Shown here: piece by piece, positions 1 through 63,584 of the stretch
How positions within the stretch are numbered: the first letter of the stretch is position 1
How the letters are laid out: the number at the start of each line of letters is the position of its first letter
IMG/VR virus record: IMGVR_UViG_3300013307_000021
Coordinates: 1 to 63,584 of that record
Length of the DNA: 63,584 nucleotides
DNA from: a virus
Reading direction: 5' to 3' (one strand)
The notes under the pieces: model-generated
Seen by the model: only the letters and a program-made list of their open reading frames with translations
Database searches by the model: none
Told to the model about the DNA's origin: nothing
Position numbers and translations under genes: made by a program

Positions 1-72
1 GAAGAACATCACGCCTCAATGGAAGCCGAAGACGATCAGGACGACTCAGAATCCGAAGCCATTGTTATCTAA
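1..72 (+). CDS. C-terminal end of an unknown gene (partial)
   Basis: An open frame enters from the left edge and ends with TAA at 70-72. The visible 23 residues are very acidic (rich in Asp, Glu and Ser) and end in Ala-Ile-Val-Ile. It is followed by a group of three hairpins, the last a terminator, so it is probably the last gene of an upstream plus-strand unit. Function cannot be told from this fragment. Confidence 0.5.
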   Translation, partial: EEHHASMEAEDDQDDSESEAIVI

Positions 73-89
73 TACCCCTCTCTCCTCCT

Positions 90-151
90 TGCGCTATGCG
101 CACCTTTCTGTTAATATAACAGCCCCTGTCGTAAAAAGCAGGGGATTTTTT
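90..151 (+). terminator. Three tandem hairpins ending in an intrinsic terminator
   Basis: Three short perfect hairpins follow one another: TGCGC-TAT-GCGCA (90-102), CTGTTA-ATA-TAACAG (108-122) and CCCCTG/CAGGGG (123-128 with 139-144). Only the last is followed by a T run (146-151), so it is the likely Rho-independent terminator of the gene that ends at 72. Confidence 0.75.
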
Positions 152-172
152 ACATTCAACAAGGAGAAATAA

Positions 173-334
173 ATGAGAAACTTTGTAGCTAAAAATGATT
201 TCAACCGTGCTTCCACTCACCGTGATCGCAAGAACGATTATAACCGTGCGTGGGACATTGATGACGAGATAGACGACTATGAACCAAGAGGAACTAGCGA
301 AGCTGTTGATGACAGCCAAGCCAATGCCGATTAA
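173..334 (+). CDS. Small acidic protein of unknown function
   Basis: A 53-residue frame opens with ATG preceded by a strong ribosome site (AAGGAG, 161-166). The N-terminal half is basic and Asn/Arg rich; the C-terminal half is strongly acidic (Asp-Asp-Glu clusters) and ends in Ala-Asp. It is the first gene after the terminator at 123-151 and leads into the spanin genes. No family is recognised. The clean ribosome site is the main reason to believe it. Confidence 0.6.
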   Translation: MRNFVAKNDFNRASTHRDRKNDYNRAWDIDDEIDDYEPRGTSEAVDDSQANAD

Positions 335-416
335 GAAGGTGGTAGATAACTCTCCACCAAAACACATACAGGATCTTATAAATGCTAGAAGCACTAAAAC
401 TACTGCTAGCCAGTAA
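279..416 (+). CDS. Possible small overlapping gene upstream of the spanins
   Basis: A 45-residue frame starts inside the end of the 173-334 gene and ends 32 bases inside the inner spanin gene. It is basic and predicted soluble, with a helical N-terminus. Only a weak ribosome site (GAGA) lies upstream. It fills the gap between two firm genes, which is typical of compact phage operons, but no family is recognised and it could be a chance frame. Confidence 0.35.
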   Translation: MNQEELAKLLMTAKPMPIKKVVDNSPPKHIQDLINARSTKTTASQ

Positions 417-804
417 ACAGGTGAGAAAGGTTATTTTGATCGTGGTGTTAGCATTCGCTCTTGTGATTGGAGGGGTAGCCCTTCACCATCACATCTATCA
501 TAATGGATATGAATCTGGCGTTGCATATCAAACGCAAGTTTACCAGAAGCAACAGGACGAAGCTAGAAATACTCTTGCCTCCAAGCAGGCACAAGCGGAT
601 AGCGACAGAGCTAAGCTGAATACCACAATAGAACAACTCACCGAAAAGAACAATTCTCTCCAAGCCAAACTTGACGAGAAATACAATAAACAGAAACAAG
701 AGGTAATAGATTATGCCAAATCTGTTGAAGGTGCTGGTACTTGCTTCCGTTCTAACGGTAACGGGCTGCGCATCATCAATGAAAGCTTCCCCGATAGTAA
801 TTGA
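382..804 (+). CDS. Inner-membrane spanin (Rz-like, i-spanin)
   Basis: This 140-residue protein has a basic N-terminus, one membrane segment (about residues 15-34, rich in Val, Leu and Ile) and then a long Gln/Lys/Glu-rich region (about 50-115) that should form a periplasmic coiled coil. This is the standard architecture of Rz-type inner spanins, which fuse the inner and outer membranes in the last step of lysis. The o-spanin gene at 713-1039 overlaps its 3' end in another frame, the classic embedded Rz/Rz1 arrangement, which makes the call firm despite low sequence conservation in the family. Confidence 0.85.
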   Translation: MLEALKLLLASKQVRKVILIVVLAFALVIGGVALHHHIYHNGYESGVAYQTQVYQKQQDEARNTLASKQAQADSDRAKLNTTIEQLTEKNNSLQAKLDEKYNKQKQEVIDYAKSVEGAGTCFRSNGNGLRIINESFPDSN

Positions 805-1039
805 CCAATGTAAGGTAGTTGCAACAGCGCCTGTATCTGGCCCTTCTGCCTCATTGATGGAAGCTAAATCGATTCCTGTCAGATACACAGCGAGTCAGAT
901 TAAAAATGGAGCCAACACCTCAGAGGTTGTGGCAAATCAATCAGAGAACAATAAACTGTGGGCTAATGACAGAGCTAAAGTCGATGGTTTACAAGAATAC
1001 GTGCATACCTTACAGGATAAAGGTATTGTGGCTAAATAG
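713..1039 (+). CDS. Outer-membrane spanin lipoprotein (Rz1-like, o-spanin)
   Basis: This 108-residue protein begins with a lipoprotein signal peptide and lipobox (LTVTGC, Cys at residue 19), so it should be lipidated and held in the outer membrane. It starts within the i-spanin gene, overlapping it by 92 bases in a different frame. The mature part is polar, with a helical C-terminus that could contact the i-spanin coiled coil. Unlike lambda Rz1 it is not Pro-rich and is longer. The gene ends with TAG, showing that amber is used as a real stop in this genome. Confidence 0.85.
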   Translation: MPNLLKVLVLASVLTVTGCASSMKASPIVIDQCKVVATAPVSGPSASLMEAKSIPVRYTASQIKNGANTSEVVANQSENNKLWANDRAKVDGLQEYVHTLQDKGIVAK

Positions 1040-1050
1040 GAGCGTTCCCT

Positions 1051-3135
1051 ATGGGAAGAGCAGCAGCAAAGAAAAAGATTAACGTAAATAACATTCAGAT
1101 CAATGCCCAGGAAGGTAAGCAGACTATAGCTATGGAGAGTATGCCTGACGTAATGATTTACGGCGGTGCGGCTGGATGTGTATCAGCAGAAACAGAATAT
1201 CTATCCGCAGAAGGATTGAAACCGATTAAGTATTACGACAACGAGAAGATCTATCAGTACAACCCAGATAATAAGAAACTGGAACTGGTGATGCCATACT
1301 TTATCGAGACAGAGATCAAAAACGATAACTTTCACCGCATCAGTAACACTGCTGGTATTTATCAAGAACTAAGTATGGAGCATCGCTTCGTATTTTACAA
1401 GAAGAAAAAATCTAAGAAGCATTTCGAAATTGCTGTTGGTGATCTTATTGCACTACAACAATCGGGTAATCCTCTTCGTGGCTACGTAGAAACATTCTTC
1501 GGGACAAGAATCCCTTTCAATATTAAAGGCAAACCAAGTACAGCTTTGAAGATCTTTGAATCTCCGGCTACAGACGGTCTGAAATATTGTTTCGAAACTC
1601 CATCGTCTTACTTGATTCTTCGTAGAGCAGGTCATACCTTTGTCACTGGTAATAGTGGTAAGAGTCGTCTGTTACTCCTGAAAGCTTTGAAGTTTGCATT
1701 TAAAGATCCGTTGTTTGAAGGCGTTCTATTCCGTAGAACAACTAAAGCACACAGATCCGCTGGGGGATTATTCACAGAAGCTAAGAAACTGTTTGCACCA
1801 CTGCAACCACACGTTCGTGAATCTTCTATGGAGATTGAATTCCAATCAACCCGAGGTGGTAAGCTTAAGTTTGACCACTTGGAATTAGAATCAACCGCAG
1901 AACAAAACCACCAGGGTACACAGTACTCGATGGTAGGGTTTGACGAACTTACACATTTCAGTATCACTCAGTTCCTATATCTGATTGGTCGTTTGCGTTC
2001 TGAATCTGAGACCTCAAGTTTCTGCCTAGCAACGTGCAACCCTGATGCAGATAGTTGGGTATTGAAGTTTGTTCTTCCTTACTTGGACGAAAAAGGCTTC
2101 CCAACAGACGAGATGTGTGGTAAACAGCTTTACTTCATCATCAACAACGATGAACCTGTTTTCTCTGATTCAGAGCAAGAGCTACGGGCATTATACCCTG
2201 ATCTGTGTAGTCAGTACAACCAGAACACCGGAGAAACTATTGATGTTCCACCTAAGACTTTCGTCTTCATTGGTGGTACAATCTTTGACAACCCAGCGCT
2301 AATTCGTCTTAACCCAAACTACTTGGCTTCATTGAAAGCTTAGACTAAGGTTAACCGTGAACGTCTGCTTGATGGTTGCTGGTATGCTCGTGAACAAGCC
2401 TCAAGTTATTTCCAGAGAGATTGGTTGAACAAAATCAAATACTCTGAGATCCCTAACAATATGACTTACGTTCGTGGTTGGGATAAAGCAGCATCTATTC
2501 CATCCGAAAAATATAAATACCCTGACTATACGGCTTCGGTTAAACTCGGAAAAGATAGCGATGGTAACATTTATATCTTCGGGGATTATGACTATGATGC
2601 AATCGACGAGAAGAGCAAGGTATACGGAAGATTCCGCAGACTACCAGGCGATAGGGATAAGCTAATCCTAAACCAGAGTAATATTGACGGAACAGACGTA
2701 ACTGTTGTACTTCCTAAAGATCCATCTGGTGCAGGTATCATCGAATACACCGAATCGGCTAAGAAATTAATCGCACAGGGATTCAATGTCAAACCAGACG
2801 CAATGCCTAACAACAAAAAGAAACTGCAACGTTTCATTCCAGTCAGTAGTGCTTGTCAGAATGGGTTTGTTTACATTGTAGAAGACTCTTTCAACAACCA
2901 AGAAACTCTTGATCACTTCTATCGTGAACTTGAAGTATTTACTGGTGAAAGATCAAGTGCAACGATTAAGGATGATTTACCGGATGCCGTGGCTTCTGCC
3001 TTTAACACAATCCAACGTGAACAGGTGTTTAACGCTGTGAGCATTCCTTCAATCAATGCTACTACTCGTTGGGCTAGTTCTCAGTTAGGTAAGCCGTCAA
3101 TGCCTAAGATGCCGTCAAGAATGCGCTCTTGGTAA
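1051..3135 (+). CDS. Terminase large subunit (TerL), intein-containing and interrupted by an in-frame TAG
   Basis: One continuous reading frame of 694 codons encodes the packaging motor, broken only by TAG at 2341-2343. Removing the intein (1177-1653) restores a Walker A motif GGAAGSGKS, and a Walker B-like stretch (MVGFDELTHF) follows at about 1930-1960. The part after the stop carries the RNase H-type nuclease: GWDKA at about 2479, a Lys-Asp-Pro-Ser segment near 2720, and Asp-Asp-Leu-Pro-Asp-Ala near 2971. The stop sits in the linker between ATPase and nuclease. Spliced and read through, the protein would be about 535 residues, a normal TerL size. Without readthrough the products would be an ATPase-only protein and a nuclease part that could start at TTG 2425 or ATG 2461, neither with a good ribosome site. 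Confidence 0.9.
1177..1653 (+). other. Mini-intein inserted in the terminase Walker A motif
   Basis: A 159-residue in-frame insertion splits the P-loop between Gly42 and the Ser of SGKS. It starts with Cys (CVSAETEYLS, like intein block A), contains a block-B-like SMEHRFVF segment near 1375-1400, and ends with a block F/G-like region finishing in Thr-Gly-Asn before the extein Ser. Nucleophile Cys1, terminal Asn and +1 Ser are all present. The penultimate residue is Gly rather than the usual His. At this size there is no room for a homing endonuclease, so it is a mini-intein. Splicing would be needed to form an active ATPase. Confidence 0.9.
2341..2343 (+). other. In-frame amber codon in the terminase gene
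   Basis: TAG follows Leu-Lys-Ala and precedes ACT AAG GTT. The frame is open on both sides and both halves are conserved terminase domains. One C-to-T change from CAG (Gln) would give it. Other genes here stop at TAG (for example 1037-1039), so amber is not reassigned wholesale. Confidence 0.9.
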
Positions 3136-3141
3136 TATTTC

Positions 3142-3170
3142 TTGACTTTTTAGATCTTTGGTGTTATATT
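3142..3170 (+). promoter_or_regulatory. Sigma-70-like promoter before the portal gene
   Basis: TTGACT (3142-3147) and TATATT (3165-3170) are separated by exactly 17 bases. The -35 box lies just downstream of the terminase stop. The predicted start is about 50 bases upstream of the portal gene. Confidence 0.75.
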
Positions 3171-3176
3171 GGGATT

Positions 3177-3201
3177 AGGAGATCTTTCGGTCTCCTCTTC
3201 T
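3177..3201 (+). terminator. Hairpin with T-rich tail at the start of the portal transcript
   Basis: AGGAGATC and GGTCTCCT can pair around a TTTC loop, and CTTCTTTT follows. It begins about where the transcript from the promoter at 3142-3170 would start, so it may be a 5' stabilising stem, an attenuator, or the terminator of the terminase transcript. Confidence 0.5.
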
Positions 3202-3227
3202 TTTAACAAACAACATAAGAGGTAGTG

Positions 3228-4784
3228 GTGGCTAAGAGACAATATACCAAAAAGTCCGACTACTGGAACTCAAAAACTTCGGTACAGAAAGCAGCACCCG
3301 CACCGCAGAAAGAAGAGTCTAATCTAGTTCTCTCGCAAGAAATCGGTACGTTGGGCCTAAGTTCAATTCGTAGCTTCACTGCATTCCTGCATAATCACGA
3401 GACTAAGTTTCCAGAGTCTATTCGCACATACAGAGAGATGGGCGAAGATCCAGATGTAGCAACAGCGCTGGACGCAGTTTATACATTTGTCGATAGAGCA
3501 TTCTTTGATTTCCGTGTTGACTATAACCAAAAGTCAGCTAAATCTAAAAGAGCAGCTAAATTCATTGATTACTCTCTTCGCAATATGGAAGCACCATTAC
3601 GCCAATATGTTAGATCACTCCTTACATATAAGCAATATGGATTTGCCATTGCTGAGAAAGTATTCGCTGTAGATGAAGATACCAAAAGTCCGTACTTCGG
3701 TCAATACCGTTTACAGAAATTAGGTTTTCGTCCACAAGACACGATTGACCTGACCACTCCATTCACTTACAGTGACGATGGACGTGAGATCATTTCAGTC
3801 AACCAGAACATCACCGGATCAATGCTTAGTAAAGCATTACCACAATCTCTGATTGGTAAAAAGTCTATTCCAATTCAGAAGTGTGTTCTCGTAGGAAATA
3901 ACATCACTGATAACAATCCTCTGGGTGTAAGCCCGTTAGCTTCTGTTTACCGTAGCTGGAGAGAGAAGACTCTGATTCAAGAGTATGAAGTTGTTGGTGT
4001 GAGTAAAGACTTAGGCGGTATGCCAGTACTGATGGTTCCTGGAGCAATCCTAAACCGTGCATCTCTGAACCCTAACGGGGAAGAAGCTCAGTCGCTTCGC
4101 GTCCTGCAATCAAACATCGCAAACCTACACGCTGGTGAGCAGTCTTATATGGTGTTGCCTTCTGACATTTATGAGAACACATCAATGCGTCAGTATGACT
4201 TGGTATTCCAAGGTGTACAAGGGAGCGGTAAGCAGTTTGACACACAAGCCCTGATTAAACAACGCCAGCTAGATATCTTTAACAGATTCGGTGCAGGTGT
4301 TCTTATTATGGGGGGTGGTGAAGGAGGTAGCTTATCTCTTTCTGACAACAAACAAACCCTTCTTTCTCATTATGTCGAGAGAGATGTAGATACTATCATC
4401 GAAGCAATCAACACTCAAGTTATTCCAACAATGTTGAAAATTAACGGAATCTATTTGTCTCAGGAAGATATGCCAAGATTATGTAGTGATGATATTGGTG
4501 ATCCTGATATCGAAACTGTCTCTTCTGCGATCCAGAAGATTGTAGGTGTTAAAGGTCTGCCAATGACTCCAGGCACTATCAATGAGTTCTTCGCAATGAT
4601 GGGGATGAAAGAAAGGATTCCTGATGATGTAGCAGCAGATCCTGAGAAGTTTAAAGAGTATGTGGAAACATATATGTCTGATCCTACCTCAAGATCGGGT
4701 GACGGAATCGCCGCAGGACAAGGTAACGGTACTTCTACCACTGCCGCAACCCGCGATAATTCAGTTGCAAATACGGCTAACTAA
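3228..4784 (+). CDS. Portal protein (gp29/DUF935-like)
   Basis: This 518-residue protein sits between terminase and prohead protease, the normal place for the portal, the dodecameric head entry ring through which DNA is packaged. The length and pattern (basic N-terminus, long alpha/beta core, disordered Gly/Thr/Ala-rich C-terminus) fit the Mu gp29-type portals. The start chosen is GTG 3228, five bases after AAGAGG; GTG 3225 is in the same frame but too close to the ribosome site. Function is taken from context and overall resemblance; the exact family is less certain. Confidence 0.85.
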   Translation: MAKRQYTKKSDYWNSKTSVQKAAPAPQKEESNLVLSQEIGTLGLSSIRSFTAFLHNHETKFPESIRTYREMGEDPDVATALDAVYTFVDRAFFDFRVDYNQKSAKSKRAAKFIDYSLRNMEAPLRQYVRSLLTYKQYGFAIAEKVFAVDEDTKSPYFGQYRLQKLGFRPQDTIDLTTPFTYSDDGREIISVNQNITGSMLSKALPQSLIGKKSIPIQKCVLVGNNITDNNPLGVSPLASVYRSWREKTLIQEYEVVGVSKDLGGMPVLMVPGAILNRASLNPNGEEAQSLRVLQSNIANLHAGEQSYMVLPSDIYENTSMRQYDLVFQGVQGSGKQFDTQALIKQRQLDIFNRFGAGVLIMGGGEGGSLSLSDNKQTLLSHYVERDVDTIIEAINTQVIPTMLKINGIYLSQEDMPRLCSDDIGDPDIETVSSAIQKIVGVKGLPMTPGTINEFFAMMGMKERIPDDVAADPEKFKEYVETYMSDPTSRSGDGIAAGQGNGTSTTAATRDNSVANTAN

Positions 4785-4813
4785 AATATTTTCATAAATA
4801 TTTAAAAAAGCTA

Positions 4814-4842
4814 TTGACAAAATACCGTATATCCTATAGAAT
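4814..4842 (+). promoter_or_regulatory. Sigma-70-like promoter before the prohead protease gene
   Basis: TTGACA (4814-4819) and TAGAAT (4837-4842) have a 17-base spacer. The -10 box lies in the first arm and loop of a perfect 11-bp inverted repeat (4828-4859), which could be an operator. Confidence 0.75.
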
Positions 4843-4859
4843 GAGATTTATAGGATATA
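4828..4859 (+). repeat. Perfect 11-bp inverted repeat over the promoter
   Basis: TATATCCTATA (4828-4838) and TATAGGATATA (4849-4859) are exact reverse complements with a 10-base loop. The repeat covers the -10 region and start site of the promoter at 4814-4842. No T run follows, so a protein-binding site is more likely than a terminator. Confidence 0.75.
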
Positions 4860-4880
4860 TGTTTTCAAAGGAACTTCATT

Positions 4881-5369
4881 TTGAACTTATCTCCAGAAGA
4901 GTTTATCGCACTGTCTAAGTCATTGCAACAATCTCCCACTAAAGTTGAAATCGACAAGAGCACTATCCCTGCCGATAAGACAGAAGAAAGTTTACCAATC
5001 CTGAAAGTTGAGCAATTTGCAGAAGAGAAGATGCAGGCCATTGAGGTTATGTATTGTCCTCCAGAGTATGATGATTTGCACGGCGAACGAATGTCAGAAC
5101 TTGAGATTCGCAAGATGGTAGATAACTTTAACGAGAACATCAATAACGTTCAAGGTAACTTAGGACACATCAAGAACACGAAGCAATTTAAACCAGTGAA
5201 AGCTTGGGTTAATGAAGTGGATTGTATGATTGGTGATAACCTAGTAACCGAAGGAACGCCCCTAGTTAAGATTCAATTCTACGACAGAGACTTGTTTGAA
5301 GCAAGAAAAAATGGCGTATTGAAAGGTCTTAGTATTGGTGCTCTAGGTCGCTCAGTCGAAAAGGAATAA
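4881..5369 (+). CDS. Prohead protease (XkdF-like)
   Basis: This 162-residue protein is placed directly after the portal and before the scaffold, as expected for the protease that trims scaffold and capsid during head maturation. It contains a Gly-Asn-Leu-Gly-His segment near residue 90 and an ending with KGLSIGA, both reminiscent of the XkdF-type phage proteases; the His and the Ser are candidate catalytic residues. The start is TTG at 4881 with AAAGGA a few bases upstream; no better ATG exists near it. The protease call rests on these motifs and on position. Confidence 0.7.
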   Translation: MNLSPEEFIALSKSLQQSPTKVEIDKSTIPADKTEESLPILKVEQFAEEKMQAIEVMYCPPEYDDLHGERMSELEIRKMVDNFNENINNVQGNLGHIKNTKQFKPVKAWVNEVDCMIGDNLVTEGTPLVKIQFYDRDLFEARKNGVLKGLSIGALGRSVEKE

Positions 5370-5373
5370 CTTA

Positions 5374-6486
5374 ATGGCTAACACATATTTAGAAGACATT
5401 GACTTCTCCGCACCAGCGTCTGATGTTTCTTGTGGAGCACACATTGCTTACACATTTGCCGAACAAGGCGGTGCAGCATCAGGATTCAATAATCCTCTGA
5501 TGTTTAAGAATAACGCGGCTAACGCTGAACTGTCATTTGAAAAACTAGAGACTCTTAAGGCTCTCGGTGAAGATGTTACAGAACTGCGTAAGACTTATGT
5601 AAGTCAGATTATGGACTCTCTTCAATCCGCTGTCAACGATAAATATTCGGACGGTTGGAGTTGGGTGAGTGTAGTGGACGCAGATTTTGATAACAGCCTA
5701 GTTATCTTCGTTACAGACTTTGGTTTGTACGCTGCTGGATTCACTATTAACGGACTTACAGTTGAGTTGGAAGACACAGCTACTCCAGTAATGCCAGTTA
5801 CAGATTATCAAGTATTAGATGGTGCAGTACTTATTTCCATTGATTACTTTGACTATATGATTGACGAAGCATTAGCTAATCTGGTTAAGAGCACAATCAA
5901 ACACTCACACGTAAAAGAATTACTGGTTAAGGCGAAAGCCAAGCCAGAAGACAACTCTGTGAATGCAGAGGAAACTCACGCAGGATCAACTGCAAACACA
6001 CCCGAAATCCAAAAAGGAGAACTCCCATTGGAACTTAACAAAGAAGAGTTTCTGAAATCAGCAGAATTCCAAGATCTGATGAAGGCTCAAATTGCAGAAG
6101 CTGTAGAAAAGGCTAGCGACGAAGCTAAAGAAGCTGCTCAGGCCGAAGCTCAGGAAGCTATTGCTAAAGCTCAGGCTGAACTGGAAGAACTTCGCAAAGC
6201 TGAACAAGCTCGTATCGAAGAAGACTATGCAACTGTACTGAAATCTTATGGCTTCGTGTCAGAAGAAAAAGTTGACGTTCTGGTTAAATACCTGGTAGCA
6301 AATAGCGAAGTAGCTGATGCAATCGTTGAGTCTTTTGATAAGGCTAAAGACGAAGTAGCAACAGTCAAAGCTGAGTTTGCCGCTGAGAAAGGTGCTTCTG
6401 TAGAGAATGCTTCTGCTGTAGTTAAAAGCTCAAGTGACCTGATCGCTAAACGCGCTCAAGAAATGAAAGCCCGTAAATCTAAATAA
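5374..6486 (+). CDS. Head morphogenesis protein with C-terminal scaffold domain
   Basis: This 370-residue protein has two parts. Residues 1-190 form a mixed alpha/beta domain of unknown role. Residues 215-370 are almost purely helical and charged, rich in Ala, Glu and Lys, as in phage internal scaffolds that guide capsid assembly and are then removed. The gene follows the protease by four bases. A ribosome site and TTG start inside the gene (6014-6030) suggest that the C-terminal part is also made alone, as lambda makes Nu3 within gene C. Confidence 0.75.
   Translation: MANTYLEDIDFSAPASDVSCGAHIAYTFAEQGGAASGFNNPLMFKNNAANAELSFEKLETLKALGEDVTELRKTYVSQIMDSLQSAVNDKYSDGWSWVSVVDADFDNSLVIFVTDFGLYAAGFTINGLTVELEDTATPVMPVTDYQVLDGAVLISIDYFDYMIDEALANLVKSTIKHSHVKELLVKAKAKPEDNSVNAEETHAGSTANTPEIQKGELPLELNKEEFLKSAEFQDLMKAQIAEAVEKASDEAKEAAQAEAQEAIAKAQAELEELRKAEQARIEEDYATVLKSYGFVSEEKVDVLVKYLVANSEVADAIVESFDKAKDEVATVKAEFAAEKGASVENASAVVKSSSDLIAKRAQEMKARKSK
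6028..6486 (+). CDS. Nested in-frame start: scaffold protein alone (candidate)
   Basis: AAGGAG at 6014-6019 lies eight bases upstream of TTG 6028, in the frame of the 5374-6486 gene. Translation from here gives a 152-residue helical, Ala/Glu/Lys-rich protein, the normal composition of a scaffold. TTG starts with good ribosome sites are used elsewhere in this genome (4881, 9849 and 59222). The boundary coincides with the switch from the mixed alpha/beta domain to the helical domain. Confidence 0.6.
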   Translation: MELNKEEFLKSAEFQDLMKAQIAEAVEKASDEAKEAAQAEAQEAIAKAQAELEELRKAEQARIEEDYATVLKSYGFVSEEKVDVLVKYLVANSEVADAIVESFDKAKDEVATVKAEFAAEKGASVENASAVVKSSSDLIAKRAQEMKARKSK

Positions 6487-6505
6487 TTTAAAAGGAATCT
6501 CTTAA

Positions 6506-6898
6506 ATGGCAACATTTAAAACTTACTCTCGCGGCTTCGGTCGTTACAGTGACCTGGTACTTGGAAACGTATTCTCTTCTGATCTAGGCCATTGTGTTCG
6601 TGAAATCAACCTGGTTAAAACCGCTACAATGCAACTTGGTAGTGTCCTGACCGCTGCTGGTGTAGAAGCTGCTGCCGCTGGCGATGCTGCTACCGTACTG
6701 GTATGGACTGACGTTACCTTTGACATTGCTGACGTTCCAGTTGGTGAAACTTTCACAGCAGTAGTCGCTAAGCGTGACCTGACTCTGAACCGCTTCAAAG
6801 TTGTTTATTCTGACGGAAGTCTGATTGACGATGCTGGTGTTGCGGCTCTGGAAGAAGTCGGTCTGAAACTGACTGCTACAGTCCTTGTGACTTCTTAA
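6506..6898 (+). CDS. Head decoration/stabilisation protein (gpD-like position)
   Basis: This 130-residue, Ala/Val/Thr-rich, beta-strand-rich protein lies between scaffold and major capsid genes, where lambda-type phages encode the head-stabilising decoration protein. It has a good ribosome site (AAGGAAT). Length and composition fit, but no diagnostic motif is visible, so the role is inferred from position. Confidence 0.65.
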   Translation: MATFKTYSRGFGRYSDLVLGNVFSSDLGHCVREINLVKTATMQLGSVLTAAGVEAAAAGDAATVLVWTDVTFDIADVPVGETFTAVVAKRDLTLNRFKVVYSDGSLIDDAGVAALEEVGLKLTATVLVTS

Positions 6899-6926
6899 TT
6901 TTAACTTTTAATAAGGACGCTAAATA

Positions 6927-7943
6927 ATGGCTTTCGATTTTCAAACTGACCGCAAGGTTGACTTTACTCCACTGATTGAACTGGCTCCAACTCAGAACAC
7001 TCTGATCAGCAGCCTGGGCATCTTCGAGTCATACAACCACGCAACCACTGAGATCCGCGTTGATCGTGACGTTTCAAGTGACAAACTGATTCCTGCCCGT
7101 GTACGTGGCGGTGAGCGTAACTGGCTGACCACTCCTGGTCTGAACGGCGTTGCTGTAACCATTCCGTTCTTCCCACTTGACCACAACATCAAAGCTCAGG
7201 ATATTCAGTCATTCCTTGACTTCCTGAACCCAGATGCAGATCGCCTGACCACTCAGGAAGCAGTTGTTAACCGTTATCTGAACCAGATTCGTCGTAACGT
7301 AGCCTTCACCAAAGAACGTATCCTTGCTGATGCAGTTATGGGCCGTGCTTACGTTGGTACTGATGCAGACGGTTTCCAGAACCAGAACCAGAACTACAAC
7401 TGGTATGATGTATTCGGTGTTGCTCAAGAGTCAATCTCTATTGACTTCACAAGCACAACCATTGACCCAACTGAGGTTATCGAAGCTCAGGCTCGTGGTT
7501 ACATCATCGACAACAAGCAAGATGGTAGCACTGTAAGTAACATCATCGCCCTGTGCGGTCGTCAGTTCTTCTCTCGCATCATCAGCAGCCCGTTTGTTCG
7601 CTCTGCATTCACTTACTACCAAGGTACTCCGAACCCGATTCGTGACCGTATCGGTGGAAACCTGGATGCGCGTGTTTGGAACTTCAAAGGTGTAACTTAC
7701 ATCGAAGATATCCACAACAACGTTCCAACAAACGAAGCGTTTGTATTCCCAGAGGGCATTTCCAATATGTTCCAGGAACACTTCGCACCAGCAGATGCTT
7801 ACGCATACGCTAACCAACTGGCTCAGGATTTCTACCTGTTCCTGATCAACACTGACTGGCGTGTAATGTCAATGCAGTCCGAATTCGGGATGCTGGCAGT
7901 TTGTACTCGTCCAGAACTGGTTGTTCGTCTGACCACTGCTTAA
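6927..7943 (+). CDS. Major capsid protein (phage capsid family E)
   Basis: This 338-residue protein matches the size and look of the lambda gpE-type major head protein: an N-terminal arm with an Asp/Phe-rich start, a beta-rich middle, and a C-terminus ending in an Arg-Pro-Glu-Leu-Val-Val stretch common in this family. It builds the HK97-fold icosahedral shell. It is preceded by scaffold and decoration genes and followed by a strong terminator, as expected for a highly expressed gene. Its codon use is visibly biased to a few codons (CTG, CGT, AAC), more so than its neighbours. Confidence 0.9.
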   Translation: MAFDFQTDRKVDFTPLIELAPTQNTLISSLGIFESYNHATTEIRVDRDVSSDKLIPARVRGGERNWLTTPGLNGVAVTIPFFPLDHNIKAQDIQSFLDFLNPDADRLTTQEAVVNRYLNQIRRNVAFTKERILADAVMGRAYVGTDADGFQNQNQNYNWYDVFGVAQESISIDFTSTTIDPTEVIEAQARGYIIDNKQDGSTVSNIIALCGRQFFSRIISSPFVRSAFTYYQGTPNPIRDRIGGNLDARVWNFKGVTYIEDIHNNVPTNEAFVFPEGISNMFQEHFAPADAYAYANQLAQDFYLFLINTDWRVMSMQSEFGMLAVCTRPELVVRLTTA

Positions 7944-7970
7944 TTGTAGCGGAACGATTGGATAATATCA

Positions 7971-8001
7971 ACCCCTGCCCTTCACAGGGTGGGGGTTTTT
8001 T
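7971..8001 (+). terminator. Terminator after the capsid gene
   Basis: CCCCTGCCCT and AGGGTGGGGG form a GC-rich stem (with two G-T pairs) followed by a run of six T. It closes the capsid transcript; the next ribosome site follows within 25 bases. Confidence 0.8.
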
Positions 8002-8015
8002 ATTTAGGAGATAAA

Positions 8016-8363
8016 ATGAATAACATTCTCAAGCATTACCACAGCACATACGATATGGTGATGGACTTTGCCACTCTTAGTGATAAGATTGACGCAGAAG
8101 CTACACTGGCTCGTGCTCCAGAGTTTTCTTTCTATACCAAAGACGGATCTATTCACCTCGGTGGAACATTCCTGATCTTCTTGGTTAAAGTCGTTGAAGC
8201 CACTGGCATCAAAATTCTTCCAATGTCTAGCCTAGAAATGCCTGGTGTATTTGCTGTTAGCTACGAAGATTATTCTCCGGTAGAATCAGAAGCACAAGAG
8301 AAGATCGCAGTTAAGGCTGTAGATACTCCTGCTAAGAAAAGAGCTACCCGAGCTAAAAAATAA
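8016..8363 (+). CDS. Unknown head-region protein
   Basis: This 115-residue protein starts at ATG 8016 after TTAGGAGATAAA. It has a short globular domain with a hydrophobic stretch (about residues 50-66) and ends in a Lys/Arg/Ala-rich tail. Its place between capsid and neck genes suggests a head-completion or head-tail joining role, but no family is recognised. Confidence 0.65.
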   Translation: MNNILKHYHSTYDMVMDFATLSDKIDAEATLARAPEFSFYTKDGSIHLGGTFLIFLVKVVEATGIKILPMSSLEMPGVFAVSYEDYSPVESEAQEKIAVKAVDTPAKKRATRAKK

Positions 8364-8377
8364 TAGGAGAACGGATT

Positions 8378-8917
8378 ATGGCATTACAAGCTATTCAGCT
8401 TCTACCGACTATCCGTTTACTGACATACAACCCTAGTCCAGAAGTCCTGTCTGACGATGTATTACTCACTATCATTCAAGGATGGATTGATATCTTTGGG
8501 GATGATGATAAAAATAAGTGCATCGTTCTATGGAACAGTTTAATCTCTGCGCTAGAATACCTTCTTAACGCTGATCTGATCAATCACGCTCAGCAGTCAG
8601 GAGGAGCAACCTCAAGGCTGGAGAAAGTCGGACAGGTTCAGGTACAGGTTCAGTATGGAGACGGTAGTAGTAGCTACACATCTCCTTGGCAAGCTATCTA
8701 TGACAACTACCTAAATGGTACGCTACAGATTCCTGGTTGCGCAATCTCAAACGGAGTGACGAGCAAAGTACTGGTTGGTGGTGTAAGCGCTAACGAAATT
8801 AGTCGTGTGAACAGTAACCCTGACTCGGTTAATGGATTGGGACGTACTGCAAGCGTAGATAGAAAGACAAGAAATATCAAATGGGATCAGCCTAACAGGT
8901 TTGGTTACTGGTGTTGA
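8378..8917 (+). CDS. Putative head-tail connector protein
   Basis: This 179-residue protein has a helical N-terminal part and a Gln/Gly/Ser-rich C-terminal part. It is the second gene after the capsid, where adaptor proteins that sit under the portal are usually encoded. It ends in a TGA that lies one base before the next ATG (8919), implying coupled translation. The role is inferred from position only. Confidence 0.55.
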   Translation: MALQAIQLLPTIRLLTYNPSPEVLSDDVLLTIIQGWIDIFGDDDKNKCIVLWNSLISALEYLLNADLINHAQQSGGATSRLEKVGQVQVQVQYGDGSSSYTSPWQAIYDNYLNGTLQIPGCAISNGVTSKVLVGGVSANEISRVNSNPDSVNGLGRTASVDRKTRNIKWDQPNRFGYWC

Positions 8918-8918
8918 T

Positions 8919-9395
8919 ATGAAAGCTACTATTACAAAGGGAACTGATGGTTCCCTTGATTCTATTTTCGCTAGATATCTTGAATTAGAAAGTGTTGAAG
9001 TTGAAGCTGGATTTATCACTCATAAAAAGCATCCTGAAACAGGTATTGATATGGTGGAGCTAGCTAATATTCAACAGTTTGGTAGTGTGACTAAAAACAT
9101 TCCTGAGCGTCCATTTATGACAGATGGTTTTGTTTTATCCCAGAACAAACTAAAACAACAGTTGCCAGGTGCAATTCATAAGTACCTGAAAGGGACAAGC
9201 CTCACTGTCGCAATGAAACCTATTGCAGAGATCTCGAAAGAAAGTATTATCCAAGCCATTAAGATGCAACGATTTACTCCTCTGTCTCCGACTACACTGG
9301 AGAAAAGAAGAGAGAAGGGAAATAATAGCACAACTATCCTGATCGATTCATCTTATATGATCAACAACATCGAGACTAAAATCTCTAAGAAATAA
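8919..9395 (+). CDS. Putative neck/tail-completion protein (gp10-like)
   Basis: This 158-residue protein includes a central GSVTKNIPERPFM-type segment and a C-terminal Phe-Thr-Pro-Leu-Ser-Pro-Thr-Thr motif followed by a Leu-Ile-Asp-Ser stretch. These are typical of HK97 gp10-like and phage virion-morphogenesis proteins that close the head-tail joint (Pro-x-Arg-Pro-Phe; Leu-x-Asp-Ser/Thr-Gly). The start at ATG 8919 is one base after the preceding stop. Confidence 0.7.
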   Translation: MKATITKGTDGSLDSIFARYLELESVEVEAGFITHKKHPETGIDMVELANIQQFGSVTKNIPERPFMTDGFVLSQNKLKQQLPGAIHKYLKGTSLTVAMKPIAEISKESIIQAIKMQRFTPLSPTTLEKRREKGNNSTTILIDSSYMINNIETKISKK

Positions 9396-9396
9396 C

Positions 9397-9425
9397 TTGC
9401 ATTTATTTTAAATGTGGGTTATACT
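9397..9425 (+). promoter_or_regulatory. Sigma-70-like promoter before the 9440 gene
   Basis: TTGCAT (9397-9402) and TATACT (9420-9425) have a 17-base spacer. The -35 box begins one base after the stop codon of the upstream gene (9393-9395). Confidence 0.7.
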
Positions 9426-9439
9426 GAAAGGAGAACGAA

Positions 9440-9856
9440 ATGTTACTTTCACAGTTTAAACTTCTTGACTTGACTCAATACCCAGGACGCCGTAGGACTT
9501 ACGTTGAAAATACAGATGCTGTATTCTCGAACCAAGATAATACGATCCTAACTGAGGATTTTGTGATCGAGTCTTCATCCCTGCAACCGATCAGTGGATT
9601 CACTCTACAGGCTGTACCGGATGGTTATCGTTCTAAAGCACAATACACATTCTGGACTGTAACAGAAATTAGACCTCTCATTCAAGGGAGCAACCAACTT
9701 TCTGACCAGATCAACATCGATGGTAAGTGGTATTCAATCTACGCTCTCAGTGATTGGACTAGAACTTCTTTCCTACAACATACGCAATGCGTAGCTATCT
9801 ACGATGACCAAGATAACTCTTGGCACGAAGACGTAGAGGGAGGTAACTTTGGCTGA
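9440..9856 (+). CDS. Putative head-tail joining protein
   Basis: This 138-residue, beta-rich protein starts with ATG after AAAGGAGAACGAA. It lies between the gp10-like gene and the tail-terminator-like gene, so it probably belongs to the neck. No family motif is visible. Its last eight bases overlap the next gene. Confidence 0.55.
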   Translation: MLLSQFKLLDLTQYPGRRRTYVENTDAVFSNQDNTILTEDFVIESSSLQPISGFTLQAVPDGYRSKAQYTFWTVTEIRPLIQGSNQLSDQINIDGKWYSIYALSDWTRTSFLQHTQCVAIYDDQDNSWHEDVEGGNFG

Positions 9857-10424
9857 TATTATGCAGCAGATTGAAGCTTACGAAGATCACATTCTAAACA
9901 GTATCGGTACTTTTGTAAAGACCGTGCTGGGATTGCCAGTGTACTTGAAGGATAAACCTTTCATTGCACCGGAGAAACCTTATGTAACACTCCGAGTAAT
10001 CACATCCGATAACTCAGGAGGGTGGGGCCAGAGAAGCAAACTCGAAAACGATATGTTCTCTTACTTCACTGACAACAACTACACGATAGAGATTATGGTA
10101 TATCGTGGAAGACCAATGGCAGCTATGTCTTATTTGATCTCAGCATTTAATAGCTTAGATGAACTTAAATATCAGACTATGTATTCCAAGGGTGTTTCTT
10201 ACCTATCTTCATCGGATGCATCTCAAGCGAATACTATTTTGGACGGAGATAAAACCCAGCTAAGAGCCAGGGCTATCTTTACTTTCAACACACGTATGCT
10301 GCTAGAAGATATTCCAACTACACCAATTGAGCAAGTTAGATACTCAATTCACAGTTACAACGGAACGTATGCCGATCCAGATCCTCTGGAATATAACGAT
10401 CATACCTTTGTATATGTAACCTAA
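9849..10424 (+). CDS. Putative tail terminator protein
   Basis: This 191-residue protein starts at TTG 9849, with GGGAGG nearby (9838-9843), and overlaps the upstream gene by eight bases. The order neck protein, this protein, sheath, tube is that of tail terminators/joining proteins (LIC_12616-like or gpU-like) that cap the finished tail. The N-terminal helix followed by a beta sheet fits. Assignment rests on position and general shape. Confidence 0.6.
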   Translation: MADIMQQIEAYEDHILNSIGTFVKTVLGLPVYLKDKPFIAPEKPYVTLRVITSDNSGGWGQRSKLENDMFSYFTDNNYTIEIMVYRGRPMAAMSYLISAFNSLDELKYQTMYSKGVSYLSSSDASQANTILDGDKTQLRARAIFTFNTRMLLEDIPTTPIEQVRYSIHSYNGTYADPDPLEYNDHTFVYVT

Positions 10425-10468
10425 CCCAATCCTTATGGATATAGCTATAAACCTAATCAGGAGCACAA

Positions 10469-11887
10469 ATGGCGACTTTTCGTGATAAGGTAGTTACCGT
10501 AACTCTAAACTACGGCGCTACAGCAATTAACGAAACTCAGTTTGACATTCCTCTGATTCTTGTAGGGCATAACGTTACCTCAGACGTTACTAACACCTAC
10601 ACGTCTACAGATGCAATGGTATCGGCTGGTTTCTCTGTAAACAGCGCAGCCTACAAAATGGCTAAATTACTTTTCGATGGGCTGTATGCTCCTGAAAGAG
10701 TGATTGTCGGTAAGCGTGATATTACCGCAACAGATTTCACAGTCGGTGAACTTGAGAATGGTGGAGTTTACACTGTCACCCTGAAACAAGGCAAGACTTC
10801 TAAGACCTTTAGTTATAAAGCTACCGATGCTGCTACAGTACAGGAAGTTAACGAAGGCATTGCTAAACTGATTCAAGAAGACACTACTTGGAGTGCTAAA
10901 GTAACTGTCGAAGGAACCGCAGACCAGATTCTGTTCTCCCCTGTGGATGGTCAGAATGTAACGGTTGAAGGATCTGATAACTTTGTCGAGAAAGTTCAGT
11001 TTGCTCAAAGCGTACTGGAAGATATCACAAAAGTTGCTGATGAAGATAGTTCATTCTTCTATGTTCTCTCTGAGTCTCACGTAAGTGCAGACGTACTGGC
11101 CCTGGCTGGTTGGGTAGAAGAACACGATAAGGTTTACTTCTTCTCAAGCCAAGACACAGACATTGCAGACGATGTTGACGGAAACCTGCTGGTCACTCTA
11201 GGTGATACTGGTTACAACAACACTGGCTTTGCTCTTTGGACTAGTACAGCAGACAGCACCTTCCCAGAAGCAGGTGTCGTAGGTAGTATTTGTTCTGCAA
11301 CTCCAGGGACAACTCCTCTCCACGGTAAAACGCTGGTTGGTGTTACACTAGAGAAACTAAGTACTGATCGTGAGTCTAAGATTGTTGCTAACAACGGTAA
11401 CATCTACCGCAAAGAACACGGACTGCTATTCTACCGCGATGGCTTTATGGTGTCAGGACTGTACGCAGACTACATCATTCACGCACTGTGGATCAAGGCT
11501 CGTTTGGACGAATCTCTGTTCACACTGTTCAAGCAACAGTCTATGCTGGGAAGCGGTGTTCGTGCAACAAGTTCTGGTATTGTTCTGATTCGTCAGGCAG
11601 TAACAGCTAACCCGATCCAAGTCGGTATTTTGAACGGTACGATTGCAAACGAAGTTGTTACTTCAAGCGATACAGGAATGTATGTCAGCCTGAAACCAAC
11701 AGTTTACATTCCATCTCGTGCGGATATGACTACTGCTCAAATTAACCAACGTCTAGTAGACGGTATGATTGTTGAGTATGTATACGCTGGATTCTTCCAC
11801 TACGTGAAAGTGCAGGTGAACGTTCTGACCAACAGAACTGGAACCACAAGCTCAGCTTCAAGCTCAGTAAGCACAACATCATCATAA
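10469..11887 (+). CDS. Tail sheath protein (DUF3383-like)
   Basis: This 472-residue protein directly precedes the tail tube gene. The N-terminal part (early Thr/Val-rich strands, a Val-Ile-Val-Gly-Lys-Arg segment near residue 75) and the overall size resemble the DUF3383 sheath proteins of phages with contractile tails. The C-terminal part has an Ile-Pro-Ser-Arg-Ala-Asp motif and a long strand, then a Ser/Thr-rich tail. It forms the outer cylinder that contracts and drives the tube through the envelope. It shows that the virion is a myovirus. Confidence 0.88.
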   Translation: MATFRDKVVTVTLNYGATAINETQFDIPLILVGHNVTSDVTNTYTSTDAMVSAGFSVNSAAYKMAKLLFDGLYAPERVIVGKRDITATDFTVGELENGGVYTVTLKQGKTSKTFSYKATDAATVQEVNEGIAKLIQEDTTWSAKVTVEGTADQILFSPVDGQNVTVEGSDNFVEKVQFAQSVLEDITKVADEDSSFFYVLSESHVSADVLALAGWVEEHDKVYFFSSQDTDIADDVDGNLLVTLGDTGYNNTGFALWTSTADSTFPEAGVVGSICSATPGTTPLHGKTLVGVTLEKLSTDRESKIVANNGNIYRKEHGLLFYRDGFMVSGLYADYIIHALWIKARLDESLFTLFKQQSMLGSGVRATSSGIVLIRQAVTANPIQVGILNGTIANEVVTSSDTGMYVSLKPTVYIPSRADMTTAQINQRLVDGMIVEYVYAGFFHYVKVQVNVLTNRTGTTSSASSSVSTTSS

Positions 11888-11889
11888 TT

Positions 11890-11907
11890 GAAGGGCTTCG
11901 GCCCTTC
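11890..11907 (+). terminator. TTCG-loop hairpin between sheath and tube genes
   Basis: GAAGGGC-TTCG-GCCCTTC forms a perfect 7-bp stem with a stable TTCG tetraloop. The tail (CTTAAAAA) is poor in T, so it may act as a partial terminator or an RNA-stability element that sets the sheath:tube ratio. Confidence 0.6.
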
Positions 11908-11924
11908 CTTAAAAAGGAATAAAA

Positions 11925-12404
11925 ATGGATAAGATGCTAACTGGTGTAATGGCCTATGATCCATCTAACATCACGCTCTCACTTGGTGGATGGGAACCTT
12001 ACGGGTTTGCCTCTGATACTAAGATCGTAGTTAGTAAATCTAACGACATTATCAACCCTTATGGCGGTACAGACGGTGACGTGTCACTTGCTCTGAGTCG
12101 TAACCGTATGGGTACAATGACTATCTCCCTACAGAGAACATCTGAGGCTAACGAAGTACTAGCTACTTACGCACAGACAATGTACTCTACTCGTCAAGTT
12201 GCCTTCCCTGTTTACCTGGAAGATCCACGCGGATACTACATCAGCACGATTGGATGGATTCAGTCACAGCCAGACGACACAATGGGTGATACCATCACTA
12301 CAAACGATTGGGTTATTGGTTTGAAAGATGCTTCCCTGCTACGCAACACTGCAACGCTAGGTTTGAGTGTCCTAAACTCAATTACTGCCCTGACAATCGC
12401 ATAA
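11925..12404 (+). CDS. Tail tube protein (DUF3277-like)
   Basis: This 159-residue protein follows the sheath gene, as tube genes do. It is beta-rich, with a segment describing Gly-Thr-Asp-Gly-Asp-Val near residue 50 and a Thr-Met-Thr-Ile-Ser-Leu strand near residue 65, typical of small phage tube proteins. It stacks in rings to form the DNA channel. Strong ribosome site (AAAGGAATAAAA). Confidence 0.85.
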   Translation: MDKMLTGVMAYDPSNITLSLGGWEPYGFASDTKIVVSKSNDIINPYGGTDGDVSLALSRNRMGTMTISLQRTSEANEVLATYAQTMYSTRQVAFPVYLEDPRGYYISTIGWIQSQPDDTMGDTITTNDWVIGLKDASLLRNTATLGLSVLNSITALTIA

Positions 12405-12409
12405 AAAGA

Positions 12410-12438
12410 TTGACTTTAATTTCCATCTGGGGTAACAT
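12410..12438 (+). promoter_or_regulatory. Sigma-70-like promoter overlapping the tube terminator
   Basis: TTGACT (12410-12415) and TAACAT (12433-12438) are 17 bases apart. The -10 box lies inside the 5' arm of the terminator hairpin at 12429-12452, so read-through RNA would fold the hairpin but RNA starting here would not. Confidence 0.55.
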
Positions 12439-12458
12439 ATCTGTGTTACCCCTTTTTT
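12429..12458 (+). terminator. Strong terminator after the tail tube gene
   Basis: GGGGTAACA (12429-12437) pairs perfectly with TGTTACCCC (12444-12452) across a six-base loop, and six T follow (12453-12458). Confidence 0.9.
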
Positions 12459-12476
12459 ATTAACTAAGAGAAAAAT

Positions 12477-12956
12477 ATGCAAGTTGAAGAAAATGTTATC
12501 GCACAATACGCGAAACCAGAGGTTAAGATTGAACTTGAGTTAGATTCAGGACGTAAAGTAGGTTTCAGGATTATTCGCTGGAGACCTTCTAAAGTCTTTG
12601 ACCGAATCCCTGAGTACGGCAGTATTTTTGCTGTTCCTATGGTGATGTATGGTACAGCCGAGGATCTTGCCGGAGAAGATTATGAACAGAAGATTGCAAT
12701 GTCTCTGATTCAGCTTTTCTCGGGACTAGAGCAACGTGTTCTGTCTGACCTGTTGAAAGATATCTTAGACGAAACCTACACAGAAGACAACGTTTCTGTT
12801 GTAGAAAAATTTGAAGAATTGTTTATGTTACACCCTTACCTTGTAGTTGATTTAGCAGCAAAGGTTCTTGAGGTGAACTACGGCCCTTTTTTCAAACGCG
12901 GTTTCGGAAAACTGTTAACCCAATTTCAAACCGTGCAGACGCTGAACAACAGCTAA
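12477..12956 (+). CDS. Tail assembly chaperone, short form
   Basis: This 159-residue protein lies between tube and tape-measure genes, exactly where the pair of tail-assembly chaperones (lambda G and GT equivalents) is encoded. These chaperones coat the tape measure during tail assembly and do not enter the virion. It is rich in Glu and hydrophobic residues with a helical C-terminal half. Ribosomes that slip at 12887-12893 make the long form instead. Confidence 0.8.
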   Translation: MQVEENVIAQYAKPEVKIELELDSGRKVGFRIIRWRPSKVFDRIPEYGSIFAVPMVMYGTAEDLAGEDYEQKIAMSLIQLFSGLEQRVLSDLLKDILDETYTEDNVSVVEKFEELFMLHPYLVVDLAAKVLEVNYGPFFKRGFGKLLTQFQTVQTLNNS

Positions 12957-13207
12957 ATCCAACGATAGCTAAGGCTATTGCCATCGCGGAAGAAACCACT
13001 AGCTTTCGCTGGTGGGATTATCTGCTCTACAGAATCACAACAAAAACGTCAGAAACCCTCTACACGCTCGATAAGTATAATGTGGATTACTTACTCAAGC
13101 AAGCTGAGATCATTGATTACGAAGATTATATCAGTGCCTTGCACAGAAAGGACTTCGATCAGAAAGATGAAGCTCGTCGTAAATGGGATATGTTCAACAA
13201 GAAATAA
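12477..13207 (+). CDS. Tail assembly chaperone, -1 frameshifted long form
   Basis: Slipping one base back at T TTT TTC (12887-12893) joins 139 zero-frame residues to 104 residues of the -1 frame, giving about 243 residues. The -1 frame is open from 12893 to TAA 13205-13207 and has no start of its own with a ribosome site, and its translation is protein-like (Glu-Glu-Thr-Thr-Ser-Phe-Arg-Trp-Trp-Asp, then a basic, helical end). The C-terminal T domain of such fusions recruits the tail tube. Tape measure starts 37 bases later. Confidence 0.8.
12887..12893 (+). promoter_or_regulatory. -1 ribosomal frameshift site T TTT TTC
   Basis: The heptamer fits X XXY YYZ in the zero frame (TTT at 12888, TTC at 12891). 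After slippage the next codon is CAA in the -1 frame, which stays open for 104 residues. It is the only good slippery heptamer noticed in the overlap. Confidence 0.75.
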
Positions 13208-13244
13208 TCTATGCCCTTGCTAGCCAAGGGCTTTGCGAGGTAAA

Positions 13245-15233
13245 ATGGCGGGATCGTCGTTAAATACACAGAAGTTAACAAACGTTGTAGATTTCAAAGT
13301 AGATAAAAGATCTTTCAACGCTGCCAAGAAATCTCTTGAGGATCTAAAGAAGTTCTCTGAGGGTATCAAACCTTCGATTAAGATGACTCAGACCAAGAAA
13401 GATTTCAAGGAAATGGAAAAGTATGCTAAAAGCATTGCTAAGCATATGGAAAATGCAAGAAAAGGCGGCGCTGGTGGAAGACCTCCTGTACCCCCTGTCC
13501 CTCCTGCTGGAGGCGGTGGTCGTAGAGGTGGTGGTTCTGGCGGGGCTGGAGGTGGTCGCGGAGGAAGAGGCGCAGGCGGTGGACGTGGTGGAGCAGGTGG
13601 CACTCGTTTAGATACTGCTCAGTTAAGACGTGAGAACTTTAACTTTAGAGCAGGTCAGTTTGGTAACGTCTCTAGGCAGGATCGTGAAGCTGCAACTAAA
13701 GCCGTTAACGATGTAACCAAAGCTTATGAAGAGCAGAGAATCAGTGCTTCCAGGATGAACCAAGTTATCGCACATCAGCTAAGTGAACTTCGTCAGAAGA
13801 ATCGCCTGGCAATGCAAGACCTGGAAAACCAACGTAAGAGAATGCGTTTACTTGAGACTGAGGCTCGTCAGGAAGATGCGCGTAGAGATAGACAGAGACG
13901 CCAAGAAGAAGCCCAAGCTAAACGTCAGAGGGAGAGGGATGCCAGAGACGCTAGACGTAGAAGAGAAGAACGTAGAGACAGATTTACAAGAGCAGGCTTA
14001 GGCTTAAGTCCTGGTTTGCTTCTGGGAGGTGTAGCTGGCGCAGCCGCTATTCAAGGTATCTCTCGTATCAAAGGGAACCTTTCAGACTCTGCGGATCGTA
14101 TCAACTACGTAGGTCAAGCTGCCAAGAACATCGAAGTTAACCCTAACGTAATTCAAGCATTAACAGCTTGGGGCCAGAATAACGGTGTTGATTCTGCAAA
14201 TATGACCAAGAGTGTTGACCAGATTAAGGATATTCGTGAAAAATTAGCATCATCTGTAACCACATCCGAACTGAATAAGAAAGGAGAGTGGACTAAGGGT
14301 AACGCTGGTGTAAACGAGATTATGAACCAGTTTGGTTGGAACCTTGATGATATCAAATCTATGCAGCACAATCCAATTGACTTCTTACAATCCGTTGTAG
14401 GTGCTGGTCAACAAAAAGGGTTGAGTGATGGGCAGATTGGTAACTTACTGGAAAACTTAGGTGATGACCTTTCACACTTTGTTCGTGCCTTTAAGAATAA
14501 CGGTCAAGAGATCCTAGATGCAAGTGCAGGATTAGTTAAGTCTGGATCAAACCTTACCGATAGTCAAGTTGATGCAGCTCATAGATATGTTACTATGGGA
14601 CAGACAATGGATAAAATCGAAGAAGGGCTTAGCAATAAGTTCTTGGATGGTTTTGTTTCTAGTTTAGATCCTAAAGTAATGGATGAATTCCAGCAGCACA
14701 TTAAAAACCTCGGGCCTTCTATTGATGGTCTAGGGAAGTGGCTGGGAGATATTGTAAACTACGGGGCAGGATTCTCTAACTGGTTATCAACCTTTAATGA
14801 GAAGTTCAACTACAAGCCAGATGGAACTCAAAGAACACCAGGCGAAATCTACGGTACAGATCCACGCCCTAGCTCAGGCAATGCCATTGCAGATGCTTAC
14901 GGTACGGGAATGGGAGATGGAAGTCCTTCGTTCTTGAAGCGCTGGGCTAATGACCTCGGGTGGATTGATCCTGTAGGTTTGAATACTGCCCCTATTTCAG
15001 ACATTGGTCAAGGATATAAGTACGGTTCACTGAATCAGTCTGTATCCCAGCAGCAACAGTCTGTTAATATGGGTGGTGCTCCTATCATCAATATTCCTTC
15101 GGATATTGTCCGTGTAGAAGTAACTCCAAGTTCTACCTTCGGAGATATCTTGGACGTAAAAATCCAAGACAGTCAGAGGTTTAACCACAACTCCCTGATT
15201 CGAGATATCTCGTCTTCAAACAGTAGTAACTAA
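13245..15233 (+). CDS. Tail tape measure protein
   Basis: This 662-residue protein is the longest in the tail cassette and follows the chaperones. The N-terminal part is helical and basic. Residues about 75-125 are a Gly/Pro/Arg/Ala-rich low-complexity stretch, and residues about 165-245 are a very charged Arg/Gln/Glu helix likely to form a coiled coil. A hydrophobic Gly/Ala/Leu segment near 253-275 may cross the membrane during injection. Tail length should scale with this protein. The start chosen is ATG 13245 after GCGAGGTAAA; TTG 13233 is in frame but has no ribosome site. Confidence 0.85.
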   Translation: MAGSSLNTQKLTNVVDFKVDKRSFNAAKKSLEDLKKFSEGIKPSIKMTQTKKDFKEMEKYAKSIAKHMENARKGGAGGRPPVPPVPPAGGGGRRGGGSGGAGGGRGGRGAGGGRGGAGGTRLDTAQLRRENFNFRAGQFGNVSRQDREAATKAVNDVTKAYEEQRISASRMNQVIAHQLSELRQKNRLAMQDLENQRKRMRLLETEARQEDARRDRQRRQEEAQAKRQRERDARDARRRREERRDRFTRAGLGLSPGLLLGGVAGAAAIQGISRIKGNLSDSADRINYVGQAAKNIEVNPNVIQALTAWGQNNGVDSANMTKSVDQIKDIREKLASSVTTSELNKKGEWTKGNAGVNEIMNQFGWNLDDIKSMQHNPIDFLQSVVGAGQQKGLSDGQIGNLLENLGDDLSHFVRAFKNNGQEILDASAGLVKSGSNLTDSQVDAAHRYVTMGQTMDKIEEGLSNKFLDGFVSSLDPKVMDEFQQHIKNLGPSIDGLGKWLGDIVNYGAGFSNWLSTFNEKFNYKPDGTQRTPGEIYGTDPRPSSGNAIADAYGTGMGDGSPSFLKRWANDLGWIDPVGLNTAPISDIGQGYKYGSLNQSVSQQQQSVNMGGAPIINIPSDIVRVEVTPSSTFGDILDVKIQDSQRFNHNSLIRDISSSNSSN

Positions 15234-15236
15234 CAT

Positions 15237-15267
15237 AATCCCCTTCTCTTCGGAGTTGGGGATTTTT
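15237..15267 (+). terminator. Terminator after the tape measure gene
   Basis: AATCCCC pairs with GGGGATT around an inner CTC-TTCG-GAG stem, followed by TTTTT. The same 31 bases occur exactly, in the opposite orientation, at 54441-54471 after the second tailspike. Confidence 0.9.
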
Positions 15268-15275
15268 ATTATCCT

Positions 15276-15304
15276 TTGACTACGAGAGTTATATATGCTA
15301 TCAT
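15276..15304 (+). promoter_or_regulatory. Sigma-70-like promoter for the baseplate genes
   Basis: TTGACT (15276-15281) and TATCAT (15299-15304) are 17 bases apart and lie just after the terminator. About 75 bases of leader follow before the next ATG (15385). The leader holds GATCC/GGATC and CCTTATC/GATAAAGG segments that could pair. Confidence 0.7.
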
Positions 15305-15384
15305 AGATCCCCCTTATCGAAAGTTCTTTACTTTTTAATGGTAAGATGTTATGATAAAGGTAGGATCATTGCGAGGTAAATAAT

Positions 15385-16128
15385 ATGGCAGCACCAATCA
15401 CACAGGCAGTAGGAACGCCAACAAACACAAATAAATCTGTAAACAGCCGAACTAACGTAAACTCAAACTCTCAAGTGAAAGGTGAGAATGGATTTTGTAT
15501 CTTGGCGAGTTTATATAACACAGCCAGCGATAGTTTCATTCAGAACTACCAGGCAATTGTTTTCGATGCAGTAACCAATACACACGTTACACATCAAGCA
15601 GAAGTTTCCTCTTATGCTATCGAAGCTAGCAGTAAGACAAGTAGTAGCAACTCAAGCACGGATCAAGATAACTCAAAAAGCAGCGAAGTTAGCGATCACG
15701 TTCAGATTAAAAACACTAAGATCGATATCTCTGGTGTAATCAGTGAAACACCTATCCAGTTAAAGAAAGACCTTCTGTACAGCGGTCAGCCAAAAGGCGA
15801 CAGGGTTAGTCAGGCAATCACATATCTCACAAAGATTATGGAAGCAAGACAACCAATCACTCTCCTTACAGAACATAAAGTTTTTAAAGATGTTGTTCTT
15901 ATTGGGGTAGATTACGCTTATAAGTCAGAATATGCAATGCAATTCGATCTTAACTTCGAGCAGGTGAGGCTTGTAAAAGGTGCCACAGTTAACGCTATTG
16001 CAGTCAAAACGGCATCAACATTAAATACAGGTAAGCAGGTTAAGAAAGCAGTATACAAACCTACTAGTGCCGACCTTGAACAGAGAATCCAGAATCAAGC
16101 TGGTGGATCAAATAACAAGACGGGGTAA
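15385..16128 (+). CDS. Baseplate/tail protein downstream of the tape measure
   Basis: This 247-residue protein starts after GCGAGGTAAATAAT. The N-terminal 30 residues and residues about 75-105 are Asn/Ser/Thr-rich and probably flexible; the rest looks like an alpha/beta domain that ends with a Phe-Glu-Gln-Val-Arg-Leu-Val strand, a pattern seen in proteins that fix the tape measure to the hub. It is the first gene after the tape measure. Exact family unknown. Confidence 0.6.
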   Translation: MAAPITQAVGTPTNTNKSVNSRTNVNSNSQVKGENGFCILASLYNTASDSFIQNYQAIVFDAVTNTHVTHQAEVSSYAIEASSKTSSSNSSTDQDNSKSSEVSDHVQIKNTKIDISGVISETPIQLKKDLLYSGQPKGDRVSQAITYLTKIMEARQPITLLTEHKVFKDVVLIGVDYAYKSEYAMQFDLNFEQVRLVKGATVNAIAVKTASTLNTGKQVKKAVYKPTSADLEQRIQNQAGGSNNKTG

Positions 16129-16130
16129 TA

Positions 16131-16565
16131 ATGGCAGTAACAAATAACATCACAACGTTCGCTGAAACAACCAGGAACGACACAGGGAACAAAGGATACG
16201 ATAGAGTATTCATTGACTCTGACACAGGATATACTGCTTGGGCATTACAGACACTTCAACACACAGATCACACTTACACAGTAACGCTGGACGGTGTGGA
16301 CTACGATATCAGAATCCGATGGAACACACGAGATGAATCTTGGCAGCTATTTTTCGGGCCATCTGGTGATGAAGCTGTAATTACTTTTAAAGCGACAAAT
16401 GGATTAGATCTTCTTGCTCCTTACAAATACTTAGAGGGAGTGCCAGATGGTCAACTCTATATTGTGGATACAGTAAAGATCAACGGTAGACCAGACTTTT
16501 ACAGTACAGGTATTGATAAAAGATATTGTCTTATGTACGTTGACGCAGTACAGGATCAAGACTAA
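16131..16565 (+). CDS. Baseplate protein (DUF6983-like)
   Basis: This 144-residue beta-rich protein carries a Tyr-Asp-Ile-Arg-Ile-Arg-Trp-Asn-Thr-Arg segment followed by Trp-Gln-Leu-x-Phe, the pattern of the small DUF6983-type baseplate proteins found between tape measure and hub genes in contractile-tail phages. Stop and next start overlap (TAATG at 16563-16567). Confidence 0.65.
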   Translation: MAVTNNITTFAETTRNDTGNKGYDRVFIDSDTGYTAWALQTLQHTDHTYTVTLDGVDYDIRIRWNTRDESWQLFFGPSGDEAVITFKATNGLDLLAPYKYLEGVPDGQLYIVDTVKINGRPDFYSTGIDKRYCLMYVDAVQDQD

Positions 16566-17581
16566 TGCCAGATATTCAAACTAACTCTGTGCCTAACTTT
16601 AATCACAGTTACAAACTTCTGATTGGTCGGGCAACGGATACATCAAAGAAGACTAACGCCAACGGTACGTTTACTTCTAAGATTGACTTGGACACAAAAT
16701 TAGCTTCTACTAAAAAGTCCAGCGGGACAATGAAGCTATTAACAGAACATCAGATTACTTTCAGCATCAAGAAAGATAATAACAAAGATCCAAACAAAGG
16801 ATCAATCGTTATTTACAACCTATCTGATGACACAGTAAACTACATCAACAACAGCATCCGTAACAACTTGGCAGTAGCACTCGCGGTTGGATATCAGGGA
16901 CAAGAAGAAGTCCTTATTTTCATCGGAACAGTGCAGTGGGTTAGTGATGTTTGGAAAGGAACTGATAGGTTAACAGAACTGCATTGCGTAGATGGAGGTA
17001 TTAATATCTCCTTGGCAAATACTAGCAGAAGTTATCCTAAAGGAACAAAGATCTCTAAGGTGATTAAAGATATCGCCGGAGACCTCGGTACTAACTCAGG
17101 TAACTTGAGTATTGACAGTGACGCAGCAATTTCAAGTGCTAGTCATATGTGCGGAAACTCTTCTGAGTACTTAGAAGGACTGTGTAAAAGTATCGATCAT
17201 AACGTCTCCATCCAAGACGGATCAGTTTATATCACACCTAGATCCCAGAGACAAGAAAAGAGAAGTGCTTACATCAGTCCTGAAACGGGTTTGATTGGAA
17301 GCCCACAACCATTCCACAACGATATTAAACCTGCTAAGAAAGTTACCAAAAGCACATCCAAGAAAGCCAAAAAGCCTACCGATGGTGTAACATTCAAGTG
17401 TCAGATTAATGGGAACATTCTACCAGAGAAAACAGTGTACCTCAAGTCAAGAGCCTATGACGGTTACTTTAAAGTGGTCACTGTGACGCATACTGGAGAC
17501 TATGAAGGGAAGGATTGGATCTCTGAGGTTGAAGCAGTTTCTGTTTCCGGTATTATCAGCAAAACAGTTAAGACGGAGTAA
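16565..17581 (+). CDS. Baseplate hub protein
   Basis: This 338-residue protein lies directly upstream of the spike gene, the usual position for the hub (T4 gp27-like, Mu gp44/P2 gpD-like). Strand-rich segments with Gly-Tyr-Gln-Gly and Ile-Phe-Ile-Gly-Thr-Val (near residue 105-125) resemble the first beta domain of hub proteins. A Lys/Ser/Thr-rich linker (about residues 255-280) precedes the last domain. It should form the ring that anchors the spike. Confidence 0.7.
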   Translation: MPDIQTNSVPNFNHSYKLLIGRATDTSKKTNANGTFTSKIDLDTKLASTKKSSGTMKLLTEHQITFSIKKDNNKDPNKGSIVIYNLSDDTVNYINNSIRNNLAVALAVGYQGQEEVLIFIGTVQWVSDVWKGTDRLTELHCVDGGINISLANTSRSYPKGTKISKVIKDIAGDLGTNSGNLSIDSDAAISSASHMCGNSSEYLEGLCKSIDHNVSIQDGSVYITPRSQRQEKRSAYISPETGLIGSPQPFHNDIKPAKKVTKSTSKKAKKPTDGVTFKCQINGNILPEKTVYLKSRAYDGYFKVVTVTHTGDYEGKDWISEVEAVSVSGIISKTVKTE

Positions 17582-17583
17582 TA

Positions 17584-18315
17584 ATGGATTCCTTAAACAT
17601 TGTCACAGCGCTTCGTGGCTTGATTAAGAACCAGATCTCAGAAGTGCATACATCTCTCCCTGTGCGTGTCACAGGGGTGGACTACGATGCAAAAACAGTG
17701 GTATTGGAATCTGTTGTCAAGAACACAAAAGATTCTGACAATGAAATCAACTATCCGACATTCTATGACGTGCCAATGGCAGTTAATGGAGGAGGGACAG
17801 GAAGAATTTCATTTCCAACTAAAAGCGGAGATCTCGGAGTACTAATCTTTTCTGAAAGGGATGCATCAAACGCATTGCAGACAGACGGTAGTACTGCTTC
17901 AAGCGCTACACTAAATCAACCGTGTGGACTTTATCCTATTGCATTCATTCCCAAGATTACGATGGGAGGAGACTCTTCTGAGGCTCTTGATCCAGATAAG
18001 GTTGTTATCAGCAACAACAAACAGACTTACGTTTCATTGTCACCAGATGGTGAGATTGAAGCAAAGAATGCTCAAGGAATGTCTGTCAAGCTGACAACAT
18101 CTAGCATTCAGCTTACAGACGGAACCGGAACTTTATCTCTTACTGGAGGTAACTTAACATTCAAAGGTGGCACTGTCAATATCAATGGACTAACAATTGA
18201 TTCGTCAGGTAACATCAAAGATAGCAACGGTATCGGTCTGAATACGCATACTCACCCCGTAGTAGGAGTACAGACGGGTAGTAGCACGGTTAATACTAGC
18301 ACAGCAAAAGGATAA
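17584..18315 (+). CDS. Baseplate central spike (Gp138 N-terminal domain type)
   Basis: This 243-residue protein starts with an OB-fold-like domain (about residues 20-120, ending in a Leu-Gly-Val-Leu-Ile-Phe-Ser-Glu strand). A repetitive Thr/Ser/Gly beta-helix-like part (about 140-220) follows, then a tip with Thr-His-Thr-His-Pro. Paired His at the tip bind a metal ion in many phage spikes. It is the needle that pierces the outer membrane. Confidence 0.82.
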   Translation: MDSLNIVTALRGLIKNQISEVHTSLPVRVTGVDYDAKTVVLESVVKNTKDSDNEINYPTFYDVPMAVNGGGTGRISFPTKSGDLGVLIFSERDASNALQTDGSTASSATLNQPCGLYPIAFIPKITMGGDSSEALDPDKVVISNNKQTYVSLSPDGEIEAKNAQGMSVKLTTSSIQLTDGTGTLSLTGGNLTFKGGTVNINGLTIDSSGNIKDSNGIGLNTHTHPVVGVQTGSSTVNTSTAKG

Positions 18316-18321
18316 TCATCA

Positions 18322-18939
18322 ATGGGGATTGCCTTTGATTTGAAGTTGGATACTTCCAACGATATCACGATTGGAGATACAGGTGATTTAGTACTAACTA
18401 CCAAAAGATCCGAGATGTGTATGCAGACGCTGAGTATCACCTTGAATACATTTCAGGGTGAATGGTTTCTGAATACAAACTTCGGTATTCCATATATGCA
18501 ACAAATTATTGGCGTTGCGAGGAAGAAAGAGTCAGTAGACAAGATCTTCTTAGCAGCCCTGGCTGATAATGACTATGTGGATTCTATTGTTAGTTATACA
18601 TCTTCATTTGACAGAGACAACAGATACTATAGTATCCAGGCATCTGTTCAGGTGGCAGAGGAAGTGGTTTCAACCACGTTTAGTACACGTCCTTCTGACG
18701 AATATTATTACCCAACTCCTAGCACAGAATCAACAGTTACTTGTTCTAAGTACACGCTGGAGCCATTCGCAGGCGAACTGTATTACTTCGAGAACATCGA
18801 CGGTCTACCTTTCAACACTTACGCTACGTGGTGGAATGAATGGTCTGGATCAGAGATTACTGAGATTGTATACGTCACTGACGAACAAGGTCAAGTGTTG
18901 CTTACAAGCAGCGGCGCAAACTTGGAAATCACAAATTAA
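18322..18939 (+). CDS. Baseplate wedge/sheath-initiator protein (gp25-like)
   Basis: This 205-residue protein opens with a Phe-Asp-Leu-Lys-Leu-Asp strand and a segment with Gly-Asp-Leu-Val-Leu-Thr, and has Gly-Glu-Trp-Phe-Leu-Asn-x-Asn-Phe-Gly-Ile-Pro-Tyr, a hallmark of gp25/DUF2634-type wedge proteins that start sheath polymerisation. It sits between spike and baseplate J genes. The C-terminal 70 residues are extra to the usual domain. Confidence 0.8.
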   Translation: MGIAFDLKLDTSNDITIGDTGDLVLTTKRSEMCMQTLSITLNTFQGEWFLNTNFGIPYMQQIIGVARKKESVDKIFLAALADNDYVDSIVSYTSSFDRDNRYYSIQASVQVAEEVVSTTFSTRPSDEYYYPTPSTESTVTCSKYTLEPFAGELYYFENIDGLPFNTYATWWNEWSGSEITEIVYVTDEQGQVLLTSSGANLEITN

Positions 18940-18942
18940 TAA

Positions 18943-18965
18943 AAGGGGGGCTTCCCCCTTATTTT
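18943..18965 (+). terminator. Terminator after the gp25-like gene
   Basis: AAGGGGG pairs with CCCCCTT around a GCTT loop, followed by ATTTT. Confidence 0.75.
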
Positions 18966-18979
18966 AAAAGGAACCTATA

Positions 18980-19921
18980 ATGGCTTCATCAGTAAGAATT
19001 TCACAGCTACCGGAGTCAGGAAATCTAGCCGATTCAGATTACCTCCTGGTAGAAAAGACAGATAGAACAACAAAAACATCTATCGGTTATATGATCACTA
19101 ACCTTAAGCTAGCCAAGCTGGCAGATTATAGTGTAAACGCCGGGGCAGGACTCATTGGCACAACCGCAGGGACGACAGTACAGGCGGCTATCACAGCACT
19201 ACAGAGTGCAGATAAAACTCTCACAGACAGTCTTAGCGCTCTCGCTACCCGAGTAAAGACTAACGAGACAGATATCAGCACACTAAAAGCTAGCACGTCT
19301 TCAACCTCAAGCTCACTTAGCAACCTAATGAGTCGTGTTGATAGTGTAGAATCTTCCGTCACGACATTATCAGATGCAAGCGTACAGCAACAATCTGATA
19401 TCGTTAATATCAAGAGTAACGTATCCGACCTTACTTCAAAGACAGATACAACCAATAGTGACGTAGCAGCCGCAGTAGTTAGAATTAGCACTCTAGAATC
19501 TGGTCTGAGTACAGCAAACGGTAACATCTCAACTGTAACCGACAATGTAACAGCTATTCAGGATCGTCTTGTAGAGGTAGGCGAGTTGGTGGAGTACAAG
19601 ATCACAGATACAGAAGGATTCCAGATCTACAAGAGCGGTGCTATGACTGCTTGGGGAAGAGTAGTACCTACTTCTGGACTGACAGATGTAACATTCAGTA
19701 GAGAGTTTTCTACAGCCCCTGTGGATATCCAGCTTACACCAGAAACAACCTCAGACACAACAAATCTTACTGCTGTCTCTCTGGTAACAGATAGTGTTAC
19801 TACTACAGGATTCTCAGTGAGAACATTGGCATTTGGAGGAAGCTCTGTAGCAGAGTCCACCTCACCTTTCCGCTGGAAAGCTGCATATACTCCGACAGGG
19901 ACATTAGTACCTTCAACATAA
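18980..19921 (+). CDS. Tail fibre protein with long coiled coil
   Basis: This 313-residue protein has an N-terminal virion-attachment part (residues 1-55), then about 150 residues of Ser/Thr/Asp-rich heptad-like repeats that should form a trimeric coiled coil, and a C-terminal beta domain (from about 205) with Gly-Ala-Met-Thr-Ala-Trp-Gly-Arg, typical of small fibre tips. It is probably a short tail fibre or baseplate-attached fibre. Ribosome site AAAGGAACC. Confidence 0.75.
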   Translation: MASSVRISQLPESGNLADSDYLLVEKTDRTTKTSIGYMITNLKLAKLADYSVNAGAGLIGTTAGTTVQAAITALQSADKTLTDSLSALATRVKTNETDISTLKASTSSTSSSLSNLMSRVDSVESSVTTLSDASVQQQSDIVNIKSNVSDLTSKTDTTNSDVAAAVVRISTLESGLSTANGNISTVTDNVTAIQDRLVEVGELVEYKITDTEGFQIYKSGAMTAWGRVVPTSGLTDVTFSREFSTAPVDIQLTPETTSDTTNLTAVSLVTDSVTTTGFSVRTLAFGGSSVAESTSPFRWKAAYTPTGTLVPST

Positions 19922-19924
19922 GGA

Positions 19925-19953
19925 TTGACTTTTTAGGACAAGGATGTTATTAT
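19925..19953 (+). promoter_or_regulatory. Sigma-70-like promoter before the holin-like gene
   Basis: TTGACT (19925-19930) and TATTAT (19948-19953) with a 17-base spacer lie just after the fibre stop codon and only 14 bases before ATG 19968. Confidence 0.7.
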
Positions 19954-19967
19954 ACAGGTTGACAATA

Positions 19968-20210
19968 ATGAAAAAGTTTTTAATTGGTATGTTTTGTACC
20001 TACCCAGGAAATAAAGTCAGCAGTACAAAGGTCTGGAACTTCATCGGACTTTCTGTAATGACAGGAATGTTTATTTATCTGGGCATCAAGAAGGACATTC
20101 CTGAATGGATGGGATGGACTTACGTATTTATGATTACTCCATCGAGACTTATGAGAAACCTTGTTGATCTACGCTGGGGTAGAGTGTCACCTTCTAAAGG
20201 AGAAGATTAA
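19968..20210 (+). CDS. Small membrane protein, holin candidate
   Basis: This 80-residue protein has two likely membrane segments (about residues 23-37 and 46-60) and a basic, polar C-terminus, fitting a class II-type holin that would set the time of lysis. It has its own promoter inside the tail cassette. The start chosen is ATG 19968; ATG 19944 is in frame but falls on the promoter. Its location away from the spanins is unusual, so another membrane role is possible. Confidence 0.55.
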   Translation: MKKFLIGMFCTYPGNKVSSTKVWNFIGLSVMTGMFIYLGIKKDIPEWMGWTYVFMITPSRLMRNLVDLRWGRVSPSKGED

Positions 20211-21694
20211 TGGCAGATTATGGCTTAACAGACGCAGGATTTGTAATTCCTACGTTCGATAATATTTTAGATCGTTACGTTACCGCATTGCAGAATACTT
20301 TCGGTAGCGATGTAGCAACATCCGAAGATACTGTCTTTGGACAACTGTTCCGCATCATTGCATACACAGATTACACCCTTTGGGAAGGAATGCAAGGTGT
20401 TTATAACACCCAAACCCTAAACGGAGCCGAAGGTACATATTTGGATGATCTGTTTGCTAAGAGGGGATTAACCCGTCAGTCAGCAACCGCTGGTAGTGGA
20501 TTCGTATATGTTAAGTCAACAAGTAAAGCCTTATGGACTGCTTCCTTGGATACAGATACATATTTCACAGCAGATAATGATCTCTCTTACTATGTCTCTT
20601 CAAAGACTTTGCTAAATGCCTCTATTGCAGCATACACACTGACAAAGGCCCAAGCAACAAGTGCAGCAGAACAAATCACTTTCTATATGCAGAACACGCT
20701 TGACGGTGGTTTGAACTCTACAACCCTAACCACTTCATCAAACACATTTATGACAGATCTAGTTACCTTTATTCAAGGGAACGTTACCTCTGCCGATAAA
20801 AACTTGGTGAGCACAAAAGACAGCACACTGTATGTTGGATTCAATAGCTCAGACTACTCTAATCCAGTAGGCTTGTCAACAGCAACTAAGTTTTATGCTT
20901 CTGTAAGCGTAGGTACGAAGTGGAGCCTGATTCCGGTATCAGCATCTGAGAAGGGATACAATCCAGTTAGTACAGGGAGTATTACAGGTATTTCTTCTAC
21001 CTTCACAGGATACTCTGCCACAGGTAACTTCTCTCCTTTCAGTTCAGGAACAGATGTAGAAACCGATGCTGAATTCCGTTCTCGTTTCAACGATAACCAA
21101 GACGAAGCAAACGCTGCAACAAGACCTGCTATTATCTCAGCACTGCTAAACGTGCCTGGTGTTACTAAGGTAAGGGTGTACGACAACCCAACTTCTGTAG
21201 ATCAGGATTATGCACCAGCATTCACCTTCAACACAATTGTGTATGGTGGAGATGCAGAAACGGTAGCCAGAACTATCTACGAGAAGAAACCAATTAACAC
21301 TCTGACCTATGGTACTGTCGCAACGACTATCACCACAGAAGATGGTGGAACGGAGATCATCAAGTTCACGCCTGGTAGCACTAGAGAGTACTCTGTTAAG
21401 CTTGTTTACACTACAACCTCTGGTAAAGTGTTAACTACTACTGAGAAAGCTAATATTACCACAGCATTGAAAGACCTGGAAGCTTATTTTGAGATTGGTA
21501 GTAAAGTAACCAACGATCAGATGAAAGGTGTTATTTACAATGCCCTAGACTTTGGACGCTTGACTTACCTTGCTGTTTATGTTAAACTAAGTAGTGAAGA
21601 TGATGGAAGTTACAGTAACGGGGATATCGAACCTGCTTACAGTGTTGTACCATCGTTCGACACAAGTATCATCTCTTACGAATATAAGGACTAA
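20210..21694 (+). CDS. Baseplate J-like wedge protein
   Basis: This 494-residue protein matches the Mu gp47/P2 gpJ baseplate-wedge family in size and features. It has an N-terminal segment with Ser-Glu-Asp-Thr-Val-Phe-Gly-Gln-Leu, a Gly-Thr-Tyr-Leu-Asp-Asp-Leu-Phe-Ala motif near residue 75, and a middle segment Gly-Thr-Asp-x-Glu-Thr-Asp-Ala-Glu-Phe-Arg near residue 280. It links hub and fibres. It overlaps the upstream stop (TAATG). Confidence 0.88.
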   Translation: MADYGLTDAGFVIPTFDNILDRYVTALQNTFGSDVATSEDTVFGQLFRIIAYTDYTLWEGMQGVYNTQTLNGAEGTYLDDLFAKRGLTRQSATAGSGFVYVKSTSKALWTASLDTDTYFTADNDLSYYVSSKTLLNASIAAYTLTKAQATSAAEQITFYMQNTLDGGLNSTTLTTSSNTFMTDLVTFIQGNVTSADKNLVSTKDSTLYVGFNSSDYSNPVGLSTATKFYASVSVGTKWSLIPVSASEKGYNPVSTGSITGISSTFTGYSATGNFSPFSSGTDVETDAEFRSRFNDNQDEANAATRPAIISALLNVPGVTKVRVYDNPTSVDQDYAPAFTFNTIVYGGDAETVARTIYEKKPINTLTYGTVATTITTEDGGTEIIKFTPGSTREYSVKLVYTTTSGKVLTTTEKANITTALKDLEAYFEIGSKVTNDQMKGVIYNALDFGRLTYLAVYVKLSSEDDGSYSNGDIEPAYSVVPSFDTSIISYEYKD

Positions 21695-21696
21695 AA

Positions 21697-22344
21697 ATGA
21701 CTACCAATGTTGACCACGTAACTCTGTGGACGGACATTGTAGCTGACGTTAAAGATTTACTTATCGAGGATTTTAAGTCTTCTGAGAATATTGTCAAGTT
21801 AACTTACGTAATCTCAGAGTCAAAGGCGAAGATAGATCAGGCAATGATCTATCTAGCCAAATATAGACTTATCAGCACTGCAACAGGTGCTTACCTTGAT
21901 GAACTTGGAAAACAGTTAGGCGTAGACAGACTGGACTCTAATGACGATGAATACCGTGCTGTCTTACAAATCCGTGCATACCGAGTCACTTCGGCAGGTA
22001 GCCGACCTAACATTATCGAAGTATTCTCTCGTTTTACGGGATTAGAATCGACCGAGGTAAATACCTACGTAGGCTTACAAAAGTCCTTTGATATTGCATT
22101 CTATAGTAGCTGTTTAAATGAGTCAGTTGCAGTAGAAGAATTAGAAAAGCTATTCCCTGTTGTATCTTCTTACAGACTATTAAGTAAGGGTGGTACACCT
22201 TTTATCTTCGGTAGCATTTACGATGACACAGATGTTAGTCCAGACGGTGATAACGGTTTTGGATCTTTAACAGATAGCCAAAGTAAAGATTATGCCGCAG
22301 GTTACGGGGGGAGATTAGCTTCCCTGTTAGCCGCCACTAAGTGA
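21697..22344 (+). CDS. Baseplate protein (DUF2612-like)
   Basis: This 215-residue protein contains Ala-Tyr-Leu-Asp-Glu-Leu-Gly-Lys-Gln-Leu-Gly-Val followed by Asp-Asp-Glu-Tyr-Arg-Ala-Val-Leu, the pattern of DUF2612 and gpI-like baseplate proteins. It comes straight after the J-like protein, as in other contractile tails, and is likely the platform to which fibres attach. Confidence 0.8.
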   Translation: MTTNVDHVTLWTDIVADVKDLLIEDFKSSENIVKLTYVISESKAKIDQAMIYLAKYRLISTATGAYLDELGKQLGVDRLDSNDDEYRAVLQIRAYRVTSAGSRPNIIEVFSRFTGLESTEVNTYVGLQKSFDIAFYSSCLNESVAVEELEKLFPVVSSYRLLSKGGTPFIFGSIYDDTDVSPDGDNGFGSLTDSQSKDYAAGYGGRLASLLAATK

Positions 22345-22353
22345 GGATTTTAA

Positions 22354-23298
22354 ATGGCTGCACCAACTTATTACCCTATCTGGTCTGCTGTAGATCAAAA
22401 TCTACCAGCCACAGGCGAACCAAATAAGGAAAGACCAAAGACAACCCTAAGAAACATTGGTTGGGATAAAGGTCAAATTCCTTCGGCAGAAGAAATGAAC
22501 TGGATGATGAATAATATTTATCTCTGGATCAAATACTTCGATTCCGAACTTATTCCCGTAGGATTAAGAAACGATAATACCAAAATTACACTTGCGGGTG
22601 AAGTTACGGGTACTGCAACATTCTCCGGCACTAATGAGTTATCAATCACGACTACTGTAGCTGCCTCTAGCACAGCTTCTAGCGCTAACACACTTGTCAG
22701 ACGTAACTCAGATCAGTCAATTCGTGGGGGAGATCTATACTCGTACGCAACAAACTCCTCAGACAGCGCAAGCTTGTTCTTAGTAGATCCTAGCGGAGTT
22801 GAGTTTGGTGAAATGAGTGCCGCGCCTGGCGCAGCCGGAGCAGTATTCATCCTTAGTAAAAACCCTGTAAACGGTGCTGTAGTTTCTTCTATCTACCTAC
22901 AGTCCGGCTATATTACTCTTACGGCTCCTCGTAGCGCTAGTGGACAGGAAACTACAGGTTCTGCTTTAGTTCGTTACGATACATTCAGTGCTAACGTTTC
23001 TAACTTGCAGAATAGTATTAACACAGTTAACTCTAACCTGTCAAACTCTATCAACAGTAATGTAAACAACCTATCTGCTGCTATCAATCAGTTGAGAACA
23101 GATGTTGCGAGAACATACATCACCAATATTCGTCTTGTCAACAGAGCAGGATGGGAAGTAGGTGGTGATGCATACGAGTATGCTAACGGCTATGTTGTTA
23201 CAACAGGTGGAGACTTTGGTGCTTCAAACGGTTACTACTTAGGTAGACAGCTACAGTATCAAATCAACGGAAACTGGTTTACAGCAAACTACGGATAA
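22354..23298 (+). CDS. Tail fibre protein
   Basis: This 314-residue protein has an N-terminal helical attachment region with Trp-Asp-Lys-Gly-Gln and Met-Asn-Trp-Met-Met-Asn-Asn (about 30-55), a repetitive Thr/Ser/Asn region, a short coiled-coil segment rich in Asn/Ser (about 210-250) and a small C-terminal domain with Gly-Gly-Asp. It is followed by a fibre-assembly-like gene, the common fibre/chaperone pair. Probably a receptor-binding fibre. Confidence 0.75.
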   Translation: MAAPTYYPIWSAVDQNLPATGEPNKERPKTTLRNIGWDKGQIPSAEEMNWMMNNIYLWIKYFDSELIPVGLRNDNTKITLAGEVTGTATFSGTNELSITTTVAASSTASSANTLVRRNSDQSIRGGDLYSYATNSSDSASLFLVDPSGVEFGEMSAAPGAAGAVFILSKNPVNGAVVSSIYLQSGYITLTAPRSASGQETTGSALVRYDTFSANVSNLQNSINTVNSNLSNSINSNVNNLSAAINQLRTDVARTYITNIRLVNRAGWEVGGDAYEYANGYVVTTGGDFGASNGYYLGRQLQYQINGNWFTANYG

Positions 23299-23301
23299 TC
23301 T

Positions 23302-23730
23302 ATGTATACTAACTTCCAGTTATATACCCCTATAGACCCCTTTTTAAGGGGTTTAAAGGAAAACAATAACATTATGTTTGTTAAAGATGATGCAGGAAAT
23401 GACTATTACGAGTTAGCTCCCACATTATCAAAAGATAAATACACAATTATGTTATGCAAGAATAACATTGTCAGAAGTTTTGGGAAAGACCCAATTGCTT
23501 TATTTCCTGTAATTGGTGGAAACATCATCCAAGTAGATGATATGGGAGACGTAAGCTATTTATACACATACCACCCTGAGACAAAAACATTTTCACCCTT
23601 CATCCCTAAACCATCTTTAGATAAGTTACTTAAGCAACTCAAGGTAGCTGAGATTAAGAAGGAGTTAGGGGATTCCTCAGTTGACCAAGAGATTACATCT
23701 CTTAAGAGACAGATTGTAGATATTTCATAA
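23302..23730 (+). CDS. Putative tail fibre assembly protein
   Basis: This 142-residue protein follows the fibre gene by three bases. It contains Asp-Asp-Ala-Gly-Asn-Asp-Tyr-Tyr-Glu-Leu near residue 30, like the tail-fibre assembly (Tfa) proteins, and a helical charged C-terminus. Such proteins help fibre trimers fold. A perfect hairpin, ACCCCTT-TTT-AAGGGGT, lies within its first codons (23336-23352), which could reduce its translation or act as a weak terminator. Confidence 0.6.
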   Translation: MYTNFQLYTPIDPFLRGLKENNNIMFVKDDAGNDYYELAPTLSKDKYTIMLCKNNIVRSFGKDPIALFPVIGGNIIQVDDMGDVSYLYTYHPETKTFSPFIPKPSLDKLLKQLKVAEIKKELGDSSVDQEITSLKRQIVDIS

Positions 23731-23740
23731 GGAGATTGTA

Positions 23741-24079
23741 ATGAACTGGAGCGACATTTGGGGCATTGCAAAAGACGCAATAATTCCTCTCGTAGGGATT
23801 ATCGGGGCTTTCTTTAAACAGAAAATCGATAAGCTTGAAGAAGATATCGAACAGGCCCAAGATTCATACAGAGAGTTAGAAAAGAAAGTTGTGTTTGTCG
23901 AATCAACTTATGCTACCAAAGCTGAGTTAACTCAAATGCTAAACCAGATCAACTCAACCTTGATGAACAACAACACGACATTGGAGCAAAAAATCGAGAA
24001 GATTATGGATCTTAAGAATGCTCCAATCAAACTTATGCTTGAAGAAGTTTATAAGCGTCAACGTACTAAGGATAATTAA
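23741..24079 (+). CDS. Membrane-anchored coiled-coil protein
   Basis: This 112-residue protein has one N-terminal hydrophobic segment (about residues 11-25) followed by a long charged coiled coil rich in Glu, Lys and Gln. The layout resembles small holin-like or BhlA-like proteins, but could also be a fibre-associated factor. It has a clean ribosome site (AAGGAGATTGTA) and its stop overlaps the tailspike start (TAATG). Confidence 0.5.
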   Translation: MNWSDIWGIAKDAIIPLVGIIGAFFKQKIDKLEEDIEQAQDSYRELEKKVVFVESTYATKAELTQMLNQINSTLMNNNTTLEQKIEKIMDLKNAPIKLMLEEVYKRQRTKDN

Positions 24080-26649
24080 TGGCTACTAGCTTCCCAACAT
24101 ATCCGTCAACTACATTTGAGCAAGCCGTTGAGCTTGCTATTTTCTCTGCAAACCAACTGCACAACGTTATTAACGGCGATGCAACGTCAACAGTAGAAAG
24201 TGAAGACGGTGATATTCCATCGCTGAGATATGCGTTGGTTAACAACTTCTATTTCCGTTCCCCTATTGCCTGGGCAGAGGGTAACACTGCTGTAGTATTC
24301 AACCAGCTTTACTACTTCACGTCTTTAAATGACCGTGTATCTGGATTATACTACGCTCCATCAGCTACTGCAACCAATCCAGTGACATTGGGAACTACGC
24401 CTATTGGCGATCCTAACTTCGTCCTGTACACTGCTACAGCAAATATTAAACCTCTTCCTTTTGCAAAGGATAGAGAGATCTCTGCATATGGACGTATCTA
24501 CTACAAAACCAATGACAGAGGAATCGATAGCTCATATACCTACATCGGTACAGCTATCCCTTACGTAACTACCGCAGATTCCCCTGAATCAGATCAGAGT
24601 GGTATTTGGTCAGCATCAAACCCTACGGGTATTTGGCTAAAGCTGGGTGAAGCAAACTCATACGATCTTTTCTCTGCTAAAGACGGTGAGAAGTACATCG
24701 GCAGCGCTGCTAATATTGCAGATCTTCGTACTATTGAGCCAACTGTTCAAGGCCAACGTGTTTGGTTGAGAGAGTATGCATCAAATACGGGACGTGGACA
24801 AGGTTACTTCATTTACAACGCCAATGACACTACTTCGGTAGATGACGCAGGCTACTACGTTGTAACCGCAGGTGGCAAACGCTGGAAACGTGACTTGGAG
24901 CCAGAACAACTGCTCGTAACGCACTATGGTGCTCTTATGGATGGTACTACTGACGATATGCCTGCTTGTAAAAGAATGTATATCGGGACACGTAACCTAG
25001 GTACAGCAAATGCTATCGGTATTCGTCTGCCAGCAGGTAAGATCGCACTGAGAAGTACTTTCGATGAAAGTAAATCTACAGAACAACCAATTTTCTCTAT
25101 CAAAGGCCCAGCCGTTGATTACGGGGTAAACCCTAAAGTTCAGGTATTCTTCCTGGATAAAACTTCTACTACACCTGTATTCCAAGTGAATGCTCGTCGT
25201 ACCGAGGTAACTGGTTTGCACCTACAGGGATCTGGAACAACTACACCATTCTTTAAGAACGTGTGTCCAGCAGGTCAGTACTACCGTGTTAAGAACATTC
25301 GTTGTAACAGCACTGGTGGTATGGTATTTGATCTATTAGATACGATTGACACAGCATTCGAGCAGATCTATTGCTACAGCATTGCTGGTGGATTCCTTCG
25401 TGCCGGATGGACAAACACAAAAACAGGTGCGTGGGATCACTCAACTGCTATTGAAATCTCAAACTCAAACTTCTCCAGCGGGAAGAATATTGAGGCTATC
25501 ACAGCAATCCGTGCTGGTCAATGTATTATGCGTAATACTTGGTTCAGTAACAATGCCTACACCTTTGATATCTCTCAAGGTGGTTGGCTGCTTGATACTG
25601 TGATTATGGAGAACAGTACTTACCCAGCTAAAACTCAGTACGCTAAGATCATTCAGATCAACTGTCGTTTCGCACAAGGTGCGACAATGGATGATACCCT
25701 ATCTGGTTACACTAAGGATATGGATTTAGTTAACGGTGGTAGCGGTAACATTCCTTCTTGGGTAGGTAACGCCTATGACCAAGGTAAGGTGCGTATCAAT
25801 CTGTTAGGTAACTTCTTCGACTCACCATTAGCCGCAAGATTCACCTACTCTGAACAGATGCTGGACAATGGAAACAGCGCAGCCACTTGGTTTGTCTGTG
25901 GAAGAATTGTTCTTCAAGGTCTGAACAGAACTGCTCATATCAAAGTAACAGGTATGCGTGGATGGGATTCAGTTAGTGATGGGCCTAAAGTACCAGGTCA
26001 CACAGCCTTTGGTGGTGGTGAAGCTAACATTTGGTATGAACTGAAATATCCAAATAGTTCAAGCAGTACTGCTGGTCAGTTGCACTGGTCAGGGACAGAT
26101 GGTTGTCCAGTTATTGCAGTTAAATATGTACACACTTGGCAGAGTATTCGCCTGTATGTGCAGTTAGCCGCATACGCACAGCATTGTAACGTGTTTATCA
26201 CGATGAACGGTACAGTACGTATCGCAAGTGGTACTCCAGCATATACTGTGTGGTCTGGTGAGGAAATCTCAGAAGCCGAACTTAACGCAAAAACCAACTT
26301 GGTGACTGCTGCTGCAAGATGGTCTATCAACAAAGGTGATTATAACGGTCACGGTTTTGGTATGGATCTGGATGCAGGTATGCTTCAATACCACGGAACA
26401 ACAGTTGCAGATTCTGCTTCTACCTTCCTGCCTATCTATGTAAACGGATCTCAGTTGAACGTAGCACTAAACCCGCTAACGTCTTCACTGCGTATCCCAC
26501 GTTACACGGTAGCAACAATGCCTTCTCCATCAGCCAACGTATACGGTATGGTGGTGTGTACAGATACCATTCTGTCACCTCCAAACCAGCTTATGTGGAG
26601 CGATGGTATCAGATGGATTGCCGCAGGCGGTACGATTGCTTGGAAATAA
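24079..26649 (+). CDS. Tailspike protein (pectate-lyase-like beta-helix)
   Basis: This 856-residue protein is the last late gene and the largest structural one after the tape measure. The N-terminus (about 1-220) attaches to the virion. The centre (from about 280, Thr-His-Tyr-Gly-Ala-Leu-Met-Asp-Gly-Thr-Thr-Asp-Asp) is the signature start of phage right-handed beta-helix tailspikes that bind and often cleave surface polysaccharide. The region Gly-Gln-Tyr-Tyr-Arg-Val to Trp-Asp-His-Ser-Thr-Ala-Ile-Glu (about residues 396-460) is clearly shared with the second tailspike at 54478-56288. The C-terminus ends in a Met-Trp-Ser-Asp-Gly domain. Confidence 0.85.
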   Translation: MATSFPTYPSTTFEQAVELAIFSANQLHNVINGDATSTVESEDGDIPSLRYALVNNFYFRSPIAWAEGNTAVVFNQLYYFTSLNDRVSGLYYAPSATATNPVTLGTTPIGDPNFVLYTATANIKPLPFAKDREISAYGRIYYKTNDRGIDSSYTYIGTAIPYVTTADSPESDQSGIWSASNPTGIWLKLGEANSYDLFSAKDGEKYIGSAANIADLRTIEPTVQGQRVWLREYASNTGRGQGYFIYNANDTTSVDDAGYYVVTAGGKRWKRDLEPEQLLVTHYGALMDGTTDDMPACKRMYIGTRNLGTANAIGIRLPAGKIALRSTFDESKSTEQPIFSIKGPAVDYGVNPKVQVFFLDKTSTTPVFQVNARRTEVTGLHLQGSGTTTPFFKNVCPAGQYYRVKNIRCNSTGGMVFDLLDTIDTAFEQIYCYSIAGGFLRAGWTNTKTGAWDHSTAIEISNSNFSSGKNIEAITAIRAGQCIMRNTWFSNNAYTFDISQGGWLLDTVIMENSTYPAKTQYAKIIQINCRFAQGATMDDTLSGYTKDMDLVNGGSGNIPSWVGNAYDQGKVRINLLGNFFDSPLAARFTYSEQMLDNGNSAATWFVCGRIVLQGLNRTAHIKVTGMRGWDSVSDGPKVPGHTAFGGGEANIWYELKYPNSSSSTAGQLHWSGTDGCPVIAVKYVHTWQSIRLYVQLAAYAQHCNVFITMNGTVRIASGTPAYTVWSGEEISEAELNAKTNLVTAAARWSINKGDYNGHGFGMDLDAGMLQYHGTTVADSASTFLPIYVNGSQLNVALNPLTSSLRIPRYTVATMPSPSANVYGMVVCTDTILSPPNQLMWSDGIRWIAAGGTIAWK

Positions 26650-26650
26650 A

Positions 26651-26680
26651 AAAGGAGCCGAAAGGCTCCTTTATTTTTAT
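26651..26680 (+). terminator. Terminator of the late plus-strand block
   Basis: AAAGGAGCC-GAAA-GGCTCCTTT is a perfect 9-bp stem with a GAAA tetraloop, followed by ATTTTT. It starts two bases after the tailspike stop. Confidence 0.92.
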
Positions 26681-26690
26681 CTATACCTTG

Positions 26691-26720
26691 GGCAAAAGAA
26701 AAGGAGCCTTTCGGCTCCCT
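26691..26720 (-). terminator. Terminator of the early minus-strand block
   Basis: Read on the minus strand, GGAGCC-GAAA-GGCTCC is followed by TTTTCTTTT. It is nearly the same hairpin as the one at 26651-26672 but serves the converging SSB operon. Confidence 0.88.
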
Positions 26721-26743
26721 TATTTCCCTTATAAATAAATCAC

Positions 26744-27667
26744 TTAAAAGGGGATATCGTCATCGAAGTCAACCGGAGCATCTGGCGCTGGCTCAGGATC
26801 TTTCGGCGTAGTGGCAGCAGGCTTATTAGCCGCTGGTTTAGTTTCAGTCTTAGCCGGAGCATCAACTTTACCACCTGCCTTAACAAAGGCCAACACTTCA
26901 TCACTCACTGCCAGGATAGGCTTAGCTGCATCAATCAGAGACTGAACAGTAACAGCACCTTCTGCATCACGAGTAGCATTCAGAATAGCGTGACCTACAG
27001 AAGCGCCAGTGTCGTAATCAGTGATATCAACACCGCGTTGCAGAGCAACCTCAGTTTTCATCTGGACAGTGGCTTCGTGAACCAGTTTAGCCAGAGAAAC
27101 AACATCACCTTCAACACCATTACGTTGTAGATACAGAGCGCCGTTTACAGCGTGACCTGCTTCCATACCGGAATTATCTTTCTTCCAAGTACCTTTACCT
27201 GCTGTCTGATTGCCTGCCGCTGGTTTGTTTGCTGCTGGAGCAGCCTGAACACCATCAGTAGACAGTATACTGATCTTACCTTTAGAGGAGTTGTAATAGG
27301 TTTTACCGTTCCACTCACTTACTTTCAGATCCATAGCCACTTCAACACCACGCTCAATAGTAACCCAACGCTCAGGAGCATCGCCTACTGCTGCTTTAAC
27401 TTGCAGGTTTTCGTGTTCTGGGTGAAGCTTAACTTCACCGAGGCCAATCCACTGACCAGCATCGTCACGAGAAGCACCTTTCTCTTTCAGAAGAATAGAG
27501 GCTTTGTGAGTAGATTCAATTTTCTTATCTGGCTGACCAGCTACTTTAATGTAGGAAGTTTTCATTTCAGGGAACTTGTCGAGTTTGACAAATTCAACCA
27601 CGCCTTCTGCAAAGAATACTTCTTTCTTAGTGCGACGATCGATTTCTGATTTGATTACTGCTGACAT
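26744..27667 (-). CDS. Single-stranded DNA-binding protein
   Basis: This 307-residue protein ends in an acidic tail, Asp-Phe-Asp-Asp-Asp-Ile-Pro-Phe, the signature of SSBs that dock on replication partners through their last residues. The N-terminal half (about 1-140) is beta-rich and should be the OB-fold DNA-binding region; a Pro/Ala/Lys-rich linker (about 270-295) leads to the tail. A second linker at about 145-165 and a helical middle domain are extra to the simple SSB layout. It coats ssDNA at the fork for the polymerase and primase-helicase encoded nearby. Ribosome site ATAGGAGATATACAAT. Confidence 0.85.
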   Translation of the reverse strand: MSAVIKSEIDRRTKKEVFFAEGVVEFVKLDKFPEMKTSYIKVAGQPDKKIESTHKASILLKEKGASRDDAGQWIGLGEVKLHPEHENLQVKAAVGDAPERWVTIERGVEVAMDLKVSEWNGKTYYNSSKGKISILSTDGVQAAPAANKPAAGNQTAGKGTWKKDNSGMEAGHAVNGALYLQRNGVEGDVVSLAKLVHEATVQMKTEVALQRGVDITDYDTGASVGHAILNATRDAEGAVTVQSLIDAAKPILAVSDEVLAFVKAGGKVDAPAKTETKPAANKPAATTPKDPEPAPDAPVDFDDDIPF

Positions 27668-27695
27668 ATTGTATATCTCCTATATGAGTTCTTAT

Positions 27696-28103
27696 TTAAT
27701 GTAATGTTTCTGCTGCAAACGTTCTAAGACGTAGTGCTGCATCTCGGGGAAGAAGAAACTTGTTTCCGCTGAAATCCATTCCTAATTCTCCAGTTGGAAG
27801 ATGAACAAAGTTAAAATATTCATCTCCTAATACTATGCGTCTACCTGTGTTCTTATTATCAAGAACATCTAAAAGATGATCCTGAAAACGTCGAAACTCT
27901 TTCAGATTAACAGTGAAAGAGACAGTCTCACGTTTACCGATGTGAGTATTAATCTCAACCACTGTTTTCTCATTATGAAAACGCTTTACCTTCAAGTAGA
28001 ACCTGTTGTTCATCATCGTGTCTTCACTAAGGAAGATTTCGGAGGCTTCTTCAAAGAAGTTTGTTCGTACTTTAACGAGAGGTTTTTTCAAAGCTGTTGT
28101 CAT
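27696..28103 (-). CDS. Unknown early protein
   Basis: This 135-residue protein is basic, with an alpha/beta pattern and no membrane segment. It lies between SSB and the nucleotidyltransferase gene and has its own strong promoter upstream (28115-28143). No family is recognised. Confidence 0.7.
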   Translation of the reverse strand: MTTALKKPLVKVRTNFFEEASEIFLSEDTMMNNRFYLKVKRFHNEKTVVEINTHIGKRETVSFTVNLKEFRRFQDHLLDVLDNKNTGRRIVLGDEYFNFVHLPTGELGMDFSGNKFLLPRDAALRLRTFAAETLH

Positions 28104-28114
28104 TGCGAATCCTT

Positions 28115-28143
28115 ACTATATCAAAATACTGCTACTGTGTCAA
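28115..28143 (-). promoter_or_regulatory. Sigma-70-like promoter for the SSB operon
   Basis: On the minus strand TTGACA (28143-28138) and TATAGT (28120-28115) are 17 bases apart. The -35 box directly abuts the TAG stop of the upstream gene. Confidence 0.8.
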
Positions 28144-28767
28144 CTAAAAGTTGAAAACATCTGGACTTTCTTTGCCATCCCGCTCCAAGAAGTCAAAGCC
28201 CAAGTCTGCATTCACTTTTACTGTGGTGAAGCTTGGTGCAACAGAGACAAACTTAGCGAAGGTATAGCCAGGAAACTTACCAGCAATCTTGCGAATATGT
28301 TTAGTGTTCTCGTCTACATCATCTGCTAGGATGATTACTTTGTCCAGTAGAGTTTTCATAAACTTAGGTGAAGGATGGAATTGACTACCATCATAGTAGA
28401 TCTCACAGATCGAACAACTGAAATGACCTGTATAAGGGAACGAACAATATTCATCCATAAACATAATATTGAACGTCTTACCTTCATAATCAAACTCAAA
28501 GACAGCCAGCAGGTCTGTAATACCCTCGTAATCTTCGTCTACGGCACTCATAGAGCGTACACGGTTAAAACCTAGCAAAGATATGGCTGCTTGTCGTAAA
28601 GCGTCAGAGGACAGTTCAGGGGCTTTCAAATAGATATCGATATCTGAGCACTCATTACCCATCCACCAATCACGAGGCGCACCGCCTGCAATGATAGCGT
28701 TAGGATCGATCTTTTTAATACGTTCCAATACTTCTTCACCTAAGCGTCTCTCAGCGTGACGATTCAT
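28144..28767 (-). CDS. Nucleotidyltransferase-fold protein (CCA/poly(A) polymerase-like)
   Basis: This 207-residue protein has Gly-Gly-Ala-Pro-Arg-Asp (residues 28-33) and Ser-Asp-Ile-Asp-Ile-Tyr (41-46), the GG...DhD active-site pattern of the pol-beta nucleotidyltransferase superfamily, with a possible third acid near Asp-Tyr-Glu (about residue 80-95). The start resembles the head domain of CCA-adding enzymes, but the body is too short for a full one. Possible roles are tRNA end repair or nucleotide transfer to a host protein or RNA. It overlaps the upstream stop (TAATG). Confidence 0.75.
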   Translation of the reverse strand: MNRHAERRLGEEVLERIKKIDPNAIIAGGAPRDWWMGNECSDIDIYLKAPELSSDALRQAAISLLGFNRVRSMSAVDEDYEGITDLLAVFEFDYEGKTFNIMFMDEYCSFPYTGHFSCSICEIYYDGSQFHPSPKFMKTLLDKVIILADDVDENTKHIRKIAGKFPGYTFAKFVSVAPSFTTVKVNADLGFDFLERDGKESPDVFNF

Positions 28768-28976
28768 TATCGTACCTCCACGGTCACGTTCATACCTTCT
28801 TCGCTGAACTCTTCGTTCATCAATTCAGTGAAGCACTGAGTGAGCATCGCATTAAGTCCAGCAATAATCTCTTCGTGAGTTTGACCATCTGCAATACGTG
28901 CATCATAGCCCTCTTTAAGATCTGGGTTAGCCAGGTCAATTTCTAAATGAGCAATCAGTTCCAGTTGGGTAATCAT
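28767..28976 (-). CDS. Small acidic protein of unknown function
   Basis: This 69-residue acidic, helical protein starts at ATG 28976 after AAGGAG. Its stop overlaps the start of the nucleotidyltransferase gene, so the two are likely coupled. No family is recognised. Confidence 0.65.
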   Translation of the reverse strand: MITQLELIAHLEIDLANPDLKEGYDARIADGQTHEEIIAGLNAMLTQCFTELMNEEFSEEGMNVTVEVR

Positions 28977-29158
28977 TTGGACTCCTTCGATAAGCAATAA
29001 ATAGTGTAAGGGGTCTGCATAACATACAGATCTTCGTAAACATCACCAATAACCACTCGAACACGAGTGCTATCAGAGTTCTGCTGCTGTTGTGCATACA
29101 GAATCGTTTGTTCATTGATAAGAACAGTTTCACCGCTCAAGCGGGTAAGCAAGATCAT
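28973..29158 (-). CDS. FlbD-like small protein
   Basis: This 61-residue protein begins Met-Ile-Leu-Leu-Thr-Arg-Leu-Ser-Gly-Glu with a following Ile-Asn-Glu-Gln stretch and a Val-Ile-Gly-Asp-Val-Tyr turn. This pattern resembles the FlbD/CsrA-like small beta-strand proteins (Thr-Arg-Leu-x-Gly). If so, it may bind RNA or another protein and act as a regulator. The match is by eye over a short sequence and remains tentative. Confidence 0.5.
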   Translation of the reverse strand: MILLTRLSGETVLINEQTILYAQQQQNSDSTRVRVVIGDVYEDLYVMQTPYTIYCLSKESK

Positions 29159-29159
29159 A

Positions 29160-29387
29160 TTAAATCCTCTGAATCTTAACTGTAATCACATACAGGGGAG
29201 AATCTTGTCCCATAGTACGCTCTACACAGTTTGGTTTGTGGATGATATCGTAAACAATATACTCTTGATCGTTAATGATCATAGACTCATTCTTACGCGG
29301 AATAGGTGGAACATAATACTTACTTGAACGTTGATAGTCAATAACACCGACGTTATATTCTTCATAGTCGATACGAACAATAGCCAT
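29160..29387 (-). CDS. Unknown small protein
   Basis: This 75-residue, Tyr/Ile-rich beta-strand protein starts after GGGAGCAAGTATA and overlaps by one base the stop of the Cys-rich gene upstream. No family is recognised. Confidence 0.6.
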   Translation of the reverse strand: MAIVRIDYEEYNVGVIDYQRSSKYYVPPIPRKNESMIINDQEYIVYDIIHKPNCVERTMGQDSPLYVITVKIQRI

Positions 29388-29674
29388 TATACTTGCTCCC
29401 AGCCTTCTTTTGGATTGCCAAAGCGATCCGTTGGTTCGTCACAATAACAACCACAGCACTTGCAGCAACCACAGGAGTAAGTATCGTCCCAATCATCTTC
29501 AAAGTCGTCAGAATCATACTCAGATCGCTCAGAGTCAGTAAGTTCATACCACTCGTCAGTACCCATTTTGACAACACGGTAATCATCAGAACGACCTTGC
29601 AACATTTCTTCCAGTTCTTCACCGAAACACATTGCTCCGTCAGGCCAAATCACTAAATCTTCTTGATTAATCAT
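29387..29674 (-). CDS. Cys-rich, probable metal-binding small protein
   Basis: This 95-residue acidic protein holds seven Cys within about ten residues (Cys-Gly-Cys-Cys-Lys-Cys-Cys-Gly-Cys-Tyr-Cys, about residues 68-78), just after a run of Asp and Glu. Such clustering suggests zinc or another metal is bound. Strong ribosome site GGAGG. No known family; no catalytic motif. Confidence 0.65.
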   Translation of the reverse strand: MINQEDLVIWPDGAMCFGEELEEMLQGRSDDYRVVKMGTDEWYELTDSERSEYDSDDFEDDWDDTYSCGCCKCCGCYCDEPTDRFGNPKEGWEQV

Positions 29675-29687
29675 TAATCCTCCATTG

Positions 29688-29703
29688 AAGGGCCGAAGCC
29701 CTT
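29688..29703 (-). repeat. AAGGGC-TTCG-GCCCTT intergenic hairpin, copy
   Basis: A perfect 6-bp stem with a TTCG tetraloop lies between two minus-strand genes; its first bases overlap the TAA stop. The same hairpin core occurs at 11891 and 35475, and a GGGGC form at 39051 and 50071. Confidence 0.75.
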
Positions 29704-29794
29704 ATTCATCATCTTTGATATAGAATACACAACCTATCACAAGAATAGCAAGCATTATCATATCAACTATTGTTAGTGCGGTTTGTCTGTCCAT
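29702..29794 (-). CDS. Single-membrane-segment micropeptide
   Basis: This 30-residue peptide is mostly one hydrophobic segment (about residues 7-25, Ile/Leu/Val/Met-rich) with an acidic end. It starts on the last base of the DNA polymerase stop codon (TAATG), so translation is probably coupled. Function unknown; small membrane peptides of phages often modify host membrane enzymes. Confidence 0.55.
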   Translation of the reverse strand: MDRQTALTIVDMIMLAILVIGCVFYIKDDE

Positions 29795-32388
29795 TAGTGA
29801 CATTCACTCCAGTTTCTCCCTACATCGTATCCAGCCGTCAATTCTACATTCAAACCGTAGTAACGTCCAGCCTCTGTTACAGCAATAACTGTAAGTTCAC
29901 CAGCACGAGAGTAAGCACTGAAATAACCACCACGAGGAGAAGGATGCAGGTTAGCCCACTTACGACCTTCCTTCTCTTCAAGTTCTGCAAGAAGTTGCTT
30001 AGCTTTCTTCTCACAAGCTTTATCGATAGCAGCCTGCTCTTTCTCGTCTTCTACTTTCACCCAGCCTAACTCTTCTGGACGCCACCATTTGAACTCTACG
30101 AGTTCCTTGGACACCTCTACTTGGGCTTCATCGTGGTAAGCAATCATCTGTTGGGCGAACTTCATATTCTTCCAATCATCAACAAAGAAGTCACACAGCA
30201 AACCTTCTTCTTCAATGTAGTCATCATACAGCACCATTGCACGTTTAGCACAAATAACACCGCCTGATTGGAACAATGAGTTCAGGATTGCGTGAGCAGA
30301 ACGGGTAGGTACTTTACGTCCATCAATGCCAGGAACATAAGTCTTACCTGTTGCTGTCCAGTATGCCGACAGTTTTTCTTTCAGATCTGCTAGTGGTTTA
30401 GCTGCTTCCCAGAAACCTCCGAACACGAGTTCACCAGTGTACAGGTCACTACCGATTGTCTTAGCAACACGAGCCGCCTGACTACCGTAAGTACAACCAT
30501 ATTTTACTGCCTTAGCACTACCACGTTCAAACTTCTTACCAAGGATCTCAGAGATCTTCTCAGCAGTTCTGGTATGAACATCGTTAGGCTTATCCAACAG
30601 CAATGAGTTGCAGTACGGTTGACCTTCAATGTCATATTTCCAAGTGTAGTGTGCTTCAATACGTGCTTCAAGACTATCAAAGTCGTATCCGATTTGGAAG
30701 TAATTAGGCGTATCTGCACCAAACAAACTACGCATCTGTTCACCATACAATGAACTAACACGAGGAATGTTAGCAACTGATCTGTGTTTCATACGACTTG
30801 TAGCCGCATCACACGTAGCCGCAGGCGTAGGGATACGTCCGTCAGCCCTTACAGCAGCAACATAACCTTTATCTGGCTCTTCCTCTGGGTCATCCCAATC
30901 AACACCACCGCCTAAGATTGAGTTACGACGATGCTTATAAGTCAGGTATTCCACGATATCGATAGCAAACGGGAACTGCTTAGCAATGCTTTCTAGGTTA
31001 GGGCAAATCTCTTTCTCTTGGCCCTTTGTGAAGCTAGGATTCGTTCTTACCTTAACACCACGTCCTTTTGCGATACGTGCTCTGAGAGTGGCTTCCAGAC
31101 GGTCTGGTGTACATTCAAGATGTTCTGCACGATCATTAAGGAAGTTGGACTCATAAGTTTGTTTCAGATAGTCCTGGATACCTTTTTCCATTGCATTATC
31201 ATCCTTACGGATCTTCGTGCCGGACTTCAAGGTAATGTCCTTATCCTTATACTCACTCGGGTTCCATCCCAAACCAACAAGCCAGTTTTTAATGTGAGTT
31301 GTATCGTTCAGCGTAGCTGGAACGTTTGGATCACAAATTGGCACATCAGCTTCTAGAGGTAAAGGGAATTCTTTATCAAGAGCCTTTAGGATATAACCGC
31401 CATTACCATCTTCAACCAATTCACCACCGTGTTTTGCAGCAAACTTAATGATGTTAGAAGTTGGCTCTCCATTTTTCTTAAACTGTAGCTTAGGAGGAAT
31501 AAAGTCTTTCAGATAGCCTTTCGTTGCAGGTTTAGGTGGAAGGATAGGTTCCGCACGTTGACGGCGCTCTTCCATCTTCTGATCCAGATCTGCAATGTTT
31601 TGTTCTGCTTTCTTCATATCGAAAGCAAAGCCACGGTGTTCTTGTCGGGTAATGATATCAGCTACACGCTGTTCCAGGATAAATGGATCAGTCCACTTAT
31701 CGTAATCACCCCATTCCTGTTGCAACATACGATACACAGCGGTGTTCGCCTTGTTATCGTAGATACAGTAGTAAAGCATATCCGCAGCAAAAGTCTTAAA
31801 TCGATCTTCTACGGGAATTTCTTTACGGAAGTCTCGTTTTACATCCCCGCCAGCTTTCTGTGACAGTGCATCCAGACTATGACCACCAAAGCGATCAGGG
31901 TTTAGCACCTTACTCAGAATCATTGAGTCGATAAGTTCAACGTTACTTTCACCCCAAGTGTTGTACTTCACACTGTAAGGGATCTTGTAGAACAGCTTTA
32001 CCGCCAAGAAGTCATAGTTAATGGTGTTATGACCAATTGCACGTTCAACTTTGTACTGTGGTTTATCCGCAAAGATACCTACGTGATTGACAAAATCTAC
32101 AAACTCATCCAGAGGAAAGTGAGTGTACTCTACTGGCTCATACTCTTTCAGTTCGTAAGTGTATTTGTCATCAGACTCGCTGTACGGACGACCATCAAAC
32201 TCATATTTGTCTCCATTATGGAAACCAATAATCTCACCCGTCTCGTGATTCTCCAGCACAATACAGTGCATACCGAAGCTATTACGGAGTCGATACGGAC
32301 TCAGGGTATAGTCGATAGAAGATTCACGAAGTAAATCCGTTGCTTCGATATCCCAGGTGAAAGTATTTAAGGGTGTGTCTCCAATCAT
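29794..32388 (-). CDS. DNA polymerase, family A (T7-like), with 3'-5' exonuclease
   Basis: This 864-residue enzyme is the phage replicase. An exonuclease motif with Asp-Ile-Glu-Ala lies at residues 10-14. Polymerase motif A (Asp-Phe-Asp-Ser-Leu-Glu-Ala-Arg) is at about 570, motif B (Arg-Gly-Ser-Ala-Lys-Ala-Val-Lys-Tyr-Gly) at about 625 and motif C (His-Asp-Glu) at about 752. The order and spacing are those of T7-type pol I enzymes. About 40 residues beyond motif C plus a short tail are present. It follows the primase-helicase gene and has a promoter at 32419-32448. Tyr is seen in the nucleotide-binding helix region, but residue-level fidelity claims are not attempted. Confidence 0.93.
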   Translation of the reverse strand: MIGDTPLNTFTWDIEATDLLRESSIDYTLSPYRLRNSFGMHCIVLENHETGEIIGFHNGDKYEFDGRPYSESDDKYTYELKEYEPVEYTHFPLDEFVDFVNHVGIFADKPQYKVERAIGHNTINYDFLAVKLFYKIPYSVKYNTWGESNVELIDSMILSKVLNPDRFGGHSLDALSQKAGGDVKRDFRKEIPVEDRFKTFAADMLYYCIYDNKANTAVYRMLQQEWGDYDKWTDPFILEQRVADIITRQEHRGFAFDMKKAEQNIADLDQKMEERRQRAEPILPPKPATKGYLKDFIPPKLQFKKNGEPTSNIIKFAAKHGGELVEDGNGGYILKALDKEFPLPLEADVPICDPNVPATLNDTTHIKNWLVGLGWNPSEYKDKDITLKSGTKIRKDDNAMEKGIQDYLKQTYESNFLNDRAEHLECTPDRLEATLRARIAKGRGVKVRTNPSFTKGQEKEICPNLESIAKQFPFAIDIVEYLTYKHRRNSILGGGVDWDDPEEEPDKGYVAAVRADGRIPTPAATCDAATSRMKHRSVANIPRVSSLYGEQMRSLFGADTPNYFQIGYDFDSLEARIEAHYTWKYDIEGQPYCNSLLLDKPNDVHTRTAEKISEILGKKFERGSAKAVKYGCTYGSQAARVAKTIGSDLYTGELVFGGFWEAAKPLADLKEKLSAYWTATGKTYVPGIDGRKVPTRSAHAILNSLFQSGGVICAKRAMVLYDDYIEEEGLLCDFFVDDWKNMKFAQQMIAYHDEAQVEVSKELVEFKWWRPEELGWVKVEDEKEQAAIDKACEKKAKQLLAELEEKEGRKWANLHPSPRGGYFSAYSRAGELTVIAVTEAGRYYGLNVELTAGYDVGRNWSECH

Positions 32389-32418
32389 TTCCTCTCCTTT
32401 GTTATTTTAGGGAGCAAG

Positions 32419-32448
32419 AGCATAACACTCCTTCTCCCTCTATGTCAA
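32419..32448 (-). promoter_or_regulatory. Sigma-70-like promoter for the DNA polymerase gene
   Basis: On the minus strand TTGACA (32448-32443) lies directly after the TGA stop of the primase-helicase gene, and TATGCT (32424-32419) follows after 18 bases. Confidence 0.75.
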
Positions 32449-34227
32449 TCAGAACTTCATATCGCCGCCAATGTTAGCGGGATTGCTAAAGTACTGCTCT
32501 TTGTCGTGCAGTGTAGCAGTTTTGATATCGTAGTAGAAGTTACCAGCCGCACCTGTCTCAGAAAACTCACGGTTTTTCAGGATGAAACAGTTTGTGGTGT
32601 TACGTTCAATAGGATCTTCCGCTGCTTTATCACGTTCCAGTGCAATAGTGATACCTGCACCTTTAGCCAAGAAGCTACTACCCATCGTATCATCTTCGGT
32701 GATGTGCTCGTTGTTACCATTGGCAGACTTCTTAACGTGAGAGATTACGATAATGGTGATGCCGTACTCTTTCATAATTCGTTTCAGCCAAGTAGCTAAC
32801 TCTTCTTGCTCACGAACATCCATACCAGACAGAAGATCCGAGTATGGATCAATGACCAGAATAGTTACGCCATAGTGAACAACCATCTCCAGCACTTTCT
32901 CTTTAACGCTCTCTACGCTAGCTCCACGGTCATCACACACAAAGAACTTAGGAGTGCCGTCTGGACGTTCGTAGAACGCACGGATGCGTTGCTCGTTGTC
33001 CATAAGAATAGCCTCACGCTCTTCTGGAGTCTTACGGTGCAGAGGAATATGCAAGTAAGAGGAAAGCAGGTTACGAGAGTATTTCTTGTATGTTGCTTCC
33101 AGAGACAGAATACCGAGAATGTCTTCTGGATGTTCCACAATAATGTGCTTCGTTACTTCGTTCACCAACAGAGTTTTACCAATACTGGTTTTAGCCAAAA
33201 TAACAGTAATCTCTTCTCGAACGAGTCCACCACCAAGCATATTTGCAGCAACCCGCATAAAGCCAGGTAGGGTGATAATCTGAGCATCCATACATTCAAG
33301 CGCTGCTTCGAACAGCATATTTGATGCATAAACACCAGCCGGAGTATACAGCTTAGACTTAAAGAACTGAGTCATAAAGTGATCTTTCTTACCGTCGATC
33401 AATGCCTGATTAGGATCTTTACAATCCAGAGTCATCACATAGACACGGTTACGAGGTAGCACTTTAACGCACTTCTCCATTGCCTCTTGACCAGCTTTAT
33501 CATTATCCAGACAGAGAATGATTTTCTTGAACTGATTCAAGAAGTTATACTGACTTTGCAACTGACGGTGCAGTGAAGTTTCACCACAAGTTCCTGATAC
33601 TACGGCAATCTCTGGGTATTTACCACCTGGATCGTTGTCTTTCAGAAGTTGAACTGCTGCAAGCTGGTCGTGCTCACCGCCAACAATCAGAATTGTACCG
33701 GAAGCATTGCGGTATTTGAACTGACCAAACAGATCACATTCTTTACCAGTTTCACCCAATGGGCCAGGGTGTGCAAACTCCTTCGGATGTTCACGAACTT
33801 TATAACCCGCGATCTCATATCCTTTGGTCACAGGGTAGTAGGTTCGATGGATACTGCCGTCACTGGCATACTCATAACGAACACCGAGAGGTTTTGAAAT
33901 ATCCTCACGAATGCCACGATAGTCTTTAGGGTGAGTACCAGTAATTTCTTTTAGTTTCTTGTGAATCTCTGCGTTGAATTCTCTTCCCACTATTTCTTCC
34001 TCTTCTTCTAATTCTTGACCATTTTCTCTTAACCATTTCTGGCTCGGGATCGTATATTCACAGGAGAAACAAAATCCTCCTTTATGCTCTTCATCACTAT
34101 CCAAGCCATACACCATAAGGTTATTGCCTGAACGATCCCTTCCCTTGCTTACACAACGAGGGCAAGCCTGATGCCCTTCTCTTGATAAATCAACTTCTAC
34201 GCCATACTTCTTAATGATGAAGCCCAT
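32449..34227 (-). CDS. Primase-helicase (T7 gp4-like)
   Basis: This 592-residue protein unites three domains. A zinc-binding domain with Cys-Pro-Arg-Cys (about 22) and Cys-Phe-Ser-Cys (about 52) reads the primer site. A Toprim primase core has Gly-Gly-Glu-His-Asp-Gln near 180 and Cys-Leu-Asp-Asn-Asp-Lys-Ala-Gly near 240. A DnaB-type helicase domain has a P-loop Thr-Ser-Ile-Gly-Lys-Thr near 345, a Walker B Val-Ile-Asp-Pro-Tyr-Ser near 440 and Ile-Ser-His-Val-Lys near 480. It unwinds the fork and lays primers for the polymerase just downstream. Confidence 0.93.
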   Translation of the reverse strand: MGFIIKKYGVEVDLSREGHQACPRCVSKGRDRSGNNLMVYGLDSDEEHKGGFCFSCEYTIPSQKWLRENGQELEEEEEIVGREFNAEIHKKLKEITGTHPKDYRGIREDISKPLGVRYEYASDGSIHRTYYPVTKGYEIAGYKVREHPKEFAHPGPLGETGKECDLFGQFKYRNASGTILIVGGEHDQLAAVQLLKDNDPGGKYPEIAVVSGTCGETSLHRQLQSQYNFLNQFKKIILCLDNDKAGQEAMEKCVKVLPRNRVYVMTLDCKDPNQALIDGKKDHFMTQFFKSKLYTPAGVYASNMLFEAALECMDAQIITLPGFMRVAANMLGGGLVREEITVILAKTSIGKTLLVNEVTKHIIVEHPEDILGILSLEATYKKYSRNLLSSYLHIPLHRKTPEEREAILMDNEQRIRAFYERPDGTPKFFVCDDRGASVESVKEKVLEMVVHYGVTILVIDPYSDLLSGMDVREQEELATWLKRIMKEYGITIIVISHVKKSANGNNEHITEDDTMGSSFLAKGAGITIALERDKAAEDPIERNTTNCFILKNREFSETGAAGNFYYDIKTATLHDKEQYFSNPANIGGDMKF

Positions 34228-34243
34228 TACTACTCCTTACTTA

Positions 34244-34513
34244 TTAAAATCCCTCATTATCGTACATAACGTTTTCAATAGCATCTTCACGAAGCTTACA
34301 TTGAAGTTCACGCATAAGTTCTTCCTTGGTCACAGTACCAGCCCAAGGCTTGCCGTTCTGACTCAGAGAGATAATATCGATAAAGAAACCACCCTGATAA
34401 TCCCAATCGCTGTCTACACAATAAGGATCTGGTGCATTATATTCACAAGCCACTTCAACTTGAATTCTCTCGCCCAGGTCAGTTTTATAATCAAAATCAT
34501 AAGTTACGTACAT
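34244..34513 (-). CDS. Unknown small protein
   Basis: This 89-residue acidic protein has a beta-rich N-terminal half and a helical C-terminus. It overlaps the stop of the glycosyltransferase gene upstream (TAATG). No family is recognised. Confidence 0.6.
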   Translation of the reverse strand: MYVTYDFDYKTDLGERIQVEVACEYNAPDPYCVDSDWDYQGGFFIDIISLSQNGKPWAGTVTKEELMRELQCKLREDAIENVMYDNEGF

Positions 34514-35460
34514 TAAAGCCCCTTAAAAATCTCACGACGAATATCATTCATCTTAGTTATGTTATAATGCTTGCGAACGTGTTCCGCTAAGCCTGCGCCA
34601 ATTTCTGCTGCAAAGTCTGGTGAAGTGTATAACTTAGAAGTCATATCTTCCCACTGAATATGATCATTAGCATACAGCAGATAATCGGAAAGTGATTCAT
34701 CCTCGTAGCAATCCACGGAAGTGCAGATGATAGGCAAACCCTTAGCGCCAGCCTCAAGAATTTTGAGGTTGCTTTTAGACCTGTTGAAGTTTGTATCTTC
34801 GAGAGGAGCTAATGCTGCTGAGTGACCGTCATAGGACTTCATATAGGAATCAAGAGTACGATGGTGCTCATACTTCGCGTAAGGTAGGATACTCTGTGAG
34901 ATATCCATCCACTCCCGCTTAGAAATAGGCTCTGATGCGTCTGTCTTGTATCCACACACAGTTAACCTGTCACCTAAATCTGGGAGTTCTCTTAAGTCAT
35001 TTTTGTGTGTCTCACTACCTGCCCATACGAAGAATGATTTCGAGGTTTTATCAGTAGAGAGTGTAAACCCTTTTTCATCAAAAGGCAAGCCATTTGGTAC
35101 AACAAACACATTTTTATTATACTGAGAAAACTCTTCTGCTAGTCGAGCAGTAGTTGTCAACACAGCATCGCTGTTTTGCATACACCAGATCAGCTCATTC
35201 TTAACTCCTGACTCAAATACATTCCACAGAACGTGGTCAATAGGTAACTCCATAGAGTCATCTAGATCCATAACTATCTTGAATCCAGCTTGACGAAGCT
35301 TATTGATTCCTTCCCTGCCGTGAGTAGGCAAGCCGTTAAAGATGTAAATATCTGATTTAGCGGTGAAGTTATCACCCGTCAGATAAGGAAGGTAAATTCG
35401 ATGATAATCGCAAATACTTTGGTCAGCACCGCCGCGATCATCTACTAAAATCTTTGCCAT
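34513..35460 (-). CDS. Glycosyltransferase, GT-B/GT4-like (second copy)
   Basis: This 315-residue protein is a clear paralogue of the next gene upstream. Shared features are Cys-Asp-Tyr-His-Arg near the N-terminus, Asp-Leu-Asp-Asp near residue 60, Pro-Asn-Gly-Leu-Pro-Phe-Asp near 125, and Ser-Asn-Leu-Lys-Ile-Leu-Glu-Ala-Gly-Ala-Lys-Gly near 230. The last resembles the nucleotide-sugar-binding Glu-x7-Glu region of GT4 enzymes. It should move a sugar to a phage or host acceptor. Acceptor unknown. Confidence 0.75.
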   Translation of the reverse strand: MAKILVDDRGGADQSICDYHRIYLPYLTGDNFTAKSDIYIFNGLPTHGREGINKLRQAGFKIVMDLDDSMELPIDHVLWNVFESGVKNELIWCMQNSDAVLTTTARLAEEFSQYNKNVFVVPNGLPFDEKGFTLSTDKTSKSFFVWAGSETHKNDLRELPDLGDRLTVCGYKTDASEPISKREWMDISQSILPYAKYEHHRTLDSYMKSYDGHSAALAPLEDTNFNRSKSNLKILEAGAKGLPIICTSVDCYEDESLSDYLLYANDHIQWEDMTSKLYTSPDFAAEIGAGLAEHVRKHYNITKMNDIRREIFKGL

Positions 35461-35474
35461 AGGTTCCTCTTGTG

Positions 35475-35490
35475 AAGGGCCGAAGCCCTT
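35475..35490 (-). repeat. AAGGGC-TTCG-GCCCTT intergenic hairpin, copy
   Basis: The same perfect hairpin as at 29688-29703 lies between the two GT-B genes. As there, it begins on the TAA stop codon of the upstream gene and ends just before the next ribosome site. Confidence 0.75.
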
Positions 35491-36499
35491 ATTTTAAACT
35501 CTCATATACCTGACGTCTTAGCTCATTAGCATCGTCCAGGTTGTAATGTAATCGAACGTGTTCGGCTAGTGCTAATCCTCTGTCTTCACAGTAGGCAGGA
35601 TTTTTAATGTACCGATTCAATTCCTGTTCCCACTCCCACGTTTTGCTTGCGTAATCTACGAAAGGTTCATCGATAGGATTAAAATAGGGTAAAACTTTGG
35701 AACAGATAATTGGTATCCCTTTTGCACCAGCTTCTAAGATCTTCAAGTTCGACTTGCACCGATTAAACTCGTTATCGATAAGAGGAGCTATCGCCAGGCG
35801 ATGTGTATCGTACACCTGCATATAGTTCTTAATGTCAGCTACAGCAGGCACAAGATTAACACCTTCAAAGGTATTCTTGATCTTCAACCACTCCTGAGCA
35901 GACATTTCCTTATGAGTTCCCTTAGCAACCTTATCGATATTTTCATAACCTGCCAAAGTAAGCAAGCTATAATCTTCCATTGCCCAAGTAACTACTTGTA
36001 GGTCGTCAGCGTGGGAAGCTCCACCCGCCCATACAACAGGTGTGCCAGAAGATTTATCGGTGCTGAGTGTAAACTGACTCTTATCAAAAGGCAAAGCATT
36101 TCTGATAACAACAATGTTACGATGATAAGGTCTCAACTTAGCCGCTAGAAGCTCTGTAGTGACCGTCACAACGTCTGCGTAGCTAAGGAATGCAATCGCC
36201 TGTTCTTCAAAGTTATGCGCTCTGAATGTCTCATAGAGGTAATGAGAAGGGTCTAACTCAAAGAAGTCATCCCAATCCACGATAATCTTAACACCATCTG
36301 CTTTCATTCGTTTCAACATAGCAATACCACCACCGAACATACGGTTGAATACGAGGATGTTTGCTTGAGGGCTAAACACTGCTTCGTTATCATATAGAGG
36401 CATTGTCACACGATGATAATCACAGCTACTGTTTGGTTTCAAATCTAGGAGAAGATCAAATTCCTTGGGCTTCTTCGTAAGACCAATATGTTTTTCCAT
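35489..36499 (-). CDS. Glycosyltransferase, GT-B/GT4-like (first copy)
   Basis: This 336-residue protein has the same layout as its downstream paralogue: Cys-Asp-Tyr-His-Arg near residue 30, Asp-Trp-Asp-Asp-Phe near 76, an Asn-Ala-Leu-Pro-Phe-Asp segment near 135, and Ser-Asn-Leu-Lys-Ile-Leu-Glu-Ala-Gly-Ala-Lys-Gly near 245. It starts 44 bases inside the end of the upstream GT-A gene, with GGAGG upstream. Tandem duplication within a glycosylation cluster is the simplest origin. Confidence 0.75.
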   Translation of the reverse strand: MEKHIGLTKKPKEFDLLLDLKPNSSCDYHRVTMPLYDNEAVFSPQANILVFNRMFGGGIAMLKRMKADGVKIIVDWDDFFELDPSHYLYETFRAHNFEEQAIAFLSYADVVTVTTELLAAKLRPYHRNIVVIRNALPFDKSQFTLSTDKSSGTPVVWAGGASHADDLQVVTWAMEDYSLLTLAGYENIDKVAKGTHKEMSAQEWLKIKNTFEGVNLVPAVADIKNYMQVYDTHRLAIAPLIDNEFNRCKSNLKILEAGAKGIPIICSKVLPYFNPIDEPFVDYASKTWEWEQELNRYIKNPAYCEDRGLALAEHVRLHYNLDDANELRRQVYESLK

Positions 36500-37136
36500 T
36501 TCTCACGTCCTCCAGAGATTGATTGTATTCCTGAATGTTCTGCGATACACCTTCTTCCTTTGCTTCCTTTGTCATATTAACGAACGGGCTTGGATTGTTA
36601 CCGAAAACATCGTCAGGATGAATATAAGCCATTACACGAACGGGACAAGGGAACCCAAAAATACCTTGATTCAGCTTATTAGACCGTTGAAGCTCTTGGA
36701 TACGGAATGCGTACTCAGTGTCTTCAAATCCATAAGCATTGGTAAATCTACGGTAGTATCCTGCTGTTTCGATTAGCTTACGTGAATACAAAGCAAACTG
36801 GACTAAGCATTGACCAAAAGCAAGAATCTCTCCACCATTACCACACACGATAGGATCTTTAAAATACTCCGGCATACCGAAGAAATCCCATCCCTCTTTA
36901 GCTTGGTTAACAAAGTAATCTTGCCAGCCCTGCATCACAGGTCTAACGTCATCATCAAAGATAAACCAATAGTCACAACCCTGATCGTAGAAACTTTTCA
37001 TCAAATAGTTTCTGCCGAAGGATGCACCTTTTCGTTCTGTGTCTTCGAACACTTCAAACACATCCCCCTCTCGAAGGAGATAATCTGGGATTGGCCTTTT
37101 GCCAACAGTAATAACCCCAATACCAATTTTACTCAT
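36456..37136 (-). CDS. Glycosyltransferase, GT-A-like
   Basis: This 226-residue protein has an N-terminal nucleotide-binding-like fold, Phe-Asp-Asp-Asp-Val (a DxD metal-binding motif, about residue 68) and Gly-Phe-Glu-Asp-Thr-Glu (about 146), the common Glu-Asp active-site pattern of GT2/GT-A enzymes. ATG 37136 follows AGGAGAG and overlaps the stop of the gene upstream. It is part of a run of four glycosyltransferase genes read toward lower coordinates. Confidence 0.75.
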   Translation of the reverse strand: MSKIGIGVITVGKRPIPDYLLREGDVFEVFEDTERKGASFGRNYLMKSFYDQGCDYWFIFDDDVRPVMQGWQDYFVNQAKEGWDFFGMPEYFKDPIVCGNGGEILAFGQCLVQFALYSRKLIETAGYYRRFTNAYGFEDTEYAFRIQELQRSNKLNQGIFGFPCPVRVMAYIHPDDVFGNNPSPFVNMTKEAKEEGVSQNIQEYNQSLEDVRNGKTYWSYEEAQGI

Positions 37137-37716
37137 TAAACTCTCCTGGTGTATATATTTTAGAGAAGTCTTGGCAATGCATAAGGTGGCTGATAGCACG
37201 TTGAGGATCTTCTGCACCTAAACGGTATAAGTGAAATATATAGATCCCTCTGGCAATACCTAACCGCTTACCTGCCTTTTTCAACTTCTCGGACAGGATG
37301 ATATCAAACTGAATAGATTTCTCTTCAATCTGAAACTCTTCCCATAATGATTTTCTGAACAGTAAGAACATACCTGCTAGCACTTGAACTTTCGGTACTT
37401 CCTCCAGGGTTAATCCGTGCTCTTGATATGCCTGGGCAGCGCGATCCATATGGAATAAAATATCTGGGTTTTCACTTCTTCTGCGGTCGAACAGTTGATA
37501 CGTCCCACCTAAGCGATTCGTTGCACATCCAATGAGGTCGTAGTCAGGATCAGATGCGACAATCTCTTCAATCCAAGCTCCTTGTTGAGGTAACAGAAAC
37601 ATTGTATCTGTATCTCGCAGGCAGATCCAAGAGTCATCAGTAAGGCTTTTAATCGTTTCGTTAATTGCTTTGCCGATATCCCCTGTGTGATAGGGAGTGA
37701 TGTGATAAATACTGAT
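37129..37716 (-). CDS. Glycosyltransferase, GT2-like, with a non-canonical start
   Basis: The frame from 37716 encodes about 195 residues: Ile-Ser-Ile-Tyr-His-Ile-Thr-Pro-Tyr, then Leu-Arg-Asp-Thr-Asp-Thr (DxD-like), and a C-terminal half with Met-Phe-Leu-Leu-Phe-Arg. The first ATG (37602) would remove the nucleotide-binding half and the DxD motif. The only good ribosome site (AGGAGG, 37727-37722) lies five bases before ATC 37716, so initiation at ATC (or at ATT six bases on) is suggested. No ATG, GTG or TTG lies between the upstream in-frame stop and the conserved part. Confidence 0.65.
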   Translation of the reverse strand: MSIYHITPYHTGDIGKAINETIKSLTDDSWICLRDTDTMFLLPQQGAWIEEIVASDPDYDLIGCATNRLGGTYQLFDRRRSENPDILFHMDRAAQAYQEHGLTLEEVPKVQVLAGMFLLFRKSLWEEFQIEEKSIQFDIILSEKLKKAGKRLGIARGIYIFHLYRLGAEDPQRAISHLMHCQDFSKIYTPGEFNE

Positions 37717-37727
37717 AAGTTCCTCCT

Positions 37728-37746
37728 GTGAGAATGTGGAGGATTA
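37728..37746 (-). repeat. Hairpin before the GT2-like gene
   Basis: GTGGAGG and CCTCCAC are perfect complements around a five-base GTAAT loop, just upstream of the AGGAGG ribosome site of the 37129-37716 gene. It could regulate or stabilise that leader. Confidence 0.6.
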
Positions 37747-37809
37747 CCCTCCACTTCTTAATACTAACACCGAATGGTGCTTATGTGAAATAGATTTTAC
37801 CTATTAATC

Positions 37810-37983
37810 TTAGGTTCGAGACTTAAGCTCAGTTAGGACATTGATTAATAACATCCTTTCATCTTCAAGAGAAGCGCCTAACTCTCTGACATTATCTGTA
37901 GCCACGTCACGCAGCTTGATCAGCTTGTCAGTTGAGATATCACTCAGGTCATCCCAACGGCTTACTACTTTACCATCCTTCAT
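37810..37983 (-). CDS. Small helical protein of unknown function
   Basis: This 57-residue charged, helical protein starts within the 3' end of the zinc-ribbon-like gene (overlap 14 bases). Composition looks like a genuine soluble protein, with two Leu-rich helices. No family is recognised. Confidence 0.6.
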   Translation of the reverse strand: MKDGKVVSRWDDLSDISTDKLIKLRDVATDNVRELGASLEDERMLLINVLTELKSRT

Positions 37984-38188
37984 TTTCAACAGCCCCCGCT
38001 ACTTTCATTGCACATTCTTTACACAGCCCTTGAGACTGATTCTTCTCGAAGCTCAGGAAAGGATCGTAAGGCTTCTTTCTGCTGTCGTGGATCGTATCTT
38101 TCAGGCAATTTACACACAGATACTTTTTCACTGTAAACTTTTCAACCTTTTGTTTCTTGTTGAAGTCAACCTTGATTACGTCACCCAT
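37970..38188 (-). CDS. Zinc-ribbon-like small protein
   Basis: This 72-residue basic protein has Cys-Val-Asn-Cys (about residue 25) and Cys-Lys-Glu-Cys (about residue 56), a likely four-Cys zinc site. The start chosen is ATG 38188 after GGGAGGTACACTA. It could bind nucleic acid, but no family is recognised. Confidence 0.65.
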   Translation of the reverse strand: MGDVIKVDFNKKQKVEKFTVKKYLCVNCLKDTIHDSRKKPYDPFLSFEKNQSQGLCKECAMKVAGAVENEGW

Positions 38189-38475
38189 TAGTGTACCTCC
38201 CGATAGATGGCTGGCTGAGCAGCGGTAATACCCGTATGTAGGGCTTCTTTGTTTTCTGTGTAGAGTTTCCAGTACTCCATACATACTGACAGAGATAGCA
38301 TAACATATTCATCCCGTTCGATGTATTCAATCTTCCACAGAATGTCTTCATCTTCCAGTTTTAACCCGAACACTGGTAGCATACGCTCCAAGTTACAGCG
38401 AGATTGGAACACTTCTTCTTCTGTCATCCCATTAACTAGCACGTTTGCCACTACAGAGGTATCAAGTAATTCCAT
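38188..38475 (-). CDS. Unknown protein
   Basis: This 95-residue acidic protein with a Leu/Val-rich N-terminus and a helical body lies just downstream of the cell-wall hydrolase gene and overlaps the zinc-ribbon gene by one base. No family is recognised. Confidence 0.6.
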   Translation of the reverse strand: MELLDTSVVANVLVNGMTEEEVFQSRCNLERMLPVFGLKLEDEDILWKIEYIERDEYVMLSLSVCMEYWKLYTENKEALHTGITAAQPAIYREVH

Positions 38476-38485
38476 TATTTATCTC

Positions 38486-38965
38486 CTATTTGTAAAACTG
38501 ATGTTCTTTGTATCTGTACACCATCACCATATCACGTTGCCAATGGGTACGTACAGTTCTTTTCTTGAAATATGTTGCCCCTTTAGTAGGGTCAGCGGCT
38601 TTTCTTACCTCTGGAAAGTTTGCATCAAGATACAAAAGCTTTTTTGCTAACGTTCTTGCGTCTTCCCAGCTCTCTTTGTCATACGCACGGAAAGATCCGG
38701 CTTGAGTATAAGAGAATTGCCCTCTTTGAAACAACACACCTTTAACACTATCTGGGAAAGTAGCATTGTCAGTTCTGTTTATCACAACATTACCGACTGC
38801 ATTCATTCCTTTTTTACCTTGGCTTCTACTTTCAGCATACATTGCACAAGCTAACATATCTACTTTATTGTCATTTCTTGTACATTTATGTGATACAGAA
38901 GCTTTTGCATCAACACCTGGAGATACTACAGCAAGAGTTAATGCAAGTAAAGGCGCTACTAGCAT
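38486..38965 (-). CDS. Secreted cell-wall hydrolase (SleB/Hydrolase_2 family)
   Basis: This 159-residue protein has an N-terminal signal-like hydrophobic stretch (about residues 1-20) and a SleB-type core. Tyr-Ala-Glu-Ser-Arg-Ser-Gln-Gly-Lys-Lys-Gly (catalytic Glu about 46) is followed by Val-Val-Ile-Asn-Arg, then Gln-Phe-Ser-Tyr near 82. SleB-like enzymes cut peptidoglycan glycan strands. With no other lysin in the window it is the endolysin candidate; an exported (SAR- or Sec-) route is implied by the leader. Start ATG 38965 follows AAAGGAGAG. Confidence 0.82.
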   Translation of the reverse strand: MLVAPLLALTLAVVSPGVDAKASVSHKCTRNDNKVDMLACAMYAESRSQGKKGMNAVGNVVINRTDNATFPDSVKGVLFQRGQFSYTQAGSFRAYDKESWEDARTLAKKLLYLDANFPEVRKAADPTKGATYFKKRTVRTHWQRDMVMVYRYKEHQFYK

Positions 38966-39021
38966 TTTTTTCTCTCCTTTCAGGGGGTTTAACAATCTAG
39001 CCTCCTATATTTCGAGAGTGC

Positions 39022-39050
39022 ATTCTAACACTAACGACTACATAAAGCAA
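39022..39050 (-). promoter_or_regulatory. Sigma-70-like promoter before the hydrolase gene
   Basis: On the minus strand TTGCTT (39050-39045) and TAGAAT (39027-39022) are 17 bases apart, between the TTCG hairpin and the hydrolase gene. Confidence 0.6.
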
Positions 39051-39066
39051 AGGGGCCGAAGCCCCT
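39051..39066 (-). terminator. GGGGC-TTCG-GCCCC hairpin after the TerD gene
   Basis: AGGGGC-TTCG-GCCCCT, read on the minus strand, is followed by TTTGCTTT. It is a likely terminator of the Ter-type genes and belongs to the recurrent TTCG-hairpin set. Confidence 0.7.
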
Positions 39067-39075
39067 CTTTAATTC

Positions 39076-39675
39076 TTATTCAAACCAATCTTCTGAGGCA
39101 CCGAAGGCGGTGAATGCATCCAGAATGCTACCATTCTTGCCTGCACCGACACCTACGAGATCCCAGCCACCTGCGTCTGAACGTTTCAGAGAGGCTACGT
39201 GGATGATACTGCGTCCAGCGTGTTCTTTCTCCAGGAAGTTGAAGTCCAGTACGGTTTCGTTGGTCTCCATATTCACCAGTTCCAGCAGACCAGAGGTTGC
39301 GTTACCGAAGGTCAGGGTGTCTGAATCATCATCGATGGTCAGAACAAATGGGATCTCAGTAACATCTTCTGGCAGGGTTTCCAGGTTGATATCAATGGTC
39401 TCAAAGTCGCCAGTACCGTCACGAACATCACCGCCGTAGAACACTGAACGGCTCGGGTCAAAGCCATTCGTAGGGGCATAGAACACGATGTGTCGAACAT
39501 CAATAACTTCTGGATAACCTTTTGCATCAGTACGGCACAGCAGGGCTGAACAGTCCAGATCCAGCTTCACATCAGAAGTCCAGTTAAAGCGCATCAGAAT
39601 CTTTTTCAGCAGCGGAGCTACTTTGCGCAGTGATACTTTTTCAGAGTTACCTTTTTTCAGTGATACCTTAGCCAT
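39076..39675 (-). CDS. TerD-domain stress protein
   Basis: This 199-residue protein has a beta-sandwich TerD core. Visible are Asp-Leu-Asp-Cys-Ser near residue 39, an acidic Asp-Gly-Thr-Gly-Asp region near 87, Val-Leu-Thr-Ile-Asp-Asp-Asp near 110, and a C-terminal Gly-Gly-Trp-Asp-Leu-Val-Gly-Val-Gly end. TerD proteins bind calcium via such acids and take part in tellurite resistance and envelope stress in bacteria. The N-terminal Val-Ser-Leu-Lys-Lys is shared with the next gene. It is the last gene of the Ter-type module. Confidence 0.85.
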   Translation of the reverse strand: MAKVSLKKGNSEKVSLRKVAPLLKKILMRFNWTSDVKLDLDCSALLCRTDAKGYPEVIDVRHIVFYAPTNGFDPSRSVFYGGDVRDGTGDFETIDINLETLPEDVTEIPFVLTIDDDSDTLTFGNATSGLLELVNMETNETVLDFNFLEKEHAGRSIIHVASLKRSDAGGWDLVGVGAGKNGSILDAFTAFGASEDWFE

Positions 39676-39709
39676 TCTATGTTCTCCTTATCTATTAATG
39701 TTTGTTTAA

Positions 39710-40492
39710 TTACTTAGCTACAGACTGTACGTTGTGTGCATCGCACCAATCTTTGAACTTACCTTTGAGAAGTTCATCATACAGTTGTTCGTCTGGTAAG
39801 TCAAGACTTTCTACCGAAATAAAGTCAACATTCGGGAAGTCTTTAGCCAGACCTTTCAGGCTACGGAAGCTGCTGCTACCCACACCCACCATAAACCAGA
39901 ACACCGGAGTGTTAATATTGCGTGAAAGCAGGCTACGAACGGTGGAGTCGTCAGTGTTCTCGCCGTCAGTCTGGAACAACACCATTGCTGGCATCATATT
40001 CTCAGGATCTTCGTAAATAGTCTGAGTTGTGCTGATAGTGACAGTTTCAGTTTTACCCAGAAGCTTACCGAAGAAACCACCTTTAGGGCGAACTTCTTGT
40101 GAATGACTTACTTCATTACGACTTACTTTACCGAAGTATGAACCGTAAATGTCATTCATTACTGGTGCATATGCAGTGCCGCCAGAGATTGAAATACCGC
40201 CCATACAGTTGCCAACATAATCAGCGTAAACATCAGCGGTTGCTGGTGGAAGCTCACGGAAACCGTGGTCAAATGCCCACATATCAATCTCTTCGTTATC
40301 ATCAAACAGCACACCAAAAGGTAGCAGTTTACCAACAAACTCACTCATAACACCACTACGATACAGACTTTGCATACTGCCGGAAATATCCAAGGCACTT
40401 GCTACACGCAACATCAGACGATCACCTAAACCTGCTTTTTTCAGGGACACTTTCAGTGTTTCGCTACGTTTCTTAAGGGATACTTTTGCCAT
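39710..40492 (-). CDS. vWA-domain protein of the Ter family (TerF/TerY-like)
   Basis: This 260-residue protein has a von Willebrand A domain with the MIDAS motif Asp-Ile-Ser-Gly-Ser (about residue 35), a Thr in Gly-Gly-Thr-Ala-Tyr near 106 and Gln-Thr-Asp-Gly-Glu-Asn near 174. The start repeats Val-Ser-Leu-Lys-Lys twice, as in TerD-type proteins. Such TerF-like proteins are thought to hold metal-dependent complexes together in Ter stress systems. A promoter at 40526-40554 precedes it. Confidence 0.85.
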   Translation of the reverse strand: MAKVSLKKRSETLKVSLKKAGLGDRLMLRVASALDISGSMQSLYRSGVMSEFVGKLLPFGVLFDDNEEIDMWAFDHGFRELPPATADVYADYVGNCMGGISISGGTAYAPVMNDIYGSYFGKVSRNEVSHSQEVRPKGGFFGKLLGKTETVTISTTQTIYEDPENMMPAMVLFQTDGENTDDSTVRSLLSRNINTPVFWFMVGVGSSSFRSLKGLAKDFPNVDFISVESLDLPDEQLYDELLKGKFKDWCDAHNVQSVAK

Positions 40493-40519
40493 TCTTATTT
40501 CTCCTTCTTTGTGGTTAGT

Positions 40520-40554
40520 GGGGTAAGCTTAACTCACCCCGTTCTCTGTGTCAA
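40520..40554 (-). promoter_or_regulatory. Promoter with inverted repeat before the vWA/TerD genes
   Basis: TTGACA (40554-40549) and TAAGCT (40531-40526) are 17 bases apart. The TGA stop of the upstream gene lies inside the -35 box. GGGGTAAG (40520-40527) and CTCACCCC (40533-40540) form an imperfect inverted repeat (one G-T pair) over the -10 region. Confidence 0.7.
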
Positions 40555-41237
40555 CCGTTATTTTCAAGTAACTGTGTATCTAACTTCAAACCTAAGTGTT
40601 CCGCACCGATTCTTTTTGTCATTGCTGCTAAGGTAGATTCTACCTCAATTTTAGCGTTAGTTACAAGACTTTCCATACTTTCCTCGAAGCATCCAACTGC
40701 GAAAGTAGTGTCTGACTTGAATCGACCAAGAGATTGTTGCATAAGTCCTCTCAGTTCGTCAAGATCTTTTTTGCCAGCTTTACCTTTCAGGATCAGTTGT
40801 TCGATCTGCTCCAACACTTTCTCACCGCGTTCCAGCGTTTCTGCTAGTTTGCGATCATACTCACGTTTAGCTTTGTGTTTCGCAGTATCTTGCTTGCCAA
40901 TCCCAGGCAATACCTTAAGATCCCCATCACGGAAGTACTTAAAGGTTACAGGAGTAGGACTGCCCATACTTGAGCTAACCATACGTGCCCACTGAGAGTG
41001 AGTCAGTTCTACTTCCAGAATGCGTCCACGCTCGTGATACCAAGTACTGTTGAGGTGACGATCTTCTTCTGCCAGGCAGAAGGTGAGACATACGCGCTCA
41101 TTGTGAATCAGATCACTACCAAACATCTTAACCTGACCACCGGAAGGGTGAGTTACCCGCACCAGCCCGTAGGCTGGATGCGTGATAGAGTAGTTTTCAG
41201 CCGTACCCTCGATTACCGGATCAACATCATTGCGCAT
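40551..41237 (-). CDS. Unknown protein in the Ter-type module
   Basis: This 228-residue protein has a beta-rich N-terminal domain (about 1-105, with Gly-Ser-Asp-Leu-Ile-His-Asn near 42) and a charged, coiled-coil C-terminal half (about 115-215). It lies between the vWA gene and TelA, with overlap at both ends of its neighbour genes, so it probably works with them. No family is recognised. Confidence 0.7.
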   Translation of the reverse strand: MRNDVDPVIEGTAENYSITHPAYGLVRVTHPSGGQVKMFGSDLIHNERVCLTFCLAEEDRHLNSTWYHERGRILEVELTHSQWARMVSSSMGSPTPVTFKYFRDGDLKVLPGIGKQDTAKHKAKREYDRKLAETLERGEKVLEQIEQLILKGKAGKKDLDELRGLMQQSLGRFKSDTTFAVGCFEESMESLVTNAKIEVESTLAAMTKRIGAEHLGLKLDTQLLENNG

Positions 41238-41490
41238 CTCGTACCTCGTACTCTACGTGAAAGATCAGTTCTCCCAATGGTAAAATATCGTTAGGCAGAG
41301 TTGTTAACTTATCTCGACACTCCAGCAGAGTTTCAACAATATTAACACGCATACCATCGTTATCGGCTGGTAGTGAGTCTAAAGCCTTCAACACCATAAC
41401 ACCGATTGGGTAGATCAGGTCAGGCTCTACTGAGTATTGAAGAGCATACAGCTCTGTGCCTTCAACCTTACTAATCTTAATGGATTCCAT
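41227..41490 (-). CDS. Unknown small protein in the Ter-type module
   Basis: This 87-residue acidic protein starts two bases after the stop of TelA and overlaps the next gene by 11 bases. The C-terminal strand pattern Leu-Ile-Phe-His-Val-Glu-Tyr-Glu-Val suggests a small beta domain. No family is recognised. Confidence 0.65.
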   Translation of the reverse strand: MESIKISKVEGTELYALQYSVEPDLIYPIGVMVLKALDSLPADNDGMRVNIVETLLECRDKLTTLPNDILPLGELIFHVEYEVRDAQ

Positions 41491-41491
41491 A

Positions 41492-42604
41492 TTAAACTCC
41501 TTTATTGGTTAAGCCAGTGCGGATTGTCTGAACAAGGCTATCTTCCAGTTCACCCACACGAGTGATGTATTGTACACGTTCTTGACGCGCATTGTTATTA
41601 ATTTCGTTAATCGCTTCCAGATCCTTAAGAAGTGTAGCCTGCTCACGTTCTAAGGTCTCAATGCTTACCACCTGACGATTAGCCAAACGTGCAGCTTCTA
41701 CGCGGTTTGCAGACGCCAGTTCACCACCTAATGCGATAGCATTATTGAACTCGTCAATCGTGCTGTTAAGCGCTTCTGCGGCTTTCTTCTGACGCATACT
41801 GTGTACATATGCAGAGAATGCTGCGGTGTAAGCTGGAATAACGTTAGTGAGAACGTTGTTACTTGCACGGATAAGCTGACGACCAACTTCTTCCATACCT
41901 TTAACACGTTGACCAAACTGAACCATCAACAGGCGAAGTGCCGCCAAGTCATTGATACGGGTTTCAATCAGATCCATCGTACCACGTTTCTCTTCTCGTG
42001 CCTCTACCTCTTCTTCTGGGATACTGTCGAATGTCGCCTGCTCACGCTCTAAGTTTGCAGAGAGAAGTTCGATATCACGGTTCAGTGCCAGGGCATAATG
42101 TCCAGCCTGCTCACGCAGTTGCTTAAGCTGATGCTGACCATCTTTCTCACGCTTAAGATCCTCAGTCAGTTCGCCCACTAGAACGTTGATTCGACCATCA
42201 ATAGTATCAAACTGCTCAAAGATATCTTCCTTGATGCCCAGAATGCGTTTCCAGATCTTCTTGATCCCTTTCGAGTTTTTCATACTGTTAGGATCAAGTT
42301 GCTTTGTTTCTTTGACCAAAGCATTAAGACGGTTTGACAGTTCATCACCATTGTTTGCACGTTGGTGTTTCAGTACCTGTGAAGCTACAGCCTTGATCTG
42401 CTGACCTGCTGCTGCACCTGTACCTTGAATATCTTCCTCTGTCATAACAGCCGGAAGAGTTGTTTGCTTAGCCGACACTGCCGGAGCGAACACCGGACTA
42501 CCGACCAGAGGATTATTCAGTGCTGATTTTACTTCCTTTTCTTGTGTAGCCATAGGGCTGCGTGAACGGGAAGATTGTGTTGCTCTCAGAAATGGGCTAG
42601 TCAT
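41492..42604 (-). CDS. TelA/KlaA-type toxic-anion resistance protein
   Basis: This 370-residue, mostly helical protein matches the TelA family in length and pattern: an Ala/Ser-rich start, then heptad-rich helices with Leu-Arg-Glu-Gln-Ala and Asn-Arg-Asp-Ile-Glu-Leu-Leu near 165-180, and a C-terminal Asn-Asn-Ala-Arg-Gln-Glu-Arg segment. In bacteria TelA proteins are linked with TerC and TerD-type proteins in tellurite and stress resistance. It sits four genes upstream of TerD here. Confidence 0.82.
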   Translation of the reverse strand: MTSPFLRATQSSRSRSPMATQEKEVKSALNNPLVGSPVFAPAVSAKQTTLPAVMTEEDIQGTGAAAGQQIKAVASQVLKHQRANNGDELSNRLNALVKETKQLDPNSMKNSKGIKKIWKRILGIKEDIFEQFDTIDGRINVLVGELTEDLKREKDGQHQLKQLREQAGHYALALNRDIELLSANLEREQATFDSIPEEEVEAREEKRGTMDLIETRINDLAALRLLMVQFGQRVKGMEEVGRQLIRASNNVLTNVIPAYTAAFSAYVHSMRQKKAAEALNSTIDEFNNAIALGGELASANRVEAARLANRQVVSIETLEREQATLLKDLEAINEINNNARQERVQYITRVGELEDSLVQTIRTGLTNKGV

Positions 42605-42619
42605 ATTCGTCTCCTCTAA

Positions 42620-43168
42620 TTAAAAGTTATACTCACCAGATACAACGTTACGCCGTGTACCTTTAATAAACTCTACCACATCTCCGCTTTGGAAGTAAAG
42701 AGAAGACTCGAAGTTTGGTGATTTAACCAGGATTTTCTCCAAGCTGTCTGCTTTAATACGAACTGAAACTTGTTCAATAACATCATCATCGGCTTCACCC
42801 TTCTGTTTCAGCAGAAGAAGAACATAATCTGGAATCAACATCATTGTCAAAGGATTTTTCACTTTGTATTTGCTACCGTCCGTGTAACTGATCTCCAGAG
42901 TTGGTACAGTCTTGGCTGTTTTCTTTGGCCCTTTCTTGCGGGAAGTCTTAACTTTACCCTCAAGATTTCGCTCAGCAATAACTCGCTTGCCAACCATATC
43001 CCACGCAAAATCAAAAGTATTGCCGGATTTATCGTAACCGTTGTAGCCAGGGATATATTTATACTTCTTGCCATCAGTCCACACACGTAATGGCATACCC
43101 ATAAACTTACGGGATTCCTCTACCATAGTAGCCCAAGCTGGTGCGCCTTTAAACATATCTTCTTTCAT
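42620..43168 (-). CDS. Paralogue A of a three-member phage family
   Basis: This 182-residue protein has an N-terminal domain (Trp-Ala-Thr-Met, Leu-Arg-Val-Trp-Thr-Asp-Gly), a Lys-rich linker (about 90-105) and a C-terminal beta domain with Tyr-Thr-Asp-Gly-Ser-Lys-Tyr and a Met-Met-Leu-Ile-Pro-Asp strand. The linker plus Tyr-x-Asn/Asp-Gly pattern is repeated in the genes at 49233 and 50095. Role unknown; small binding domains of KOW/SH3 type are possible. Confidence 0.65.
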   Translation of the reverse strand: MKEDMFKGAPAWATMVEESRKFMGMPLRVWTDGKKYKYIPGYNGYDKSGNTFDFAWDMVGKRVIAERNLEGKVKTSRKKGPKKTAKTVPTLEISYTDGSKYKVKNPLTMMLIPDYVLLLLKQKGEADDDVIEQVSVRIKADSLEKILVKSPNFESSLYFQSGDVVEFIKGTRRNVVSGEYNF

Positions 43169-43169
43169 A

Positions 43170-43748
43170 TTAATTCTCCTCTCTGTAAGGTGATTGCCCA
43201 AGTATTTGACAGATTGTAACCCACTTTTCCCAAGTATACAACCAAACTTTTCCCATAGACTCTTCTTTTTTACCTTTCATAAAGGTATCAGCCATAACGG
43301 AGTTTGGCTTGTAGTGTGCAGGTTTTCTGTGATAGCCCCTGAGCATTTTAACGCTACGATCACTTTCACGATAAGCACATACAAACTTATACTGGACTTT
43401 CACGGCACGTTTAGATGCAGACTTAGCTACTGCACCAAGTTCCTCTGCAATGGCTTTCCAAGGTGCGCTATGATCAGATACACCGCGCTGGCAGAAGTCG
43501 ATAGCGTGAGCAATCTCGTGCCACATAGTATCAATTATCGCTTCGTCCTGACTATTCTTATGTAAGAATCTATTGATAGCCACAATACGTTCTCTGTGAT
43601 TGCACCAACCAAAGCTATTATTTCTCCTTTCACGAACACACGCTTTATACCCAAAGCGCTTCATCATCGCGTGATAGTCGGGGAAGTTATCTTTTAACTC
43701 AGTCATAACTCCTGCCCACAACATCATTATATCTTGAATAGTCTTCAT
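43170..43748 (-). CDS. SprT-like zinc metalloprotease
   Basis: This 192-residue protein has the zinc motif His-Glu-Ile-Ala-His (residues 77-81) within Thr-Met-Trp-His-Glu-Ile-Ala-His-Ala-Ile-Asp, followed by Ser-x-His-Ser-Ala-Pro-Trp, as in SprT/WLM-type minigluzincins. Such proteases often act on DNA-bound or damaged proteins. The start chosen is ATG 43748 after ATCGGAGGAAG. It overlaps no neighbour and is preceded by a promoter. Confidence 0.75.
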   Translation of the reverse strand: MKTIQDIMMLWAGVMTELKDNFPDYHAMMKRFGYKACVRERRNNSFGWCNHRERIVAINRFLHKNSQDEAIIDTMWHEIAHAIDFCQRGVSDHSAPWKAIAEELGAVAKSASKRAVKVQYKFVCAYRESDRSVKMLRGYHRKPAHYKPNSVMADTFMKGKKEESMGKVWLYTWEKWVTICQILGQSPYREEN

Positions 43749-43771
43749 ACTTCCTCCGATTTCTCTTAACA

Positions 43772-43806
43772 AGAGAGATCTTACGATCCCTCTGAGTAAA
43801 AGTCAA
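43772..43806 (-). promoter_or_regulatory. Promoter with inverted repeat before the SprT-like gene
   Basis: TTGACT (43806-43801) contains the TGA stop of the upstream gene; TAAGAT (43783-43778) follows after 17 bases. AGAGAGATC (43772-43780) and GATCCCTCT (43785-43793) pair (one G-T) around the -10 box. Confidence 0.7.
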
Positions 43807-44015
43807 TCTACCTCTTGCACTAATACCTTTCCTGCTTCGATAGCTGCCTTATAACAGTACTGAGTAGCAGAAGTGGATACGCCTTGGAACGTGTAACTCT
43901 CGTCTACCGTTCCTTTATGCTCAATACTTTGCAGTAAGAAGATATTGGCATTTTCGAGTAAAACCATATCGTCAAACATTGCACCTAAGAGGCGATACTT
44001 CTTTCCTACTTTCAT
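43803..44015 (-). CDS. Unknown small protein
   Basis: This 70-residue, acidic alpha/beta protein starts after AGGAGACAAGG. It lies between a lipoprotein gene and the SprT-like gene. No family is recognised. Confidence 0.6.
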   Translation of the reverse strand: MKVGKKYRLLGAMFDDMVLLENANIFLLQSIEHKGTVDESYTFQGVSTSATQYCYKAAIEAGKVLVQEVD

Positions 44016-44027
44016 CCTTGTCTCCTA

Positions 44028-44624
44028 TTAACGACGACGGAAGCTACTTGAACGGCTGCTGCTTGAGCTACGAGACGAGAAGCTAGAAGAGCTACGGCTC
44101 GGTTTGCTGTAAGAGCGTGAACTTGAGCTAGATGAACTGCTAAAGGTGCTCGGTGCGCTCTTATAAGTGCTGCTTGACTTACCGCCACCAAACCAACCGC
44201 GAGTAGTAGTGGTGCGTGTTGTCGTAGTTGCAGCAGGACGGCTGTAAGAACTGCTGCCATTGCTATAAGAACTACCGCCGCGATAGTTACTGCCGTTGCT
44301 ATAGCTGCTGCTATTGTTGTGATTGTTAATCACAGTAGTGTTATTGCCACCACGACCTGCATTAGACAGAAGATGACCAGTAAGTGCGCCAGCCATAAAA
44401 GTACCGACACCGCTATCGTGATGACCGCCACCCGCAACAACTACAGTAGAAGGCTGTTGCTGAACCACAACTGGATTATCTGCATAGCCGTCTCCGTCAT
44501 AATCGTATTGCTGCTGCTGGGGAGCAGGGACAACTACGGTACGGGTACGATGATCGTCACAACCTGTAAGTGCTACGGTTGCCAGAAGAACAGTTGCTGC
44601 CAGAGTGATGATTGACTTTTTCAT
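44028..44624 (-). CDS. Ser/Arg-rich lipoprotein
   Basis: This 198-residue protein has a lipoprotein signal (Ala-Leu-Thr-Gly-Cys, Cys at residue 22). The mature part has an Asp-Tyr-Asp-Gly-Asp-Gly-Tyr-Ala motif, a Gly-rich region with a possible short membrane-associated stretch, and a C-terminal half made mainly of Ser, Arg, Thr and Gly repeats that ends in Phe-Arg-Arg-Arg. It should sit in the envelope. Its place among the Ter-type genes suggests an envelope partner of that module; this is inference. Confidence 0.75.
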   Translation of the reverse strand: MKKSIITLAATVLLATVALTGCDDHRTRTVVVPAPQQQQYDYDGDGYADNPVVVQQQPSTVVVAGGGHHDSGVGTFMAGALTGHLLSNAGRGGNNTTVINNHNNSSSYSNGSNYRGGSSYSNGSSSYSRPAATTTTRTTTTRGWFGGGKSSSTYKSAPSTFSSSSSSSSRSYSKPSRSSSSFSSRSSSSSRSSSFRRR

Positions 44625-44643
44625 AATTTATCCTCGCTTTAAG

Positions 44644-44814
44644 TTATTTAGATTGTATTACTTCACACTTGCCAAAACAATGAGACTCACCTTTATTTGT
44701 GAACTCAATCTTACCACCGTTCAGAGCACAAATCAACACCGTTGCAATAATAATCCATCCGATTGTTGATGCTACAAAGTCTATGACTGCAAAGACATAT
44801 CCGAACCACTTCAT
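44644..44814 (-). CDS. Small membrane protein
   Basis: This 56-residue protein has one strong hydrophobic segment (about residues 5-31) and a polar tail with Cys-Phe-Gly-Lys-Cys. It fills the gap between the 44816 gene and the lipoprotein gene. Ribosome site GGAGGTGTAGT. Unknown function. Confidence 0.6.
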   Translation of the reverse strand: MKWFGYVFAVIDFVASTIGWIIIATVLICALNGGKIEFTNKGESHCFGKCEVIQSK

Positions 44815-44815
44815 A

Positions 44816-45181
44816 CTACACCTCCGCTACAGGTACGTCAACAAATACTTCAACATCTTTTTCTTCATCCCAGAACATCAAACCGTTATCTGTTTCTGCG
44901 GTACTACAAGAAGAAGTCCAATACTCGTGTAAGTGGATCTCCAAGATAAGCGTATCGTCTGCGTTGGTGACTAACTTATGGTAGCTTACGCGCTTTCTGA
45001 CTTCACACTCGCCTTCACCGTCTCCATCACAAGCCACAATACCGGACGGGATGTATAGGTTATCTACGGTAGATGCAACAATCTTGATGCCAGGATGAGC
45101 AGCCTTCAAGCCTGTTATTGCATCGGACAAATGACGACAGAATAGATAGTTTTCTAGGAAATCTTCGTTAGAGTACACCAT
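44816..45181 (-). CDS. Unknown protein
   Basis: This 121-residue acidic protein starts at ATG 45181 after AAGGAGAAAAG. It has four Cys, two of them at Cys-Asp-Gly-Asp-Gly-Glu-Gly-Glu-Cys (about residue 52-60), which may bind a metal. It ends with a Val-Asp-Val-Pro-Val-Ala-Glu-Val tail. Located within the Ter-type module. Confidence 0.6.
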   Translation of the reverse strand: MVYSNEDFLENYLFCRHLSDAITGLKAAHPGIKIVASTVDNLYIPSGIVACDGDGEGECEVRKRVSYHKLVTNADDTLILEIHLHEYWTSSCSTAETDNGLMFWDEEKDVEVFVDVPVAEV

Positions 45182-45378
45182 TACTTTTCTCCTTGTGGAA
45201 TGCAATCACTGAATTCAATAACATATCCGTGCTTCTGACCGTCTCGGTTCTCTGCTTGCATAGCAAACTTAGCTATTTCAGTTTGACACGTTTGATAGGA
45301 CAGGTCAGGAACAACTACCTGATTCCAACCACCGTTACTGTTATAAAGCATACTCGTTATCAGCACTAAAGTAAACAT
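45181..45378 (-). CDS. Small secreted protein
   Basis: This 65-residue protein has a short hydrophobic leader (about residues 1-12) and two Cys (Cys-Gln-Thr near 30 and Asp-Cys near 58) that could form a disulphide bond after export. Function unknown. Confidence 0.55.
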   Translation of the reverse strand: MFTLVLITSMLYNSNGGWNQVVVPDLSYQTCQTEIAKFAMQAENRDGQKHGYVIEFSDCIPQGEK

Positions 45379-45379
45379 A

Positions 45380-45472
45380 TTATCTCCCCTCTCTTATTGA
45401 TAATGCCATTAGCGCGATTGCTGCCGATGGCAGGAATATAAACACTGTACAGCATAGAAATAAAATAATCAA
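45380..45472 (-). CDS. Possible TTG-start membrane micropeptide
   Basis: A 30-residue frame starting at TTG 45472 is almost all one hydrophobic segment with a basic end. AGGA lies a few bases upstream. It ends two bases before the 45378 gene. Evidence is only position and hydrophobicity. Confidence 0.35.
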   Translation of the reverse strand: MIILFLCCTVFIFLPSAAIALMALSIREGR

Positions 45473-45481
45473 GCTCTTGTC

Positions 45482-45574
45482 CTATAAAAGTTTTTTGATA
45501 ATTGACACTATGAAACATATTGCCAACACCGGAAGAACCAAGAGTACGATACATAAGGTAAACATTGCAAACAT
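45482..45574 (-). CDS. Single-membrane-segment micropeptide
   Basis: A 30-residue frame with a strongly hydrophobic centre (about residues 4-26) and Lys-Lys end follows GGAGAAAATA. It sits directly downstream of the TerC gene terminator. Confidence 0.5.
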   Translation of the reverse strand: MFAMFTLCIVLLVLPVLAICFIVSIIKKLL

Positions 45575-45595
45575 TATTTTCTCCTTTAACGAAAA

Positions 45596-45613
45596 AGCCT
45601 CCCGAAGGAGGCT
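45596..45613 (-). terminator. Terminator after the TerC-like gene
   Basis: Read on the minus strand, AGCCTCC-TTCG-GGAGGCT is a perfect 7-bp stem with TTCG loop, followed by TTTTCG. Confidence 0.85.
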
Positions 45614-45619
45614 CTATTC

Positions 45620-46684
45620 TTATTCAGTTGCTTCTTCTAAAGCTTCTTTCTTGTTGAGTACGTGGCTGTGATAAACCGCTGCACCCAAGAAAGCTACGCC
45701 AATCAGACCAGTTACCACTTCTGGAACTTCAATCAGGAAGTTCAGGAGCATAATCACTGCCAGGCAGAGGATAGCGAAGAAAGCACCATTCTCCATATAG
45801 CGGTATTCGCCCATCTGACCAGACTCAAGTACGTGCAGAGTCATTGAACGTACAAACAGCGCACCAATACCCAGACCAATCATAATCACCAAGAAGTACT
45901 GTGTGATAGCGAATGCTGCAATTAATCCGTCAAACGACATAGACGCATCCAGAATCTCAAGGTAGATGAAACCTGCCAGACCTGCTTTAACTACCGCACC
46001 AGTTGCTGCTGCCATTGCTTCGTCTTTTGCTTCAAGCCACTCAGACAGGAAGTGAATGCCTAAGAACAGAATCACACCAACCGCACCAGAAGCTAAGAAA
46101 GCTACACGTTCTGCCTGATCCGCACCAAAGCTTGCTACAATCAGTGCCAGAAGAGTAATACCAACCTGCGCCGTAATACCGCCACCAATCTTAGCTAGTG
46201 GCTTTTCAATCCAAGACAGCCAATGTGTTTCTTTTTCATCATCCAGGAAGAAGCCCAGAGCAACCATTAACAGGAACGCACCACCAAAACTCGCTACCAG
46301 ATGATGACTAGACTGTAGAACATCTGCATACTGTTTAGGGTCATTAAAGCCTAACCATACTGCGTGCCACGGGGTCATTTCACCCAAGCCCGCTACAATC
46401 AGAATCGGAAGTACTAATCGCATACCGAACACAGCAATCAACATACCCCAGGTGAGAAAACGTTTCTTCCACACTTCGTCCATATCTGCCAGTTTCTTAG
46501 CGTTAAGTACTGCGTTATCTGCTGAGAGAGAAACCTCAAGGACAGACAGAATAATCACCGCCAGTAAACCTTCAATCATTCCTGCTACAGTACCAGTTTC
46601 AGCGAAACCGATATAACCGCCAAGTGCAATACCGATACCCCAGAGAATTGTAGGGATTTTGTAGTACTTCATAAATGTGTTCAT
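45620..46684 (-). CDS. TerC-family membrane protein (DUF475-like)
   Basis: This 354-residue protein has about eight to nine hydrophobic segments. The early segment Val-Ser-Leu-Ser-Ala-Asp-Asn-Ala-Val (about residues 51-59) is the TerC-family acidic motif thought to bind metal ions, and an Asp-Ala-Ser-Met-Ser-Phe-Asp stretch near 245 is the second. TerC-like proteins export manganese or act in tellurite resistance. It is first in this group, with a promoter-sized gap upstream, and encoded in the same direction as TelA, vWA and TerD. Confidence 0.88.
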   Translation of the reverse strand: MNTFMKYYKIPTILWGIGIALGGYIGFAETGTVAGMIEGLLAVIILSVLEVSLSADNAVLNAKKLADMDEVWKKRFLTWGMLIAVFGMRLVLPILIVAGLGEMTPWHAVWLGFNDPKQYADVLQSSHHLVASFGGAFLLMVALGFFLDDEKETHWLSWIEKPLAKIGGGITAQVGITLLALIVASFGADQAERVAFLASGAVGVILFLGIHFLSEWLEAKDEAMAAATGAVVKAGLAGFIYLEILDASMSFDGLIAAFAITQYFLVIMIGLGIGALFVRSMTLHVLESGQMGEYRYMENGAFFAILCLAVIMLLNFLIEVPEVVTGLIGVAFLGAAVYHSHVLNKKEALEEATE

Positions 46685-46745
46685 ATTGTCTCTCCTTTAT
46701 TAAACTAGCAACCTATTTGCTAGCTATCTCGTCTTGATGTGATAC

Positions 46746-46773
46746 ATCTTACCAGAATCTTTTTACTCGTCAA
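46746..46773 (-). promoter_or_regulatory. Sigma-70-like promoter for the TerC-like gene
   Basis: On the minus strand TTGACG (46773-46768) and TAAGAT (46751-46746) are 16 bases apart, about 60 bases upstream of ATG 46684. Confidence 0.7.
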
Positions 46774-46782
46774 CCTTTATTT

Positions 46783-47016
46783 TCAATCTTTATCAAAGTT
46801 TTCTACTTGAGACTTTGGCAGACATTGGGAGGTAACGTTATTACCCCCATCAAACACCCAGCACATTACGCCGTGAGTTTTGTCTTTGATGATCAGAACA
46901 TCCGCTTGAGTGAAGCCGCCGTTGTAAACCTTTTCTTGCTTGATATCTGCTGCGTGAGCGATAGCCGCCAATCCACACAGAAAAACAAAAATAACAATTT
47001 TAAACATAACCTTCAT
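46783..47016 (-). CDS. Small secreted protein
   Basis: This 77-residue protein has a typical signal peptide (about residues 1-22, ending Ala-His-Ala-Ala) and two Cys in the mature part. It is likely periplasmic. The gene is coupled to a tiny membrane-peptide frame upstream. Function unknown. Confidence 0.65.
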   Translation of the reverse strand: MKVMFKIVIFVFLCGLAAIAHAADIKQEKVYNGGFTQADVLIIKDKTHGVMCWVFDGGNNVTSQCLPKSQVENFDKD

Positions 47017-47072
47017 AGAATACCCTCCAAAAAGAGGACGACGAATAGAAACACAATAACAATAATCACCAT
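47013..47072 (-). CDS. Possible 19-residue membrane micropeptide
   Basis: A 19-residue frame made almost wholly of Val, Ile, Phe and Leu starts at ATG 47072 after GAGGGA and overlaps the next start (ATGA). Hydrophobic and coupled, but very short. Confidence 0.35.
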   Translation of the reverse strand: MVIIVIVFLFVVLFLEGIL

Positions 47073-47088
47073 ACGCCGTCCCTCGTAG

Positions 47089-47445
47089 TTACAGAACTTC
47101 CATTTTGTAGAAGTTGAAGTTGTCATTACCCTTGTCTTCAAAGTAAAGACGCAGAATACCTTTGTTGTTAGCACAATCTACATCGTAGAAGCCTTCACCA
47201 ACATTGATACACTTCATCGCCTGGGCTGTAAAGCCTTCATTCAGGATCTTATTCAGGGCATCAATCGTATCTTCGTGCGTAACACCTTCTTGCCCTTGGT
47301 AGAAATAGGCAATGTTATCTTCACGAATAAGACTCAGGATAGTTTTTCCACCGACAGTGAAGTGACCAGCATAGTCAAACTTGATCTTTCTGTCACCCAC
47401 TTCTACCATCAGTTGATAGTCTGCATTATCTACTAGCTGTTCCAT
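47089..47445 (-). CDS. Unknown protein
   Basis: This 118-residue alpha/beta protein has a strong ribosome site (AAGGAGAAAAT) and a promoter at 47475-47502. A Leu-Arg-Leu-Tyr-Phe-Glu-Asp strand ends the domain. No family is recognised. Confidence 0.6.
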   Translation of the reverse strand: MEQLVDNADYQLMVEVGDRKIKFDYAGHFTVGGKTILSLIREDNIAYFYQGQEGVTHEDTIDALNKILNEGFTAQAMKCINVGEGFYDVDCANNKGILRLYFEDKGNDNFNFYKMEVL

Positions 47446-47474
47446 ATTTTCTCCTTGTCTTTGTTAGTGAGAGA

Positions 47475-47502
47475 AGGATATCACACCCTCTCTATATGTC
47501 AA
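47475..47502 (-). promoter_or_regulatory. Sigma-70-like promoter for the 47089 gene
   Basis: TTGACA (47502-47497) lies directly after a TGA stop; TATCCT (47480-47475) follows after 16 bases. GAGAG/CTCTC arms flank the -10 region. Confidence 0.7.
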
Positions 47503-47709
47503 TCACTTTTTCTTAAAAATACTACGTGCGATTACAAGCAGTACGGCAACACAAATTACATTTGCCCAGCCAAGTTCTAGGACGTGCCAGTTAAACTGCG
47601 CTGCGATATGGTCATAAGCCCAAATCAGAACAAAGCTCGGGATCAGCATAATGCAAAACGAGATTGCGATAAAGAATAAAAACACTAGGACAGTAAAGAT
47701 AGCTTCCAT
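47503..47709 (-). CDS. Small two-segment membrane protein
   Basis: This 68-residue protein has two hydrophobic segments (about 5-30 and 43-62) and a basic C-terminus (Lys-Lys-Lys). Ribosome site AGGAGTTAAA. Function unknown; small phage membrane proteins often act in superinfection control. Confidence 0.6.
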   Translation of the reverse strand: MEAIFTVLVFLFFIAISFCIMLIPSFVLIWAYDHIAAQFNWHVLELGWANVICVAVLLVIARSIFKKK

Positions 47710-47718
47710 TTTAACTCC

Positions 47719-47973
47719 TTAAGTAGTTGCGGGGATGGTGAACTCACCAATAACTTGACCAGTTGGTGTATCTTTAAACAGAGGGCTGGTGAACAGCTTA
47801 AGCTGATCTTCTTTCCAATTAGATACATCTACTGCTTTCAGGAAATCTTCTAGGGTGATTACACCCTCTTGAGCGGAATCCCCTACATAAAATCCTGTCT
47901 GACTTTTACCATCACTAACAAGAACAGTTACATCATCATACGGGAACTTTGATACTATAAACTTAGTACTCAC
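47719..47973 (-). CDS. Unknown small protein (GTG start)
   Basis: This 84-residue acidic protein starts at GTG 47973 after AAGGAGTTATAA; its start overlaps the stop of the macro-domain gene (GTGA). No family is recognised. Confidence 0.6.
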   Translation of the reverse strand: MSTKFIVSKFPYDDVTVLVSDGKSQTGFYVGDSAQEGVITLEDFLKAVDVSNWKEDQLKLFTSPLFKDTPTGQVIGEFTIPATT

Positions 47974-48506
47974 TTATAACTCCTTAAATTTTCCATTGCT
48001 TCTTTAGTCAGGGAGTATACCACGATTCTGTTCTCTGTCAAGCAGAGAGTTTCCTTGATCATAGCTTCAACGATACTCCACCTAGCCCCTGCAAGGCCAC
48101 ATCCAATAGCCGGTAAGCCTATAATCAAGTCTTCTGCGCCCCAATCTATAAGCTTAAAGGCCATCGCTTGAAGAGAGTTAAACATAGCATCATAGTCCAG
48201 ATCACGCAAGCCCAATTGACGCTTAGTGAATCCGTATTGCCCGTAAAGATTGAAAACATCTGGGCAGTTGTAGCCCAGGATATCAAAATCTTCTGGCTCT
48301 GCAATACCAACACTGAAACTTCCTAGCTTCTGCTTATCTCCTCGCACAGTCTCTAGATCTGCTTCCTGTGCATAAGGGAATGCCTTAACGATCTGAGGTG
48401 CAATACCTGACTTCATTGTGTTCATACAGTTTGCACAATGAGCAATCACTTGAACGTTGTTCTTTTTACCTTCGTCGATAAGGTTTCCAACTAAGTACTC
48501 AATCAT
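47970..48506 (-). CDS. Macro-domain protein (ADP-ribose binding/hydrolase candidate)
   Basis: This 178-residue protein matches the Poa1p/TARG1-type macro domain. It starts Ile-Glu-Tyr-Leu-Val-Gly-Asn-Leu, has His-Cys-Ala-Asn-Cys near 24, Gly-Ile-Ala-Pro-Gln-Ile near 35, and a phosphate-binding loop Gly-Leu-Pro-Ala-Ile-Gly-Cys-Gly-Leu-Ala-Gly near 130. Such proteins bind or hydrolyse ADP-ribose or its 1''-phosphate. In a phage this may undo host ADP-ribosylation defences or recycle tRNA-splicing by-products. It overlaps its upstream neighbour by eight bases. Confidence 0.85.
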   Translation of the reverse strand: MIEYLVGNLIDEGKKNNVQVIAHCANCMNTMKSGIAPQIVKAFPYAQEADLETVRGDKQKLGSFSVGIAEPEDFDILGYNCPDVFNLYGQYGFTKRQLGLRDLDYDAMFNSLQAMAFKLIDWGAEDLIIGLPAIGCGLAGARWSIVEAMIKETLCLTENRIVVYSLTKEAMENLRSYK

Positions 48507-48684
48507 ACCAGCCCGTCCTGTTGTCTAAGAAACGTTCGTAGGGAAGGATTGATCGATAAATACTGAATCCTTTTACACGTCTACGAATATTGAAGTCCAG
48601 TTTGTGCTTGCTGGGGCCATTCCCCAGCATAACACGTAGTGAAAATTTATTCATCGGACGAAACTCTGTAGCTCTTACTTGCAT
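48499..48684 (-). CDS. Small basic protein
   Basis: This 61-residue Arg/Lys-rich protein starts at ATG 48684 after GGGAGGATAGT, next to the macro-domain gene. It could bind nucleic acid, but no family is recognised. Confidence 0.6.
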   Translation of the reverse strand: MQVRATEFRPMNKFSLRVMLGNGPSKHKLDFNIRRRVKGFSIYRSILPYERFLDNRTGWYD

Positions 48685-48685
48685 A

Positions 48686-48877
48686 CTATCCTCCCACACC
48701 TACCGTAATAGGCCCATAATGAATACCAATCCACATAAGCACAACACCGAGGAGCATCGGCAGTAGGAAGAAGTACCCTACCTGCTGTAGTTTACTCACG
48801 AAGTATGTCACGAATGCAGACCATAAGAATATCACCAAGCCTGCTAGCACTATGATGATTTCACCGAACACAGCCAT
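48686..48877 (-). CDS. Small membrane protein
   Basis: This 63-residue protein has two hydrophobic segments (about 5-26 and 33-55) and ends in Gly-Val-Gly-Gly. Overlaps the stop of the MazG-like gene upstream by one base. Function unknown. Confidence 0.6.
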   Translation of the reverse strand: MAVFGEIIIVLAGLVIFLWSAFVTYFVSKLQQVGYFFLLPMLLGVVLMWIGIHYGPITVGVGG

Positions 48878-49233
48878 TATTTACCTGCCCATTTAGCACA
48901 CTTTTCATCGATAGTTTCTTCCAGGATAATTGAAAGAATATTAGCCAGGGACTTATCATCCAGTGTGGAGTAAGCTGGTTGTGTTTTTAGGTACTGGAAC
49001 GCCAGATCTACGGCACAGATAATCACATCCGAACACTCTCCGAGCAGTCCTTCCTTTTGCTTCTGAGGGTTAAGCAGCCAATCGGCTACTTCCCCAGATT
49101 CAGAGTTTAAGTAAAGGGCGATATCTTTCAGTGAGCGTCCATCTTCTTTCTCAACGCTTGTTTGAATGATTGAAGAGATATCCAACCGAGTATGAATACT
49201 TGTATCAGAGGAAATGCCCTCGAATAATTCCAT
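48877..49233 (-). CDS. MazG-like nucleotide pyrophosphohydrolase
   Basis: This 118-residue helical protein shows the all-alpha NTP-pyrophosphatase pattern: Ser-Glu-Ser-Gly-Glu-Val-Ala-Asp (Glu45, Glu48) and Gly-Glu-Cys-Ser-Asp-Val (Glu66, Asp69), with a Leu-rich helix between. Such enzymes hydrolyse (d)NTPs or lower (p)ppGpp and are frequent in phages. It starts after GGGAGGCTTA and is coupled to the genes on both sides. Confidence 0.75.
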   Translation of the reverse strand: MELFEGISSDTSIHTRLDISSIIQTSVEKEDGRSLKDIALYLNSESGEVADWLLNPQKQKEGLLGECSDVIICAVDLAFQYLKTQPAYSTLDDKSLANILSIILEETIDEKCAKWAGK

Positions 49234-49796
49234 TAAGCCTCCCAGATAAATTTAGTGGCTGACATACTTACTTTGTTGCCTTCGATTTCCCAACAAGACA
49301 CTGCACGGTTAACAAAGATACGATCAGTAGGTGTTAACAGTTCAATCTCAATTACGCCATCAAGCTTGGTAGTCTTAACCGTCTCAAATCCTTCGCCAGA
49401 AGCTACGGGCTGAGTTACAAATACAGTATCGAGTCCGACTAGGGCTACAGTAATGACGTTCGTCAGTTCGTATTGAGCGCCGTTCTCGTAGGTGATCAGA
49501 ATATCTGTCTTCTTACGTACAGGTGGTTTCTGCTTAGGACGACGAACCTGTTTAGCTTTCTTCGCATAGTGAACACGAGCAAAGGTAGGGATATGCTTAC
49601 CTTCTGGGCTGGTAGATGGGCTTGGAATAAAGCGACTAGACTTGGCACCGCCGATATAATGTTCATCAGTCAGAACGTAGAATAGGCCATCAGAGGCACT
49701 AATTACGGTATATTCCTTTCCCTCAGTGAGCCATTTTTCCATACCTTTCACGTCTGTAGCAATGACTTTCTTGTTAACAAAAGCTTGGTTATTCAT
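49233..49796 (-). CDS. Paralogue B of the three-member phage family
   Basis: This 187-residue protein shows the same order of parts as 42620 and 50095: an N-terminal domain, a Lys/Arg/Pro-rich linker (about residues 80-97), then a beta domain with Ile-Thr-Tyr-Glu-Asn-Gly and an Asn-Val-Ile-Thr-Val-Ala-Leu-Val strand. The start chosen is ATG 49796 after GGGAGAAAAAAG. Function unknown. Confidence 0.65.
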   Translation of the reverse strand: MNNQAFVNKKVIATDVKGMEKWLTEGKEYTVISASDGLFYVLTDEHYIGGAKSSRFIPSPSTSPEGKHIPTFARVHYAKKAKQVRRPKQKPPVRKKTDILITYENGAQYELTNVITVALVGLDTVFVTQPVASGEGFETVKTTKLDGVIEIELLTPTDRIFVNRAVSCWEIEGNKVSMSATKFIWEA

Positions 49797-50058
49797 CTTT
49801 TTTCTCCCATCGTTTATTGTAGATATCTTGAATCTGGTTATGATAGGACATATGACCTTCAATGTCAATGCTAGATCCTGTGTTTTTACAACTATCCAGA
49901 AGCATCTTATAAATCCCTAACACTTGAAAACCTCCAATAAGAAGGAATTCTTCGTGCTTGAAATTAGGATTCTCTAATAGCTCTGCATAGTTTTTGCCGA
50001 TCATACGAATAATGCAACCAATATCTTGATGCATCCACCGTAGGTACTGCTCGTGCAT
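49789..50058 (-). CDS. Unknown small protein
   Basis: This 89-residue helical protein with several Met and His residues starts at ATG 50058 after AGGCGGTGAG and overlaps the next gene by eight bases. No family is recognised. Confidence 0.55.
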   Translation of the reverse strand: MHEQYLRWMHQDIGCIIRMIGKNYAELLENPNFKHEEFLLIGGFQVLGIYKMLLDSCKNTGSSIDIEGHMSYHNQIQDIYNKRWEKKDE

Positions 50059-50070
50059 TCTCACCGCCTA

Positions 50071-50088
50071 AAGGGGCCGAAGCCCCTT
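50071..50088 (-). terminator. GGGGC-TTCG-GCCCC hairpin after paralogue C
   Basis: A perfect 7-bp stem with TTCG loop (AAGGGGC/GCCCCTT) lies just after the stop of the 50095 gene. No clear T run on this side beyond TTT. Confidence 0.65.
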
Positions 50089-50094
50089 GTTGTA

Positions 50095-50634
50095 TTAGAA
50101 ACGTAGCTCTAGCATTTTGCTGTTTATAATAGTTCGAGTTGGAGTGTAATACATCCAGCTACCGTCTACAAAAACATCTTGATAGATCTCTTCCGTGCCT
50201 TTTGGTGAATCCATAATAACCGAACGTACCAATGATGCATCGATTTTATGCATCACACGCTGAGTGATACCTTTTTCGATAGTCTTGCTCGTGATTACCG
50301 TCAGATCTCCACCAATAACACTCACATTCTTGACGTTACGGAAGGTGAATGACTGACCATTCTTGTAACGAAGCTGTGCTGTAGTGGTAGTTTTCTTTGG
50401 TGGTGTCTTGCGCTTGCGACGAACACGAGGTACGCGAGGCTTTTCTTCCACAAGTTCAAACTCCCATACAAAGCCTTTCAAAGGTACTGTAACTTTGCTA
50501 TTAGTTTCATCAATAACGATGAACGTTGCTGCGTCCAATACTTTGTTCCAGTCACCTTTACCAACAACCGGATACAATGCATCTTCTTTGAACCATTTAG
50601 TCTCAGTGCTTGAAATACATTTTAAATGCTGCAT
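50095..50634 (-). CDS. Paralogue C of the three-member phage family
   Basis: This 179-residue protein is the third member: an N-terminal domain with Tyr-Pro-Val-Val-Gly-Lys-Gly, an Arg/Lys/Pro-rich linker (about 66-84), then Leu-Arg-Tyr-Lys-Asn-Gly, Asn-Val-Lys-Asn-Val-Ser-Val-Ile-Gly and a repeat of Val-Ile-Thr-Ser-Lys-Thr. Start ATG 50634 after AAGGAGAAAAAT. The spacing of paralogues around unrelated small genes suggests repeated duplication with drift. Confidence 0.65.
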   Translation of the reverse strand: MQHLKCISSTETKWFKEDALYPVVGKGDWNKVLDAATFIVIDETNSKVTVPLKGFVWEFELVEEKPRVPRVRRKRKTPPKKTTTTAQLRYKNGQSFTFRNVKNVSVIGGDLTVITSKTIEKGITQRVMHKIDASLVRSVIMDSPKGTEEIYQDVFVDGSWMYYTPTRTIINSKMLELRF

Positions 50635-50644
50635 ATTTTTCTCC

Positions 50645-51097
50645 TTATTTAGTTGGCAGAATACGTTTGGCAATCTGAGCGGCTACTGCACCGTCAAACT
50701 CGCCTTTATGTTCAGTACGCAGGAAGTTCATAAAGTCACCAAACTTCTTCCCTTCGGCATTAAATTCTTCTGCCATTTCTTCCAGTTCTTCGACAGTAAA
50801 CTGAACTGGAGGCTCCGGCAAGTAGTTGTCCAGCAGGATAAGATCACGCTCTGCACGAGCAACATCTTTAGCTAGTCCCAACTTCTTGAACTCTTCAATG
50901 CTGGCATTCACCTTAGTGACATATGACTGAATCACATCGATAACAACGTCATTCTCGTCACGAGTCAGGATTTTCTTCAACGCTTTTGCCACATCGTATT
51001 CACCAATCACCAGTGTCAGGGTTGCAAACTTATCGTGATCTTTATCGGCACGAGCACAGATGCGGTCAGCTTTCAGGATAGACAAGATAGATTTCAT
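50645..51097 (-). CDS. YqeY/GatB-C-terminal-like protein
   Basis: This 150-residue helical protein resembles YqeY: Phe-Ala-Thr-Leu-Thr-Leu-Val-Ile-Gly-Glu near 24, Asp-Val-Ile-Gln-Ser-Tyr near 54, Glu-Phe-Lys-Lys-Leu-Gly near 67, Leu-Asp-Asn-Tyr-Leu-Pro-Glu near 88 and a closing Gly-Ala-Val-Ala-Ala-Gln-Ile segment. YqeY domains are linked to tRNA-dependent amidotransferase tails and bind tRNA. The role in a phage is unknown; it may act on tRNA metabolism. Confidence 0.7.
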   Translation of the reverse strand: MKSILSILKADRICARADKDHDKFATLTLVIGEYDVAKALKKILTRDENDVVIDVIQSYVTKVNASIEEFKKLGLAKDVARAERDLILLDNYLPEPPVQFTVEELEEMAEEFNAEGKKFGDFMNFLRTEHKGEFDGAVAAQIAKRILPTK

Positions 51098-51120
51098 AAT
51101 TATTCCTCTTTTGTTTGTGT

Positions 51121-51155
51121 AGGAGCATCTTATGACACTCCTCTCTTTACGTCAA
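51121..51155 (-). promoter_or_regulatory. Sigma-70-like promoter for the YqeY-like gene
   Basis: TTGACG (51155-51150) contains the TGA stop of the upstream gene; TAAGAT (51132-51127) follows after 17 bases. AGGAG/CTCCT arms lie on either side of the -10 box. Confidence 0.7.
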
Positions 51156-51313
51156 CCTTTCTTTTTGAGAGAGGCTAAAATCTTTTCTACTTCGTGTTCT
51201 GCCCAAGTGAAACCTTTTTCAGACAACCATTTAACGGCTTTCTGAATAGCCTCTTGGGTATGGGGATCGTGAAGCTCTTTCTCTGCCCAAGCAATCAATG
51301 CACTCTTATCCAT
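51152..51313 (-). CDS. Small charged helical protein
   Basis: This 53-residue protein starts after GTAGGAGCACGATA and is rich in Lys, Glu and Ala with two Trp. It should be a short helical bundle. Its stop codon lies inside the next promoter's -35 box. No family is recognised. Confidence 0.6.
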   Translation of the reverse strand: MDKSALIAWAEKELHDPHTQEAIQKAVKWLSEKGFTWAEHEVEKILASLKKKG

Positions 51314-51570
51314 TATCGTGCTCCTACAGGATATACCATATTAGGCTTACCCGTATACTTGTCAAAGAGGGTAGGGGCTACTACTTCTTCCACATACCGT
51401 ACCCCAAAGAGAGTAAACACACGTTTACCCTGCAAACGAGCCGGAAGAGGGTCTTCATTCTGGCAGGCAGTCCACTGGATACCTTCGCTAGCGGCTTTAA
51501 CCAGTAGTTGAAACGCTACAGCGGGTAAATAAATCTCCCGCATCTCTGTATTACCAGTACTAACGTACAT
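51313..51570 (-). CDS. Unknown small protein
   Basis: This 85-residue protein starts after GGAGGTTTAA and mixes helix and strand, with one Cys. It is downstream of the helicase gene. No family is recognised. Confidence 0.6.
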   Translation of the reverse strand: MYVSTGNTEMREIYLPAVAFQLLVKAASEGIQWTACQNEDPLPARLQGKRVFTLFGVRYVEEVVAPTLFDKYTGKPNMVYPVGAR

Positions 51571-53148
51571 TTAAACCTCCACATCTGACATTAATGATTT
51601 GATTTGAGACTTAACCAGAGAGTTAAACTCAGTATCTACCTTGGAATCAGCGCTTTCGCGCTGCATATCTAGGATTTCTTGTACTGTATCGTTCCACTGT
51701 AGCACTTTAATGGCTCGTGTCACAGCAACATACAGTAAATTACGCTCTGCATCCTCTAAGCCCACCCACTGACCTTCTTTATTGTAGTTGGAAGGGAAGT
51801 CATTAGCCAAGATCACCTGATCAAACTCCAATCCTTTACACTTATGACCAGTAACAAAGGTAACGTGAGCGTTTTTAGACGGACGATAGTTACGCAATGT
51901 CTGTGCAATCATTCCTGCCTTACCAGAAACGATGATATTCAGCAGGCGTTTTGCATCAGGGTCTGATTCTGCACCCTCAACAAAGTCTTCCCAGCTTGTA
52001 TAAGGCAGAATACTTTCGTGTTTCACCTTATTAATCTCGCCACGACGAAGCGCATTCACACTATCCACCATAGAAACGAAGTCTCTGGTGTCTACGTGCA
52101 TATTAACCTCTACTCCGTCAGCGATTTTGTCCATTGCTGCCAGTAGCATAGACATATTCTTACGGAAAATCATTGTATAGGGCTTACTGGTATCCACAAA
52201 AGAGCTATACCCACTACCCACTTCGGTATTAAAGCCTTTACCTTCCACCTCTACATTACCAGTAGCAGTAGTCTTTAATACGTCTTCTGCCAGTTTACCT
52301 ACACGAGGGCCAAAGCGGAATGATGCCGACAGATGTAGTTCTGCACCCATAGTAGATGTTTCAGTCATCATATTCGTGCTACCTCGGAACTGATAGATAC
52401 TCTGGAACTCGTCGCCTACGACAACGATACGCTTTGCACTCTTCGCATTTTTAAGGATGGAAAGGAATGCTGCGTTAACGTCTTGGAACTCGTCTCCAAA
52501 GATAATGTCGTATCCAAGATCCCGACCAGAAAGCTGATACAACTTAACGTAGGTATCGTGGGTCATCATCACATTAGAAGTAGAATCAGTACGTTCCCGC
52601 CATAACTGCTTAGCATAACGAATAACGTCTGTCACGAATTGAGGAATATTCACTCCTTTCTTCTTAAAATCTTCAACGTATGCGCCAGGGAAGTGATCTC
52701 GGGTAATGTGTTCTGCATCAGAGAACTCATACTTACCCAACGTCTGCTTAACCAGCAGGCCCAACATAGCCTCAGTGATCATCACCTTACCACGTTTATC
52801 TGCCCAAGGCTTTATTTTGAAACGCTTAGCGATCTCGCTACCAGTACCGGCAACGTTCACATACTTACCTTCTGGACGTGTCAGCTTATGACGCATCTCC
52901 ACAGGAAGCTCTTGATAACAAACAGAGTGAAGAGTACGACACTGCACGTTATAAGGCATTTTCTTCTTCGCTTCTTCTGCCATTGTCTTGTTAAAAGCCA
53001 AGTACAGAATACTATCGGATGTGGTGCTAGCCAGCAGTTTCAGAGTAGAGGTTTTGCCTGTACCTGCTCGTGCTTGGATAGTTGTGAAGCGGTTTAACTT
53101 AAATGACTCCAGGCAAGCCGCCTGTTGTGCTGTTGGTGTGAATTCCAT
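51571..53148 (-). CDS. UvrD/PcrA-type SF1 DNA helicase
   Basis: This 525-residue protein has all main SF1 motifs: Q motif Thr-Ala-Gln-Gln, motif I Ala-Arg-Ala-Gly-Thr-Gly-Lys-Thr (about 27-34), motif II Gly-Asp-Glu-Phe-Gln-Asp (about 219), motif III Gly-Asp-Glu-Phe-Gln-Ser-Ile-Tyr, a Gly-His-Lys-Cys-Lys-Gly-Leu-Glu-Phe segment near 440, and motif VI Leu-Tyr-Val-Ala-Val-Thr-Arg-Ala near 485. It is a 3'-5' translocase of the UvrD/F-box helicase type, likely acting in recombination or fork repair. Start ATG 53148 follows GGAGG. Confidence 0.9.
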   Translation of the reverse strand: MEFTPTAQQAACLESFKLNRFTTIQARAGTGKTSTLKLLASTTSDSILYLAFNKTMAEEAKKKMPYNVQCRTLHSVCYQELPVEMRHKLTRPEGKYVNVAGTGSEIAKRFKIKPWADKRGKVMITEAMLGLLVKQTLGKYEFSDAEHITRDHFPGAYVEDFKKKGVNIPQFVTDVIRYAKQLWRERTDSTSNVMMTHDTYVKLYQLSGRDLGYDIIFGDEFQDVNAAFLSILKNAKSAKRIVVVGDEFQSIYQFRGSTNMMTETSTMGAELHLSASFRFGPRVGKLAEDVLKTTATGNVEVEGKGFNTEVGSGYSSFVDTSKPYTMIFRKNMSMLLAAMDKIADGVEVNMHVDTRDFVSMVDSVNALRRGEINKVKHESILPYTSWEDFVEGAESDPDAKRLLNIIVSGKAGMIAQTLRNYRPSKNAHVTFVTGHKCKGLEFDQVILANDFPSNYNKEGQWVGLEDAERNLLYVAVTRAIKVLQWNDTVQEILDMQRESADSKVDTEFNSLVKSQIKSLMSDVEV

Positions 53149-53171
53149 CGTTCCTCCGTTTGCTCTAAAAA

Positions 53172-53219
53172 GATAACACCTGAAAACTGATGTTATCATA
53201 GTTTGTTATTTCAATGCAA
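53172..53219 (-). promoter_or_regulatory. Promoter and inverted repeat for the helicase gene
   Basis: TTGCAT (53219-53214) and TAACAT (53195-53190) are 18 bases apart on the minus strand. GATAACA (53172-53178) and TGTTATC (53191-53197) form a perfect 7-bp inverted repeat covering the -10 region and start site. Confidence 0.6.
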
Positions 53220-53222
53220 GCC

Positions 53223-54236
53223 TTATTTCGGGCCGTATACACTCAAGATTTCTTCCAAGTAAACATCACGGATGAAATTATCCCAGAAAGTAGGATCTGC
53301 TTTTTCTCTCATACCATTCTTTTTTGCCTGAGAAGATAGTTTTTCAACTTCTTCGACCACATCTTCGAGTTGTTCTTGGATCTCTTTGAACGGGACACTA
53401 CCTGCTTTCACCTGCATCAGGTATTCTCGATCCTTCAAAGGATACACCAGATCACCTGTAGAGTAAATCTCTTTCAGTTGTAAGCCGCCCCGCAGCGCGT
53501 GACTGAGTGCTTTAAAGTAGATGCCTTCATTCAGTTCAGCTTGTCGAGCACGATGACCATACTCTTCCCACGTTTTCTGCAAAGACTTCTGCATCTCCTC
53601 CACAGAAACGCTGGTTTGGAACTTACGTGCCAACACTACGTAAAAGTCCTGGAATCCTGAACGCTGGTTTTCATCTGTGATCCACTCGCAGAATTCATTC
53701 AGGGGTAAAGTGTGTGCGATATCACCAACTCGGGTTTTACGCATACGTTCACCATTATACTTAGGATCTGGAGATTGTGCCGGAGCCGCTTCTAATGCCT
53801 CCATCACCTGACGCAGACAAGCCATACGACTACCTTTAACACCATACTTTCCAGCCTGCTTACGAACATAACCCAGATAGGATTTCATATCCGTGGAGTA
53901 GAACTGAGAGCGGTTTGCCTGTAGTTCGGCCCATACAGCAGGGAGATCAGACTTAACTACCTTGTCCATAGGCGCGTGAATCATATCTAGTGCCAATGTT
54001 TCACCCTCAATACCCAAGTTGATGAAGTAACGCAGGCTGAATAGCTCGTAGTCGATATCCTCTGCGCTATTTTTCACTTCGTCACTACCTGTGTTGTAGC
54101 TCATATGATTTTTCATTGTGCCGAGCAGGATACTTTCAGCACTAGGGACAAAGATTTCTTTATAATCGGTGTCTGATTCAGGTGTGTCTGTACCATAAAG
54201 CTTACTACCGAATAACATTTTAACGATTGTCTTCAT
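53223..54236 (-). CDS. Nucleotidyltransferase (RlaP/RNA-repair type)
   Basis: This 337-residue protein has the pol-beta nucleotidyltransferase motif Phe-Gly-Ser-Lys-Leu-Tyr-Gly-Thr (residues 9-16) and Glu-Ser-Asp-Thr-Asp-Tyr-Lys (20-26, Asp22 and Asp24). This motif is typical of the large predicted nucleotidyltransferases linked with RNA repair. The rest is helical and charged. Encoded just upstream of the helicase. Substrate unknown; tRNA or RNA end repair is a reasonable guess. Confidence 0.8.
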   Translation of the reverse strand: MKTIVKMLFGSKLYGTDTPESDTDYKEIFVPSAESILLGTMKNHMSYNTGSDEVKNSAEDIDYELFSLRYFINLGIEGETLALDMIHAPMDKVVKSDLPAVWAELQANRSQFYSTDMKSYLGYVRKQAGKYGVKGSRMACLRQVMEALEAAPAQSPDPKYNGERMRKTRVGDIAHTLPLNEFCEWITDENQRSGFQDFYVVLARKFQTSVSVEEMQKSLQKTWEEYGHRARQAELNEGIYFKALSHALRGGLQLKEIYSTGDLVYPLKDREYLMQVKAGSVPFKEIQEQLEDVVEEVEKLSSQAKKNGMREKADPTFWDNFIRDVYLEEILSVYGPK

Positions 54237-54245
54237 TTTTTTTCC

Positions 54246-54422
54246 TCACATATTGTCGATTATTGATTCTGCAAGTAGGATAGCTTGGTCTCGGTTTAAT
54301 GTCAACATCCCTTCTCCATAAATATCTCCCGCCCACTCTGCTATTAACTCCACCTCACTAGGCTGGATGTATGCCTTGATTGAGTTTCCTTCGCCGTATG
54401 TGTCAATTAAATCTATCATCAT
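54246..54422 (-). CDS. Small acidic protein
   Basis: This 58-residue acidic protein starts at ATG 54422 (or 54419) after ATAGGAGGAAATG, lies between the second tailspike terminator and the nucleotidyltransferase, and has helical Ala/Leu-rich segments. No family is recognised. Confidence 0.65.
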   Translation of the reverse strand: MMIDLIDTYGEGNSIKAYIQPSEVELIAEWAGDIYGEGMLTLNRDQAILLAESIIDNM

Positions 54423-54440
54423 TTCCTCCTATAGGCAATA

Positions 54441-54471
54441 AAAAATCCCCAACTCCGAAGAGAAGGGGATT
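54441..54471 (-). terminator. Terminator of the second tailspike gene
   Basis: The exact reverse complement of 15237-15267: AATCCCC/GGGGATT stem with inner CTC-TTCG-GAG, followed on the minus strand by TTTTT. It ends the tailspike transcript before the 54422 gene. Confidence 0.9.
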
Positions 54472-54477
54472 TGAATA

Positions 54478-56288
54478 TTACAGGAACAATGGAACGAAGT
54501 AAACAGTTCCGTTGACAACCACCTGCATATGCGTTGAAGCAGTGCCTGGAGTTGTTGGTGTACCTGTTGCAGTGCTAACTGCAAGTAAGTTACCCTGAGC
54601 ACCAACACCTGCGCTACCGTTATGTAGAGACATACGAGGAGTCACAGCGTTTAAGCCAGGAGAAGCAGTCTGAGTAGCACCACTAACAGTAAACAATGCG
54701 CATTGACCTTGATCGAAACGTGTAGGAGACGTACTCTTAACGTTAATGACGTATTCACCAGTGTAAGGGCCAAACTGAACCCACAGTGAAGGTAATGTTT
54801 CATTGTATTGCTGGTTTGCATACTGAGCCGCAGTAACACCAGTAGCACCGAAGTGATACATTGTCACAATAGGGACGTTACCAGCACCACGTTGGATGTT
54901 GATAATAGTCTTACCAGGTGATCTGTCGGCTGTTACAGGATAGTTTCCGCTACCCACCGAGTTATAGCTTAGGCGAGAAATGATCTCAATCTCCCAAATA
55001 CCGCCGTTATTAGGGGTATAGAAGCTACCTAAGTTTAGCCACATACTAGCGTTGGCATTGTTTGTACCACGGAGAGCACCAGTGTACCACTTAGCTTTCA
55101 TTGTACCGTTGATAACGCTACCGAATGCCTCGTCTTGGCGGTTTCCTTGATCATAACCAGAAGACCACATACTGACTGCTGCATTGCTTCTGTTGAAGCT
55201 TGCGTTAATCAGGTTGATACCACGCAGAGATGCACGGCAATAGGTCAGATCAAACGGAGTATCAATATTCTCAAGGTCGAGTCCATCAATCAGCCATTGT
55301 CCATTAGACAAATCACCAGCGTGTACTGTATGCTCGATCCATCCATTGTAGATGAAACACTGTGTCGCTCTTGGTGCATAGATACTTGCGTTACCAAAAC
55401 CGTTTTGCAGGTTGAAGTTACTTAGCTCTAGTGCTGTTGAGTGATCCCAGTTCCCCACAGTTGCGTTGTCGTAAGTAACATCTAGGACGCTATCATACGT
55501 ATAACTACTGTAGAATTGATCAATCTTGGTGTCCAAGGTATCGATCAGGCTTAGGCTCTTACCTCCCATATATGAGAAGCGAACACATTTGATACGAGCG
55601 TACTGACCAGCAGAACAAATATTTCTAAAGAAGCCCATTGTATTGACTTTCTTATCATATTGCCCATAAACTAGGATGCCTGTGATCTCGGTATAACGTG
55701 CTTGCACTTTAAATGCATAGTCTGCGCTACCGTCAAGTACTAGTGTGGTCACTGCCATATATCCTAGCTCAACATCTGGGCCAGCCAGTTTGAATTTAGA
55801 TACGTATGTTGCAGAGTAATCCCAACCAGATACAAGGAAACTACCAGCAGGGAAACGGATTCCGAGGGTAGACAGGTATGTATTAGAGAAGGCATTCATT
55901 CGCTGGATAGCGGGTTGAGCATCAACTGTAGCACCAGGCATAGCACCAAAGTCTGTAACGTCTAACTTGTCGTATTCTTTCTCACGCAGCCAGAAATAAG
56001 TCTTACCGCTATCAGCAGCGTGTACACCCCATCATCTGCAATTTTACCTGCAAGGCTACCAGTAAACCAACCACTTCCGTGGAAACTTCCGTCAGTCACT
56101 GCGTTATAAGAGGAAAGAAATACTCGCTCACCTGTTGCCGTTGGTTTGGCTGCTTTAAGCTCTGCCCAAGACTTGAATGTGCGGTAGAAAGGATGTGCAG
56201 CAATATAAGCAGCGATTTGATCGCTTACGTCTGGAGGCGTTGTGCTTCCATTATTGCTACCACCATAAGGTTGTCCGAAAATTACCAT
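54478..56288 (-). pseudogene. Second tailspike, interrupted by a one-base frameshift
   Basis: Two frames together encode one tailspike. The N-terminal piece (56288 to about 56020; start ATG 56288 after AAGGAATATCTTA) has an attachment region ending Asp-Asp-Gly-Val-Tyr-Thr-Leu. In the other frame the text continues Ala-Asp-Ser-Gly-Lys-Thr-Tyr-Phe-Trp-Leu-Arg-Glu, then the beta-helix start Thr-Asp-Phe-Gly-Ala-Met. Joining them needs a -1 step at about 56013-56019, as if one G were lost from CTGGCT. The core (Gly-Gln-Tyr-Ala-Arg-Ile to Trp-Asp-His-Ser-Thr-Ala) is paralogous to the spike at 24079. It may be inactive, recoded, or a sequencing slip; the C-terminal frame 54478-55941 stays intact. 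Confidence 0.7.
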
Positions 56289-56337
56289 TAAGATATTCCT
56301 TATAAAAGGTAAGATCCCACTAAAGGGGTATTCCTTC

Positions 56338-56366
56338 ATTATACCCAAATAGCAGGTTTTAGTCAA
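56338..56366 (-). promoter_or_regulatory. Strong sigma-70-like promoter for the second tailspike
   Basis: TTGACT (56366-56361) and a perfect TATAAT (56343-56338) with a 17-base spacer. TCAATCA/TGATTGA (56363-56377), a 7-bp perfect inverted repeat, overlaps the -35 box and could be an operator. Confidence 0.85.
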
Positions 56367-56392
56367 TCAATGATTGATCATTAGGACAATGC

Positions 56393-56719
56393 TTAGGTTC
56401 GTGCTGCCCTCATTCGGGTAAGTGCCTCTCTTGCTGGCATACTTCGCCCCTGCTTAAAGTCTTCTTGAGACATTTTAACAAGAGCGACAAGAGCATCACT
56501 TTGACGATCATAATACTTATTCACCAAGTCACGATAAGCATAGTCTGTATCTTTTCCTGGGTAAGTATGGTTTTCGTCCTTCACATATTCGCACTTTCGG
56601 TCACAGCACCAGTAGCCATCCCGCTCACAACGATTAATGTGGGCCAGAATAGATCGGCGTAGTGCGCCTAAGCGTTTAATGTCCATCTTAGAGATCACTG
56701 ATTCGGATAAATATTTCAT
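56393..56719 (-). CDS. Unknown protein with a Cys pair
   Basis: This 108-residue basic, helical protein has Cys-Cys-Asp-Arg-Lys-Cys near residue 38, a possible metal site. It starts after AGGAGTAAGT. No family is recognised. Confidence 0.6.
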   Translation of the reverse strand: MKYLSESVISKMDIKRLGALRRSILAHINRCERDGYWCCDRKCEYVKDENHTYPGKDTDYAYRDLVNKYYDRQSDALVALVKMSQEDFKQGRSMPAREALTRMRAART

Positions 56720-56738
56720 ACTTACTCCTTATTCTAAA

Positions 56739-56858
56739 TTAACACCACCGACGAGTAGCAGCGCGTTGATGATCGCCACCCTCGTTATCGTTTGCTGCCT
56801 TTGCTTTCATTATAACTTTGATGTAAGCCTTTGCCAGCTTCTTCTCTTGAGTAGTCAT
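56739..56858 (-). CDS. Small basic protein
   Basis: This 39-residue Lys/Ala-rich frame starts on the last base of the upstream stop (TAATG), suggesting coupled translation. It ends with Arg-Arg-Trp-Cys. Evidence is position and composition. Confidence 0.45.
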   Translation of the reverse strand: MTTQEKKLAKAYIKVIMKAKAANDNEGGDHQRAATRRWC

Positions 56859-57214
56859 TAGAGGATACTCATAGACACGCCAACACCGTAATAGCCATTG
56901 CTTGATCCGTAGAATCGAACAGTGACACGACCTTTCGCGGTTGCAAACTTATAGAAAGTCCACATACCACATTCAGCCTCTTCGTTGTCTTCTGTAACTT
57001 CTTCTGCTTGCAGGATCGGAGATCCCACTAAGTCATCCAGATCGCCTTCAATGTCTTCGATGTAAACAGACTCACAGCAATCCTGATGATGCATAAACCG
57101 CACTGTACCGCCTTCTTCACGAACAAGAAGCAAAGCTTCATTCTCGTCGTCATTGGAAGTGAATGCTTTTGTCAGTGTCTGTCCGATCAAACAATCAAAA
57201 ATATCTACGCTCAT
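56858..57214 (-). CDS. Unknown acidic protein
   Basis: This 118-residue acidic protein starts at ATG 57214 after AAAGGAGAAACT. It has a Cys-Cys pair near residue 45 and a beta-rich C-terminal half (Val-Thr-Val-Arg-Phe-Tyr). No family is recognised. Confidence 0.6.
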   Translation of the reverse strand: MSVDIFDCLIGQTLTKAFTSNDDENEALLLVREEGGTVRFMHHQDCCESVYIEDIEGDLDDLVGSPILQAEEVTEDNEEAECGMWTFYKFATAKGRVTVRFYGSSNGYYGVGVSMSIL

Positions 57215-57224
57215 AGTTTCTCCT

Positions 57225-57566
57225 TTACCAGTTCCAGTGTCCGTGGACACTATTATATTTTTGTCTAGCCCATTTCACTGCTGCCACAAGCACATCTCCG
57301 TGACAAGAAGCAGGGGAACAAAAGCAGACGAGATTTTTATTTTCCAACTCAAGTAAGTCTTCAAGAGTAATCCTACCAGACTTGATTTGTTCCCACAACC
57401 ACTTTTTATACTTCTCAACCACTATTTCTCTTGTATCTGACGTAGTGATTTTAAAAGGATTGGCAAACTTAGAATGAGGAAGCCCCGATTGGGGCTGTCC
57501 TCTTCCAATATACACCGCGCCATCTGGTATCGTCTTACCACATTTGTAGTAATTCAATACTTCCAT
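57225..57566 (-). CDS. DUF4326-like protein
   Basis: This 113-residue protein shows the DUF4326 pattern: Tyr-Ile-Gly-Arg-Gly near 22, Ser-Lys-Phe-Ala-Asn-Pro-Phe near 34-40, and Leu-Val-Cys-Phe-Cys-x-Pro-Ala-Ser-Cys-His-Gly-Asp-Val near 80-93. The Cys/His group may bind metal or a nucleotide. The biochemical role of this family is not known to me. The start is ATG 57566, following AAAAGG. Confidence 0.75.
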   Translation of the reverse strand: MEVLNYYKCGKTIPDGAVYIGRGQPQSGLPHSKFANPFKITTSDTREIVVEKYKKWLWEQIKSGRITLEDLLELENKNLVCFCSPASCHGDVLVAAVKWARQKYNSVHGHWNW

Positions 57567-57568
57567 CG

Positions 57569-58255
57569 TCACACCTTTTCAAAAGACCAGAGAAGACCTT
57601 CCATAGGGATCGGTTGATCGTAGAGATCGGTCATAGTGTCTTTAAGAGTGAAATTACCTTCTGCATCTACTCGTGCCACCGTATATACTTCACCTACATT
57701 GTAGAACATATATCCTAATCCATCGGATCTAGTTACACGTACTTTATCACCAGGGGAAATAGACGCTTCTTGCTCAGCAAGGATATCAATCAGTTTACTC
57801 ATAAAGTAAGCCTGAGCCTCTTCCATATTCATACCTTTCACTGCCAGAACAGTTTCATCGTGCATCTGCTGAATCTCAACATCACCCGAGGCACGGACAA
57901 TCTCTCCTACAATATCCAGCATAGCTGAAACAGCATCTTCGCTTGCTACCTGTTTCTCACCATCTTCTGATGTGATAGTGTCACCGCTTTCGACGTTATG
58001 GATCACCCACTTAGCTTTACCGTCCAGAAGATCGACACATACCACTTTATCCACGTCATTGTAAAACTCTACACCGTAGGAGTCCACAGGAGCGCTGTTG
58101 ATGGTTCGATCCCCTGGGGTAAGGAAACGTAGCACCTTATACTCTTTACCCACTGTAACGTTGCACAGAGAGGATTTACCGCCCGTTTCGCTGAACTTGA
58201 TCAGGTTTGTGGACAATACAGAAGCTAAAATTGCAGACAGGCTATCGTTCATCAT
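57569..58255 (-). CDS. Unknown acidic protein with an SH3-like end
   Basis: This 228-residue acidic protein has a helical middle (about 105-165) and a C-terminal small beta domain with Gly-Asp-Lys-Val-Arg-Val-Thr and Val-Gly-Glu-Val-Tyr-Thr-Val, an SH3/KOW-like pattern found in several other genes here. The N-terminal half has a similar Gly-Lys-Glu-Tyr-Lys-Val strand. Function unknown. Confidence 0.6.
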   Translation of the reverse strand: MMNDSLSAILASVLSTNLIKFSETGGKSSLCNVTVGKEYKVLRFLTPGDRTINSAPVDSYGVEFYNDVDKVVCVDLLDGKAKWVIHNVESGDTITSEDGEKQVASEDAVSAMLDIVGEIVRASGDVEIQQMHDETVLAVKGMNMEEAQAYFMSKLIDILAEQEASISPGDKVRVTRSDGLGYMFYNVGEVYTVARVDAEGNFTLKDTMTDLYDQPIPMEGLLWSFEKV

Positions 58256-58265
58256 ATATTTCTCC

Positions 58266-58514
58266 TTAACACTTAGGTTGTTTATTCTTGTTCACAGCGT
58301 ACTTTACCAGAGTAAGATACTTTGAGCAAGAGGTTTTCTGTCGATAATGTTTCATCTTACCGTGTACTTCTTCCGAGTGGGCTTTCATAACAAACTTATC
58401 ACCCTCCACCCAAGAAAGATCCGTACCATCAGATAAGATCACTACCCACAGAGGCTTCTTATTCAGGTCATACCCTGCCTGACGGCAGGATACAGGCTTA
58501 ATAATATTCGTCAT
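58266..58514 (-). CDS. Unknown small protein
   Basis: This 82-residue basic protein overlaps the 3' end of the 58498-59022 gene by 17 bases and has a Cys-Ser-Lys-Tyr segment near its end. No clear ribosome site; coupled translation is possible. No family is recognised. Confidence 0.45.
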   Translation of the reverse strand: MTNIIKPVSCRQAGYDLNKKPLWVVILSDGTDLSWVEGDKFVMKAHSEEVHGKMKHYRQKTSCSKYLTLVKYAVNKNKQPKC

Positions 58515-59022
58515 CAAGTGAGTCTTTTTTATGTTTCAGTGCGAAAACAACATAGTACTCGTCACCACAGCCGTTGTCAACATAATATTTGTGATAATTT
58601 TCATCCGACTCGACTAATCCGGCACGATCATACGAGTAAATCTCACCATCCTCCATATAGAAAAGTTCACCGTAACCCTGCAAGGCCCACTCAGTGTCTG
58701 TCTTATCGACAAACTCCATACTGATCTCAGACTGAGCAAAGGCAGCGGCATCAGCAAATCGCTGTTGCAGGATTGCTGCATATGTCAGGAGTCCACCTTC
58801 CCACACAATGTGAGTAGAATCCTCGTTGATTGCCAGCTTGTCTACAGTACAGCCACGGTAAACCCCTTCGACGTGCTTAAACTGTAGCCGTCCTAGATCG
58901 TCAACACCTACTACAAGAAGTAAGTCCTCTGTTCCAGGGATAGGATCTGCACCTTCCCGATAGTTCATCACACGGATGATACGACCAATATCTTTATGGC
59001 TTACTGATTCTACTTTATTCAT
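58498..59022 (-). CDS. Unknown acidic protein
   Basis: This 174-residue acidic protein starts at ATG 59022, overlapping the stop of the 59019 gene (ATGA). The N-terminal part (about 1-60) has an SH3-like run (Leu-Leu-Leu-Val-Val-Gly-Val-Asp-Asp); the C-terminal part is Tyr- and Asp-rich. No family is recognised. Confidence 0.6.
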   Translation of the reverse strand: MNKVESVSHKDIGRIIRVMNYREGADPIPGTEDLLLVVGVDDLGRLQFKHVEGVYRGCTVDKLAINEDSTHIVWEGGLLTYAAILQQRFADAAAFAQSEISMEFVDKTDTEWALQGYGELFYMEDGEIYSYDRAGLVESDENYHKYYVDNGCGDEYYVVFALKHKKDSLDDEYY

Positions 59023-59222
59023 AATGCCTCCAAATCATCTTCTGGGGAATATAACCAACCAATCCTATCAATACTGTAGTACCAAGTAGGATTAGGTAAG
59101 TTGTCTACATCGGTATCCGAAAGGTGCATAGCACTGATCCGGCCTGTTTTGCCTGAGTAAGAATCTCTTACCCAATCGCCCACTTTATGCTTTGGGCTTC
59201 TTGTACTTTTGACTTGATTCAA
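59019..59222 (-). CDS. Small SH3-like protein (TTG start)
   Basis: This 67-residue protein starts at TTG 59222, nine bases after AAGGAG. It has a His-Lys-Val-Gly-Asp-Trp-Val-Arg segment and Lys-Thr-Gly-Arg-Ile, a KOW/SH3-like strand pattern. Overlaps the next gene by four bases. Function unknown. Confidence 0.6.
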   Translation of the reverse strand: MNQVKSTRSPKHKVGDWVRDSYSGKTGRISAMHLSDTDVDNLPNPTWYYSIDRIGWLYSPEDDLEAL

Positions 59223-59499
59223 AGTTAAGATCTCCTTTCAGTTTTTCGATCTCTTCGAAAGTAACATCAACAGCTTGCCACTCTTTCTCGTGCATACGGA
59301 ACGACAGATACTTACCAAACTGCTCTTCGCCATCTTCGTCAACGTAACGGAAGATCCGAACGTATATATCACGAATGGTAGCCTGAATGCCACGGCACAA
59401 CACAACCTCGTAGATCTTGTACATACTGATCTGCTCGTCTGTATAACGTGGGGTAACACTAGGCACATACTTAGGACGTTCGCTGCTTCTCTGGCTCAT
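59185..59499 (-). CDS. Unknown small basic protein
   Basis: This 104-residue protein starts at ATG 59499 after GAGGAGATAGAT. It has a basic N-terminus, strand-rich centre and a Lys-rich end. No family is recognised. Confidence 0.6.
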   Translation of the reverse strand: MSQRSSERPKYVPSVTPRYTDEQISMYKIYEVVLCRGIQATIRDIYVRIFRYVDEDGEEQFGKYLSFRMHEKEWQAVDVTFEEIEKLKGDLNFESSQKYKKPKA

Positions 59500-59526
59500 A
59501 TCTATCTCCTCGGTTTCAATACACAC

Positions 59527-59554
59527 ATCTTAGCACATCCTTGTGCCACGTCAA
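59527..59554 (-). promoter_or_regulatory. Sigma-70-like promoter for the 59185-58266 genes
   Basis: TTGACG (59554-59549) lies directly after a TAA stop and TAAGAT (59532-59527) follows after 16 bases. GCACA/TGTGC arms sit just upstream of the -10 box. Confidence 0.65.
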
Positions 59555-59947
59555 TTAAATCTTTTGGGAAAAAGCTAAAAGTTCTTTTGCAAGGTCAATA
59601 GCAGTATCCCTGTCCAAGTTGAACGAGGATGACCCAATAACATCGCCGTCACGCCGCCCGATAAATCGCAGGAGGATACCATCCAGATCCTTACTCAGTA
59701 GGAGTTCCATCGTAACATCCTCACTATCCGAGGTTTCATCGCGGTATTGGACTGTATCCTTAGCTGGAGTTTTTAGCTTAAAGCGGCTAGCCATATATCC
59801 CAACGCTTTACCCCTAACTAATACCCGAGGTTCACCCCTGGCCCAAAAGCTAGAGATTGGATACTCGCTACCCAGATTAAGGTTATGCTCTGCATTCTCA
59901 TTATCCACACAGATCAGGGTATCCCCAACTTTCCAATGAACACTCAT
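59555..59947 (-). CDS. Unknown protein, paralogue of the 59944 gene
   Basis: This 130-residue protein begins with Val-Gly-Asp-Thr-Leu-Ile-Cys and has a C-terminal half with a Leu-Leu-Arg-Phe strand and Ala-Ile-Asp-Leu-Ala-Lys-Glu-Leu helix. The next gene upstream shows the same layout and a similar end (Ala-Leu-Asp-Leu-Ala-Ala-Asp-Leu). The pair probably arose by tandem duplication. Function unknown. Confidence 0.6.
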   Translation of the reverse strand: MSVHWKVGDTLICVDNENAEHNLNLGSEYPISSFWARGEPRVLVRGKALGYMASRFKLKTPAKDTVQYRDETSDSEDVTMELLLSKDLDGILLRFIGRRDGDVIGSSSFNLDRDTAIDLAKELLAFSQKI

Positions 59948-60366
59948 ACTGCGTTCCTGCGTTTTACTTGCATCGCCATACGAGTAAGATCCGCAGCAAG
60001 ATCTAAAGCATCCTCTACATCAAGTTTAAGCAGATGTGCGCTCTTTGACTTACCGCCTTCCTTATGTTCAGTGAGTACCAACACTTGCTCATACTCTTTC
60101 GAGTCGATAGCGAACAGTCTGGTTTCAGAGACAGGGGAATTCTCGTAGCGATACATCGCTTCGGTAACTTCTTCCAACTTCTCTTCTTTGCGGAGAGTAA
60201 AATCAGATAGGAAGTTAGCATAGCTCATTGAGAAGTTAAACTGACGACCCCCGTCTTCTCCGTTCCACTTGTAACTTACAGTACCAAACCCTGTTGAAAG
60301 GACAGTAACACTATCTTCTTCGGATTTTGCATCCCAAATTGATCCTACTTCTGGAATTTCTACCAT
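59944..60366 (-). CDS. Unknown protein, paralogue of the 59555 gene
   Basis: This 140-residue acidic protein starts after AAGGAGTAAGAT and opens with Val-Gly-Ser-Ile-Trp-Asp. The end (Asp-Val-Glu-Asp-Ala-Leu-Asp-Leu-Ala-Ala) resembles that of its downstream neighbour. Overlap of four bases joins the two. Function unknown. Confidence 0.6.
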   Translation of the reverse strand: MVEIPEVGSIWDAKSEEDSVTVLSTGFGTVSYKWNGEDGGRQFNFSMSYANFLSDFTLRKEEKLEEVTEAMYRYENSPVSETRLFAIDSKEYEQVLVLTEHKEGGKSKSAHLLKLDVEDALDLAADLTRMAMQVKRRNAV

Positions 60367-60369
60367 ATC

Positions 60370-60651
60370 TTACTCCTTAATTTCGATTTCATCAGCCGAC
60401 ATAAGATCGCTACCAAAATGATCTTCATACCGGAAAGTAACAGGTACTGTGAATGTACCTTCGTTGTTAGATCGCTGCATACGATCAATGCCCTTAACCA
60501 AATAGACCGAGCGTACTGTACGTGTAACTTTGACATTACCACCATGCTCAAGGAAGTAGATCTGAGCATAAGCAGGTATTTCAGCAACAACCTCAACCTC
60601 TTTGCCTTCGTTACCTAAGTGCATACGATCTAGAATCACAGTAGCTTTCAT
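60370..60651 (-). CDS. Unknown small protein
   Basis: This 93-residue, acidic, beta-rich protein starts after AAGGAGACAAT and contains Asn-Glu-Gly-Lys-Glu-Val-Glu-Val and a Val-Tyr-Leu-Val-Lys-Gly strand, consistent with a small SH3/KOW-like domain. No family is recognised. Confidence 0.6.
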   Translation of the reverse strand: MKATVILDRMHLGNEGKEVEVVAEIPAYAQIYFLEHGGNVKVTRTVRSVYLVKGIDRMQRSNNEGTFTVPVTFRYEDHFGSDLMSADEIEIKE

Positions 60652-60660
60652 ATTGTCTCC

Positions 60661-61005
60661 TTATTTCTTAGAGGTGTCTTTAACAGCATCACCAACTTCT
60701 TTGTTGATCTGCTGAGTGTAATACGGTACATAACCGTCTGTAGGTGCATAGCAGATACCACGGATCATAACATACTCTTGGTGAGTATTACAAGCCTGTA
60801 CTCCAGCGTGGTAACGCATATAGTTAGTGCTGCACATCAGAGGGTAGATAAGCATAACCCAGATGATAATGTTTAACAAGATCATTCCTGATTTCTTCTT
60901 ACGCTTACGAGCGAAGATTAATCCTGAGATAACGCCTACAGCTAACATAGCATAAAACTGTGAAGAGTGCCATACGAAGGCATACTGCATAAATTCAAAG
61001 AACAT
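60661..61005 (-). CDS. Small membrane protein
   Basis: This 114-residue protein has two hydrophobic segments (about residues 10-30 and 42-60), separated by a Lys/Arg-rich turn (Arg-Lys-Arg-Lys-Lys), then a polar domain with two Cys that may form a disulphide bond in the periplasm. Promoter-like TTGACA/TATACT lies at 61067-61041. Function unknown. Confidence 0.65.
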   Translation of the reverse strand: MFFEFMQYAFVWHSSQFYAMLAVGVISGLIFARKRKKKSGMILLNIIIWVMLIYPLMCSTNYMRYHAGVQACNTHQEYVMIRGICYAPTDGYVPYYTQQINKEVGDAVKDTSKK

Positions 61006-61261
61006 TATTACTCCTTAGTTATTAGTGGGTGAGATAGTAGAGTATAACAAGTAGATCAGAGTGTCAATAGGGAATGTAGAAGAGATATGAAATAGAGATA
61101 AGAGGTATAGAAGAGATGTTACATATCGTCGTATCTCCCTTCGGGATCTACTCCTTATGTAACATATAGAATGAGGATAACGAATAGAGATAATCCCTAC
61201 TCGCTATCGCTCGCAACTTAGTGTTTAGCTTAGCATATATTTTTCAACTTGTCAATGCGTA
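61006..61261. other. Non-coding structured region with purine-rich repeats
   Basis: No gene is seen in these 256 bases. They hold two minus-strand promoters (61227-61255: TTGACA-N17-TAAGCT; 61041-61067: TTGACA-N15-TATACT), a compound hairpin at 61117-61164, and a purine-rich stretch with two TAGAAGAGAT copies. It lies between the leftward early genes and the divergent promoter pair, so it may be a leader, a small RNA gene, or part of an origin. Confidence 0.6.
61117..61164 (-). ncRNA. Compound hairpin (candidate structured RNA)
   Basis: TGTTACATA (61117-61125) pairs perfectly with TATGTAACA (61156-61164). Inside, GTA-TC-TCCC and GGGA-TC-TAC form a second stem with a TTC loop and a small TC/TC internal loop. 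No T run follows in either direction, so it does not look like a terminator. RNA from the promoter at 61227-61255 would include it. Confidence 0.45.
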
Positions 61262-61501
61262 TTATGATTTAATTACTAAGTGTTTTTGTGGAGCAACATC
61301 TTCCTTGAATTTAGCCACGACACGGATGTTTTGGAAGTTCATACCTCCCACCAGGATCGCATAGTTCCCGAGATAAGGCTCTACAAGCCACTCGTAACCA
61401 TCATCACCAATAATGGTGATCTCTTTACCTTCTACTTTAGCTGCATACTTCTTTCCTTCTGTGAAAGGGACGTTTACTACTTTGGTGCAAGTTAACTTCA
61501 T
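61262..61501 (-). CDS. Unknown small protein
   Basis: This 79-residue protein starts at ATG 61501 after AAGGAGAAACACA. It contains Glu-Gly-Lys-Lys-Tyr and Gly-Asp-Asp-Gly-Tyr-Glu-Trp, a strand-turn pattern like the SH3/KOW-type domains in neighbouring genes. It is transcribed from the leftward half of the divergent promoter. Function unknown. Confidence 0.65.
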   Translation of the reverse strand: MKLTCTKVVNVPFTEGKKYAAKVEGKEITIIGDDGYEWLVEPYLGNYAILVGGMNFQNIRVVAKFKEDVAPQKHLVIKS

Positions 61502-61529
61502 TGTGTTTCTCCTTATTGATTGAGGTCTC

Positions 61530-61578
61530 ATTCTACACCAACTTAGGGCTTGCAGTCAACCCAAGATACTGCTAATAT
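61530..61578. promoter_or_regulatory. Divergent, overlapping promoter pair
   Basis: Minus strand: TTGACT (61559-61554) and TAGAAT (61535-61530), 18-base spacer. Plus strand: TTGCAG (61550-61555) and TAATAT (61573-61578), 17-base spacer, with TGC before the -10 box. The two -35 boxes overlap, so only one can be used at a time. Confidence 0.7.
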
Positions 61579-61604
61579 TCAGTCTCAATAACTGAGGAGG
61601 ATGT

Positions 61605-61997
61605 ATGCAACCAACTATCACTATAGAATTTTCTTGTTGTGGTCACAAAGCTTCGTTTAAGAAGCAAACCTGCGGGGTTCACGGCTGTCCGTGCGGATCT
61701 TTTGTAGATTGGACTCCCTTCTACTACCGTGCTACTACCAATGCCAAGATCACGAGTAGCTTTCATCAAGATTGCCGTGACTACTTTGACCAGCGTGAAA
61801 TCACTCACTACACAGATACAGGTGGAGATGTTGTGGGTTTACCCTTTGACTCTCTCTACAAAATAATTTGTGTAAAAGACGGCTTGATTCTTCTTGACAG
61901 CAATAAGGGTAAGAAGGTAAGCTTATCTACATTGAAGAGCGAGATGAAACGAGCGAATAAAATCCACAACGAGGAGGTAAAGAATGAAAATGATTAA
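61605..61997 (+). CDS. Cys-rich probable metal-binding protein
   Basis: This 130-residue basic protein has Cys-Cys-Gly-His near residue 11 and Cys-Gly-Val-His-Gly-Cys-Pro-Cys-Gly near 23, likely zinc ligands, and a C-terminal part with Gly-Leu-Pro-Phe and an SH3-like strand run. First gene of the rightward unit. It overlaps the next gene by 14 bases. Function unknown. Confidence 0.65.
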   Translation: MQPTITIEFSCCGHKASFKKQTCGVHGCPCGSFVDWTPFYYRATTNAKITSSFHQDCRDYFDQREITHYTDTGGDVVGLPFDSLYKIICVKDGLILLDSNKGKKVSLSTLKSEMKRANKIHNEEVKNEND

Positions 61998-62334
61998 AGG
62001 TGTAGTACTGGCGTTAGGTGTTTTGCTTGCAGCCCAGGCATCTGCTGCTACAACTTACTGGAAGTGTGACATTAAGGTGTCAGGAAACACTCCTACAACC
62101 TTCTCTGAGAAGGGAGCAACGGTGACAGACTACGGTAACTCTTTTGCTGTTGACGTTGACGGCAAGGTGCTAGAGACGCCTCCAATGAACCGTTGGGATC
62201 GAAGTACTGATGTGTTCTCTATAGAACAAAACGGGATCGTAATGAAAATGCGCCCTAAGTTCGATATGCGCTATTATATTGAAGATCAAAACCGTGGAGT
62301 GTACTTCCGTTTAACCGATTGTGTGGAGGAATAA
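61984..62334 (+). CDS. Small secreted protein
   Basis: This 116-residue protein has a clear signal peptide (about residues 1-21, ending Ala-Ser-Ala) and two Cys (about residues 28 and 113) in the mature part. It should be periplasmic. Function unknown; phage periplasmic proteins can block later infections. Confidence 0.7.
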   Translation: MKMIKGVVLALGVLLAAQASAATTYWKCDIKVSGNTPTTFSEKGATVTDYGNSFAVDVDGKVLETPPMNRWDRSTDVFSIEQNGIVMKMRPKFDMRYYIEDQNRGVYFRLTDCVEE

Positions 62335-62630
62335 TGATCACACTGAAAGCAGGACAAAAGATTACTTGTCACTCTAAAGAAGATATGGTGTTTGCACTTG
62401 AACTGCTAGAGGATCAGGGCTTCACTTGGATCAACGGAAATGAAAAGCCTACCGAATGGCTTCCATTTGAAAAACTGGAACATCACCGCTGGCCCGACAC
62501 GATTAATTTCCACAGCGATGACAAGGGAAAACTTAAGATCTGCCGAGGAAGTTATCCTTCTGGAAATGAGGCAACAGTACCCCTGAACGAATTATTTATT
62601 AACATCAAAGACTTGGAGGAACCAAAATGA
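62334..62630 (+). CDS. Unknown small protein
   Basis: This 98-residue protein starts on the last base of the upstream stop (TAATG). It has a His-Ser-Lys-Glu-Asp-Met segment and a Trp-rich C-terminal half. No family is recognised. Confidence 0.6.
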   Translation: MITLKAGQKITCHSKEDMVFALELLEDQGFTWINGNEKPTEWLPFEKLEHHRWPDTINFHSDDKGKLKICRGSYPSGNEATVPLNELFINIKDLEEPK

Positions 62631-63055
62631 ATATCTCTAAAAACTCTTGGCATTACCGTACAATTAAAAATATGAACCGTCAGCCAGCACGTAGTTTGTG
62701 TCTCTACTTTTGGCAGGTGGTATTCTGTAGTCTGTTCCTTTACATCATCGGCCCTGCAATCCTATTGCTCTGTGCTGTCTGTATTGTGGGCCTTCTTCCT
62801 CTTGTGATAGGTGGTATTGCCACCCATACACCAGATGGTGCTTTGTGGGATTGGATTGTAGCTGTGAAGTGCTGGAGCGTAGGCATAGGTATTACTATCG
62901 TATTCTTTGCAGTAGGCTGGTTTGCTGTTGCATTCTACAACTTCACCCGAGGAAAGATTTCTAACTACAGCGTTGACAAAGAGCCAAGTGTTTTGGTATC
63001 TTACATTCAAGCTAAGAAGCAAAGAGTTTGTCCAGTTATCAACTTTAAGGATTAA
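62627..63055 (+). CDS. Membrane protein of unknown function
   Basis: This 142-residue protein has two or three hydrophobic segments (about 27-55 and 75-105), basic on both sides. It overlaps the upstream gene by four bases. Could be an inner-membrane protein active early in infection. Function unknown. Confidence 0.65.
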   Translation: MNISKNSWHYRTIKNMNRQPARSLCLYFWQVVFCSLFLYIIGPAILLLCAVCIVGLLPLVIGGIATHTPDGALWDWIVAVKCWSVGIGITIVFFAVGWFAVAFYNFTRGKISNYSVDKEPSVLVSYIQAKKQRVCPVINFKD

Positions 63056-63057
63056 GA

Positions 63058-63348
63058 ATGACCGTAATGACTTGCACCAAGAACATCACCCAGACCTCCG
63101 AAGGAAACGGTGTAATTATCCGTGTAAACCTTGAGAATGAATATTGGATTGCATCCTTTGAGGAGGATCTTGACAATAACGTGATGCTCGATCAACCGAT
63201 CAAGGTGTTACACTGTGTCGGTGAAGTTAAAAGCTGGTGGAAGTCATACAAAGAATTCAATCTAACAAAAGAGATCGTAGATGATTTGGACAAGGTTATC
63301 TCTTTATGGGATGATGCGTCTGATGAAACTAAAAAGGTGCTTCTATGA
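63058..63348 (+). CDS. Unknown small protein
   Basis: This 96-residue acidic protein is part of the same rightward operon and is coupled to the next frame (ATGA at 63345). It has a Trp-Trp pair and charged helical end. No family is recognised. Confidence 0.6.
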   Translation: MTVMTCTKNITQTSEGNGVIIRVNLENEYWIASFEEDLDNNVMLDQPIKVLHCVGEVKSWWKSYKEFNLTKEIVDDLDKVISLWDDASDETKKVLL

Positions 63349-63584
63349 CGCCATTGGAGCGGATAAAGGCTCTAAGAGAGATTGGTATCACCTTATTCCC
63401 TAATCTAACTCTAGAACAGAGGAGAAGTCTTATGTACATTGAAGATGAACCTGCCTTGGTAGCTGCAAACCCTCTGCAAGAGCAGTTGGATCAAATGACA
63501 GCGGCATACAATGCTCAAGTGAAGCGAGGACAGACGCTGCAAAAGCAACGTGACCTTGCTATGACATTAGCTCAGAATTATGCA
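63345..63584 (+). CDS. Unknown protein, N-terminal part (runs off the window)
   Basis: An open frame of 80 codons begins at ATG 63345, overlapping the upstream stop, and is not closed by the right edge. The visible part is helical, with Glu/Gln/Arg-rich segments and a Pro-Leu-Gln-Glu-Gln stretch. No family can be named. Confidence 0.6.
   Translation, partial: MTPLERIKALREIGITLFPNLTLEQRRSLMYIEDEPALVAANPLQEQLDQMTAAYNAQVKRGQTLQKQRDLAMTLAQNYA

Follow-up and report, generated by a model that had tools for sequence, protein, structure and literature searches.

A lone in-frame TAG in the large terminase gene of a metagenomic phage record is most likely a sequence artefact

The large terminase subunit (TerL) gene of the phage record IMGVR_UViG_3300013307_000021 raises the question of why a frame with terminase sequence from one end to the other should be interrupted by a stop codon. 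The window, by which we mean the whole analysed stretch, is the IMG/VR record in full (63,584 bases), itself probably a fragment. Bases 2341-2343 are TAG in the same frame as the ATG at 1051 and close an ORF of 430 aa, past which the frame stays open until the TAA at 3133-3135 (Table 1). If the TAG is decoded as a residue, the frame encodes a product of 694 aa, in which codon 431, the interrupting one, lies in the linker joining the ATPase and RNase H-like nuclease domains. The earlier note on this DNA had read both sides of the TAG as terminase in one frame, and the profile matches agree: phrog_979 (terminase large subunit) is matched over the full length of the read-through product (1e-198), with the Pfam domain Terminase_6N at residues 202-460 on the ATPase side (6e-22) and Terminase_6C at 476-652, slightly below the Pfam cut-off, on the nuclease side. 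This product carries both domains of a large subunit in a single frame; the deposited frame is broken at 2341, and its 430-aa product is missing the entire nuclease domain.

Table 1. Coordinates of the features discussed, in window positions
Feature	Position	Strand	Matches and remarks
TerL frame, 694 aa counting the TAG as a sense codon	1051..3135	+	phrog_979 (1e-198), PF03237, PF17289
430-aa ORF as deposited: TerL ATPase part with intein-like insert	1051..2343	+	stops at the TAG
159-aa intein-like insert splitting Walker A	1177..1653	+	GGAAG / C...TGN / SGKS
In-frame TAG	2341..2343	+	CAG (Gln) in near-identical relatives
RNase H-like nuclease part, rest of the frame	2344..3135	+	earliest in-frame start: TTG at 2425
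629-aa frame interrupted by loss of one base at 56029	54478..56366	-	intact in relatives

The codon carried by relatives is informative in this regard. At the DNA level the window terminase is ~70% identical to those of Stephanstirmvirinae phages of enterobacteria, which have genomes of ~147 kb. Closer metagenomic relatives are the contigs L002 and L008 (G001, 141 kb, in which base 59,511 corresponds to base 1 of the window), both 99.4% identical to the window over the TerL gene (12 differences in 2085 bases), and L003, L004 and L005 (G002, 83 kb), which are 85-98% identical. All five have CAG at the site, and L006 and L007 also encode Gln there, such that the frame is open with Gln in 7/7 IMG/VR relatives examined. 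The same residue is present in every Stephanstirmvirinae terminase of a 12-sequence alignment and in a Vibrio phage terminase with 54% identity; among the seven contigs and the aligned sequences none has a stop at this site. The bases around the TAG are identical to those of the near-identical relatives with CAG. Two IMG/VR scans, around the window alleles at 2341 (either codon in its exact local context, which returned L002 alone, with CAG) and at 2189, gave only the known close contigs, none of which has the window allele; the closest records to the window could be absent from the set scanned. The comparison at this codon, which the earlier note had asked for, hence bears out its proposal of a single CAG-to-TAG change: since the close relatives have CAG and the aligned Stephanstirmvirinae all have Gln, one C-to-T change accounts for the TAG.

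To place this change among the others in the record, we compared the window base by base with G001, using G002 to polarise the side on which each change had occurred. Five of the 12 TerL differences from L008 (1217, 1348, 2189, 2341 and 2842) are absent from every close contig, and all five alter the protein (four missense changes and one stop), whereas each of the remaining seven, which occur in at least one other contig or on the G001 side, is synonymous (Fisher p = 0.0013). Two of the private missense changes hit E380 and F598, which are otherwise invariant or nearly so, and a third hits a Trp of the intein-like insert that is invariant among relatives. Across positions 1-8377, the changes private to the window comprise 14 nonsynonymous changes (stop included) and 3 synonymous ones (N:S), as against 1:17 for the G001-private ones (p = 4e-6); window-private changes are densest along 1-7000. 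When the count is restricted to blocks of low divergence within the left 27 kb, which were picked after the table of changes had been seen, N:S is 21:5 for the window and 5:23 for G001 (p = 7e-6), and the counts of transitions to transversions (ts:tv) are 8:18 and 25:5 (p = 1e-4). The difference in N:S shrinks over the entire interval 1-26,680 (26:47 in the window versus 13:76 in G001; p = 0.003), and the error load along the record is uneven, because right of 53.2 kb the N:S excess is not significant.

When random changes were simulated in these genes, 79% were nonsynonymous or nonsense; the neutral transition share is one third. The window-private N:S ratio and transition share equal this neutral expectation (binomial p = 1.0 for both), whereas the G001-private values depart from it (p = 7e-12 for N:S and 2e-8 for ts:tv), a pattern which is that of natural variation. 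Since both of their measures match random expectation, the window-private changes in the low-divergence blocks are without a trace of selection, as base errors would be. Among 26 such changes 1.25 nonsense changes are expected by chance, with a probability of 0.72 for at least one.

The TAG, then, is private to the record, and the private changes in the low-divergence blocks look random and unselected, from which we infer that base 2341 is one of those errors. Because all the relatives have an ordinary codon at the site and the record-only changes resemble random errors, we consider it highly probable that one wrong base in a metagenome-derived record gave rise to the TAG; sequencing error, which had earlier been listed as one option among several, is now much the best supported of them. 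The wrong base could have originated as a miscall, through library damage or as a low-coverage consensus error, and the phage itself would most likely have a Gln codon at the site and make an ordinary full-length terminase. Against this reading, C-to-T is a transition, whereas the window-private changes lean to transversions, and the same N:S signal would arise if the sequenced molecules carried genuine mutations that had escaped selection.

The latter point leads to the alternative that the nonsense mutation was truly present in the molecules sequenced, namely in a defective variant that could not package its DNA alone and would exist as a minority or be complemented. The unselected private changes of the window would fit dead variants as well as errors, and a second gene is broken too: in a comparison of the 75 G001 genes of at least 100 aa, two are broken in the window, i.e. 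TerL and the gene for a 629-aa protein. The base lost at position 56029 is present in three relatives, and this frame is intact in G001, L038 and L039; its product has no Pfam match and is tail-spike-like by appearance only. Nevertheless, we regard a defective variant as unlikely, given that the excess of transversions is more like miscalling than biological mutation, that a consensus contig should carry the majority base, and that a lineage without the terminase nuclease could not long accumulate changes. Separately, the window lacks three G001 ORFs (139, 223 and 150 aa), the points of absence being 26680, 34215-34241 and 51116; the 150-aa ORF belongs to the PinA peptidase-inhibitor family (PF10465). 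The region 27000-53000 diverges from G001 in a patchy manner, with 9 to 121 differences per 3 kb, which suggests mosaic exchange.

A real TAG might also be suppressed by a CUA tRNA, encoded either in the tRNA cluster of the phage itself or by its host, which would insert Gln or another residue and thereby yield full-length terminase. The 63,584-base window has no tRNA genes, the cluster of the matching relative lying beyond its left edge: near-identical G001 has 18 tRNA genes at 54,935-58,579, the last of which ends ~930 bases left of the window start. Further, reading through the TAG would lengthen the products of genes that genuinely end in it by only 3-34 residues. Hence, the observation of the earlier note that other genes stop at TAG holds against recoding but has no force against partial suppression. 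However, the anticodon CUA occurs in none of the 18 tRNAs of G001 or the 17 of G002, so a suppressor tRNA was found neither in the window nor in these two clusters (the window's own cluster would be left of the record); moreover, the interrupting TAG affects just one gene in 75, and the relatives have CAG. Suppression is accordingly very unlikely in our estimation. A particular version of it, in which a tRNA-rich phage has gained an amber suppressor tRNA and its terminase has come to depend on phage-encoded suppression while the relatives still have CAG, would represent an early step toward stop-codon recoding, but we give it only the slimmest of chances.

General recoding of TAG can be rejected: recoded phages show such codons in many genes and avoid TAG as a terminator, whereas only one of the 75 genes compared between the window and G001 is interrupted, and conserved genes end in TAG in both. 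The earlier judgment that it was improbable is thereby upheld within the window. A conserved-looking TAG at 13221-13223, before the tape-measure frame, also proved to be noise, as the ORF at 12978 does not share the reading frame of the likely tail-assembly-chaperone extension. Positions 12477-13210 likely encode this chaperone and the programmed frameshift by which translation enters a second frame, which ends before the tape-measure gene.

A functionally split terminase, or programmed readthrough that sets the ratio of ATPase-only to full-length product, is scarcely credible despite the position of the TAG in the interdomain linker and the introns that split TerL in relatives: all the relatives are open with Gln where programmed readthrough would have the stop and its context conserved, the flanks of the private TAG are those of its CAG-bearing relatives, and there is no sign that a downstream start has newly arisen, so that neither of these proposals of the earlier note finds support. 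PHROG does have separate families for the two TerL parts, which meet near residue 443-445, and natural splits therefore probably occur. One break near the linker is found in A150, a Campylobacter phage of the Justusliebigvirus group with an UNVERIFIED record (L011, 4161-5136), where a 976-base insert between TI and FDNP, ~57 bases upstream of the window TAG codon, carries an HNH-endonuclease ORF (HNH_3, 1.7e-9) and matches the group I intron family Rfam RF00028 just below the gathering score (43.6 bits, E 1.4e-9). We reject an intron-split terminase in the window, as this intron is at another position; nor is the TAG an intron relic, because the window has no insert and the flanking bases match the CAG relatives. 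Fragmented TerL annotations are found in two more phages, Escherichia phage YP-6 (L034:1363-2921), where an ORF separates the fragments, and Vibrio phage ICP1 (L037:86-1871), where a putative homing endonuclease gene is adjacent; TerL thus appears to be a hot spot for elements of this kind.

A different element within the same frame is the insert in Walker A, which is conserved across Stephanstirmvirinae terminases. It begins with Cys, has SMEH at the place of block B and ends in Asn followed by Ser (...FVTGN/SGKS). There is no Pfam intein match, and its match to the PolII-intein profile is weak (E about 0.1); with a low-confidence fold model (mean pLDDT 51), nine intein or Hedgehog HINT structures were ranked first. 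By its terminal residues and the SMEH motif it looks like a mini-intein.

In more general terms, the TAG most likely represents an artefact rather than a new way of reading genes, and it recommends caution: before a lone stop in a metagenomic phage genome is taken for readthrough or recoding, it should be set against the spectrum of changes private to the record. Other records with a near-identical relative are open to the same comparison of private and shared changes by N:S and ts:tv.

Finally, the locus may be set beside known systems. Among papers found in searches on in-frame stops in terminases, the nearest case is that of the TAG-recoded gut phages of the phAss-1 group, which likewise have an in-frame TAG in a core phage gene; phAss-1 is reported to have TAG in 41 ORFs along with three suppressor tRNA genes, as opposed to the one such TAG and no known suppressor tRNA of the window (PMC10607447). 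The TerL genes of Stephanstirmvirinae (Justusliebigvirus, Phapecoctavirus and Klebsiella phage 05F01) share the gene order and the Walker A insert and show 69-79% protein identity, but have an open frame with Gln where the window carries TAG. The A150 gene is similarly interrupted near the ATPase-nuclease linker, though by an intron with an HNH ORF and not by a stop. Amber mutants grown on suppressor strains present the same kind of lesion, a single CAG-to-TAG change in an essential gene; unlike them, the window comes from an environmental metagenome and carries many further private changes free of selection.

Follow-up and report, generated by a model that had tools for sequence, protein, structure and literature searches.

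Ter proteins are known from the bacterial operon terZABCDEF of plasmid R478 and of Klebsiella, for which phage and colicin phenotypes have been reported. Bacteria with insertions in terC, terD or terZ inhibit phages less and are less resistant to colicins, and a Klebsiella terC deletion mutant is less resistant to phages, giving larger plaques with eight phages and growing more slowly under phage with four of these eight (PMC12054061). In the phage group treated here a Ter set has been published together with the idea of a role in superinfection for the Phapecoctavirus ZCKP1 in 2018 (PMC6141743), abbreviated Ter operons with the same protective proposal have been described for jumbo phages in 2021 (PMC7824862) and TerC, TerD, TerF and TelA for phage Psa374 in 2022 (PMC9796965); thus neither the Ter set nor the superinfection idea is new for this group. 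In Ter systems, enzymes of the PRTase/HAD type have been described as the part that makes the signal, abbreviated operons without them are known as well, and TerB belongs to the bacterial ter operons and not to the abbreviated phage operons described so far (PMC7824862). In the Ter operon of the Dolichocephalovirinae (Caulobacter phage J4; Iyer 2021) TelA, vWA, a TerC-family protein and TerD lie adjacent to each other in a compact run of four genes.

The DNA analysed here (called the window) is a virus record of 63.6 kb encoding terminase, portal, major head, sheath, tape-measure and baseplate proteins as well as a DNA polymerase and a primase. It represents part of the genome of a myovirus similar to the Stephanstirmvirinae, which are its nearest annotated kin. 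The initial annotation had recognized TerC/DUF475, TelA, a vWA protein and TerD in one minus-strand island, along with a SprT-like protease and a Ser/Arg-rich lipoprotein, and had read them as a Ter-type stress module in a phage. All of these parts could be confirmed (Table 1). The profiles for TerD, vWA, TelA, the SprT-like protease and DUF475/TerC match above their Pfam gathering cut-offs, PHROGs agree, and the gene order is conserved in relatives. It is near certain that these genes form a Ter module. The system is of the abbreviated kind and belongs to a lytic Stephanstirmvirinae-like phage.

Table 1: Features of the Ter island and its flanks in the window.
Feature	Position	Strand	Length	Evidence
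Endolysin (Hydrolase_2), boundary gene	38486..38965	-		Pfam 8e-21; same place in relatives
Intrinsic-terminator-like hairpin after TerD	39049..39068	-		GC hairpin, same position in 6/6 sequences, stems changed
Ter island	39076-46684	-		TerD, TerF-type vWA, TelA, SprT-like, DUF475/TerC
TerD	39076..39675	-	199 aa	Pfam PF02342 4.5e-24
TerF-type vWA	39710..40492	-		Pfam vWA-TerF-like PF10138 8e-33
phrog_6452 protein	40551..41237	-	228 aa	roaming phage/plasmid gene, here inside the module
Clade-specific small protein	41227..41490	-	87 aa	relatives in close kin only
TelA	41492..42604	-	370 aa	Pfam PF05816 1.3e-30; phrog_5890 'tellurite resistance'
Fast-evolving protein, function unassigned	42620..43168	-	~182 aa	no Pfam/PHROG match
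SprT-like metalloprotease	43170..43748	-		Pfam PF10263 1.5e-10; HEIAH at residues 77-81
Sigma-70-like promoter before SprT-to-TerD gene run	43778..43806	-		sequence motif
Ser/Arg-rich lipoprotein, phrog_21570	44028..44624	-		lipobox LTGC then D-D
Intrinsic-terminator-like hairpin directly 3' of TerC	45596..45613	-		hairpin, same position in 5/5 aligned sequences
TerC-family membrane protein, DUF475 type	45620..46684	-	354 aa	Pfam DUF475 7e-93, TerC 6e-15
Sigma-70-like promoter before TerC, TTGACG-16-TAAGAT	46746..46773	-		sequence motif
Macro-domain-like 'phosphatase', phrog_335, boundary gene	47970..48506	-		PHROG family

The TerC-family protein carries the paired acidic motifs EVSLSADN and DASMSFD and shows about eight hydrophobic segments, as expected for the integral-membrane part of a Ter system, of which the TelA part is given by the Pfam match. 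In the vWA protein the MIDAS is complete (D35-x-S37-x-S39 as DISGS, T106 and D176) with residues invariant across the sequences compared, and its structure model (pLDDT 84) matches metal-binding vWA structures, in agreement with the metal-binding vWA of a Ter system. The island TerD is matched by the solved TerD structures 2kxt/2kxv and 3ibz; a sequence-based search for solved structures related to TelA or TerC gave none that was usable. We also considered a TerD-like beta-hairpin common to the N-termini of TerD and the vWA protein, which was dropped: the first 20 residues are alike, yet residues 6-19 form a helix in the vWA model. Of 50,697 phage records, 167 are matched by TelA and 141 by TerD, mostly from the Stephanstirmvirinae-like group, in which the Ter set is standard equipment.

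The core order endolysin, TerD, vWA, TelA, TerC-family protein and macro domain recurs in phi92, in the Citrobacter phage Tr1, in 05F01 and FKP3 and in several IMG/VR contigs, and the same arrangement is found in phAPEC8 by annotation and profile matches. In phi92 (gp172-gp182) and phAPEC8 (gp052-gp066) the endolysin, TerD, vWA, TelA, lipoprotein and TerC-family genes stand in one order next to the macro-domain flank as they do in the window, but a canonical TerC, also present in Tr1 and FBKp34, takes the place of the DUF475 type that is found in the window clade and in 05F01 and FKP3. The Klebsiella phages 05F01 and FKP3 share with the window the core, the DUF475-type TerC (67-68% identity), SprT and the lipoprotein, and 05F01 also shares the homologue of the 40551 protein between vWA and TelA. 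Unlike the window, both have genes for a PRTase_3 protein and a HAD-like hydrolase; in 05F01 one more protein is encoded between TelA and SprT, and TelA is only 36% identical. The PRTase_3 and HAD genes are likewise carried by Tr1 and lie nearby in phi92, and in phAPEC8 gp048 is annotated as a predicted dehalogenase-hydrolase beside the macro-domain gene. Neither the PRTase_3 family nor homologues of the phi92 PRTase/HAD proteins were detected in the window, the 141-kb kin contig G001 and the contig G006, records that may be incomplete, and no TerB (PF05099) was found in the window and nine related records (10 searched). The island shares adjacent TelA, vWA, TerC-family and TerD genes with the Dolichocephalovirinae operon, which has no SprT or phrog_21570 lipoprotein, and TerC, TerD and TerF-type proteins with bacterial terZABCDEF, from which it differs by the absence of TerB, a single TerD and the addition of TelA and SprT. 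A PADLOC search for defence families gave no match, and assignment to a known defence family was rejected. Within the island the relatives show gains, losses and swaps.

As judged from the flanking genes, the island occupies a site that is nearly empty in Certrevirus: the macro-domain gene is 0.4-0.6 kb away from the endolysin gene in Certrevirus CR3 and in two further Certrevirus-like loci, whose genomes lack TelA, and in the window the two genes are separated by about 9 kb including the Ter island. Comparison with the relative L013 gave dN/dS values of 0.053 for TerD, 0.113 for vWA, 0.061 for TelA, 0.024 for SprT and 0.075 for TerC, estimates that are rough where dS is near or above 1. With values of 0.02-0.11 these five genes are not chance open reading frames and are maintained, the core genes being under purifying selection. 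The putative promoter of TerC is near-identical in the close kin L011 and L013, and 05F01 and FKP3 have a promoter-like sequence in the corresponding position; this promoter-like site and the hairpins after TerC and TerD keep their positions in relatives despite differing sequences. The motif in front of SprT is conserved in L011 and L013 only and not evident in 05F01 or FKP3. Both promoter-like sites belong to the 17 occurrences of TTGAC-N16/17-TAnnAT in the window, for which 2.5 are expected.

The Ser/Arg-rich lipoprotein proved to be real and conserved among relatives. The tblastn search gave no match, probably due to the low-complexity filter, but a profile search recovered its relatives in 8 of 12 records; among the Stephanstirmvirinae tested, FBKp34 alone had none. 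In E. coli, an Asp at position +2 after the lipid cysteine predicts retention of a lipoprotein in the inner membrane. As the lipobox is followed by C-D-D/E in all eight homologues, the phage lipoprotein is predicted to be retained there. An outer-membrane lipoprotein of the Llp/Cor type involved in superinfection exclusion was therefore rejected, since the lipobox is present but Asp stands at +2 in 8/8 homologues. The SprT-like protease, with its HExxH zinc motif inside the SprT-like domain, is an accessory of the module; its family phrog_6445 occurs in 7 of the 12 records and is missing from phi92 and FBKp34.

The two proteins encoded at 40551 and 41227 between TelA and vWA had been named by the initial annotation as the best candidates for new Ter components, and the gene order in related phages had been proposed as the check. 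Both are real open reading frames and the core is indeed linked in conserved order, but the distribution of these two genes contradicts their status as Ter components. Matches to the 40551 protein were obtained in 355 plasmids and in 81 phage records, a large share of them phages of Microbacterium, Cronobacter, Pectobacterium and Enterobacter. The family occurs without TelA in Certrevirus, a Microbacterium phage and plasmids. From 11 records holding it 8 are without TelA, and only G001, 05F01 and a Brevundimonas jumbo phage have both, the gene of the latter lying several kb from TelA on the opposite strand. In FBKp34, which was checked separately from these 11 records, the gene is located at 39.7 kb, TerC at 53.9 kb and TelA at 59.4 kb, leaving about 20 kb between the 40551 homologue and TelA, and phi92, Tr1 and FKP3 possess the Ter core and no homologue at all. 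Consistent linkage to TelA/TerD among the relatives is thus not observed, and as its distribution is independent of TelA and the Ter core we regard the 40551 gene as a passenger; the lipoprotein is linked to the module more consistently. The structure model of the 40551 protein has a low confidence, with a pLDDT of 60, and found no match in the PDB, and Pfam matches are at chance level only. The 41227 protein had no match in the phage records and relatives with 61-99% identity only in close-kin contigs; being confined to close kin it was rejected as a general Ter component and is a passenger as well.

What the module does can be approached from its parts. The protection against competing phages or envelope stress suggested by the initial annotation is plausible and already in print, and with moderate confidence we consider that the module most likely protects the envelope or excludes rival phages. 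Transcribed from host sigma-70-type promoters, cytosolic TerD, vWA and TelA would come together with the TerC transporter and form a metal-dependent scaffold at the inner membrane, which the inner-membrane lipoprotein may join from the periplasmic side, the 40551 and 41227 proteins staying outside. Until lysis, such an assembly would preserve the envelope of the infected cell and make entry harder for competing phages or colicins. This role is supported by the family matches, the MIDAS and fold of the vWA protein, the order and flanks conserved in five named relatives and several contigs, the near-empty Certrevirus site, the purifying selection, the predicted promoters and terminators and the inner-membrane signal of the lipoprotein. 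It is weakened by the lack of TerB, of the PRTase/HAD pair in the window clade and of a PADLOC match. Against it also count the modest effect of terC on phage resistance in bacteria and the fact that no tested phenotype for any phage Ter gene was found in the literature.

The main rival explanation is metal handling for phage production, in which TerC/DUF475 would move Mn or Zn and, at the Sec translocon, help exported phage proteins to fold or to acquire their metal. TerD, TelA and vWA would be its metal-binding partners, and exclusion of rivals would be a secondary effect. TerC proteins are known for Mn handling and action at the secretion machinery, those of Bacillus metalating exported enzymes and copurifying with this machinery (PMC10550928), and the Klebsiella terC affects Zn and Mn resistance (PMC12054061). 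The TerC gene also has its own predicted promoter and terminator, and exported proteins, namely the lipoprotein and the endolysin, are encoded next door. However, none of the exported phage proteins was identified as metal-dependent, the DUF475 proteins form a branch apart from the characterized MeeF/MeeY, and TelA, vWA and TerD travel with TerC. We consider this explanation possible but rather unlikely. A bolder version of envelope protection, which we regard as improbable, would be that the phage Ter core forms a barrier cassette at the inner membrane that can be exchanged and works without signal-making enzymes. Its TerC slot would swap between two family branches, the PRTase/HAD arm would not be required and a dedicated lipoprotein of the inner membrane would link the core to the periplasm, resulting in a new entry-exclusion system against other phages. 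Similarly built on the missing enzymes, and very unlikely in our view, is a subversion of host signalling: by keeping sensor and membrane parts without the enzymes thought to make the nucleotide-like Ter signal, the phage would use TerD, vWA and TelA to interfere with a phage-inhibiting host Ter response. The absence of PRTase_3/HAD from the window, G001 and G006 compared to 05F01, FKP3, phi92 and Tr1 and the absence of TerB from all records searched would fit, but the enzyme-keeping relatives have the same core, suggesting that the enzyme loss is a clade-specific change and not a general logic, and moreover G001 may be incomplete. A tellurite or toxic-anion resistance set benefiting the infected cell, as the database names and the history of the families might imply, is most improbable, as a lytic phage leaves its host little time to profit, TerB is missing and the authors of the Psa374 study judged an incomplete set unlikely to confer resistance (PMC9796965).

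To the published envelope-protection proposal we add that the 40551 and 41227 proteins are not Ter components, that the site is nearly empty in Certrevirus, that the TerC type is swapped among relatives, that the window clade lacks the PRTase/HAD arm and that the lipoprotein is predicted to stay in the inner membrane. Lytic phages of this group infect laboratory E. coli K-12, and with their minimal, conserved and selected set they could serve as a clean knockout system for Ter function. The comparison also sorts the neighbours: the lipoprotein and TerC merit testing and 40551 and 41227 are passengers. The protein between TelA and SprT, without a match in Pfam and PHROG searches, shows only 45% identity to its L013 counterpart compared to about 91% for the neighbouring proteins.

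One stretch of the Ter island, made up of small genes plus the beginning of the lipoprotein gene, shows 97-100% protein identity to L013, a related sequence, and gene 44816 reaches 99% DNA identity, whereas the genes beside this stretch are only ~74-87% identical to L013 in DNA. We read the stretch as a recent recombination patch. TerD and the vWA gene form a second patch, here seen against another relative, L011, from which they have diverged (dS 0.2-0.34) while the remainder is nearly identical.

Another gene of the window, with a product of unknown function, evolves much faster than the adjoining genes, showing 45% amino-acid identity to L013 versus ~91% for its neighbours. The phrog_6452 gene 40551 has a homologue in L049 with five in-frame stops across the frame taken, and since the length of the match is not a multiple of three, a frameshift is likely.

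Coordinates of the features discussed
Feature	Sequence	Position
Recent recombination patch	window	44644-45378
Same stretch	L013	4862-6089
Fast-evolving gene	window	42620-43168
40551 homologue	L049	5947-6692
PARP gene region	L050 (Klebsiella phage FBKp34)	12107-16330
gene_119	L002 (Klebsiella phage 05F01)	7383-8528
Two glycosyltransferases	window	34513-36499

In 05F01, gene_119 lies with TelA on one side and the SprT neighbourhood on the other. On visual inspection its product resembles a GHKL-type ATPase, but it gave zero matches to Pfam. FBKp34 carries an annotated poly(ADP-ribose) polymerase with WGR and PARP domains near the macro-domain-type phosphatase gene, possibly an ADP-ribose writer/eraser pair in a phage.

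Elsewhere in the window, two adjoining glycosyltransferases, both phrog_7162 and apparently a tandem duplication, lie within a larger glycosyltransferase cluster. The promoter-like motif TTGAC-N16/17-TAnnAT occurs at 17 sites in the window versus 2.5 expected, several having TAAGAT as second box, and may represent one class of promoter used by the phage.
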